A stretch of 37,816 nt of DNA from Burkholderiales bacterium 39-55-53 (GTDB lineage: Bacteria > Pseudomonadota > Gammaproteobacteria > Burkholderiales > Burkholderiaceae_C), in NCBI GenBank assembly GCA_002282445.1, contig NCJK01000008.1:1-37816 (forward strand). The letters are read 5' to 3'. A model generated the notes under the pieces. The model did not search any database. It was not told the origin of the DNA and was given only the letters and a program-made list of their open reading frames with translations. This document shows positions 1 to 37,816 of this stretch, one piece after another. The position numbers and the translations under genes are program-made. The stretch's first letter is position 1. The number at the start of each line of letters is the position of its first letter.

Positions 1-249
1 AGGGCAATCCACGTGAGCGTAGTGGCGAGACTCAGTCTCGTACTCAACGTGAGCTGTGTTGATCGTGATACCGCGAGCTTTTTCTTCTGGAGCCGCGTCA
101 ATTTGGTCGTAAGCCTTAGCTTCGCCGCCAAACTTCAAAGACAGGATCGTGGTGATCGCAGCTGTCAAAGTTGTTTTACCGTGGTCAACGTGACCAATGG
201 TGCCAACGTTCACGTGTGGCTTGGTACGTTCGAATTTTCCTTTTGCCAT
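1..249 (-). CDS. tuf: Elongation factor Tu, N-terminal part (cut by window edge)
   Basis: EF-Tu carries aminoacyl-tRNA to the ribosomal A site as a GTP complex in the cytoplasm. The 83 visible codons begin [20 protein letters not shown]. They contain the P-loop GHVDHGKT and the switch I segment [14 protein letters not shown], and stop at DCP, the start of the DCPGH G3 motif; the rest lies beyond base 1. The start is the ATG at 249, with a GGAG ribosome site about 6 bases upstream. It lies 131 bases downstream of fusA on the same strand, the usual last gene of the str operon. Many betaproteobacteria have a second tuf copy elsewhere, so this could be tufA or tufB; the sequence does not say which. 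Confidence 0.97.
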
Positions 250-380
250 TTCTTTTCTCCAAAGAGCAGTGCCCGTGTACAGGTTTTATGTCTGCACGAT
301 GCTGCTGATTCGCCCCGCACGGGTGACAGGGCGGCGCATCGTCGCAGACAGGGGCCGCTTGCGCAGCCCCATGGGGTTTT
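250..380 (-). promoter_or_regulatory. fusA-tuf spacer with GC-rich hairpins
   Basis: This 131-base spacer has no gene. On the minus strand it contains GGGGC and GCCCC arms around a short loop just after the fusA stop, a second C-rich/G-rich pairing further on, and then the tuf ribosome site. The hairpins could stabilise or process the fusA-tuf mRNA or support extra tuf expression. There is no T-run typical of an intrinsic terminator on this strand. The function is inferred only from position. Confidence 0.3.
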
Positions 381-2483
381 TTATTTAGCGCGAGCGGCCA
401 CGATGGCTTCTGCAACGTTACGTGGAGCTTCAGCGTAGTGCTTGAATTCCATCGTGTAAGTTGCGCGACCTTGTGACATCGAACGCAGAGTAGTTGAGTA
501 GCCGAACATTTCAGACAATGGCACTTCAGCTTTAATCGCTTTACCGCCACCGACCATGTCGTCCATACCTTGCACCATGCCGCGACGTGAGGACAAATCG
601 CCCATCACGCTACCAGCGTAGTCTTCAGGTGTCTCAACTTCCACAGCCATCATCGGCTCCAGAATGACTGGCTGAGCTTTGCGGCAACCTTCTTTGAAAC
701 CAAAGATAGCTGCCATCTTGAACGCCATTTCGTTCGAGTCCACATCGTGGTACGAACCGAAGTGCAATGTCACCTTGACGTCAACGACTGGGTAACCAGC
801 CAACACGCCTTGGCCCAACGCTTCGATCACGCCTTTTTCTACTGCAGGGATGTATTCGCGAGGAACCACACCGCCTTTGATAGCGTCGACGAATTCGAAG
901 CCTTTGCCGGCTTCTTGAGGCTCAACCTTGAGCACCACGTGACCGTATTGACCCTTACCACCGGATTGACGAACGAATTTGCCTTCGGCTTCTTCGACAG
1001 TCTTGCGGATGGTTTCGCGGTAAGCCACTTGAGGCTTGCCCACGTTGGCTTCAACGCCGAATTCACGCTTCATGCGGTCGACAATAATTTCCAAGTGCAA
1101 TTCGCCTTGACCACCGATGATGGTCTGGCCAGATTCTTCGTCTGTTTGCACGCGGAAAGAAGGATCTTCTGCAGCCAAACGTGACAAAGCCATGCCCATT
1201 TTTTCTTGGTCAGCTTTTGTTTTTGGCTCAACCGCTTGGCGAATCACGGAGTCAGGGAACACCATGCGCTCCAAGGTGATCACTGCGTTTGGATCGCACA
1301 AGGTTTCGCCTGTGGTCACGTCTTTCAAGCCCACGCAAGCAGCGATGTCGCCAGCGCGGATTTCGTCGACTTCTTCACGATTGTTGGCGTGCATTTGCAC
1401 GATACGACCGATACGCTCTTTCTTGCCGCGCACCGAGTTGTAAACCGTGTCGCCCTTTTTCAGAACGCCAGAGTAAACACGCACGAATGTCAACTGACCC
1501 ACAAATGGATCGGTCATCAACTTGAATGCCAAAGCAGAGAATTTCTCGTCGTCGTCAGCTTTGCGGATCACTTCTTTTTCGTCTTCGTCAAAGCCCTTGA
1601 TGGCTTTCACGTCGAGAGGAGAAGGCATCAATTCAAGCACCGCATCCAACATACGCTGAACGCCCTTGTTCTTGAACGCTGTACCGCACAACATGGGTTG
1701 GATTTCGCTGTTGATCGTGCGAACGCGCAAGCCGTGTGTGATTTCTTCTTCAGTCAAGTCACCTTCTTCGAGGTACTTGTTCATCAGTTCTTCAGAGGCT
1801 TCAGCAGCAGCTTCAACCATCTTTTCACGCCACTCTTTGGCCACTGCCACGAGGTCAGCTGGGATCTCTTCGAAAGTGAACTTCATACCTTGAGACGCTT
1901 CGTCCCAAATGATGGCTTTCATCTTGCGCAAGTCAACCACGCCTGTGAAGTTATCTTCAGCACCGATTGGGATCACGATTGGCACAGGATTGGCCTTCAA
2001 GCGCAATTTCATCTGGTCCACGACCTTGAAGAAGTTGGCACCTGTACGGTCCATCTTGTTCACAAAGGCCAAACGTGGCACTTTGTACTTGTTAGCTTGA
2101 CGCCACACGGTTTCAGACTGGGGTTGCACGCCACCCACAGCACAGTAAACCATGCAAGCACCGTCGAGCACGCGCATGGAACGCTCAACTTCAATCGTGA
2201 AGTCAACGTGGCCAGGGGTGTCAATGATGTTGATGCGGTGATCTGGGAATGAGCCATCCATGCCCTTCCAGAAACAAGTGGTGGCAGCAGAAGTGATCGT
2301 GATACCACGCTCTTGCTCTTGCTCCATCCAGTCCATGGTGGCAGCGCCATCATGCACTTCACCAATCTTGTGGTTCACACCGGTGTAATAAAGAATACGC
2401 TCTGTCGTTGTGGTCTTACCAGCGTCAATGTGCGCTGAAATACCAATGTTGCGATAGCGCTCAATGGGGGTATTGCGGGCCAT
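381..2483 (-). CDS. fusA: Elongation factor G
   Basis: EF-G drives GTP-dependent translocation and, with RRF, ribosome recycling. The 700-residue product has the usual family length. G1 is AHIDAGKTT (residues 17-25), switch I includes the [11 protein letters not shown] segment, G3 is DTPGHVD (88-94) and G4 is NKMD (142-145). Domains II to V follow with no break, including the C-terminal [19 protein letters not shown] segment. The ATG at 2483 is preceded by AAAGG. It starts 15 bases after the rpsG stop and is followed by tuf, so it is cotranscribed in the str operon. No unusual residues or truncation were seen. Confidence 0.99.
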
Positions 2484-2498
2484 GTTTTACCTTTGAAT

Positions 2499-2969
2499 TT
2501 AGAAGCGGAAGTGGCTGAACGCCTTGTTGGCTTCGGCCATGCGGTGAACTTCGTCACGCTTTTTCATGGCACCGCCACGACCTTCAGACGCTTCCAACAA
2601 TTCGTTGGCCAAGCGCAGAGCCATGGACTTTTCACCGCGCTTGCGAGCGGCCTCTTTCAACCAGCGCATGGACAAAGCCAAGCGACGAACTGGACGAACT
2701 TCAACGGGCACTTGGTAGTTAGCACCACCCACGCGGCGGGATTTAACTTCCACCATGGGCTTGACGTTGTTGATGGCCACAGTGAACAACTCGAGCGGAT
2801 CTTTGCCCGATTTTTGTTCGATTTGCTCCAAGGCACCATAAATGATGCGCTCGGCAACAGCTTTTTTACCGCCTTCCATGATCACGTTCATGAATTTGGA
2901 CAGCTCAACATTACCGAATTTTGGATCCGGCAAGATTTCACGTTTAGGGACTTCGCGACGACGTGGCAT
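2499..2969 (-). CDS. rpsG: 30S ribosomal protein S7
   Basis: S7 nucleates assembly of the 30S head by binding the 3' major domain of 16S rRNA and contacts mRNA and E-site tRNA. The 156-residue product begins [20 protein letters not shown] and ends in the short HFRF tail, a normal bacterial S7 length and layout. The ATG is well supported by GAGGTG 5 bases upstream. It lies between rpsL and fusA. In E. coli S7 represses its own translation by binding the S12-S7 intercistronic mRNA. Here that spacer is long (208 bases, annotated separately), which is compatible with a similar control but does not prove it. Confidence 0.99.
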
Positions 2970-3177
2970 TGTTTCACCTCATATTGCTTCAGTTGGCATC
3001 CTTTCGGACACCGCGAAAGTCATCATGACTTCCACTTACTCGACCCACATCCAACTCGGATGCTTGGGGTCACTTCGTTTTGCGCCGTCTGCCTGACGAC
3101 CAAAACACCGATTTGACGAATTAAGCCTCGCTAAGGCTGGCGGCCGTTAGGCCAGAAAACCAATTAACCCTTGAGGA
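2970..3177 (-). promoter_or_regulatory. Long rpsL-rpsG spacer, possible S7 autoregulatory RNA
   Basis: This 208-base gap has no plausible gene on either strand. On the minus strand, close after the rpsL stop, it carries CTGGC/GCCAG and GCCT/AGGC hairpin pairings, then a less structured stretch, then the strong rpsG ribosome site. The E. coli S12-S7 spacer binds S7 and couples translation. The position makes an equivalent element likely, but homology to the E. coli structure was not demonstrated. Confidence 0.35.
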
Positions 3178-3555
3178 TTAAGCTTTCTTTGGACGCTTTG
3201 CACCGTACTTAGAACGTGATTGCTTACGGTCTTTAACACCTTGCAAATCGAGCGAACCGCGCACGATGTGGTAGCGCACACCTGGCAAGTCTTTGACACG
3301 ACCACCGCGCACGAGCACAACACTGTGTTCTTGCAAGTTGTGGCCTTCACCGCCGATGTACGAAATGACTTCGAAACCGTTGGTCAAGCGAACTTTGGCA
3401 ACTTTACGCAGCGCAGAGTTTGGCTTCTTAGGCGTCGTGGTGTACACACGGGTGCACACGCCACGGCGTTGTGGAGAGTTTTGCATCGCAGGGCTTTTGG
3501 ACTTGATCGTTTCGACCTCGCGCCCCTGACGCACCAATTGATTGATGGTTGGCAT
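3178..3555 (-). CDS. rpsL: 30S ribosomal protein S12
   Basis: S12 sits at the decoding centre and controls accuracy. The 125-residue product begins [13 protein letters not shown] and contains [13 protein letters not shown], with Lys43, and [12 protein letters not shown], with Lys88 and Asp89. Both lysines are the wild-type residues; changes there commonly give streptomycin resistance, so this allele looks sensitive. The C-terminal [10 protein letters not shown] is typical. It is the first gene of the str operon, directly behind the predicted promoter at 3628-3656. The ATG follows an AGGGA site at slightly long spacing. Confidence 0.99.
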
Positions 3556-3627
3556 TGTTTGTAACGTCCCTAAACGTTGAAATTAAAAGAAAACGTGAAT
3601 CCCTTCGGAAATTCCGAAAAGCCTTCT

Positions 3628-3656
3628 AGTGTATCAGCATCGAGAGAGGGAGGCAA
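3628..3656 (-). promoter_or_regulatory. Predicted sigma-70 promoter of the str operon
   Basis: On the minus strand a -35 TTGCCT (3651-3656) and a -10 TACACT (3628-3633) are separated by exactly 17 bases. The leader that follows has a small hairpin with TTCGG and CCGAA arms and reaches rpsL about 70 bases later. It lies between the dacA stop and rpsL, and no intrinsic terminator separates the two genes, so some read-through from dacA is possible. It is predicted from hexamer match and spacing only. Confidence 0.6.
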
Positions 3657-3684
3657 ATCTAGTGCGAAATACCTCAAATAGGGT

Positions 3685-4848
3685 TTATTTCACCCACAAA
3701 CGCACAGAATCCCATGCGCGACCCACAAAGCTGGCTTGCTCAACGGTCTCCAGCACCAGTAAAGGCACATCCACCAGCGGCTTTTGGTCCAAGGTAACTT
3801 TCAAAGCACCCACCGCTTGGCCACGGTTGAGGGGCGCCACCAAGGGCTCAGGGCGAGCCACTTGGGTTTGGATGCGGCCCGCAGCGCCAGCAGGCACCGC
3901 GACCACGATGGGTGCGAAGCGGCCCAGTTTGACCTGGCTGCTACGACCCTTCCAGACATTGGGCGTGACCACCGCTTGGTTGGCATCAAACAATTTGATG
4001 GCATCAAATGCGCTGTAACCCCAATTCATCAACTTTTGCGACTCGGTGGCGCGTGCATTCTCGCTAGAAGCGCCCAACACAATCGACAACAAACGACGCT
4101 GTCCCACACCAGGCGCATCTCGCTTGGCAGTGGCAATCAAGCAAAAACCAGCAGCATCCGTGTGGCCTGTTTTCAGACCGTCCACACTGGGATCACGGAA
4201 CAGTAGCAAATTACGGTTGTTCTCGTTGGCTGCAGGCGTGCCTGGGTAGCGGTATTTTTTGATCGCGTAGTAGCCGACGTAGTCTGGGAAATCATGCATC
4301 AGGCGACTGGCCAAGATACTCAGATCCCGCGCGGTGGTGGTGTGACCAGGTTCGGTCAAACCTTCTGGGTTTTTGTAGCCGGTCGATTTCATGCCCAAGA
4401 CTTTGGCTTGGGCGTTCATCATCTGCACAAAATGCTCCACCGTACCGCCCACGCCTTCGGCCAGCGCCATGGTGGCATCGTTGCCCGATTGAACAATCAT
4501 GCCTTTGATGAGATCTTCCACTGGCACTTTCATCTTGGGATCGATGAACATGCGCGAGCCGGGCATCTTCCATGCGCGTTCGCTCACGCCGAAGGTTTGC
4601 TGCAGGCTGATCTTTTTGGCCTTGAGTGCATCAAACACGATGTAAGCCGTCATGAGTTTGGTAAGTGATGCAGGTTCGATGGGCTTGTCTGCATCCAACT
4701 CCGCCAAGGTTTGCTGCGCTGTCAAGTCCACCAGCAAATAGGCTCGCGCTGCGATTTCTGGAGGCTGCGGCACTTGCGCTTGCGCCTGCAAGACGCAAAT
4801 CAACGCCATCAAAAAGCCGGTCAATGTGGTACGCAGGAGTCGTGTCAT
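3685..4848 (-). CDS. dacA: D-alanyl-D-alanine carboxypeptidase, PBP5/6 type
   Basis: This penicillin-binding protein removes the terminal D-Ala of peptidoglycan pentapeptides in the periplasm. With the ATG at 4848 the product has 387 residues; an in-frame TTG 12 bases upstream is less likely. A signal peptide (MTRLLRTTLTGFLMALICVL, then AQAQ) precedes the peptidase S11 domain. The catalytic motifs are SLTK (Ser61, Lys64), SGN (121-123) and KTG (226-228). A C-terminal PBP5-like beta domain follows from about residue 270, ending in a helix with DSVRLWV that could anchor the protein to the membrane. It is last in a row of minus-strand genes starting at hemJ. The exact paralogue (dacA or dacC) is not resolved. 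Confidence 0.94.
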   Translation of the reverse strand: MTRLLRTTLTGFLMALICVLQAQAQVPQPPEIAARAYLLVDLTAQQTLAELDADKPIEPASLTKLMTAYIVFDALKAKKISLQQTFGVSERAWKMPGSRMFIDPKMKVPVEDLIKGMIVQSGNDATMALAEGVGGTVEHFVQMMNAQAKVLGMKSTGYKNPEGLTEPGHTTTARDLSILASRLMHDFPDYVGYYAIKKYRYPGTPAANENNRNLLLFRDPSVDGLKTGHTDAAGFCLIATAKRDAPGVGQRRLLSIVLGASSENARATESQKLMNWGYSAFDAIKLFDANQAVVTPNVWKGRSSQVKLGRFAPIVVAVPAGAAGRIQTQVARPEPLVAPLNRGQAVGALKVTLDQKPLVDVPLLVLETVEQASFVGRAWDSVRLWVK

Positions 4849-4920
4849 GGCTGTCTTCAAAAAAATTTGTCAAAAAATGGGATGCGGTTGGGAGTCAATG
4901 CACCTCACCATCGACAGCAC

Positions 4921-5544
4921 TCAGCCCTGCAAATGGCGCACCACCAGATTCTTCAGAAGCGGCAATTGTCCATGAAAGAAATGACCGCCACCTGGCACCA
5001 CCGTCACAGGCAGGCTTTGTGGACGGGCCCAATCCATCACCGAGGCCAGTGACACGGTGTCGTCTTGCTCGCCATGCACCACCAAAGTTTTGTCGTGCAG
5101 TTCAGGCGCAATGGGGGCCACCGTGAAACGCTGAGCAGCCGTGCCTACGAATGCCACCTTCTCAATCTGGCGATGCACTTGAAGTTCAGCCAAGGCATGA
5201 CTTGCCACAAACGAGCCAAACGAAAAGCCTGCAATTGCTAGCGGACCCGTGGGCGCAACTTGTTCGACCACACTCAAAAAATCGCGCGCTTCGCCAGCGC
5301 CTGCATCGTGCTCACCTGCCGAAGCGCCCACGCCACGGAAGTTAAATCGCACCACCGTCCAGCCGCATTGCACAAAAGCACGCGCCAGCGTTTGCACCAC
5401 TTTGTTGTCCATCGTCCCGCCAAACAATGGATGCGGATGTGCCACGATAGCGACGCCACGAGAGACACCCTCTGGCTCATCTCGCAAAGCTTCAATAGCC
5501 CCCACCTCGCCATGCAGCGTGATTTTCTGGGTTTGGGAATTCAT
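4921..5544 (-). CDS. Alpha/beta hydrolase, COG2945-like
   Basis: This is a small cytoplasmic alpha/beta-hydrolase of 207 residues with unknown substrate. It has the family block HPHPLFGGTMDNK (residues 36-48), a nucleophile elbow GFSFG (Ser108), an acidic loop GEQDD (158-162) and GGGHFF (His188), giving a plausible Ser-Asp-His triad. It has no signal peptide. It starts 3 bases after the stop of the 2Fe-2S protein gene, so the two are almost certainly cotranscribed. Relatives are often annotated only as alpha/beta hydrolase, dienelactone hydrolase-like or CocE/NonD-like. The family is clear; the reaction is not. Confidence 0.85.
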   Translation of the reverse strand: MNSQTQKITLHGEVGAIEALRDEPEGVSRGVAIVAHPHPLFGGTMDNKVVQTLARAFVQCGWTVVRFNFRGVGASAGEHDAGAGEARDFLSVVEQVAPTGPLAIAGFSFGSFVASHALAELQVHRQIEKVAFVGTAAQRFTVAPIAPELHDKTLVVHGEQDDTVSLASVMDWARPQSLPVTVVPGGGHFFHGQLPLLKNLVVRHLQG

Positions 5545-5547
5545 GGC

Positions 5548-5883
5548 TCAGCGCCCCACCTCTGCAGGAATCACAAGGCGCTCGACCACTTGACCATTCT
5601 TTAAATGGCTCTCAACAATCTCGTCCACATCGTGCGTGTCCATCACCGTGTACCAAACACCTTCGGGATAGACCACAGCCACGGGGCCGCCAGCACAACG
5701 ATCCAAACAACCGGCTTTGTTCACGCGTACACCGCCGACCCCAGCCAGGCCTGCGGCTTTGACCTGCGCTTTGCAGTGGTCAAACGAGGCTTGCGCACCG
5801 TGATCAGCGCAACAGTCTTGTCCGTTGTCACGCTGATTGAGACAGAAAAATATGTGATGTTTGTAATACGAAGATTGGGTCAT
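5548..5883 (-). CDS. Thioredoxin-like (2Fe-2S) ferredoxin family protein
   Basis: This 111-residue protein resembles the thioredoxin-fold 2Fe-2S ferredoxins. The N-terminal HHIFFCLNQRDNGQDCC block gives Cys14 and Cys24/25. The later block NKAGCLDRCAGGP gives Cys59 and Cys63, matching the spaced Cys plus CxxxC ligand pattern of the family. Cys37 is extra. Such proteins are presumed electron carriers, but their partners are usually unknown. The gene is nine bases from the upstream vanZ-like gene and three from the downstream hydrolase, so it sits inside a probable operon with hemJ. A role near haem synthesis is only a guess. Confidence 0.85.
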   Translation of the reverse strand: MTQSSYYKHHIFFCLNQRDNGQDCCADHGAQASFDHCKAQVKAAGLAGVGGVRVNKAGCLDRCAGGPVAVVYPEGVWYTVMDTHDVDEIVESHLKNGQVVERLVIPAEVGR

Positions 5884-5892
5884 GTGTAGATT

Positions 5893-6990
5893 CTAGTTTT
5901 GCGTGCTGCGATCACGCGACAAACGCACCAGCGCCAACATCAGCACGGCGTAAGGCCATAACCAACCCAGCCATTGCACCAAGCCATGAAACCGGACAAA
6001 TCGCCCTTGCTCCCACGTCTGCAAAGTTTGGGCGAAATACGCACTTTCCGGCGATTGATTGAGCACGCTTTGCTGCACCAACAAGGCCAGCAACAAGAAT
6101 GTCCATGCGGTACGCGACGACAACGGTAAAAAGAGCAGAGCCACCACACAACCGAAAATGAGACCCAAAATCACCGGCAAGTTCAACCAAGTCCACGCGT
6201 GCGCAGGGCCGTAGCTCAGTGCTGCAGACAAAGCGCTCATACCAAGCGCCATGCCCAACACCACCAGCACATATAAAAATCTTTGTCCAACTTGGCGAAT
6301 CACACCAAAGCCCAACAAACACGGCACGAGCAAACCCAACATCACGCACAGCAACTCCGCGCCAGGCAGTAACGGTTCTAGTTCAAATGCACGCAGTGGA
6401 ATCCAATCTTCAAACGGTGTGGCTTCAAACGCACTGGTGAGCGCATCTTCCACTCGCTCCCACACTTGCCCCAAGCCCAATGGCACAGCCACCGGAAATA
6501 ACAGCGCTGCAGGCCATACAGCCATCAACACCAAGGCCATGTAGGCGTCGCGCACAAACCAACGCTCACGGAACTGGCCCCATCGGCGCAGCAACCCAAA
6601 ATGCTCCAGTGAGTTAGCCAATACAGCGCCCACAAACGCACCCAGCGTGTTGAGCAAAAAATCCGGCAACGAAGGTACGCGAGCAGGCAAATAGCTTTGC
6701 AAACCTTCCATGGTGAGAGACAACAGGGCAGCCGCCACCGTCGACAGCATGACCACCCGCGTGCGCCAGCCCATACGCATGGCACTTAGGGTGAGAAAGA
6801 AACCCAACGGGGCATATCCCAACACATTGGCCACCACATCAAAACCTAACCAATACTTGGGCCAAGGTGCCGCCAAAAATGACCACGTCCAAATGCCCTG
6901 GTCACGCCACTGATCAAACGGATACAGACTGGCGTAGACGATGATCGCCACGCAAATTTGCGAGAGGGGCCAGGCGGAGGTTTTGCGCAT
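5893..6990 (-). CDS. VanZ-family polytopic membrane protein
   Basis: The 365-residue product is strongly hydrophobic, with about nine to ten predicted membrane segments. Residues from about 50 to 130 carry the VanZ-like signature: GYAPLGFFL, then a MEGLQSYLPARVPSLPD segment, then LLNTLGAFVGA. The C-terminal half is further membrane segments without a recognised domain. VanZ proteins are linked to teicoplanin resistance in Gram-positives, but in proteobacteria the role is unknown, so resistance should not be assumed. It starts 15 bases after hemJ and is followed closely by the 2Fe-2S gene. No strong ribosome site precedes the ATG, which suggests coupling to hemJ translation. Confidence 0.85.
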   Translation of the reverse strand: MRKTSAWPLSQICVAIIVYASLYPFDQWRDQGIWTWSFLAAPWPKYWLGFDVVANVLGYAPLGFFLTLSAMRMGWRTRVVMLSTVAAALLSLTMEGLQSYLPARVPSLPDFLLNTLGAFVGAVLANSLEHFGLLRRWGQFRERWFVRDAYMALVLMAVWPAALLFPVAVPLGLGQVWERVEDALTSAFEATPFEDWIPLRAFELEPLLPGAELLCVMLGLLVPCLLGFGVIRQVGQRFLYVLVVLGMALGMSALSAALSYGPAHAWTWLNLPVILGLIFGCVVALLFLPLSSRTAWTFLLLALLVQQSVLNQSPESAYFAQTLQTWEQGRFVRFHGLVQWLGWLWPYAVLMLALVRLSRDRSTQN

Positions 6991-7005
6991 GGTCCAGCCG
7001 CTGAC

Positions 7006-7434
7006 TTAGAAAGGTTTGACGACCACCAAGATCACCGCGATGGTCAGCAAGACCACAGGAACCTCATTGAACCAGCGATACCAAACGTGGCCACGCGTGT
7101 TGACGCGCGCCTCAAACTTGCGTAGCAAGCGGCCGCAGGCATGGTGGTAACCCAACACCAGCAGCACAATGGTCAGCTTGGCATGCATCCAACCGTTGCC
7201 AGGGCCCAGACCAATGCCGTAATACAGCCACAGCACCAAACCTAAAACAACAGCAGGAATCATCAACAAGGTGGTGAAGCGCATCAACTTACGCGCCATC
7301 AGCAGCAAGCGCGCCTCTTCAGCCTCAGAACCCTCAGGTACAGATGCCAAATTCACAAAAATGCGTGGCAAATAAAACAAGCCAGCAAACCAGCTGGCCA
7401 CGAAGATGATGTGAAAAGATTTGATCCAAAGCAT
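7006..7434 (-). CDS. hemJ: Protoporphyrinogen IX oxidase HemJ
   Basis: HemJ oxidises protoporphyrinogen IX to protoporphyrin IX, the penultimate haem step, in many bacteria lacking HemG or HemY. The 142-residue membrane protein begins MLWIKSFHIIFVASWFAGLF with an early His8, then shows YLPRIFVNLA, a second segment around residues 54-72, GWMHAKLTIVLLVLGYHH and a last membrane segment near the end (VVLLTIAVILVVV). This is the full length and four-segment layout of the COG1981/UPF0093 family. It lies head to head with hemB, supporting the haem role. A terminator-like hairpin ends about 20 bases before its start codon, so its expression may depend on read-through or on a promoter inside that spacer. 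Confidence 0.88.
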   Translation of the reverse strand: MLWIKSFHIIFVASWFAGLFYLPRIFVNLASVPEGSEAEEARLLLMARKLMRFTTLLMIPAVVLGLVLWLYYGIGLGPGNGWMHAKLTIVLLVLGYHHACGRLLRKFEARVNTRGHVWYRWFNEVPVVLLTIAVILVVVKPF

Positions 7435-7453
7435 GGGGCCAGTTTAGCCGCGC

Positions 7454-7479
7454 AAAAAAAGCCCGACACGAGGTCGGGC
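7454..7479 (-). terminator. Intrinsic terminator upstream of hemJ
   Basis: On the minus strand, GCCCGAC and GTCGGGC arms (7 bp, 5-base loop) are followed by seven T residues. The T-run exists only in this direction. It ends the candidate small RNA, about 20 bases before the hemJ ATG. Part of its stem (GCC) can also pair in a competing GGCG/CGCC hairpin, which would allow attenuation. Confidence 0.75.
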
Positions 7480-7622
7480 GAAATCGCCTGATGGCTTTCA
7501 AGCTTCAGACGCCCGCCTAGGGAGGAAAAGCGGGGGGCAGCAAGCTACCCACAGCCAATCTAGCAAACCCTTTGTTGAGGCTCAATGGGGCAAACACGGC
7601 TTTTTGCACGTTGGCGACACCG
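7454..7622 (-). ncRNA. Candidate structured small RNA, 6S-like, upstream of hemJ
   Basis: The minus-strand transcript folds coherently by hand. A 10-base closing stem with one mismatch pairs 7613-7622 with 7479-7488. An inner stem pairs 7553-7560 with 7490-7496. Two adjacent hairpins follow, 7535-7550 (GGGTAG/CTGCCC arms, loop CTTG) and 7512-7534 (CCCGC/GCGGG arms). It ends in an intrinsic terminator at 7454-7479. A closing stem, a large single-stranded region and a long terminal arm recall 6S RNA (ssrS), but the bubble is very asymmetric in this fold. Alternatives are an unrelated sRNA or an attenuator leader of hemJ. A weak promoter (TTGCAT, 17 bases, TTTATC) overlaps the hemB start region. 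Confidence 0.45.
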
Positions 7623-7626
7623 ATAA

Positions 7627-8655
<1,029 letters not shown>

Positions 8656-8693
8656 AGCGCAGCGCAGATCACTGCGCGTGCGTGGGCCGATCC

Positions 8694-9377
8694 TTAGCCA
8701 ACGTGCTTGGCAAAAAACGCCAAGGTGCGCTGCAACGCCATCTTGGCTGACGCCTCTTGGTAAGCACCGCGATGGTCACAGTTAAAGCCGTGGTCAGCTG
8801 GGTACAAATGCACCTCCACCTCGGGGTGCGCACGGCTGAACTTATCCACGGTGTCGAGCGGAATCCAATGGTCTTGTTCAGCGTAGTGCGCCAGCACGGG
8901 GCAGTTGGGATGACGCGCAATTTCTTCATCAGTGGTTGAGCCACCGCCGTAATAAGGCACTGCCGCGCTAAGCCCCTTGACCAAAGCGGCGGCACGCCAT
9001 GTGAGCAAACCGCCCCAGCAATAACCCACGATGCCCACCTTGCCGCCACTGGTCTTGGCGGCGTAATCCACAGCGGCTTGAATATCGGCCATCACGCCTG
9101 GAGCGGGCATGGTTTCAATCGCTGCTTTCAGCGCCATGCCCGCCTGCATGTCGTCTGGCGTGTAGCCCAACTCCACACCATGCTTGGCACGATGAAAAGT
9201 GGCGGGCGCAACTGCCAAATAGCCTTGGGCTGCATAACCATTCGCCACTTCGCGAATGTGCGCGTTGACGCCAAAGATTTCTTGCAACACGACGACAGCG
9301 CCTTTGGGTGCACCTTTGGGCTGAGCCACATAAGCTGGAAATTCAAAGCCATCGGCGGCGTGGAGTCGAACGGTCAT
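8694..9377 (-). CDS. Dienelactone hydrolase family protein
   Basis: This 227-residue protein is in the dienelactone hydrolase (carboxymethylenebutenolidase) branch of alpha/beta hydrolases. The nucleophile motif is GYCWGG with Cys120; the acid is Asp169 in AEQDHWIP and the base His196 in PADHGFNC. The conserved QEIFG with Glu33, which in DLH controls the cysteine nucleophile, is present. Classical DLH hydrolyses dienelactone in chlorocatechol breakdown, but no chlorocatechol genes are nearby, so a broader ester or lactone substrate is equally likely. It converges on hemB and is divergent from the SDR gene. No signal peptide is seen. Confidence 0.9.
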   Translation of the reverse strand: MTVRLHAADGFEFPAYVAQPKGAPKGAVVVLQEIFGVNAHIREVANGYAAQGYLAVAPATFHRAKHGVELGYTPDDMQAGMALKAAIETMPAPGVMADIQAAVDYAAKTSGGKVGIVGYCWGGLLTWRAAALVKGLSAAVPYYGGGSTTDEEIARHPNCPVLAHYAEQDHWIPLDTVDKFSRAHPEVEVHLYPADHGFNCDHRGAYQEASAKMALQRTLAFFAKHVG

Positions 9378-9491
9378 AAATGCCTCTCTTCAGTTTTCTA
9401 AAGTCACTATCAAACAGGTTACTCGGTTTTCAAATCCTTCGGTGTATCGTGCCGCCCATCTGCTCGCAAAGCACGCACACAGGAGACACAC

Positions 9492-10238
9492 ATGAAACCC
9501 GTCCTTTTAATCACTGGCGCTAGCCGCGGCATTGGCGCAGCCACTGCTGTGTTGGCCGCTCAACAAGGTTGGGCTGTGGCCGTGAATTACGCCAGCAATG
9601 CCTCGGCTGCTAAACACGTGGTGCAACAAATTCACGCTGCTGGCGGCACAGCCATCGCCGTGCAAGCCGATGTGGGCGACGAAGCGCAAATTCTGCGCAT
9701 GTTCGCTGAAGTCGACAGCCAGCTGGGGCGTATTTCTGGCCTTGTCAACAACGCAGGCGTGGTGGATGTGACCGCCAAAATAGAAGACCAAAGCTGGGCC
9801 AGATGGGAACGCATGATGCGCATCAACGTGCTGGGCTCGTTCGCCTGCGCACGCGAAGCGGTCAAACGCATGAGCACCGCACACGGTGGCTCGGGCGGCA
9901 GCATCGTCAACGTATCGAGTGCTGCGGCACGCTTAGGTGCGCCCGGCCAATACGTGGATTACGCTGCAGCCAAGAGCGCGATTGATGCCTTCACGATCGG
10001 TCTGGCCAAAGAGGTGGCCAACGAGGGCATTCGCGTGAACGCGGTGCGCCCCGGCTTAATAGACACCGACATCCACGCCTCGGGTGGCTTGCCCAACCGT
10101 GTGCGCGACTTGGCGCACTTGGTACCCATGCAACGCGGGGGTACGTCTGAAGAAGTGGCACAAGCCATTGTGTTTCTGCTCAGCGACGCGTCTAGTTACA
10201 CCACCATGAGCATGATGGAAATCTCTGGCGGGCGCTAA
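9492..10238 (+). CDS. SDR-family oxidoreductase
   Basis: This is a classical short-chain dehydrogenase/reductase of 248 residues. The cofactor motif is TGASRGIG (8-15), followed by NNAG (86-89). The catalytic set is Ser142/143, Tyr157 and Lys161 within QYVDYAAAKSA, and the C-terminus ends with YTTMSMMEISGGR, the usual final GG(R) of FabG-like enzymes. The dinucleotide-specific region VNYASNASAA lacks an early acidic residue, favouring NADP(H), but this is inference. AGGAG lies 9 bases upstream of the ATG. It is close to a LysR gene reading toward it. The substrate is unknown; 3-oxoacyl or sugar-alcohol reduction are both possible. Confidence 0.92.
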   Translation: MKPVLLITGASRGIGAATAVLAAQQGWAVAVNYASNASAAKHVVQQIHAAGGTAIAVQADVGDEAQILRMFAEVDSQLGRISGLVNNAGVVDVTAKIEDQSWARWERMMRINVLGSFACAREAVKRMSTAHGGSGGSIVNVSSAAARLGAPGQYVDYAAAKSAIDAFTIGLAKEVANEGIRVNAVRPGLIDTDIHASGGLPNRVRDLAHLVPMQRGGTSEEVAQAIVFLLSDASSYTTMSMMEISGGR

Positions 10239-10289
10239 ATATCCACCACCCGTATTCCCCTTGCCGCAAAGCGCCGTCACATCAGCAGC

Positions 10290-11240
10290 TCAAGCAGCAA
10301 AACCTTCGGCCAAAGCCTTGCGCAAATAGTCCACAAACGCCGTCACCGCGCGCGGCACATGGGGTGAATACGGGCGAATGGCATAGAGCTGCTCAGCAAA
10401 CGCGCCCACGGGCTGCCAGTCTGGCAACACCTGTACGAGCTTTCCTTGCTGCAAAGCCGCTTGCGCGCTGAAGTCTGGCAACAGCGCAATACCCAGCCCC
10501 GTCAACGCAGCTTCTCTTAAAGCCTCGCTGTTGTTTGCAGCAAGCTGGCCTGTCACTGGAACGGTGATGCGTTCGTCATTCGCTTTGTCTTTTGTTTTGA
10601 ACTTCGCACGCGCCAGCGTCCATGTGGGGGTGTCTTGCGCTCGCAAGTAATGCAAGCAGTTGTGGGTTTGCAAATCAGCTGGGGTTTGCGGCGTGCCCGC
10701 ACGCCGCAAATAGGTTTTGCTTGCCACCAAAACTGAGTTTGTGTGGCACAAGGTCCAAGCCACATGTGTGTCTGGCGGCCGCGCTGTGTGACGTATGGCC
10801 AAGTCAAACCCTTCGGTGGCCAAGCTGCTGAGTCGGTCCGACATATCCAACTGCAAACGCACGTCTGGATAATCGCGCAAGAAGTCCGCCAAACGTGGGG
10901 CCAACTGCTGACGTGCAAAGGCAACAGGTGCAGTCACACGCAGCAGGCCGCTGGGCACACCAGCCAAGTCGCGCACTTGGGCAAAGCTGTGCTCGATTTG
11001 CTCAAATGACGCGCGCGTGTCGTCCACCAACCGCTGCCCCGCTTCCGTCAAGCGCACGCTGCGGGTGGTGCGCTGCACCAGCGGTACGCGTGCAGCACGC
11101 TCTAGCTCGGCAATGCGTTGGCTCATGGCTGCCTTGCTCACGCCAAGGCGTGAGGCAGCAGCGGTGTAGCTGCCTTGTTGCGCCAACACACTGAGCCAAT
11201 GCAGGTGGTGCCAGAGTTCGCTGATTTTTTGATCATTCAT
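10290..11240 (-). CDS. LysR-type transcriptional regulator
   Basis: With the chosen start the product has 316 residues. A winged helix-turn-helix lies at about residues 10-70 (GSYTAAASRLGVSKAAMSQRI), followed by a LysR substrate-binding domain with the VPSGLLRVTAPVAF segment typical of the CrgA/AphB-like group. The ATG at 11240 is preferred over in-frame ATGs at 11258 and 11267, because those would place a perfect 24-nt palindrome inside the coding region, whereas 11240 leaves it as an operator just upstream. The gene is divergent from mmsA, so the simplest reading is autoregulation plus control of mmsA. The inducer is unknown. Confidence 0.9.
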   Translation of the reverse strand: MNDQKISELWHHLHWLSVLAQQGSYTAAASRLGVSKAAMSQRIAELERAARVPLVQRTTRSVRLTEAGQRLVDDTRASFEQIEHSFAQVRDLAGVPSGLLRVTAPVAFARQQLAPRLADFLRDYPDVRLQLDMSDRLSSLATEGFDLAIRHTARPPDTHVAWTLCHTNSVLVASKTYLRRAGTPQTPADLQTHNCLHYLRAQDTPTWTLARAKFKTKDKANDERITVPVTGQLAANNSEALREAALTGLGIALLPDFSAQAALQQGKLVQVLPDWQPVGAFAEQLYAIRPYSPHVPRAVTAFVDYLRKALAEGFAA

Positions 11241-11245
11241 GGTCC

Positions 11246-11269
11246 GATTGTTCACCATTTTGAACAATC
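11246..11269. promoter_or_regulatory. Perfect palindrome, likely LysR operator
   Basis: GATTGTTCA and TGAACAATC form 9-base arms around a 6-base spacer. The site contains the LysR-type T-N11-A pattern (T at 11251, A at 11263). Its centre is about 64 bases upstream of the start point expected for the predicted mmsA promoter, the usual place of a LysR recognition site. It also covers the upstream region of the regulator gene. Confidence 0.6.
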
Positions 11270-11286
11270 AATTCAATGTTTGACTC

Positions 11287-11315
11287 TTGTTGGACGCACA
11301 TGCCCTGCCTACACT
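11287..11315 (+). promoter_or_regulatory. Predicted mmsA promoter
   Basis: A -35 TTGTTG (11287-11292) and a -10 TACACT (11310-11315) are separated by 17 bases. The ATG of mmsA lies 32 bases downstream of the -10. The -35 is a modest match, as expected for an activator-dependent promoter with the LysR palindrome just upstream. Confidence 0.45.
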
Positions 11316-11346
11316 GCGTCATCTTTTCCACATAACGAGACTCCCC

Positions 11347-12858
11347 ATGACACAAGCCCACATCGCGCATTACATCAATGGCGCAGTTGCCAACGGCAGC
11401 AGCACACGCACACAACCCGTTTACAACCCCGCCACAGGCGCGGTCACTGGCCATGTGAGCTTGGCCAACGTGACCGATGTGAATGCAGCCGTCGCAACAG
11501 CACAGAAAGCTTTCCCAGCTTGGGCCGATACCCCGCCCCTGCGCCGAGCCCGTGTGATGTTCAAGTTCCTGGAATTGTTGAACGTCAACAAAGACAAGCT
11601 GGCCCACATGATCACGGCTGAGCACGGCAAAGTGTTCACCGATGCTCAAGGTGAAGTCAGCCGTGGCATCGACATCGTCGAATTCGCCACAGGCATCCCT
11701 CAGTTGCTCAAAGGTGACTTCACCGAACAAGTTTCCACTGGCATCGACAACTGGACCATGCGTCAACCTCTTGGCGTGGTGGCTGGCATCACGCCATTCA
11801 ACTTCCCTGTCATGGTGCCCGCATGGATGTTCCCTGTCGCCATCGCTGCTGGCAACACCTTTGTGCTCAAGCCCAGCCCGATTGACCCCTCACCTTCGTT
11901 GTTCATTGCTGAATTGCTCAAGCAAGCTGGCTTGCCAGACGGCGTGTTCAACGTGGTGCAAGGCGACAAAGAAGCGGTGGACGCTTTGTTGGTTCATCCC
12001 GACGTGAAAGCTGTCAGCTTTGTAGGCTCCACACCCATCGCCAACTACATCTATGAAACCGGCGCACACCACGGCAAGCGCGTGCAAGCCCTAGGCGGCG
12101 CGAAAAATCACATGGTCGTCATGCCCGATGCAGACGTCGATCAAGCCGTAGACGCGTTGATCGGCGCAGCCTACGGCTCTGCTGGCGAGCGCTGCATGGC
12201 CATCAGCGTGGCCGTGTTGGTGGGTGATGTGGCTGATCGCCTCATGCCAAAACTGATAGAACGCACCAAGGCTTTGAAAGTGCTCAACGGCGAAAACCTT
12301 GCCGCCGAAATGGGCCCCATCGTGACCGACATTGCGCACAAGCGCATCACTGGCTACATCGAGCAAGGCGTGAAAGATGGCGCCAATCTGCTGGTGGACG
12401 GTCGTCATTTCGATGGCGCAACCGCAGGCGACGGTTGCAAGAATGGTTTCTGGATGGGCGGCACCTTGTTTGACAACGTCACGCCTGAGATGCGCATCTA
12501 CAAAGAAGAAATCTTTGGCCCTGTGCTCAGCTGCATGCGCGTGGCCGACTTGGCCGAAGCCGTGAACCTCATCAACGCCCACGAATTCGGCAACGGTGTG
12601 AGCTGCTTCACACGCGACGGCAACGTGGCCCGTGAATTTGCACGCCACATCCAAGTGGGCATGGTTGGTATCAACGTGCCAATTCCAGTTCCTATGGCCT
12701 GGCATGGTTTTGGTGGCTGGAAGAAGAGCTTGTTTGGCGACATGCACGCCTACGGCGAAGAAGGCGTGCGTTTCTACACGAAGCAAAAGAGCGTCATGCA
12801 ACGTTGGCCTGAGAGCATTGGCAAGGGCGCTGAGTTCGTCATGCCAACGTCTAAGTAA
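11347..12858 (+). CDS. mmsA: CoA-acylating methylmalonate-semialdehyde dehydrogenase
   Basis: MmsA converts (methyl)malonate semialdehyde plus CoA and NAD+ to propionyl- or acetyl-CoA, in valine, beta-alanine or inositol breakdown. The 503-residue product begins [13 protein letters not shown] and has the ALDH fold. The nucleophile is Cys283 in [11 protein letters not shown]. The general-base glutamate of ordinary ALDHs is replaced in QALGGAKNH, a known hallmark of MMSDH, and [10 protein letters not shown] and [17 protein letters not shown] also match. The ATG at 11347 is chosen; an upstream in-frame start would add 20 residues unlike the family. It is divergent from a LysR gene. Other mms or iol genes are not in the window, so the pathway remains open. 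Confidence 0.94.
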
Positions 12859-12903
12859 GTTGTAGTTCTTTGGGGTTGGCGCGGTTGCGTGTGCATCGGA
12901 AGC

Positions 12904-12969
12904 TTGGGGTGACATGTTTTGCTCCTCGTCTGCTGCGCATCCGAATATCGCGGCAACATGCCACCCCAA
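12904..12969. repeat. Hairpin repeat element, copy 1 (core on minus strand)
   Basis: Fifteen-base arms (TTGGGGTGACATGTT and AACATGCCACCCCAA, one mismatch) enclose a core. The 42-base core at 12916-12957, read on the minus strand, begins GTTGCCGCGATATTCGG and ends GAGGAGCAAAAC. It is 39/42 identical to the core of copy 2, while the outer arms are unrelated to those of copy 2. No T-run follows either arm, so it does not look like an intrinsic terminator. The family is unknown to me; it behaves like a REP/MITE-type hairpin. Confidence 0.8.
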
Positions 12970-13019
12970 TCTACCGCTGTACACGCTAGGGCGCTGCGAG
13001 CTCAGAAACGGGTGATAAG

Positions 13020-13055
13020 CATGGACCAATGCTGTGTAAAACAGCGAGGCCCATG
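13020..13055. repeat. Imperfect inverted repeat beside the second hairpin element
   Basis: CATGG/CCATG outer arms and GCTGT/ACAGC inner arms, with a single mismatch and a small internal loop between them, form a stem of about 12 pairs. It touches the left end of copy 2. It does not contain the shared core and may be a separate structure or a decayed flank. Confidence 0.5.
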
Positions 13056-13158
13056 TTGTCAGAGAAGGGGCGGGCTGGGTGGTTTGTTGCAGCGACATTC
13101 GGATGCGCAGCAGACGAGGCGCAAAACACACCGCCCAGCCCGCCCCTTCTCTGACAAC
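13055..13158. repeat. Hairpin repeat element, copy 2 (core on plus strand)
   Basis: Two 28-base arms (13055-13082 and 13131-13158) are complementary at every position but one, and that one is a G-T pair. The left arm starts GTTGTCAGAGAAGGGGCGGG. Between them is the 42-base core at 13086-13127, starting GTTGCAGCGACATTCGG and ending GAGGCGCAAAAC. It differs from the core of copy 1 at three positions only. Pairing continues partly into the core edges. There is no T-run at either end. Confidence 0.85.
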
Positions 13159-13226
13159 TGCAACAACAAACCCACACAAGCAAGCTAATATCCCTGCACA
13201 CAACAACAGAGACTTGAGACATCTGC

Positions 13227-14948
13227 ATGAGTGACACCCAGTTTGACTACATCATCGTCGGCGCAGGCACAGCCGGCTGCTTGCTCGCCAACCGCCTGAG
13301 CGCCAACGCCAGCAAACGCGTATTACTCATTGAAGCTGGTCGCAAAGACGATTACCACTGGATACACATACCCGTTGGCTATCTGTACTGCATTGGCAAT
13401 CCACGCACTGACTGGCTCTACAAAACAGCACCCGATCAAGGTCTGAATGGCCGCAGCCTGCGTTACCCACGCGGCAAAGTGTTGGGTGGGTGCTCCAGCA
13501 TCAACGGCATGATTTATATGCGCGGCCAAGCGCGTGACTACGACCAATGGGCCGACATCACAGGCGACGCACGCTGGCGTTGGGACAATGCACTGCCCTA
13601 TTTCAAGCTGCACGAGGACCATTACCTCGGTGCTAACGCGTCGCACGGCGCTAAAGGCGAACGCAGCGAAGTGCTGCTGGCCGACAACACGGTGTACGGC
13701 GAAACCCTGCGCCACCACATTGCAGGCGGCGAATGGCGCGTCGAGAAACAACGCCTGCGCTGGGATGTGCTGGATGCATTTGCCCAAGCTGCGGTAGAAG
13801 CCGGCATCCCCGCCACCGACGACTTCAACCGTGGCAGCAACGAAGGTGTGGGCTACTTTGAGGTGAACCAAAAAAGCGGCTGGCGTTGGAACACAGCCAA
13901 AGCTTTCATTCGTCCCACTTGCTATGCCCGCCCCAACTTTGAGCTTTGGTCATCTGCACAGGTGGCCAAGCTGGTCATGAGCACGGATGCTGACGGCTCG
14001 CAGCGTTGCACTGGCGTCGACGTGTGGACAGGACACGGCTATGTGACCGTCACCGCCTCACAGTCTGTCGTCCTTAGCGCTGGTGCTATTGGCACACCGC
14101 AAATCTTGCAGGTCTCGGGCCTTGGGCCTGCCGAGCTTCTCAAACAGCATGGCATTGAACCGCTGATTGATTTGCCTGGTGTAGGCGCAAACCTTCAAGA
14201 CCATTTGCAAATTCGCTCGGTCTTCAAGGTGCAAGGCGTAGACACCCTCAACACCTTGGCCAGCAGTTGGTGGGGCAAAGCCAAGATTGGTTTGGAATAC
14301 GCCTTCAAACGAACAGGCCCCATGAGCATGGCGCCTTCTCAGCTGGGCGCCTTCACCCGCAGCAGCCCTGACCAGCCCTACCCCAACATCGAATACCACG
14401 TGCAACCGCTCAGCCTTGATGCGTTTGGTGAACCGCTGCACAGCTTTCCCGCGTTCACCGCCAGCGTGTGCAACTTGAACCCCACCAGCCGTGGCACGGT
14501 GAATATCACCAGCGGCAACTTTGCCGATGCACCCAAGATTGCGCCCAACTATTTGAGTACCGAGGCCGACCGAAAAGTAGCTGCTGATTCACTGCGCGTG
14601 ACACGCCGCATTGCTGCTCAACCCGCCCTCGCCAAGTACAAGCCTGTGGAATACAAACCGGGTGTGCAATACCAAACCGACGAGGATTTAGCGCGCTTGG
14701 CTGGCGACATTGCCACCACCATCTTCCACCCCGTGGGCACTGCGCGCATGGGTCGTGTCGATGACCGGCTGGCCGTGGTTGACCCCGAATTGCGCGTGCG
14801 CGATGGCCGCGGAGGCGTGGTGCGCGGCTTACGTGTGGTGGATGCCAGCGTGATGCCCACCATCACCAGCGGCAACACCAACAGCCCCACGTTGATGATG
14901 GCCGAAAAAGCCGCGCAGTGGCTGGCGCACGAGGCTGAACATGCCTAA
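13227..14948 (+). CDS. GMC-family FAD-dependent oxidoreductase (alcohol/choline dehydrogenase type)
   Basis: This is a 573-residue glucose-methanol-choline family flavoprotein. The ADP-binding motif VGAGTAGCLLANRLS lies at 11-25 and LLIEAG follows. GMC signature 1 is GKVLGGCSSINGMIYMRG (83-100) and signature 2 is SAGAIGTPQILQVSG. The C-terminal catalytic region has HPVGTARMG (His near 501) and NTNSPT (second Asn near 552). Closest types by motif are choline dehydrogenase (BetA) and AlkJ-like alcohol dehydrogenases. No betaine genes are nearby, so the substrate alcohol is open. No signal peptide is seen. The gene is preceded by the repeat-rich spacer and followed by a strong non-terminator hairpin. 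Confidence 0.93.
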   Translation: MSDTQFDYIIVGAGTAGCLLANRLSANASKRVLLIEAGRKDDYHWIHIPVGYLYCIGNPRTDWLYKTAPDQGLNGRSLRYPRGKVLGGCSSINGMIYMRGQARDYDQWADITGDARWRWDNALPYFKLHEDHYLGANASHGAKGERSEVLLADNTVYGETLRHHIAGGEWRVEKQRLRWDVLDAFAQAAVEAGIPATDDFNRGSNEGVGYFEVNQKSGWRWNTAKAFIRPTCYARPNFELWSSAQVAKLVMSTDADGSQRCTGVDVWTGHGYVTVTASQSVVLSAGAIGTPQILQVSGLGPAELLKQHGIEPLIDLPGVGANLQDHLQIRSVFKVQGVDTLNTLASSWWGKAKIGLEYAFKRTGPMSMAPSQLGAFTRSSPDQPYPNIEYHVQPLSLDAFGEPLHSFPAFTASVCNLNPTSRGTVNITSGNFADAPKIAPNYLSTEADRKVAADSLRVTRRIAAQPALAKYKPVEYKPGVQYQTDEDLARLAGDIATTIFHPVGTARMGRVDDRLAVVDPELRVRDGRGGVVRGLRVVDASVMPTITSGNTNSPTLMMAEKAAQWLAHEAEHA

Positions 14949-14955
14949 GGCGCGC

Positions 14956-14991
14956 TGCCTAGGGTTTTTCCTCAAGGGAATGTCCTAGGCA
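14956..14991. repeat. Hairpin just downstream of the GMC gene
   Basis: TGCCTAGG and CCTAGGCA form perfect 8-base arms around a 20-base loop that can itself pair (TTTCC with GGGAA, loop TCAA). It starts 7 bases after the stop codon. No T-run follows, so it is a poor intrinsic terminator but could protect the mRNA 3' end or be a protein site. Confidence 0.55.
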
Positions 14992-15140
14992 ATCTCCAAG
15001 GTGATTGCACTTACATTCATATCACTCGGAACAGCGCTAGCGCTGTGACAACGAGGGTCTGAGGAGACATACACAACAGACGATTCCACAGGAACGTCAC
15101 CCCGAAAAGGCACCGGTCACCCCGGTGCCTTTCGTTTTTT
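14992..15140 (+). ncRNA. Possible small RNA ending at a strong terminator
   Basis: This stretch between the GMC gene and the TSUP gene has no coding sequence, yet ends in a strong terminator that neither flanking gene needs at that place. It contains a 16-base perfect palindrome (ACAGCGCTAGCGCTGT, 15031-15046). A TTGCAC at 15006 could serve as a -35, but no convincing -10 lies at the right distance. The segment may instead be the long 3' UTR of the GMC gene. The call is speculative. Confidence 0.25.
15106..15140 (+). terminator. Strong intrinsic terminator
   Basis: AAAGGCACCGG and CCGGTGCCTTT form perfect 11-base arms around a 5-base loop, followed by CG and six T residues. An upstream A-run gives some reverse activity. 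It ends transcription from the GMC side 32 bases before the TSUP start, and shows that an in-frame ATG at 15125, inside the hairpin, is not the TSUP start. Confidence 0.88.
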
Positions 15141-15172
15141 CGCCTCCCATTTTTTCAGCCCACAATCTGCGC

Positions 15173-15931
15173 ATGGAAATTTTCTTCACCACCTTAGCCT
15201 CTGCATTGGCGGGCTTTGTGGACTCCATCGTGGGCGGCGGCGGCTTGATCTTGCTGCCCGCTCTGTTTGCGGCCTACCCATCAGCGACGCCTGCGACCTT
15301 GCTGGGCACCAACAAAAGCGCATCGGTCTGGGGCACCGCGTTTGCCACTTGGCAATACAGCCGTCGTGTGAAGGTCAGCTGGCCATCTTTGCTGCCTGCC
15401 GCTGCTGCCACCATGGTGGCTTCATTTGCCGGCGCATGGTTGGTCACTCTGGTTTCAGCTGAATTTTTGCGCCGCTTGCTGCCGGTCGTTTTACTGGCTG
15501 TGCTGATCTACACGCTCATGCGCAAAGACATGGGCCGCGAGCACGTACCGCGTTTTAACGGCCGCGCAGAGTTGTGGGCCACGGCCACGATAGGCTTGAC
15601 GATTGGTTTTTACGACGGGTTTTTTGGCCCAGGCACGGGCAGCTTTTTTGTGTTCGTGCTGGTGCGCTGGCTGGGCTATGACTTTTTGAATGCGTCGGTG
15701 GCAGCCAAGCTGCTGAACCTGTCCAGCAACATTGCTGCTTTGGTGCTGTTCACCTACAAAGGCCATGTGTGGTGGCACATGGCTTTGCCTTTGGCATTGG
15801 CCAATGTAGCAGGCAGCCTGCTGGGTACGCGCATGGCTCTCAAACACGGCGCTGGCTTTGTGCGCGGTATGTTCATCGTGGTGGTGACGGCGCTGATTTG
15901 CAAAACCAGCTACGACGCGTTCTTGCGTTGA
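15173..15931 (+). CDS. TSUP (TauE/SafE) family membrane permease
   Basis: This is a 252-residue inner-membrane protein with seven to eight hydrophobic segments. The N-terminal repeat reads ALAGFVDSIVGGGGLILLPAL, followed by LLGTNKSASVWGT. The second repeat has GFYDGFFGPGTGSFF, the classic pair of TSUP half-motifs. Family members export or take up sulfite, sulfonates, sulfoacetate or other organic anions; the substrate here is unknown and no sulfur genes adjoin. The ATG at 15173 is chosen because the earlier ATG at 15125 lies inside the terminator hairpin. It converges on mrdA, with a 6-bp hairpin (GCCGCT/AGCGGC, 15947-15962) between them. Confidence 0.9.
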   Translation: MEIFFTTLASALAGFVDSIVGGGGLILLPALFAAYPSATPATLLGTNKSASVWGTAFATWQYSRRVKVSWPSLLPAAAATMVASFAGAWLVTLVSAEFLRRLLPVVLLAVLIYTLMRKDMGREHVPRFNGRAELWATATIGLTIGFYDGFFGPGTGSFFVFVLVRWLGYDFLNASVAAKLLNLSSNIAALVLFTYKGHVWWHMALPLALANVAGSLLGTRMALKHGAGFVRGMFIVVVTALICKTSYDAFLR

Positions 15932-15973
15932 TCCGCGTCACTGAACGCCGCTAACGAGCGGCATAGCTGAAGC

Positions 15974-18073
15974 TTAACGTGCGCCGCTCGCCACTGGCTT
16001 TGCCACACCAGCAGTACTTGTAGCACTAGCAGGCTTGGAAGCTGCGGATGCAGGTTTGGCGGCAGCTGATGCTGCTTTTTCAGCGGCCGACGCTGCTGCA
16101 ATCGGCTCTTCGACAGCCAACTCTGCAGCTTTAGGAGGCCATGGCACGCTGGCCACCGGGCGAGGCTTGCCAATGGGGCGTGTGGCTTGTCCTTTTTGCA
16201 CAGCGTCGATGTCTTCTTGCGAGGGATATTGACCCATGATCACGAAGTCGAACACGCGTCGCGCAATCGGTGCCGCGCTTTGCGCACCAAAGCCTCCGTT
16301 TTCAACCACCATGGCCAAAGCCACTTTGGGATCATCGGCGGGGGCAAAAGCGACAAACAAGGCATGGTCACGCAAGCGTTCGTCAATCGCCGCTGCGTTG
16401 TATTTTTCGTTTTGCTTGATCGTGAACACTTGAGCCGTGCCCGTCTTGCCAGCACTCACATACTGGGCACCGATAAAGCTGGTGGCTGAGGTCCCCTCAA
16501 TGTTCACCCCGACCATCGACTTCTTAATGATTTCTAGATGCTCTGGCAAAAGCGATAGTTGCCCAATGGGCTCTTTGGCGACATAGGTGGTCTCTTTGGT
16601 TTCAACGTCCACCACTTCTCGCACCAAGTGTGGCTTCATTTTCAACCCATTGTTGGCCACCGTTCCCATGGCATGCGCTACCTGCAACATGGTGAAGTTG
16701 TTGTAACCCTGACCAATACCCAGCGAGATGGTTTCGCCTGCATACCAGCGTTGCTGCTCTGGCTTTTTATAGGTTGTGCGCTTCCACTCCGTAGAGGGCA
16801 ATACGCCACGTGACTCACCCAAAATATCAATGCCGGTGATCTGACCAAAACCTAACGGCTTCATTTGGTCGTGCATCAAATCCACGCCCATGTCACGCGC
16901 CAGCAAGTAGTAATAGGTGTCGCACGACTCAACGATGGACTTGTACATGTCTACCGTGCCATGGCCGCCTTCTTTGTCGTCGCGAAACTTGTGGTTGCCA
17001 AACATGAAGTAACCGGGGTCAGAAATAGCCGCTTTTTCTGTTCGCTTGCCTGTTTGCAAAGCCGCCAAGGCCATGAACGGTTTGTAGGTTGATCCTGGTG
17101 GATAAGTACCGCGCAACGCTCGGTTGAGCAAAGGCTTGTCAGGCGACTCATTCAATGCCGTCCAGTTTTCAGAATCAATGCCGTCCACAAATAAGTTGGG
17201 GTCAAACGTAGGCTTACTCACGAAGGCCAGCACTTCACCCGTTTTTGGGTCGAGCGCCACCAATGCACCGCGTCGCTTGCCATACAAGTCTTCCACCAAC
17301 TTTTGCAGCTTGATGTCAATCGACAAGACCACGCTGTTGCCAGGAATCGCTTGACTGCTGTTGAGGCGACGCACGGCGCGGCCACCTGCCGAGGTTTCCA
17401 TCTGTTGCACACCCGTTGTGCCGTGCAATTGCTTTTCGTAACTTTGCTCAACGCCTAGCTTGCCGATGTAGTCCGTGCCACGGTAGTTGCCTGCGTCTTC
17501 CGACTCTTCGATCTTGCCTTTTTCCGTCTGGTTGATACGACCGATGTAGCCAATCACATGGCTGGCCAATTGGTTGTACGGGTAGTTGCGGAACAAACGC
17601 GCGCGAATTTCAACGCCAGGAAAACGGTAGCGCTGCGCTGCAAAACGAGCCACCTCTTCGTCCGTCAAGCGGTTGCGAATTGGCACAGATTCAAAACTCT
17701 TGGATTCGCCCAGTTGCTTTTTAAAGCGGCGTTTGTCGCGGGCTTGAATATCAATCACACCTGAGAGCTGCTCAATCACCTCTTCAAGCGGAGCCACGAC
17801 TTTGGATGCAGTAATTTCTAAGGTGTAGGCCGAATAGTTGGTGGCCAATACAACGCCATTGCGATCCATGATGACGCCACGGTTGGGCACGATGGGCACG
17901 ATGGACGTGCGATTGTTCTCCGCTTGCGCATTGAGCTCGTCGTAGCGCACCACTTGCAAATAAAACAAACGAAGTGCAAGCAAGCCAAACAAAACCAAAA
18001 TCGCGGCCACCACCACCACCATGCGCGACCTGAAACGTCGCAGGTCGGACTCGATGTCGCGAATCACCCTCAT
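15974..18073 (-). CDS. mrdA: Penicillin-binding protein 2 (peptidoglycan transpeptidase)
   Basis: PBP2 crosslinks peptidoglycan during rod elongation, working with RodA and MreBCD. One N-terminal membrane anchor (about 19-40) precedes the pedestal domain (about 60-240) and the transpeptidase domain. Catalytic motifs are STYK (328-331), SCD (383-385) and KTGTAQ (543-548), with GTYPPGST before the first. At 699 residues it is longer than the 633-residue E. coli protein. The surplus is a C-terminal tail from about 630, rich in Ala, Pro, Lys and Ser with repeated AASKPASA-like units. Its ATG overlaps the mreD stop by 4 bases. No rodA follows; the next gene is convergent. Confidence 0.97.
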   Translation of the reverse strand: MRVIRDIESDLRRFRSRMVVVVAAILVLFGLLALRLFYLQVVRYDELNAQAENNRTSIVPIVPNRGVIMDRNGVVLATNYSAYTLEITASKVVAPLEEVIEQLSGVIDIQARDKRRFKKQLGESKSFESVPIRNRLTDEEVARFAAQRYRFPGVEIRARLFRNYPYNQLASHVIGYIGRINQTEKGKIEESEDAGNYRGTDYIGKLGVEQSYEKQLHGTTGVQQMETSAGGRAVRRLNSSQAIPGNSVVLSIDIKLQKLVEDLYGKRRGALVALDPKTGEVLAFVSKPTFDPNLFVDGIDSENWTALNESPDKPLLNRALRGTYPPGSTYKPFMALAALQTGKRTEKAAISDPGYFMFGNHKFRDDKEGGHGTVDMYKSIVESCDTYYYLLARDMGVDLMHDQMKPLGFGQITGIDILGESRGVLPSTEWKRTTYKKPEQQRWYAGETISLGIGQGYNNFTMLQVAHAMGTVANNGLKMKPHLVREVVDVETKETTYVAKEPIGQLSLLPEHLEIIKKSMVGVNIEGTSATSFIGAQYVSAGKTGTAQVFTIKQNEKYNAAAIDERLRDHALFVAFAPADDPKVALAMVVENGGFGAQSAAPIARRVFDFVIMGQYPSQEDIDAVQKGQATRPIGKPRPVASVPWPPKAAELAVEEPIAAASAAEKAASAAAKPASAASKPASATSTAGVAKPVASGAR

Positions 18074-18600
18074 AGCGGTCGGTTCGCGTCAGGGTTGGGG
18101 GCGCGGCGCTGTGGCGCTAACAAGAAAACGCTGATGACGGGCCACAACAAAGCCTCGAGCAGCGGCGCCAAGAAAATCATCCAACCTGGGAACAAGGCAC
18201 CTGACATCATGCGCACAAACAACTCCAAGCCATGCGCCACTGCAAACAGTGGCAGCACTTGCATGGCCTGAGAGGGCACAGTGAACCAAAGCAAGCGTCG
18301 ATGCACCATGATGGCCATGAAGCCCAAAGCGGTATAGCTCAAGGCATGCTGCCCCATCAATGCGGATTGGTGCACATCCGTGGCTACGCCAAAAAAGAAA
18401 GCCACGCCAATCCCCACCATCCGTGGCTGATGCACGCACCAAAACACCAGCACCAGTGCCAAGAAGTCTGGCATCCACGCCGCATTGCCAACCATGCTGA
18501 TGTTGACCACCATGTTGGCAAATAATGCAGCCAAAAGCGTGAACAAAATGAACAGGGGATTGGCTGGCAACAACAACTGTTGGCCGCGAGGCATGATCAT
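18070..18600 (-). CDS. mreD: Rod shape-determining protein MreD
   Basis: MreD is an integral membrane part of the elongasome that binds MreC and PBP2/RodA. The 176-residue product has five to six hydrophobic segments, including FILFTLLAALFANMVV and LVLVFWCVHQPRMVGIGVAF. The FFFGVATDVHQSALMGQHAL segment is characteristic of MreD (FxxGLxxDxxxxxxxGxxxL pattern). It overlaps the mreC stop and the mrdA start by 4 bases each, so translation is coupled across the cluster. Confidence 0.95.
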   Translation of the reverse strand: MIMPRGQQLLLPANPLFILFTLLAALFANMVVNISMVGNAAWMPDFLALVLVFWCVHQPRMVGIGVAFFFGVATDVHQSALMGQHALSYTALGFMAIMVHRRLLWFTVPSQAMQVLPLFAVAHGLELFVRMMSGALFPGWMIFLAPLLEALLWPVISVFLLAPQRRAPNPDANRPL

Positions 18601-19517
18601 CGACGGCCTCCTTTTTGCGCGGCCACAGGGTGCAGCTTTTCAATCTGAGGACGCGGTGGCAATTGGTCAGTCAACGGATCCAAAACCATCACATGTCGTG
18701 CACCTTGAACACGACCCACAGGCTCACACAAAATGCGCGCAAACGCAGTTTCGGCACGACGCTCCACCTTGGTGACCTTGCCAATCAATACACCTGCCGG
18801 ATAAATACCGTCTACGCCACTGGTAGACAACATGTCGCCCACTTCAATGTCAGCGTTGGTTGCCATGAAGCGCAGTTCCAGCAAAGGCGCGCCACCTGAT
18901 TCGCCGTAGGCCACACCTCGCGCACCGGTTCGGGTGTTGAGCACTGGGATGGAATGTTCACGGTCCGTCACCAGCGTTACTTCGCTCATCAGAGGTAAGA
19001 CATGGGTAACTTGCCCCAACATTCCGTGCTCATCCATCACAGGCGAGCCCGTCTTGATGCCATCCGTCATGCCTTTGTCAATGATGAGCTTGCGGGTGTA
19101 AGGGTCAGCAGCGTCGTACAAGACCTCGGCAGCTTGGCCTTTGGTGTCAAGCCGTTTGCTCAGGCTCAACAATTCGCGCAGTTGTTTATTTTCCAGCGCC
19201 AGTTGCTCGACTTGCCCCGAACGACGAGCTTGAACCAAAAGCTGTTCACGCGCCTCACGCTCTGAGGTCTGTGCCACATCACGCGCCTCAAAATACTCAG
19301 ACGAAAACTCCGCCAACGCCTGAGGTCGCATGGCCAACCACTGCACGGGGTAAAGCACCACTGACAAAGTGGCACGCAAGGGCTGTGTGACACCAAAACG
19401 CACGTCAGCCACCATCAACAGCACCGACAAGGCGCTGAAGAAAAGCAATTTGGAGACGGCTGAAGGGCCTTGCTTGAAGAAGGCCGGGGGGGAGCGGTCG
19501 AGGGTGCCCAGTGGCAC
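18597..19517 (-). CDS. mreC: Rod shape-determining protein MreC
   Basis: MreC is a bitopic periplasmic scaffold that activates PBP2. The 306-residue product has a short cytoplasmic N-terminus, one membrane segment (about 22-40), a coiled coil (about 70-115, with EREAREQLLVQARRSGQVEQ) and two beta-barrel subdomains with GxxDGIKTGSPVMDEHGMLG and STSGVDGIYPAGVLIGKV, both family hallmarks. It follows mreB closely (4 bases between the mreB stop and the mreC start) and overlaps mreD. Confidence 0.96.
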   Translation of the reverse strand: MPLGTLDRSPPAFFKQGPSAVSKLLFFSALSVLLMVADVRFGVTQPLRATLSVVLYPVQWLAMRPQALAEFSSEYFEARDVAQTSEREAREQLLVQARRSGQVEQLALENKQLRELLSLSKRLDTKGQAAEVLYDAADPYTRKLIIDKGMTDGIKTGSPVMDEHGMLGQVTHVLPLMSEVTLVTDREHSIPVLNTRTGARGVAYGESGGAPLLELRFMATNADIEVGDMLSTSGVDGIYPAGVLIGKVTKVERRAETAFARILCEPVGRVQGARHVMVLDPLTDQLPPRPQIEKLHPVAAQKGGRR

Positions 19518-19521
19518 TTAA

Positions 19522-20963
<1,442 letters not shown>

Positions 20964-20973
20964 GGCCCAGACC

Positions 20974-22455
20974 ATGACCCAATTGCACAACATGACCGTG
21001 GCCCAACTGGCCCAAACGCTCAAAACCAAACAAGCCAGCGCTGTCGAAGTGGCCACAGCCTTTTTGGCCCGCACGGGTGGCAACCCACACAACGCGTTTT
21101 TGGACATCAACAGCGAAGTCACGCTGGCCCAAGCCCAAGCCAGCGATGCCCGCATTGCTGCTGGCACGGCGGGCGCGCTGGAAGGCGTGCCAATTGCGCA
21201 CAAAGACGTGTTTGTGACCCGCGACTTTGCCACCACTGCTGGCTCCAAAATTCTCAGCGGCTATCGATCGCCGTTTGATGCCACAGTCGTGCAAAAGCTC
21301 GGCGCTGGCGTGAACGCACAAGGCGGCGCTGGCATGGTGAGTTTGGGCAAGGTCAATTGCGACGAGTTCGCCATGGGCTCTGCCAACGAAAATTCCGCCT
21401 ACGGCGCGGTAACTAACCCGTGGGACACCTCGCGCGTTCCTGGCGGCTCCTCCGGCGGCAGCGCTGCGGCTGTGGCTGCACGTTTGGCGCCTGCCGCGAC
21501 GGGCACCGACACCGGCGGCTCGATTCGCCAACCCGCCAGCTTTTGCGGCATCACCGGCATTAAGCCGACCTATGGCCGCGCCAGTCGCTACGGCATGATT
21601 GCCTACGCATCGAGCCTCGACCAAGCAGGCCCCATGGCCCGCACGGCAGAAGACTGCGCGTTGTTGCTCAGCGCCATGTGCGGTGCCGATTTAGACCGCG
21701 ATTCCACGTCGCTCGATGTACCAGCTGAAAACTTCTCAGCCAAGCTTGGCGACAACTTGCTTGGGCTTCGCATTGGCATTCCCAAAGAGTTTTTTGGCGA
21801 AGGCCTCGCTGCTGACGTACGCACGGCCATTGATGCAGCGCTCAAAACGCTGGAAGCTCAAGGCGCCAAGCTTGTGCCCATCACCTTGCCACGCACTGAG
21901 TTGGCCATCCCCGTGTACTACATCATTGCGCCCGCCGAAGCGAGCTCGAACCTGAGCCGCTTTGATGGTGTGAAGTTTGGCCATCGCGCTTCAGCGTACA
22001 CCGACCTCGTGAGCATGTACAAAAAGACACGCGCCGAAGGCTTTGGCGAAGAAGTCAAACGCCGCATCATGACCGGCGCGTATGTGCTGAGCCACGGCTA
22101 TTACGACGCGTATTACCTACAAGCCCAAAAAATTCGCCGCATGATTGCGGACGATTTCCAACGCGCGTTTGCCGAGTGCGATGTCATCGCCGGGCCCGTC
22201 GCCCCCTCGGTTGCATGGAAACTGGGCAACAACGCCAGCGACCCGTTGGCTGACTACTTGGCCGACATCTTTACCCTGCCCGCTTCACTGGCAGGCTTGC
22301 CCGGCATGAGCATTCCTGTGGGCTTTGGCGAAGGCCATATGCCTGTGGGCATGCAGCTCATTGGCAATTATTTACAAGAAGCACGTTTGTTGAACGTCGC
22401 ACACCAATATCAATTGGCCACTGACCATCACCTCCAACAACCGGAGGGCATCTGA
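20974..22455 (+). CDS. gatA: Asp-tRNA(Asn)/Glu-tRNA(Gln) amidotransferase subunit A
   Basis: GatA is the glutaminase/amidase subunit that releases ammonia for GatB. The 493-residue amidase-signature enzyme has Lys77 in IAHKDVF, the cis-serine Ser159 in [10 protein letters not shown] and nucleophile Ser183 in [16 protein letters not shown]; the 24-residue spacing of the two serines matches the family. The ATG at 20974, 10 bases after the gatC stop, has an AAGG site. A TTG at 20956 that overlaps the gatC stop would add six residues and is a credible alternative. gatB starts 1 base after its stop. Confidence 0.97.
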
Positions 22456-22456
22456 A

Positions 22457-23911
22457 ATGACCGCTAAATTAGTTCAAGGCTACGAAGTCGTCATTGGCTT
22501 CGAAACACACGCCCAACTCTCCACGAAGAGCAAAATTTTCAGCCGCGCCTCGGTGGCCTTCGGCGCAGAACCCAACACGCAAGCATGCGCAGTGGACATG
22601 GCCCTGCCCGGCACACTGCCCGTGATGAACATGGGCGCAGTCGAGCGCGCGATTGAGTTTGGCTTGGGCGTCAACGCGCACATTGCCGAGCGCAGCATCT
22701 TTGCGCGCAAAAACTACTTCTACCCCGACTTGCCCAAGGGCTACCAAATCAGCCAGTTTGAAATTCCGGTGGTGCAAGGAGGCGAGGTGTCGTTCTTCTT
22801 GGAAGTTGGCAAAGAGACCGTGCATAAAACTGTGCGCTTAGAGCGTGCCCACCTTGAAGAAGATGCGGGCAAATCGCTGCACGAAGATTTCATTGGCCAA
22901 TCTGGCATCGACTTGAACCGTGCAGGTACCCCTCTGCTAGAAATCGTCACCCAACCCGACATGCGCAGCAGCGAAGAAGCTGTGGCTTACGCCAAAGAGT
23001 TGCACAAAATCGTCACTTGGATTGGCATTTGCGACGGCAACATGCAAGAAGGCTCGTTCCGTTGTGACGCGAACGTTTCTGTGCGCAAGCCTGGCGCGCC
23101 TTTGGGCACGCGCCGCGAGATCAAGAACTTGAACAGCTTCAAGTTCATGCAACAAGCCATCGACTACGAAGTGCGTTGGCAAATCGACCAAATCGAAGAC
23201 GGCCACACCATCGAACAAGCTACTGTATTGTTTGACCCAGACACGGGCGAAACCCGCGCCATGCGCACCAAAGAGGATGCGGCGGATTACCGTTATTTCC
23301 CCGACCCTGACCTGCCACCTTTGGTGATTGGTCGCGATTGGGTGGAACGCGTGAGAAGCGAAATGGCTGAGTTGCCTCGAGTGATGGCAGAGCGTTTCGT
23401 CAAAGACTACGCACTGCCTGAATACGATGCCACGCAACTCACACAAAGCAAAGCCGCTGCTGCCTACTTTGAAGCCACGGCCAAAGCCTGCGGCCAACCA
23501 AAGTTAGCAAGCAACTGGATCATGGGCGAAGTATCTCGCCGCTTGAACAGCGGTGAAGTGACGTTTGACAGCATCCCCGTCAGCGCCGCACAACTGGGCG
23601 CGTTGATCAGCCGCATCAGCGACAACACCATCAGCAACAGCGCTGCGCGCCAAGTGTTTGAAGGTTTGTGGAATGGCGAAGGCGAAGTTGACGCCATCAT
23701 CGAATCCAAAGGCCTCAAACAAATCAACGACACCGGCGCCATTGAAGCCATCATCGACGAAGTGTTGGCCGCCAATCCCAAGAACGTGGAAGAGTTCAAG
23801 GCGGGCAACGCCAAAGCTTTGAACGGTTTGGTCGGCCCCATCATGAAGGCTAGCAAGGGCAAAGCCAACCCTGCGCAAGTGAACGAACTGCTGATGAAGA
23901 AACTCAGCTGA
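22457..23911 (+). CDS. gatB: Asp-tRNA(Asn)/Glu-tRNA(Gln) amidotransferase subunit B
   Basis: GatB binds the misacylated tRNA, phosphorylates the Glu or Asp side chain and accepts ammonia from GatA. The 484-residue product begins with [18 protein letters not shown], contains [20 protein letters not shown] and [20 protein letters not shown], and ends with the GatB/YqeY tail ([16 protein letters not shown]). All of these are standard. It is the last gene of gatCAB and ends at a strong terminator shared with pyrE. Confidence 0.98.
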
Positions 23912-23928
23912 TCAGCGTGCTGCGCACC

Positions 23929-23963
23929 AAGACAAAGGGCCGCATAGCGGCCCTTTGTCTTTT
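23929..23963. terminator. Bidirectional terminator between gatB and pyrE
   Basis: AAGACAAAGGGCCGC and its perfect complement form 15-base arms around an ATA loop. The plus side continues into TT, and the A-rich left arm supplies T residues in the minus direction. It serves the convergent gatB and pyrE genes. Confidence 0.88.
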
Positions 23964-23980
23964 GCATCAGCGCAATGTTT

Positions 23981-24679
23981 TTACTTCACACCGTAGCGCT
24001 CACGATATGCCTGTGTGCGTGCCAAGTGCTCGCCCATCGCGTTACCGTTTTGCGTGTTCAAGTACGTGAGTAAATCACTCAACTCAGCAATCGCGCACAC
24101 CTGTAAACCTACCTGCTCGCGCACGTATTGCACGGCGCTGTAGGGCACGTCTTTGGTCGAGCCATCGGCTTGTTTTTCGGTGGCCATTTCTTGGCGGTCC
24201 AACGCAATTGCCACGGCGTGTGGTGTTGCGCCTGCTGCTTTGATGAGGGCAATCGATTCACGTGCGGCTGTGCCCGCGCTCATCACATCGTCGACGATCA
24301 ACACGCGGCCTTTGAGGGGCGCGCCCACCAAGCTGCCGCCTTCGCCGTGGTCTTTGGCTTCTTTGCGGTTGTAGGCAAAGGGGACGTTCTTGCCCAAACG
24401 TGCCAGCTCAATCGCCACGGCAGCACCCAATGGAATGCCTTTGTAAGCGGGGCCAAAAATCATGTCGAACTCGATGCCGCTTTGCACCAAGCGCTGTGCG
24501 TAAAAGCTGGCGAGCTTGCCTAACTTCGCGCCGTCGTCAAACAAACCGGCGTTGAAGAAGTAAGGGCTCATGCGGCCCGCTTTGGTTTTGAACTCCCCAA
24601 ATTTCAGTACGCCACAATCCAGCGAAAATTGCACAAATTCTTGTGCCAACGCATCGTTGGCAGCCGCACTCTTACTCAT
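23981..24679 (-). CDS. pyrE: Orotate phosphoribosyltransferase
   Basis: PyrE joins orotate and PRPP to form OMP in pyrimidine synthesis. The 232-residue product has the early FKTKAGRMSPYFFNAGLFDDG block that contacts orotate, the FGPAYKGIPLG loop, the mobile KEAKDHGEGG loop and the PRPP-binding VLIVDDVMSAGTAARES. The ATG at 24679 has GGGGAA-type purines upstream (AATTTCCCC on the plus strand). It is divergent from xthA, with only 11 bases between the start codons, so each promoter must lie within or very near the other gene. Confidence 0.97.
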   Translation of the reverse strand: MSKSAAANDALAQEFVQFSLDCGVLKFGEFKTKAGRMSPYFFNAGLFDDGAKLGKLASFYAQRLVQSGIEFDMIFGPAYKGIPLGAAVAIELARLGKNVPFAYNRKEAKDHGEGGSLVGAPLKGRVLIVDDVMSAGTAARESIALIKAAGATPHAVAIALDRQEMATEKQADGSTKDVPYSAVQYVREQVGLQVCAIAELSDLLTYLNTQNGNAMGEHLARTQAYRERYGVK

Positions 24680-24690
24680 GGGGAAATTCC

Positions 24691-25482
24691 TTGTTCAAAC
24701 TAACCAGCCTCAACCTCAACGGCATTCGTTCGGCCGCCCGCAAGGGCGTGGAAGCTTGGCTCGAAAAAGCCAGCCCTGATTGTATTTGCGTCCAAGAAAT
24801 CAAAGCCCAAGCACCAGACATCGAAGGCAACTTCGACACCTTGGCAGGATTGAAAGGTCACTTTCACTACGCCGAGAAGAAAGGCTACTCGGGCGTGGGC
24901 GTTTACACCAAGCACGAGCCCAGCGACGTGATCGTTGGGTTTGACGGCGGCGAGTTCGACGCAGAAGGCCGCTACATCGAGCTGCGTTTTGACACGCCCA
25001 CACAAAAACTGTCGATCATTAGCAGCTACTTTCCCAGCGGCTCATCCGGCCCTGAGCGCCAAGAAGCCAAGTACCGTTTCCTAGATGCGATGTATCCACA
25101 CCTACAAGCTTTGAAGAACGGACGTGAATTTGTACTGTGTGGTGACATCAACATCGCCCACAAAGAAGGTGACCTAAAGAACTGGAAAGGCAACCAAAAG
25201 AACAGCGGCTTCTTGCCCGAGGAGCGCGCATGGATGACACGACTCACCACCGAAGGTGGCATCGTCGATGTGTATCGCCAACTGCAACCCGACACCACAG
25301 ACGCTTGCTACACCTGGTGGAGCAACCGCGGCCAAGCTTACGCCAACAATGTGGGTTGGCGTTTGGACTACCACTTGGCTACGCCGGCGGTGTCGGCCCT
25401 GGCTTTCACCGATGCAATTTACAAAGACGAAAAGTTTTCAGACCACGCTCCAATTACCATTTCGTACAAAGATTTAATTTAA
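24691..25482 (+). CDS. xthA: Exodeoxyribonuclease III (AP endonuclease)
   Basis: XthA nicks DNA at abasic sites and removes 3' blocking groups and 3' nucleotides. The 263-residue product has metal-binding Glu in VQEIKAQ, GYSGVGVYTK, the DINIAHKEGDLKNWKGN active-site block and the terminal SDHAPI. The start is taken as the TTG at 24691: it gives the family N-terminus (M)FKLTSLNLNGIRSA and has GGGGA 7 bases upstream. An upstream in-frame ATG at 24643 would lie inside pyrE. Its stop overlaps the tctA stop on the other strand, with no room for a terminator. Confidence 0.95.
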   Translation: MFKLTSLNLNGIRSAARKGVEAWLEKASPDCICVQEIKAQAPDIEGNFDTLAGLKGHFHYAEKKGYSGVGVYTKHEPSDVIVGFDGGEFDAEGRYIELRFDTPTQKLSIISSYFPSGSSGPERQEAKYRFLDAMYPHLQALKNGREFVLCGDINIAHKEGDLKNWKGNQKNSGFLPEERAWMTRLTTEGGIVDVYRQLQPDTTDACYTWWSNRGQAYANNVGWRLDYHLATPAVSALAFTDAIYKDEKFSDHAPITISYKDLI

Positions 25483-26972
25483 ATTTTTTGGTGGGCATGC
25501 CAACGCAACAGCGGGGGCACCAGCACCATCAAGACAGCCGAGAACCACAAGCCTTGACTTATCGGACTTTCTATCAATATTCCCATCTCCCCATTGGTCA
25601 TTGATAAAGCCCGACGAAGGTTTTGCTCCATCATGTCACCCAGCACAAAGCCCAGTATCAATGGTGCCATCGGCACTCCTTGTTTTCGCAAGACATAACC
25701 CACTACGCCAAAGCATGTCATGAGCAACAAGTCAAATGTTGTGGCATGAACAGAGAACACACCAATCGCGCTGACAGCCAAAATGCCCGGCACCAGAAGC
25801 CATTGGGGCAAACGCAACACTCGAGTGAACACGCCAACCATCGGGATATTGATGATCAGCAGCATCACGTTGGCAATAAACAAGGACGCAATCAACCCCC
25901 ACACCAGTGTCGGGTTTTGTGAAAACAAAGCTGGACCGGGTGTGATGTTGTACAGAGACAATGCACCCACCATTACTGCGGTGGTCCCTGAACCTGGCAC
26001 TCCCAAAGTCAGCATTGGAACAAATGATCCAGCCGCAGACGCGTTGTTAGCAGCTTCGGGTGCAGCGACGCCACGAATATCGCCTTCGCCAAAATGACCG
26101 TCATTGCCTGCCATCCGTTTTTCCATGGCATATGCCATCGCACTAGCTATCGTCGCACCAGCACCTGGTAATACACCCACGACAAACCCTAAAACTGACG
26201 ATCTCAACGTCCCCCAACCTGTCTGCACCATCTCTTTGAAATTAAACAATGCTCTTCCCGTGACCTTTATCAAGCCTTCGCTCTTGTAATGCTGCTCAAG
26301 CATTAACAAAATTTCGCTTATCGAGAAGACGCCAATCACTACCACGATAAATTGGATGCCATCTGACAAATGCAAGTTGTCACCTGTGAAGCGGTATACG
26401 CCAGAATTCGAATCCAAACCTACGGTTGACAATGACAAGCCCAACACCGCAGCCAGTGCGGCTTTCAAAGGCGCATCACCCATCAAACCAGTGATGCAAG
26501 CGAATGCAAAGCACATTAATGCGAAGTACTCTGCTGGACCGAAGGCCAAAGCCCATCGCGCCAACAGCGGCGCAAACAACACGATGCCAACGGTTGCCAC
26601 TACAGAGCCAACAAAAGAGCTCCAAGCAGAAATCGACAAAGCCACACCACCCATACCTTTTTGAGCCATGGGGTAGCCGTCTAATGCTGTCATGATCGCA
26701 CCTGCGTCACCAGGTACGTTCAGCAGGATCGATGAAATACGTCCACCATACTCACATCCCATATATACAGCCGCCAACAGGATGAGCGCTGTTTCAGGCG
26801 GTAGCTTCAATGCGAATGCCAACGGCATCAAGATTGCCACGCCATTGATCGGTCCCAAACCTGGCAGCATGCCTACAACTGTGCCAATAAATGCACCTAG
26901 AGCAGCCACAGCCAAATTTTCTGGTGTCAACGCGACAGAAAATCCTGCCAATAAATATTGAAGCGTGTCCAT
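25479..26972 (-). CDS. tctA: Tripartite tricarboxylate transporter, large permease TctA
   Basis: TctA is the large membrane subunit that moves citrate-like acids with sodium or protons. The 497-residue product has about twelve hydrophobic segments and the paired family motifs: AALGAFIGTVVGMLPGLGPING near the N-terminus and SSVLGFVVGVLPGAGATIAS in the middle. GVPGSGTTAVMVGAL follows. The ATG at 26972 shares one base with the tctB stop (TGATG), so translation is coupled. The stop codon overlaps that of xthA. Actual substrate in this family ranges over citrate, tartrate, itaconate, terephthalate and others, so it is open here. Confidence 0.96.
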   Translation of the reverse strand: MDTLQYLLAGFSVALTPENLAVAALGAFIGTVVGMLPGLGPINGVAILMPLAFALKLPPETALILLAAVYMGCEYGGRISSILLNVPGDAGAIMTALDGYPMAQKGMGGVALSISAWSSFVGSVVATVGIVLFAPLLARWALAFGPAEYFALMCFAFACITGLMGDAPLKAALAAVLGLSLSTVGLDSNSGVYRFTGDNLHLSDGIQFIVVVIGVFSISEILLMLEQHYKSEGLIKVTGRALFNFKEMVQTGWGTLRSSVLGFVVGVLPGAGATIASAMAYAMEKRMAGNDGHFGEGDIRGVAAPEAANNASAAGSFVPMLTLGVPGSGTTAVMVGALSLYNITPGPALFSQNPTLVWGLIASLFIANVMLLIINIPMVGVFTRVLRLPQWLLVPGILAVSAIGVFSVHATTFDLLLMTCFGVVGYVLRKQGVPMAPLILGFVLGDMMEQNLRRALSMTNGEMGILIESPISQGLWFSAVLMVLVPPLLRWHAHQKI

Positions 26973-27421
26973 CAACGCCCCCCTAATACGATGGCCAGCA
27001 TGCCGCTTGGTAGCACCACGTCAAGCACTTTGTCAAAGATTACAAAAAGCACCAAGCCTAAACCTAGCCCGCCCATCAACGCTTGCTTCCAAGCCCCGCC
27101 AAAAGCGATACCAACAGGGATGGCCATGACAGTGGTTGCCAAAGTAAAGCCTAACCATTCAAACAACGCAGCGTACGCACCTACTGCCAAAACCACCCAT
27201 ACGATGGGTTTGAGTTGAGTTGCCGATAGTCCAAAGCCATTCGAGCTGGGGCGAATTGCCAACCAAATGCCCATTGCCATCATCAGCACTGACAACAATA
27301 GCGGAAAGGCCCGCGGACCAACCGGCTCATATGAAATAGCGGCTGCATAACCTTGAGCTGCCCACGCCATTGCTGCACCTATCAGAATGCATGCGATACC
27401 AAGAAATCGATCACTCATCAT
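26972..27421 (-). CDS. tctB: Tripartite tricarboxylate transporter, small permease TctB
   Basis: TctB is the small membrane subunit of the TTT system. The 149-residue product has four hydrophobic segments with the family features: an early GIACILIGAAMAWAAQGY, then YEPVGPRAFPLLLSVLMMAMGIWL, and two C-terminal segments. TctB proteins are poorly conserved, but the position between tctC and tctA, with 4-base (ATGA) and 1-base overlaps, settles the call. Confidence 0.94.
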   Translation of the reverse strand: MMSDRFLGIACILIGAAMAWAAQGYAAAISYEPVGPRAFPLLLSVLMMAMGIWLAIRPSSNGFGLSATQLKPIVWVVLAVGAYAALFEWLGFTLATTVMAIPVGIAFGGAWKQALMGGLGLGLVLFVIFDKVLDVVLPSGMLAIVLGGR

Positions 27422-28398
27422 TTCGCCACATTCAATCCAAAGTCTGCAGCCAAATCACGATAAGACGCCACACGTTTTTTAATGTATGCATCTAGCTCAT
27501 TACCAGTCATCGAAAATCTAAACAGCCCGCGTTCGCTGCGCAACTTATTGAACTCAGGCGTCACCAACATTTTGTTAAATGTGTCGACCCAGACTTTGTA
27601 ATCTGCGTCACTCACTTTTGGGCCTACGTAGTAGCCACGAATGATGGGCCACTCAATATCTAAGCCTTGCTCTTTTGCTGTTGGCACATTTGACAAGCCA
27701 CCCTCCAAACGCTTGTCAGACATGACAGCGAGCACGCGAATTTTTGCCCCTGCTTTTATTTGTTGCTCAGCCTCGGAAGCATCGCCTGAATAAACTTGAA
27801 CATGTCCACCTTGCAATGCTGTGATGGCCTCTCCACCACCTTCAAACGCTACAAAGCGCATGCTTTTGTGATCTAAGCCTGAAGCGCGTGCTGTCAATGC
27901 GGCTTTCATCCAATCTTGACTACCCACTGAACCGCCTGCACCAAAAACAACTTTTGTCGGGTCTTTTTTGACTGCTGCCACCAGATCTTTCAGTGATTTA
28001 AATGGTGAGTTTTCCGCCACAATGACTGCGCCAAAATCGCTACCTACTGCAGCCAGCCAACGCACATCGTTTTCGTTGTATCGGCCAAACTTACCTTGGG
28101 CAATGTTAAGCAGAGAACCGCCGGAGAAAGCAACTAACGTGTTAGCTTCTGCAGGGCGCTGTGCAATGATGGTGTTGTACGCCACAGCGCCAATACCGCC
28201 TGGCATATACGAAATACGCATGGGGTCAGCTGTGTACTTCCCCTCCATCAGTGCTGACTGAACAAGCTTACATGTCAGGTCAAAACCACCGCCAGGTTTA
28301 GCTGCAGCAATACATTCCGTCTTATCCAAAGGGCCAGCGACTGCAACACTACCCACGCCCATCATCACCAACGACATTAATGCTAATTTGAGTTTCAT
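27418..28398 (-). CDS. tctC: Tripartite tricarboxylate transporter substrate-binding protein (Bug/TctC family)
   Basis: This periplasmic solute receptor captures the carboxylate and hands it to TctBA. The 326-residue product has a signal peptide (MKLKLALMSLVMMGVGSVAVA) and the Bug fold. ECIAAAKPGGGFDLTCKLVQ holds the first ligand loop, and VVFGAGGSVGSQDW the second. It does not have the WPERPI-type start of the commonest Bug proteins, fitting the TctC-proper subgroup. It is the first gene of tctCBA behind a promoter with tandem 11-bp-period repeats, and lies 115 bases downstream of tctE on the same strand. Confidence 0.94.
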   Translation of the reverse strand: MKLKLALMSLVMMGVGSVAVAGPLDKTECIAAAKPGGGFDLTCKLVQSALMEGKYTADPMRISYMPGGIGAVAYNTIIAQRPAEANTLVAFSGGSLLNIAQGKFGRYNENDVRWLAAVGSDFGAVIVAENSPFKSLKDLVAAVKKDPTKVVFGAGGSVGSQDWMKAALTARASGLDHKSMRFVAFEGGGEAITALQGGHVQVYSGDASEAEQQIKAGAKIRVLAVMSDKRLEGGLSNVPTAKEQGLDIEWPIIRGYYVGPKVSDADYKVWVDTFNKMLVTPEFNKLRSERGLFRFSMTGNELDAYIKKRVASYRDLAADFGLNVAK

Positions 28399-28439
28399 AC
28401 GGTCTCCATCAAAGTTAAAAAACCTTTTTACAAAGGTAT

Positions 28440-28481
28440 GTAATAACTCTATAAAGACTCGGCTTTCAAACCGCTTTCAAA
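28440..28481 (-). promoter_or_regulatory. tctC promoter with tandem repeats, likely TctD site
   Basis: On the minus strand TTTGAAAGC occurs twice (28473-28481 and 28462-28470) at exactly 11-base period. The second copy contributes a -35 TTGAAA (28464-28469), with -10 TATTAC (28440-28445) after 18 bases. OmpR/PhoB-family regulators bind direct repeats at about 11-base period next to or over the -35. The leader also has a 6-bp ACCTTT/AAAGGT hairpin before the tctC ribosome site. Confidence 0.55.
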
Positions 28482-28513
28482 ACGTTGACTGAAAAGCAAG
28501 GGGAAACCCCCGG

Positions 28514-29914
28514 CTATGTCAATGGCAAAACAATACTCGCAGATAGCCCTTGCCATCGATCCCCTACACCAAGCTCCAACATGCCGCCATGCCTTTCAGC
28601 GATCGATCGCGTGATGGCCAAACCTAAGCCTGTACTAGTTTGAGTGCTGAGTGTCGTCTTAAAAAATCGTTCCCCGACATGCGCCAGGTCTTGTTCTGAA
28701 ATACCTGGACCATCGTCAATCACTGAGATACGTGCCTGGGTCGCGTTACGACTAAGCCTTACAGTTATGTGGCCACCAAGAGGCGTATAGCTAATTGCGT
28801 TATGCAATAAATTCGTTATCGCTTCCTTGAGCATGCCAGGCTGCACATCAACTATCAAGTTTGATATCTCTGACTCATAACCTAAATCAATCCCTTTTTC
28901 ACGAGCGCTTTGCCACCATGCCCGAGTTAGTTGCTCAACAATCGGCGCAATGTTTGTACTTTCAGAATGAATACCCGCACTATCCACACGTGCCAGAGCC
29001 AGCATTTGATTCGTTTGGCGCACTGTTTCCTCAAGTTGCAACTTCATTGCAACCAGCGCCTCCCTCTGCAACTTTGGATCAACTTCTCGCAAGGCAAAGC
29101 TCACTTGTGTCATCAAGGTTGCTAAAGGTGTTCGCAGTTGATGCGAGGCATCATCAATGAACCGCTGTCTAGCCTCGGTGTGTTGCCGGTTTCGTTCGAT
29201 GTGATGATTAACAGCCTCAACCAACGGTTTTAGTTCTGCGGGAATGTCATTGCTAGAAATCGGCGTGAGATCGTATGCCGAACGTGCTTGCACCTCGTTG
29301 AGCAAACGCGCAATCGGTTCCAAGGCCCAAGCGACAGCCAAAACCATCAAGGCCATTGCAGAACCCAATAAAAGCACATCACGCGTAACTGATTCCCACA
29401 CCAATTGACGAATAAAGGCTTGGCGGGACTCCAAAGTTTCTGCGATTTGAATCACCACACGCTGACCGACAGGTTGCCCAGCCAAGGGCGGCGCCAAAAT
29501 TCTGGCGTAACTTGCAACACGAACGGGCTCCTCAAAGTAGATGGCATCTTGGAAATGAGGAATTTTTGTCAATAACGTTTCTGTTGGCAGAGGTAAATCG
29601 GCATTGCCAATTTCAACCAAACCGCCTTCCGTTGCAACACGGTAATACACACGACCATTAGCCGTCAGCTCGAAGAACTCTAACAAACGATAAGGTAACT
29701 CAACGCCCAGTCCACCACTGGCGGTCGAGATATTGGCATCCATAGCTTTGATAGCGCCATATAGAGATCTGTCATACGCAGCATTTGCTGCATCTTCGGC
29801 TGTTCGCCATGCCTGCCAAACCTCCGCAGCACCCAGCAAAAACAAACCTGGCGCTAATGTCAAAAGCAATGTGCTGCGCAAACTTCGCTTAGCCACTTGT
29901 GGTTGTGCTGTCAC
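28514..29914 (-). CDS. tctE: Sensor histidine kinase TctE
   Basis: TctE is the membrane sensor partner of TctD. The 466-residue product has two membrane segments (about 14-32 and 186-206) around a periplasmic domain of about 150 residues, in the 2CSK_N family pattern. A cytoplasmic linker follows. The H box is FIDDASHQLRTPLATLM, the N box EAITNLLHNAISYTPLGG, and G boxes are DDGPGISEQD and STGLGLAITRSIAERHGG. It overlaps tctD by 4 bases and lies just upstream of tctCBA. The likely signal is a tri- or dicarboxylate, by analogy with Salmonella TctDE. Confidence 0.94.
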   Translation of the reverse strand: MTAQPQVAKRSLRSTLLLTLAPGLFLLGAAEVWQAWRTAEDAANAAYDRSLYGAIKAMDANISTASGGLGVELPYRLLEFFELTANGRVYYRVATEGGLVEIGNADLPLPTETLLTKIPHFQDAIYFEEPVRVASYARILAPPLAGQPVGQRVVIQIAETLESRQAFIRQLVWESVTRDVLLLGSAMALMVLAVAWALEPIARLLNEVQARSAYDLTPISSNDIPAELKPLVEAVNHHIERNRQHTEARQRFIDDASHQLRTPLATLMTQVSFALREVDPKLQREALVAMKLQLEETVRQTNQMLALARVDSAGIHSESTNIAPIVEQLTRAWWQSAREKGIDLGYESEISNLIVDVQPGMLKEAITNLLHNAISYTPLGGHITVRLSRNATQARISVIDDGPGISEQDLAHVGERFFKTTLSTQTSTGLGLAITRSIAERHGGMLELGVGDRWQGLSASIVLPLT

Positions 29915-30576
29915 GAGCCCTCCAATACATACCCTAAGCCACGCAAGGTCGAAATTTGTACTGCGCCACCTGCGAGTTTCTTTCGTAGCCTATGTATTAA
30001 CACCTCAATCGCTTCTGGATTAACTTCTTGCTCGTCAGAAAACACTCGGCTTACCAATTCTTGCTTTGACAAAGGCTCGCCGCTGCGCTGAATCAATGCG
30101 CGCAACGCTGCATGTTCGCGTTGCGTAAGCGAAAGCAAAATTTGTTTGAGCATGAACTGCTTGCTACCAGCATCAAACGTCAGTGGACCACATATGTATC
30201 GCGCATGATCTCCCCCGCGCGATCGTCGAATCAGTGCAATCAATCTCGCCTCAAGCTCTGCCAATTCAAATGGTTTGGCCAAAAAATCGTCTGCACCTTC
30301 TCTTAGAGTTGTCACTCGCTCACTCAGAGAATCGCGGGCCGTCAGAATCAAAATTGGCAATTTATGATCTGCATCGCGCAAATCTGCCAACACATCATGG
30401 CCTCCACGTCCGGGCAAACCTAAATCAAGTATCAATGCGTCATAACGAAAATCTTTGAGTGCACTTCTGACCAACCGACCGTCGTTGACCCAGTCCACTT
30501 TAAAGTCAACCTGCTGTAGCGCCTTAATCAGCCAATTGGCCAGTTCTGCCTCGTCTTCTGCTAACAATATCCGCAT
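29911..30576 (-). CDS. tctD: Response regulator TctD (OmpR family)
   Basis: This 221-residue OmpR/PhoB-type regulator has a receiver domain (1-118) with the acidic pair Glu7/Asp8, phospho-acceptor Asp51 in LILDLGLPG, Thr in ILTARDS and Lys in DDFLAKPFE. The winged-helix DNA-binding domain (about 126-220) ends in EVLIHRLRKKLAGGAVQISTL. It overlaps tctE by 4 bases. Its probable target is the tandem-repeat site at the tctC promoter. It starts 12 bases after the AbrB-family gene, so it may be read from further upstream. Confidence 0.95.
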   Translation of the reverse strand: MRILLAEDEAELANWLIKALQQVDFKVDWVNDGRLVRSALKDFRYDALILDLGLPGRGGHDVLADLRDADHKLPILILTARDSLSERVTTLREGADDFLAKPFELAELEARLIALIRRSRGGDHARYICGPLTFDAGSKQFMLKQILLSLTQREHAALRALIQRSGEPLSKQELVSRVFSDEQEVNPEAIEVLIHRLRKKLAGGAVQISTLRGLGYVLEGS

Positions 30577-30588
30577 ACAACTCCTAAC

Positions 30589-31656
30589 CTAGAACTTTTG
30601 TGCAGGGCGCGTTGCAACATATTTCGACACAGACGGACCAAACAGCAGCACCATTAAAAATCTGGCCAATTGCATAGCCATCACAAAGCCGGCATCCACT
30701 GCACTTGTCGCTGCAATGACAGCCACTGAGTCAGCACCTCCAGGACTTGATGCTAGATATGACGTCATTGGGTCATGCCCACCGATGAAAAAGAGACCTA
30801 CAGCAATCAAACCACTCAACACAATCAATGCCATGATCGCCATCAACACTTCAGGTAAAGCGCGGAGTGCGTGAAAGATGATGTCTCGATTAAATCTCAA
30901 GCCAATACTCCAACCAATGACTGCATAAGCTAGCCACAACACAAAAGGGGGTAGCTCGATAACCAACCACCCAAAATATTGCAATACACCAGCAATGATC
31001 AGTGGTAACACCAAAGCCCCTCCGGGTATCGCAAACTTACGAGCAAGGGTGGACAAGACCAAAACCACTATCACTGTGGACCCAAAATGCTGGATATCCT
31101 GAACACGCCAATCTTGTGCCGCTTGAACTGTCGCTGCATCTGCTACGGCATAAAAATGCGCAGCAAGGGCTGCAATGACCGTAACTATTGCAACACGCAA
31201 ATACTGCATAAACGCTACCAAACGAACATCTGCACCGTACGACTCAGCCATCACGACCATGGCGGATGTCGCGCCCGGAGCAAGACCCCAAACAGCAGTG
31301 CTGCCAGAGAATATTTGACGCCGCATCAACCACCATCCTAAGAGAGCACTGGCGCCCAACACCGACATGGACACGCCCAGAAACAATGGCCAACTACTCA
31401 TCACTCGATGCAGGGCCTCAGGTTGCAGACTATGCGCCATTAAGCAACCCACCACGCCCTGCGCCATCCCAAGACTCCATTTGGGCACGCTCATGACTGC
31501 GCCATGCGTGGCCATTGCAATGGCCGCAAACATACAACCTAACAACACTGCTGCGGGCAAATGACCGGCGGCTAGCAATGCAGCCAATGGGGCACTTGAA
31601 CAAATCAAAATACCCCAGCGGGCTTTAACGCTCAAGACTGCAAAATCAAAGCGCAT
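30589..31656 (-). CDS. AbrB-family membrane protein (COG3180)
   Basis: The product of about 355 residues is a polytopic membrane protein with ten or so hydrophobic segments in two similar halves, each with a PGG or PGA turn: VWGLAPGATSAMVVMAES and SYLASSPGGADSVAVIA. This is the AbrB-duplication family, often mislabelled ammonia monooxygenase or transcriptional regulator. It is unrelated to the Bacillus regulator AbrB. Members often sit beside Tct transporter genes, as here, but the substrate is unknown. The ATG at 31656 is preferred; a GTG three codons upstream directly abuts the MAPEG stop and is possible. It is 12 bases ahead of tctD. Confidence 0.85.
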   Translation of the reverse strand: MRFDFAVLSVKARWGILICSSAPLAALLAAGHLPAAVLLGCMFAAIAMATHGAVMSVPKWSLGMAQGVVGCLMAHSLQPEALHRVMSSWPLFLGVSMSVLGASALLGWWLMRRQIFSGSTAVWGLAPGATSAMVVMAESYGADVRLVAFMQYLRVAIVTVIAALAAHFYAVADAATVQAAQDWRVQDIQHFGSTVIVVLVLSTLARKFAIPGGALVLPLIIAGVLQYFGWLVIELPPFVLWLAYAVIGWSIGLRFNRDIIFHALRALPEVLMAIMALIVLSGLIAVGLFFIGGHDPMTSYLASSPGGADSVAVIAATSAVDAGFVMAMQLARFLMVLLFGPSVSKYVATRPAQKF

Positions 31657-31665
31657 CTGCGGCAC

Positions 31666-32052
31666 TCAACCAATCAATGGCATAGCCACCAACAAACCAG
31701 CCGCAACACCCATGGTGCTGAACGTACCCATCATCCCCAACACACGAAAGCGGAAATTTTCATCGCTTTGACTCACGCCGTAGGCGTGTGAACAGCGTGC
31801 CACTAACAGCAACACACCCAAGGCATGCAACACCCAAGCAGGGCTAGCTTGCAGCTCCAACATGCCTAACAACACCAGGGTCAAGGGCACATATTCTGCA
31901 AAATTGGCATGCACGCGCATGGCGCGCAGCATCTCGCTGTTGCCCCCATCGCCCACGGCCACGCGAACACGGCGGCGTACTTTGATGGTTTGCGCACTCA
32001 AGTAAATAAACAGCAAGGCCAACAACGCGGCATAGAAAGGAACGATATTCAT
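31666..32052 (-). CDS. MAPEG family membrane protein
   Basis: This 128-residue membrane protein has four hydrophobic segments. It carries the MAPEG pattern: a first segment (FYAALLALLFIYLSAQTIKVRRRVRV), then MLRAMRVHANFAEYVPLTLVLLGMLEL with the conserved RxHxNxxEY-like block, then ARCSHAYGV. MAPEG members include glutathione transferases and peroxidases; bacterial versions are mostly uncharacterised. Its stop is followed at once by the AbrB-family gene, suggesting cotranscription, though G+C is higher than in the tct block. Confidence 0.9.
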   Translation of the reverse strand: MNIVPFYAALLALLFIYLSAQTIKVRRRVRVAVGDGGNSEMLRAMRVHANFAEYVPLTLVLLGMLELQASPAWVLHALGVLLLVARCSHAYGVSQSDENFRFRVLGMMGTFSTMGVAAGLLVAMPLIG

Positions 32053-32156
32053 AGCGGACTTTCTTGAGGACAGTCAATGGGCGTCAAACACCTTCAAGGC
32101 GCTTGATACTGAAGCAAGATTGTGACGGCGTTTGACAGGCGTCATGTGGGGCGATC

Positions 32157-32918
32157 TCAAACCGCTGTTCGACTCATGGCGCGTGACAAGGTAGACGCGC
32201 TGGCATAGCCCGTCTTCTGTGCCACTTGTTTGAGACCCATGCCGTGGGACACCAAACGCTGCGCCAATGCGAGACGCAAGTTTTCTAAATATTTGCCCGG
32301 CGATACCTGCATGAGGCTCTTGAATTGGTTCACATACGTGGTGCGCGACATGCCCGCCTCGTCGGCTAAGGCTTCGAGGGACCAAGGCTTTGACGCATCT
32401 GCATGCATGGCGACCAACGTTTTGGCAATCCGCGGATTGGCCAATGCGCTAAATAAGCCTGTGGTTTTTTGCGGTTGTGACACCAAGTGACGCAACAAAC
32501 CAATCAGCAAAATATCACCCGCACGATTCATCAACAGCGGCTGGCCGCAGCGGGTGACCGACATCTCGCCCGCAATCAAACGCACAATTTGTGCAAGCGA
32601 TGCATCGGCGCTAGCCAAATCGATTTGCAGCGGGGCCACAAAGTCTGACAAGAAGATAGGCGCAACTGGGCCTTCCAAAGCGACTTCAAAACTCATCCAC
32701 CGTGTGTGCCCCTCGCGCTGAGCTTGTGCCAACTCATCTGCGCTGGTGTGCGGCGGACAAACCAACAAACTCATACCGCTCACGTCCAAGGGTTTGTCAT
32801 TGCTTAGGCTGTGCACCAAGATGTGCAAAGCAAAGCCCTGCGGCGCGTCGGTCAGCCACACGCGAGGCGCCAAGCCCTCCAGCAAAGCAGACAGTCGATC
32901 TAATCGTAGAGTCGTCAT
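32157..32918 (-). CDS. AraC-family transcriptional regulator with cupin domain
   Basis: This 253-residue regulator has an N-terminal cupin-type sensor domain of the AraC_binding_6 kind (LSALLEGLAPRVWLTDAPQG, then the LLVCPPHT strand) and C-terminal AraC helix-turn-helix pair (about 150-250): WSLEALADEAGMSRTTYVNQFK and a second helix set with MGLKQVAQKTGYASASTLSRA. It is divergent from the peroxiredoxin-like gene, with an AT-rich palindrome between them, so it probably controls that gene. The effector is unknown. The MAPEG gene follows after 104 bases on the same strand. Confidence 0.92.
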   Translation of the reverse strand: MTTLRLDRLSALLEGLAPRVWLTDAPQGFALHILVHSLSNDKPLDVSGMSLLVCPPHTSADELAQAQREGHTRWMSFEVALEGPVAPIFLSDFVAPLQIDLASADASLAQIVRLIAGEMSVTRCGQPLLMNRAGDILLIGLLRHLVSQPQKTTGLFSALANPRIAKTLVAMHADASKPWSLEALADEAGMSRTTYVNQFKSLMQVSPGKYLENLRLALAQRLVSHGMGLKQVAQKTGYASASTLSRAMSRTAV

Positions 32919-32934
32919 TTCCGTACTTTAAGCA

Positions 32935-32952
32935 AATAAATCCGCATTTATT
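32935..32952. promoter_or_regulatory. AT-rich palindrome between AraC regulator and peroxiredoxin-like gene
   Basis: AATAAAT and ATTTATT form perfect arms around CCGC, with partly matching flanks (GCA and TTGC). It lies 17 bases upstream of the regulator start and 56 bases before the peroxiredoxin-like start. It is a candidate operator, though AraC proteins more often bind direct repeats. Confidence 0.35.
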
Positions 32953-33007
32953 GTTGCATTTCATCAAACACAATGCACATCAGACACTATTTTTTAAGGA
33001 CTCGACC

Positions 33008-33544
33008 ATGTTGCTACCCCGTCAAAACACCCCCGCTTTGAGCGTTCCTACTCTGCAGCACGGCATGTTCAGCGTGGCGACAGATGCTGCAGAGCACTTC
33101 ACCTTGATGGTGTTCTACCGCGGCCTGCACTGCCCAATTTGCATGAAGTATTTGTTAGAGCTCGCACGTTTGTCGCCTGAGTTTGAAAAGCGCGGCGTCA
33201 AGGTGATTGCTTTGTCCAGCGACACCCAAGAGCGTGCTCAGCAAATGGCAGACAAACTCAATGTGCCAGAACTGCGCATGGGGTATGGCTTGGCGTTGGA
33301 TGTGGCACGTCAATGGGGCTTGTACATCAGCACTTCACGCGGCTTGACCTCGATTGGCATTGAAGAGCCCGCCTTGTTCTCTGAACCCGCGGTTTACATC
33401 GTTCGACCAGACACCACGCTGTACTACGGCGCGGTGCAAACCATGCCGTTTGCTCGTCCCAACTTTGCAGACTTGCTTGGTGCGATCGACTTTGCCTTGG
33501 CCAAGGACTACCCAGCCCGCGGCGAATACACAGGCGCGGTCTAA
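33008..33544 (+). CDS. Peroxiredoxin-like (AhpC/TSA) family protein
   Basis: This 178-residue protein has a thioredoxin fold of the AhpC/TSA type. The active-site block is MVFYRGLHCPICMKYLLEL, with a CPIC pair (Cys near 39 and 42). Strand and helix pattern VKVIALSSDTQERAQQMADKL and the late PAVYIVRPDTTLYYG are as in the family. A CxxC rather than the PxxxTxxC of typical peroxiredoxins suggests a thiol reductase or Prx-like2-type protein. The ATG at 33008 has AAGGA upstream; a far longer open frame begins inside the opposite regulator gene and is rejected. The AEC gene follows after 15 bases. Confidence 0.85.
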   Translation: MLLPRQNTPALSVPTLQHGMFSVATDAAEHFTLMVFYRGLHCPICMKYLLELARLSPEFEKRGVKVIALSSDTQERAQQMADKLNVPELRMGYGLALDVARQWGLYISTSRGLTSIGIEEPALFSEPAVYIVRPDTTLYYGAVQTMPFARPNFADLLGAIDFALAKDYPARGEYTGAV

Positions 33545-33559
33545 GTCCGCAGGACACCC

Positions 33560-34438
33560 ATGTTTTTAAAGATCATTGACATCACACTGCCCATCTTTGC
33601 CATTGCATTGATTGGTTTTGTCTACAGCCGACGCGTCAAGTCCGACTTAGCTAGTGCTAACAAGCTGGTGGTTGACATAGCGCTGCCCATGCTGATCTTC
33701 ACTTCGCTGGCGACCAAAAACTTCGATCCACAAGCAGCGATCGCCTTCACAGGTGCATCCGTTCTGTTGATGCTCGTCAGCGGTGTATTGGCATGGCCTG
33801 TGGCTCGGTTTTCAGGCGCGAGTGTGCGCGCATTTTTGCCATGTGTGATGTTTACCAACGTAGGGCCCGTGGGCATTCCACTCATCGTGCTGGCGTATGG
33901 TCCTGAGGGTTTAGCGCCCGCAGTCGTGTTGCTGGTAATTTCAAACCTGTTGCACTTCACCGTTGGTGCTGGTGTGATGAGCGGGCGGGTGGATTGGCGC
34001 ATGGTGTGGGCCAACCCCTTGGTTTGGGCCACGGTGTTGGGGGTGAGCTTTTCGCAGCTCCACTTAGAACTTCCCACTGCGCTCAACACGCCGCTGCTCA
34101 TGATTGGCAATGTGTTGGTCCCCATGATGCTGCTGTCATTGGGGGCACGCTTGTCAAGCAGCCAAGTCAGCGATGTCAAAGTGGGTGCGTTAGCCTCCAT
34201 CCTCACACTGGTGTTGCGCTTATTGGCGACGTTGTTGGTGCTGCAGATCGTACCGCTGCAAGGGGTCGAGCGCGGCGCTTTGGTGCTATTTGCGTGTTTG
34301 CCATCAGCCGTGTTTAACTTCATGCTGGCTGACCGCTTTCAGGTTGAGCCAAACAAAGTTGCGTCGATGGTGATCGTGGGCCACTTTTTCAGCGTGCTGT
34401 TTTTGCCCTTGGCGATTTGGATTGCGTTTCAAGTTTGA
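33560..34438 (+). CDS. AEC family transporter (auxin efflux carrier-like permease)
   Basis: This is a 292-residue inner-membrane permease with about ten hydrophobic segments in two inverted halves. The family features are the early IFAIALIGFVYSRR, then KLVVDIALPMLIFTSLAT, VMFTNVGPVGIPLIVLAYGPEG, and in the second half LLMIGNVLVPMMLLSLGARLS. AEC proteins in bacteria transport malate, malonate or other small acids; the substrate here is unknown. It is probably cotranscribed with the peroxiredoxin-like gene, and the next gene starts within 4 bases of its stop. Confidence 0.92.
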   Translation: MFLKIIDITLPIFAIALIGFVYSRRVKSDLASANKLVVDIALPMLIFTSLATKNFDPQAAIAFTGASVLLMLVSGVLAWPVARFSGASVRAFLPCVMFTNVGPVGIPLIVLAYGPEGLAPAVVLLVISNLLHFTVGAGVMSGRVDWRMVWANPLVWATVLGVSFSQLHLELPTALNTPLLMIGNVLVPMMLLSLGARLSSSQVSDVKVGALASILTLVLRLLATLLVLQIVPLQGVERGALVLFACLPSAVFNFMLADRFQVEPNKVASMVIVGHFFSVLFLPLAIWIAFQV

Positions 34439-34441
34439 GTG

Positions 34442-35752
34442 ATGCCGCGTGTACCCGCCTACACTTGGGAGGTGACTACAAATACAAATAAACAAATCGC
34501 CATCATTGGCGCAGGCCCCGCTGGCCTGATGGCAGCTGAAGTGCTCAGCGCCGCAGGTGTTCATGTGCATGTGTATGACGCCATGCCCTCGGTCGGCCGC
34601 AAGTTTTTACTGGCTGGCTTAGGTGGGCTCAACCTCACACACGCCGAGCCTTTTGACATCTTCACCACCCGCTATGCCGAACGCAGTGAGGCCTGTTCAG
34701 CATGGCTAAAAACATTTGATGCAGCCGCCATTTGCGATTGGGTCAAAGGCTTAGGGCTAGACACCTTTGTGGGCAGCTCACAGCGCATCTTCCCTACCGA
34801 CATGAAAGCTGCGCCTCTGTTGCGTGCGTGGTTGCACCGCCTGCGCCACCCCGCGCAAGGTGTGCCTGTGACGTTTCATATGCGCCACCGCTGGAACGGT
34901 GCACTGCAACACAGCGACAAGCAATTCACGCTGAACTTTGACACGCCACAAGGCACACACACAGCACAAGCCGATGCGGTGCTATTGACACTGGGCGGGG
35001 GAAGCTGGGCCAAGTTGGGGTCAGACGGTGCATGGCAACCGTGGGTCAGCACATTGGGCATTGACGTGTCGCCGCTGCGCCCCGCCAACTGCGGCTTTGA
35101 TGTGCAAGGACGTGATGGCCAATCGGGCTGGAGCGCACATTTGTCAGAACAGTTTGCAGGCGCACCGCTCAAGTCTGTCGCTTTATCTTTCACTGACAGC
35201 GCGGGCAACAGTTTTAGCCGCCGTGGTGAGTTTGTGGTGACGGCCACTGGCGTGGAGGGCAGCTTGGTTTACGCTGCCTCTGCGTTGTTGCGCGACGAAA
35301 TTGCACGCAGTGGCAAAGCCACCTTGCACCTTGACCTCAAGCCCGACTTCACGCCCGAGCGCGTGTTGGCCGAGGTATCGCACCCACGTGGCAGCCGATC
35401 GCTCAGCAGCCATTTGAAAAGCCGCCTCAACCTCACAGCTTTGCACTTAGCACTGTTGCACGAAGTGCTCAGCAAAGAGGCCATGAACGACCCCGCACAA
35501 CTGGCAGCAGCCATCAAGCATTTGCCCATCACGCTTGCGGCTACGCGCCCGATTGATGAAGCCATCAGTAGCGCAGGTGGCGTGCGCCTAGAAGCGCTGA
35601 ACGCGCACCTCATGGCCAACGCCCTGCCCGGTTTGTTTGTGGCTGGCGAAATGCTGGACTGGGAAGCCCCCACTGGCGGCTACTTGCTCAGCGCCTGCTT
35701 GGCCAGTGGCCGCGTAGCGGGCCTAGGCGCTGCAAAGCATTTGTTAGGCTAG
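34442..35752 (+). CDS. HI0933/YhiN-family flavoprotein (NAD(P)/FAD-dependent oxidoreductase)
   Basis: The product of about 436 residues belongs to the HI0933/YhiN family of BaiN-like flavoproteins. It opens with IAIIGAGPAGLMAAEVLSA (FAD ADP-binding), then AMPSVGRKFLLAGLGGLNLTH, ALLLTLGGGSWAKLGSDGAW-type text in the middle, and ends with PGLFVAGEMLDWEAPTGGYL, the second FAD-contact motif. The GRKFLLAGLGGLNLTH text fits the TIGR03862 subgroup. The true start is uncertain: the ATG at 34442 lacks a good ribosome site, and a GTG at 34472 gives a shorter N-terminus. The reaction is unknown; a flavin reductase of an unsaturated bond is likely. Confidence 0.88.
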   Translation: MPRVPAYTWEVTTNTNKQIAIIGAGPAGLMAAEVLSAAGVHVHVYDAMPSVGRKFLLAGLGGLNLTHAEPFDIFTTRYAERSEACSAWLKTFDAAAICDWVKGLGLDTFVGSSQRIFPTDMKAAPLLRAWLHRLRHPAQGVPVTFHMRHRWNGALQHSDKQFTLNFDTPQGTHTAQADAVLLTLGGGSWAKLGSDGAWQPWVSTLGIDVSPLRPANCGFDVQGRDGQSGWSAHLSEQFAGAPLKSVALSFTDSAGNSFSRRGEFVVTATGVEGSLVYAASALLRDEIARSGKATLHLDLKPDFTPERVLAEVSHPRGSRSLSSHLKSRLNLTALHLALLHEVLSKEAMNDPAQLAAAIKHLPITLAATRPIDEAISSAGGVRLEALNAHLMANALPGLFVAGEMLDWEAPTGGYLLSACLASGRVAGLGAAKHLLG

Positions 35753-35807
35753 GCTCAGCTTCGGGCTCTATGATTGGTGTATTGCTTAGTTATTAGATCG
35801 TTCTGCC

Positions 35808-36212
35808 ATGTTCCGCACCCTCCTGAAATCGAAGATCCACCGCGTTGCAACCACTCAGTGCGAATTGCACTATGAGGGCTCTTGCGCCATCGACGAAAAC
35901 CTGCTGGACGCTGCCAACATTTGTGAGAACGAACAAGTCCACATCTGGAACATCAACAACGGCGAACGCTTCATCACCTACGCCATCAAAGGCGAGCGTG
36001 GCTCAGGCATGATTTCTGTGAATGGTTCAGCCGCACGCCGCGCCAGCGTGGGTGACTTGTTGATCATTGCGTCATTCGCACAAGTGGCGGAAGCTGATGT
36101 GGTTAAGCATGAACCTCAGTTGGTGTTTGTGGATGAGCACAACCAACAGGTAGGTTGGCGCCACCATGTGCCTACTCAGGCTGCGCCTGGGCATGGCACG
36201 GATGAGTGCTGA
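35808..36212 (+). CDS. panD: Aspartate 1-decarboxylase precursor
   Basis: PanD makes beta-alanine from aspartate for pantothenate and CoA synthesis. The 134-residue pro-enzyme has the self-cleavage site Gly24-Ser25 in YEGSCAID, from which the pyruvoyl group arises, plus Lys9, Arg54 and Tyr58 (NGERFITY). The short tail after residue 115 ([16 protein letters not shown]) is not conserved. Whether a separate PanM/PanZ activator is needed cannot be told. It stands alone, converging end-to-end on the FlaG-like gene. Confidence 0.97.
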
Positions 36213-36602
36213 TTAAGCAGCGGTATCGACGTACGCGCCTTTGAAACCGTGCTGGCCGTAGGCCATTGCTTTGTAGTCTTTGAATTTCAGCTCGCGGATT
36301 AAATCGCCCGTCTGCTGTTGCTCTACTTTGACCGACAGTTCGGCCAGCTTCTTGTTGTATGAAATATCAAGCGAGTTCACATCAGCCGCTTGCTTGGCGC
36401 GTTCAGCGATTTGCGCCTCAATCGCCTTGATATTGGCCAGCATGTCTGGCTTTTCTTTTTGCTTGACGTCTAGCGCGTTCTTCGACACACCCGCCACTTG
36501 TGGCGCAGGCTCACCAGCCACCTTGTTGGGCCGCGCAGACACTTGCGCCGACATGCTCGCCGCAGTGGGGACATTGACTGAAGTGACGCTGATGGTGTTC
36601 AT
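36213..36602 (-). CDS. Small FlaG-like protein
   Basis: The 129-residue soluble product has a Ser/Thr/Ala-rich, probably disordered N-terminus (1-45), a helical middle (about 47-80, KPDMLANIKAIEAQIAERAK) and a C-terminal part LDISYNKKLAELSVKVEQQQ followed by TGDLIRELKFKDYKAMAY. That last part resembles the FlaG C-terminal pattern (LxFxxDxxxxxxxVkVvDxxTGEVIRxIP). FlaG affects flagellar filament length, but no flagellar gene is nearby. AAAGGAG 9 bases before the ATG supports a real gene. Its stop abuts that of panD, and it lies downstream of the phasin terminator. A conserved hypothetical protein is the alternative. Confidence 0.55.
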   Translation of the reverse strand: MNTISVTSVNVPTAASMSAQVSARPNKVAGEPAPQVAGVSKNALDVKQKEKPDMLANIKAIEAQIAERAKQAADVNSLDISYNKKLAELSVKVEQQQTGDLIRELKFKDYKAMAYGQHGFKGAYVDTAA

Positions 36603-36675
36603 TGAGAAAGTCTCCTTTCAACATCGACACTATAAATCGGTCCGCTTTTGCCCTGCAAGGCTTAAGGCATTACGC

Positions 36676-36712
36676 AAAAAAGCCGCCATGCATTTGCTGC
36701 ATGGCGGCTTTT
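36676..36712 (-). terminator. Terminator downstream of the phasin gene
   Basis: AGCCGCCATGCA and TGCATGGCGGCT form perfect 12-base arms around a 5-base loop. On the minus strand a run of T residues follows (A-run at 36676-36681). It starts about 17 bases after the phasin stop. A shorter T-run on the plus side gives weak reverse activity. Confidence 0.88.
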
Positions 36713-36728
36713 GCGAAAGCGCGTGTGA

Positions 36729-37277
36729 TTAAGCGCGTGCTTTGCGGCGTACAGGTGCTTTGGCAGCGGCTTTAGGGGCGTGCTCTTTCAACTTGGCAAT
36801 GCCTTCTTGTGCCAATTCGGCTGTTTTCTTGGCGTTTTTGCGTGCTTCAGCCAATGCTTTGTTGCTGGCTTCCACAGCGGCCTTGACTGCTGCAACGGCA
36901 GCTTCTGAACCTTCTGGGGCTTGCTTCAAGTTGTCGTTGATGGCTTTGTTGGCGGCAGCGTGCGCTTGGTCAAAGTGGCCTTCGGCAAAAGCAGTGGCTT
37001 CGGCTTGGAACTCTTGGCTCAATTCAAACGCAGTGGCGGCAAAACCAGCCAAGCTTTTGACAGAGTTTTCCAATTGCGACTTGAACAACTCGATGGCTGC
37101 GGCTGGGTCTTTGACTTCCATCACTGCAGCCAATTGCTCTTGAGCCAACTCTGCGCTGACTTTGGCTTGTTCCATGGCCAACTCTGTGGCGCGTTCAACT
37201 TGGCTGAACGACATATTGGCCAATTCCAAAGCTGCTGCGATCGATGCATCAACTTGAGGTTTGATTTGGTTTTGCAT
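36729..37277 (-). CDS. Phasin family protein
   Basis: Phasins coat polyhydroxyalkanoate granules. The 182-residue product begins MQNQIKPQVDASIAAALELA and is almost entirely helical and rich in Ala, Glu and Lys, with a phasin_2 core (about 10-120: LANMSFSQVERATELAMEQA, then the ELFKSQLENSVKSLAGFA block). A lysine/alanine/proline tail (KAAAKAPVRRKARA) resembles histone H1-like or granule/DNA-binding phasin tails. The ATG at 37277 has AAGGA upstream; a longer in-frame start is less likely. It ends at a strong terminator. No PHA synthase is in the window. Confidence 0.9.
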   Translation of the reverse strand: MQNQIKPQVDASIAAALELANMSFSQVERATELAMEQAKVSAELAQEQLAAVMEVKDPAAAIELFKSQLENSVKSLAGFAATAFELSQEFQAEATAFAEGHFDQAHAAANKAINDNLKQAPEGSEAAVAAVKAAVEASNKALAEARKNAKKTAELAQEGIAKLKEHAPKAAAKAPVRRKARA

Positions 37278-37357
37278 TTTTAATCCTTTAAAAAAATAAA
37301 TTCGATGGATTGATGGTATCGACGTATTTTTGAAAATCAAACCATAACGTGTACTTT

Positions 37358-37395
37358 AGAGCTAGCTCTCTACACCAAGACTAACCGCGACTAAC
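37358..37395. promoter_or_regulatory. Phasin upstream region: palindrome and direct repeat
   Basis: A 12-base perfect palindrome (AGAGCTAGCTCT, 37358-37369) is followed by a direct repeat GACTAAC (37379-37385 and 37389-37395, 10-base period). Both lie 80-120 bases upstream of the phasin ATG, where a regulator such as PhaR might act. No promoter hexamers at good spacing were identified. Confidence 0.25.
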
Positions 37396-37484
37396 TTTGT
37401 CCAAAACGACTTACATGCGTATGTCCCGAATGACGCCACTCACAGCCTTGGATATTCTTGTTACACGTCAATAAGGTGTCTATC

Positions 37485-37694
37485 GTGCGTCGCGTCCAAC
37501 AGTTTTTCAGTTTCAGTCTCAAAGCCAGCTTGGTCCTCGTGGCCTTTGGCGAAGCTGCGCTGATTTATCTGAGCGATTTTTCTGGCTACATGTTCGACGT
37601 GGTCATTTTGACCATGGCACTTGTCATGACGGTGTACTGCTTTGTGCGAGCCATACGCAACTACTCAGATGATGTGAAAAAGCTAGGCCTTTAA
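37485..37694 (+). CDS. Small two-segment membrane protein, unknown function
   Basis: The 69-residue product, counted from a GTG at 37485 with AAGG 8 bases upstream, begins (M)RRVQQFFSFSLKASL. It has two hydrophobic segments (about 11-28 and 37-57), joined by LSDFSGYMFD, and a charged C-terminus. An in-frame TTG at 37458 would add nine residues. I do not recognise the family. It is 29 bases upstream of the metallo-hydrolase gene and may be cotranscribed with it. Confidence 0.55.
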   Translation: MRRVQQFFSFSLKASLVLVAFGEAALIYLSDFSGYMFDVVILTMALVMTVYCFVRAIRNYSDDVKKLGL

Positions 37695-37723
37695 ATCCCT
37701 GCTTTCAGGCTACCATTTGCTGC

Positions 37724-37816
37724 ATGCTGCAGTACGAAACCGTTCCCGTTACCCCGTTCCAACAAAACTGTTCCATCGTGTGGTGCGATGAAACCATGAA
37801 AGCCGCCATCATCGAC
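37724..37816 (+). CDS. Metallo-beta-lactamase-fold hydrolase, N-terminal part (cut by window edge)
   Basis: Only 31 codons are visible. They begin MLQYETVPVTPFQQNCSIVW and continue to KAAIID at the window end. The PVTPFQQNC start and the AAIID strand, after which DPGGD would be expected, match YcbL/GloB2-like MBL hydrolases, including type II glyoxalase-like enzymes. The zinc motif HxHxDH lies beyond the window. The start ATG lacks a strong ribosome site. Confidence 0.8.
   Translation, partial: MLQYETVPVTPFQQNCSIVWCDETMKAAIID

What the first reader, a model, noticed from the sequence alone, without database searches (positions are those of the whole stretch)
12904..13158. Two hairpin elements share a 42-nt core but have unrelated, self-complementary arms
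Seen directly: the cores at 12916-12957 (minus orientation) and 13086-13127 (plus orientation) agree at 39 of 42 positions. Their flanks share nothing with each other, yet each flank pair is complementary (15-base arms with one mismatch; 28-base arms with one G-T pair). A conserved apex on changing but base-paired stems is not what a simple duplication leaves. It suggests either a mobile hairpin whose stem is selected as structure, or a small element that inserts into the tip of existing palindromes. Neither copy has a T-run, so terminator function is unlikely. One frame of the core reads RLLRIRM, which may create false ORFs in related genomes.
Basis: partly seen in the sequence, partly recalled or inferred. 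Interest (0 to 1): 0.72.

Follow-up and report, generated by a model that had tools for sequence, protein, structure and literature searches.

The report
Bacterial hairpins: fixed tip, changing stems
The two hairpins belong to a family of DNA palindromes scattered through Limnohabitans and some related bacteria: each copy keeps the same kind of small tip but usually sits on its own long stem, so it looks like a turned-inside-out relative of the known REP repeats, probably a copied or mobile element that settles at the ends of genes.

Summary
In detail: 39 of 42 core positions agree and both hairpins fold far better than shuffles (z -4.1 and -10.9). One detail is too strong: the inner arms are alignable; only the outer arms are unrelated. 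The element is not local. A covariance model of tip plus paired arms finds 29 copies in this 2.56 Mb Limnohabitans genome, copies in 45 of 84 genus genomes and in 19 of 141 sampled genera of the family. Own copies (28 measured) are near-perfect palindromes of 20-54 bp, median 31, mostly with unrelated arms but a conserved ~32-nt apex, usually with a C(GNA)G mini-hairpin. Thirty-seven of 37 close pairs have one orientation (minus, plus); own partners share the apex subtype (94% against 69% identity). In the own genome none of 19 loci lies between divergent genes; two are inside genes (uvrA, valS). In uvrA one species has the same apex on wholly different arms. Behaviour matches REP/REPIN repeats, but the GTAG/CGTC tag, short stem and conserved stem are absent. 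A single RAYT-type transposase gene is present, but it is family-wide, so its role is unproven. Verdict: new variant of a known kind (REP-like dimers), with a weak terminator-like T bias on the gene-sense side.

The parts
12904..12969 (-). Hairpin A of the dimer (paired core; weaker pairing continues outward on both sides)
   Evidence: CM R1 58.6 bits, (A is among the sequences R1 was built from); DNA fold z -4.1; orthologous copies in several relatives
12916..12957 (-). Conserved core around the apex of hairpin A, with mini-hairpin TGC-GCA-GCA
   Evidence: 39 of 42 identical to B; alignment A3
12970..13054 (.). Spacer between the two hairpins, less conserved between species than the hairpins
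   Evidence: window against G184: 64 identities, 79 aligned, 95 columns
13031..13045 (+). Small spacer hairpin GCTGT-GTAAA-ACAGC whose stem differs but still pairs in relatives (GCTGCATCAGCAGC, GCTGTGTCAACAGC)
   Evidence: seen by eye
13055..13158 (+). Hairpin B of the dimer, 34-nt arms, 94% complementary
   Evidence: CM R1 56.6 bits, (B is among the sequences R1 was built from); DNA fold z -10.9
13086..13127 (+). Conserved core around the apex of hairpin B
11287..12858 (+). Upstream gene: CoA-acylating methylmalonate-semialdehyde dehydrogenase (mmsA type); ORF as listed, start not checked
   Evidence: TIGR01722 678 bits, above cut-off 448.5; PF00171
13227..14948 (+). Downstream gene: GMC oxidoreductase, choline-dehydrogenase-like
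   Evidence: PF00732/PF05199; below the choline dehydrogenase cut-offs

Best explanation
The pair is one dimer of a REP-like family of palindromic elements. Shown: many copies come as two hairpins in inverted order (minus, plus) 38-175 nt apart; each is a long stem crowned by a conserved ~32-nt apex, and the stem sequence differs between most copies; copies sit at gene 3' ends and sometimes in-frame inside genes; they are present in some species and absent in others at the same place. Inferred: the family spreads as single-stranded DNA. The long stem makes the strand fold out, and the apex (internal loop plus C(GNA)G mini-hairpin, a motif known to be exceptionally stable in DNA) is the part a protein recognises. 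So the apex is constrained in sequence and the stem mainly in pairing. The best candidate enzyme is the resident Y1 (RAYT/TnpA_REP-type) HUH endonuclease, but this link is not shown. How a new copy gets new outer arms (tip transfer between palindromes, or copying of one flank onto the other by template switching) is open. Once settled at a 3' end, a copy may also act as an RNA 3'-end or weak terminator hairpin.
For: Copies: 29 own, 45 of 84 genus genomes, 19 of 141 family genera, own included. Pairing: 87.8% of 880 cells, covariation 0.655 against 0.07-0.12 slid (alignment fitted to the model; 0.468 against 0.08-0.12 on the MAFFT alignment). Dimers: 37 of 37 neighbours within 400 nt are (-,+) among 202 hits that I compiled, many of them orthologues. 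Partner apices in 9 own dimers 94% identical against 69% for non-partners; 0 of 5000 random pairings reach this. Dimers 108 and 112 match position by position, - with - and + with +, as if copied as a unit. Own genome, 19 loci: 9 convergent, 6 codirectional, 0 divergent, 2 unclear, 2 inside genes (ORF heuristic). In-frame inside uvrA, and inside valS at one site in the own genome and in genomes of five other genera (Pfam on own uvrA and three of the six valS). uvrA of G080 has the same apex at the same site on wholly different arms, while its sister G399 has the usual arms. Empty sites. GNA triloop in 39 of 43 (40 by pattern, one of them a false match). GNA mini-hairpin stability: PMC4686876, passages. 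Y1/RAYT gene; among 40 good genus genomes hairpins occur in 20 of 33 with a PF01797 gene and 0 of 7 without.
Against: No GTAG/CGTC tag: any of the four tetranucleotides within 8 nt of the foot in only 3 of 28. The RAYT protein is in all 56 family genomes tested, 28 with and 28 without hairpins, and the gene is not flanked by copies. The 0-of-7 result is confounded by ancestry. Copy number (about 30) is low; REPs usually exceed 100 per genome (abstract of PMC2817692 in the listing). Orthologous hairpins are better conserved (1527 of 1598 aligned positions) than the 800-base flanks (81-95%, mostly 86-92%), more than a purely selfish element needs. I saw no target duplication, but did not search for one systematically. 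The T bias and the fixed orientation favour an RNA role.
Confidence: 0.5

Rival explanations
1. RNA 3'-end element: the hairpins are transcribed in the gene-sense direction and act as terminators or decay barriers; a host protein binds the conserved apex of the RNA. Convergent genes carry one each, which gives the minus-plus pairs.
For: Fixed orientation relative to a preceding gene in 21 of 26 extragenic own hairpins (my count) and in the pairs; T in the first 3 positions after the stem 40 of 78 on the gene-sense side against 11 of 78 on the other; single changes in stems keep a standard pair in 85 of 120 against 65 expected with a 4:1:1 weighting; hairpins better conserved than their flanks.
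Against: A run of 4 T (or 4 A on the other side) within 8 nt in only 2 of 28; the window's own tails have no T-run; copies inside uvrA and valS; 5 of 26 extragenic own hairpins do not fit the rule (window B, 96+, 111+, 114+, and 864-, which is unclear); one orthologous hairpin is flipped in G419; a terminator needs no 32-nt conserved tip.
Confidence: 0.27
2. Tip transfer: the apex with a short inner stem is a small unit that moves into, or replaces, the tips of other palindromes; outer stems belong to the site. (This and the next entry are answers to how arms arise and can hold together with the main reading.)
For: Hairpins 108- and 112- share about 20 bp of inner stem and 108+ and 112+ about 15 bp, with different but paired outer stems; same apex on different stems in uvrA.
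Against: No empty site with both outer arms and no tip was found by eye; the uvrA difference includes the outer arms.
Confidence: 0.25
3. Stem growth: a hairpin at a site lengthens when replication switches template at its foot and copies one flank onto the other, so each copy acquires its own outer arms.
For: Outer arms are locus-specific and near-perfect; in G459 the left half of hairpin A is joined to the right half of hairpin B as a perfect palindrome, with the same base change on both sides, which template switching would give.
Against: Arms are nearly identical between most orthologues, so growth is not ongoing; it does not explain spread of the apex.
Confidence: 0.2
4. Ordinary local inverted duplication without a family.
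For: Only two copies of the 23-nt core, with up to 3 mismatches, in this genome.
Against: 29 own copies by covariance model and copies in other genera.
Confidence: 0.01

Closest known systems
REP / BIME / REPIN repeats with RAYT (TnpA_REP)
   Same: Palindromes, inverted dimers, gene 3' ends (convergent and codirectional), some copies inside uvrA and tRNA-synthetase genes (PMC3733652: abstract, sections 5, 8, 15 and passages seen); a Y1 RAYT-type gene in the genome
   Different: Stems of 20-54 bp instead of 5-13 bp; stem sequence differs between most copies while the apex is conserved; no GTAG or CGTC tag; about 30 copies; RAYT gene not flanked by copies
Rickettsia palindromic elements (RPE)
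   Same: Palindromes inserted in-frame in protein genes (as cited in PMC3733652, section 15)
   Different: Relation not tested; here most copies are extragenic and arms vary between copies
Intrinsic terminators
   Same: GC-rich hairpin after genes; T-rich start of the tail on the gene-sense side of many copies
   Different: Mostly no T-run, very long stems, conserved tip, copies inside genes
Double-hairpin elements of fungal mitochondria (recalled; of the 8 papers listed one, PMC7218506, holds the phrase; not read)
   Same: Recalled as mobile hairpin pairs with changing but paired stems
   Different: Organelle of fungi; relation not tested

Membership tests
Tagged REP (GTAG/CGTC) | GTAG or CGTC motif at the foot of the hairpin | tested here: not met
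   Any of GTAG, CTAC, CGTC, GACG within 8 nt of the foot in 3 of 28 own hairpins (foot placed by a simple pairing walk)
Tagged REP (GTAG/CGTC) | Stem of 5-13 bp, similar within a family | tested here: not met
   20-54 bp, median 31, in 28 copies; arms unrelated between most copies
REP-like / REPIN-like dimer | Inverted dimers of the same subtype | tested here: met
   37 of 37 neighbouring pairs (-,+); partner apex identity 0.94 against 0.69 in 9 own dimers. Single copies also occur (10 of 19 own loci)
REP-like / REPIN-like dimer | Extragenic, at gene 3' ends | tested here: met
   0 of 19 own loci divergent; 2 inside genes, 2 unclear (heuristic ORF calls)
REPIN-RAYT system | RAYT gene in the genome | tested here: met
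   PF01797 48.6 bits, over its cut-off of 23; NF047646 REP_Tyr_transpos 79.4 bits, just under its cut-off of 80
REPIN-RAYT system | RAYT gene flanked by its own repeats, presence linked to the repeats | tested here: not met
   Nearest copy about 13 kb away; RAYT protein found in 28 of 28 hairpin-positive (of 31 outside the genus) and 28 of 28 hairpin-negative family genomes tested, in pieces in three of them. Within the genus 20 of 33 against 0 of 7 points the other way
REPIN-RAYT system | Transposase binds and cuts the hairpin as single-stranded DNA | not testable with these tools
   needs biochemistry
Intrinsic terminator | T-run after the stem | tested here: inconclusive
   2 of 28 have a 4-T run within 8 nt, but T is enriched in the first 3 positions, 40 of 78 against 11 of 78
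Known Rfam RNA family | Match at the gathering score | tested here: not met
   Best match 33.3 bits against a gathering score of 72 (microRNA models), window 12700-13400 only

The most novel reading that the evidence does not exclude
A separate class of bacterial mobile hairpins in which only the tip is inherited by sequence. The tip, an internal loop on an ultra-stable C(GNA)G DNA mini-hairpin, is recognised and transferred as single-stranded DNA, while each new copy takes or builds a different long stem, so that stems can be exchanged wholesale under a fixed tip, as seen in uvrA.
Probability: 0.25. Interest if true: 0.8.

Novelty: new variant of a known kind. Interest (0 to 1): 0.6.

Why it matters
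REP repeats are common noncoding repeats of bacteria, and how they spread and what part is recognised is only partly known. Here conservation is reversed: the tip is fixed and the stem is free. That separates 'what is recognised' from 'what must merely pair' by nature's own mutagenesis, including one gene (uvrA) where the stem differs completely under the same tip. It gives a ready set of substrates for a Y1 transposase; I saw no description of partner repeats for it in these bacteria in the listings, which show only part of the literature.

Tried and rejected
Local duplication only: rejected after the covariance search. The 23-mer search misleads: exact matches are only this locus and its orthologues, none in viral contigs; its three other family hits have 3 mismatches and were not followed. 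A first widened pattern and a second one gave mostly chance hits: the backwards control also fires in many genomes, and 6 of the 30 loci read from it (L082, L083, L085-L088) were real hairpins. Rfam: only microRNA models far below their cut-offs in the best rows. Hammerhead and k-turn resemblances of CTGATGA were considered from memory and dropped: strand order does not fit. Integron attC was considered and dropped from recall: there the ends, not the tip, are conserved. RAYT presence as a marker of hairpin-bearing genera: rejected, it was in all 56 tested. Empty sites as proof of insertion: not decisive. At the window locus G419 and G422 lack the hairpins but nest among bearers, so these are probably losses; at L117 six of seven aligned relatives are empty with overlapping stop codons, which looks like a gain, and the eighth, G184, has an unrelated insert there; near-identical empty spacers in G422 and G423 suggest exchange between species. 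A triloop finder picked wrong loops and was replaced, whose count I lowered by one false match. In one search my slice for arm A was out of register (4 of 15); 14 of 15 is read. A notebook entry calls the G080 form at L111 fused at the apex and gives 29 nt for the L117 remnant in G423; on re-reading, the first is a join of the left half of one hairpin to the outer flank of the other, and the second is 23 nt longer than the empty sites. In the tally the listing was cut by the tool, so 202 hits are not all hits, and many are orthologues of each other; weaker hits were typed in only in part. The G400 hairpin used in model R1 has a T-run after it, unlike most. No structure prediction was run.

Full report
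What is there. The window lies in a Limnohabitans-type genome (G000, 2.56 Mb, 14 contigs). A genus-mate, G184, matches Limnohabitans sp. Jir61 in contig length and sequence. Between an mmsA-type aldehyde dehydrogenase gene (11287-12858) and a GMC oxidoreductase gene (13227-14948) lie two hairpins. Their cores agree at 39 of 42 positions. They fold as DNA with z -4.1 and -10.9. The inverted similarity spans 52 nt, so the inner arms are related and the outer arms are not.

A family, not a local event. The exact 23-nt core is found only at this locus and its orthologues, and not in the viral contigs. But some relatives carry a different tip in the same spacer, and those led to a wider family. Twelve hairpins aligned by their tip gave model R1; 43 gave R2. 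On the 43-row alignment 87.8% of 880 pair cells are standard pairs, 18 of 21 pairs have double changes, and the covariation score is 0.655 against 0.07-0.12 for slid partners. That alignment was fitted to the model; the smaller MAFFT one gave 0.468 against 0.08-0.12. R1 finds 26 hits in the own genome at E up to 10, 22 of them under 0.01; R2 finds 29 at E up to 0.01. In the genus 45 of 84 genomes have at least one, 20 of the 40 good ones. In 399 family genomes 37 have hits at E up to 0.001, in 19 of 141 genera, own genus included, with only the 12 best candidates scored per genome. In 389 genomes drawn from the order the only hits outside the family are weak ones in two genomes of one genus.

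Anatomy. In 28 own hairpins the stem from foot to apex is 20-54 bp, median 31, wobble pairs allowed, and nearly perfect. The apex reads about GCGAYATTC-TGA-[C GNA G hairpin]-GAGGAGCC with several subtypes. The GNA triloop is present in 39 of 43 (one false match removed). GNA loops closed by G-C pairs make extraordinarily stable DNA mini-hairpins (PMC4686876, passages seen); the complementary strand would have TNC loops. This favours a role of the DNA strand in plus orientation, but is not proof.

Dimers. Among 202 hits compiled there are 37 neighbouring pairs within 400 nt, and all 37 are (-,+). Many are orthologues; the own genome has nine. Own partners share the apex subtype: 0.94 identity against 0.69 for 144 non-partner comparisons, 0 of 5000 random pairings as high. 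The partner is the closest apex, or ties for it, for 10 of 18 hairpins. The first 15 arm positions are 0.58 against 0.36. Dimers 108 and 112 are closest to each other position by position, which suggests that a dimer was once copied as a unit, although spacer and outer arms differ.

Where they sit. Own genome, 19 loci (9 dimers, 10 single hairpins) by a simple ORF heuristic: 9 between convergent genes, 6 between codirectional ones (the window among them), 0 between divergent ones, 2 inside genes, and 2 that I call unclear because the flanking frame runs through the hairpin (95) or differs between (864). Of 26 extragenic hairpins 21 have the orientation '- after a + gene' or '+ after a - gene'; exceptions are window B, 96+, 111+, 114+ and 864-. 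The inside cases are uvrA and valS. In valS the same site is occupied in genomes G042, G027, G166, G342 and G257 of five other genera; Pfam was run on own uvrA and three of the six valS proteins. In these seven proteins the plus strand of the model is the coding strand.

How they change. Orthologous hairpins are 95.6% identical in aligned positions (1527 of 1598; 9 comparisons at 5 loci), while the spacer between them has 504 identities in 915 columns (shuffled: 373 in 1011). The 800-base flanks are 81-95% identical, mostly 86-92%. In 15 orthologous sets, 1620 pair cells: 1468 unchanged, 85 single changes that keep the pair, 35 that break it, 25 double changes that keep it, 7 that do not; about 5 doubles would be expected if the sides changed independently. 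However, 12 of these 32 double changes come from the uvrA set, 11 of them from G080 alone. There the whole stem differs from that of the five other species compared, including its sister G399, under the same apex at the same site and in frame. So both slow compensatory change and wholesale stem difference occur. In G419 an orthologous hairpin is flipped. In G459 the left half of hairpin A is joined to the right half of B at the apex. In G080, at locus L111, the left half of one hairpin is joined to the outer flank of the other. Such deletions are what long palindromes suffer.

Gain or loss. L117: six of seven aligned relatives have overlapping stop codons and no insert; the seventh, G423, is 23 nt longer with what looks like an arm remnant; G184, not in that alignment, has another insert. 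L108: five of seven relatives lack the dimer, one has it, one has fused remains. L101, L111, L112, L114, L115: mixed. The tree of the window locus puts the two empty relatives G419 and G422 among bearers (some nodes weakly supported), so losses occur; some empty spacers are too alike between distant species, which points to exchange. By eye I found no empty site that contains the intact stem without its tip.

Enzyme. One Y1/RAYT-type gene lies at G000:C1:922298-922636 (domain range), beside a frame that I take for glutamate synthase (recognised from memory). Among the 40 good genus genomes hairpins occur in 20 of 33 with a PF01797 gene and 0 of 7 without, but kinship confounds this, and PF01797 also catches IS200-type copies. 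The protein is in 56 of 56 family genomes tested, 28 with and 28 without hairpins (28 of the 31 positive genomes outside the genus were used), in pieces in three. TnpA_REP enzymes recognise single-stranded folded REP through GTAG, loop or stem irregularities (PMC8266576, passages), so recognition of a tip is plausible.

RNA view. On the gene-sense side 40 of 78 of the first three bases after the stem are T, on the other side 11 of 78 (26 extragenic hairpins). But T richness over 15 bases is about a third both upstream and downstream in the gene sense (my own count from that listing), and 4-T runs are in 2 of 28. A weak terminator or 3'-end role is therefore possible, not shown.

Comparison. 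The abstract and sections 5, 8 and 15 of PMC3733652 (passages) describe REPs as inverted dimers, next to 3' ends of convergent and codirectional genes, and inside uvrA and tRNA-synthetase genes; the behaviour is strikingly the same. The defining tag and the short stem are not met. I therefore call it REP-like, a new variant, and not a member of the tagged REP families. Searches for an earlier description (listings seen) showed none for these bacteria; a term search in PMC6006769 found none of my six terms; the library lacks most subscription journals.

Noticed in passing
L222 (G184:C3:172050-173330): At the gene junction where the own genome has hairpin L117, Limnohabitans sp. Jir61 (G184) has an insert of about 660 nt with an open frame of 173 residues as I read it and no Pfam match.
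   Followed up: partly
L030 (G452), mmsA-GMC spacer: In G452 the spacer between the two genes is 1070 nt and holds other sequence instead of the hairpins.
   Followed up: no
window 13031-13045: A small hairpin in the spacer between A and B keeps pairing in relatives with different stem bases.
   Followed up: no
L270 (G257 valS): The valS insert in G257 looks duplicated in tandem: GLARSDIAAAGRMS occurs twice in the translated insert.
   Followed up: no
L228 and L229 (G423 and G422): The hairpin-free spacers at locus L111 are nearly identical in two species that are not close in the mmsA-GMC tree, which suggests recombination between species.
   Followed up: no
G000:C1:864k-971k: Eight own copies lie within 60 kb of the RAYT-type gene at C1:922k, and the matching regions of five relatives hold 5-11 copies each (these regions were chosen because they held hits). 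Whether the clustering has meaning was not tested.
   Followed up: partly
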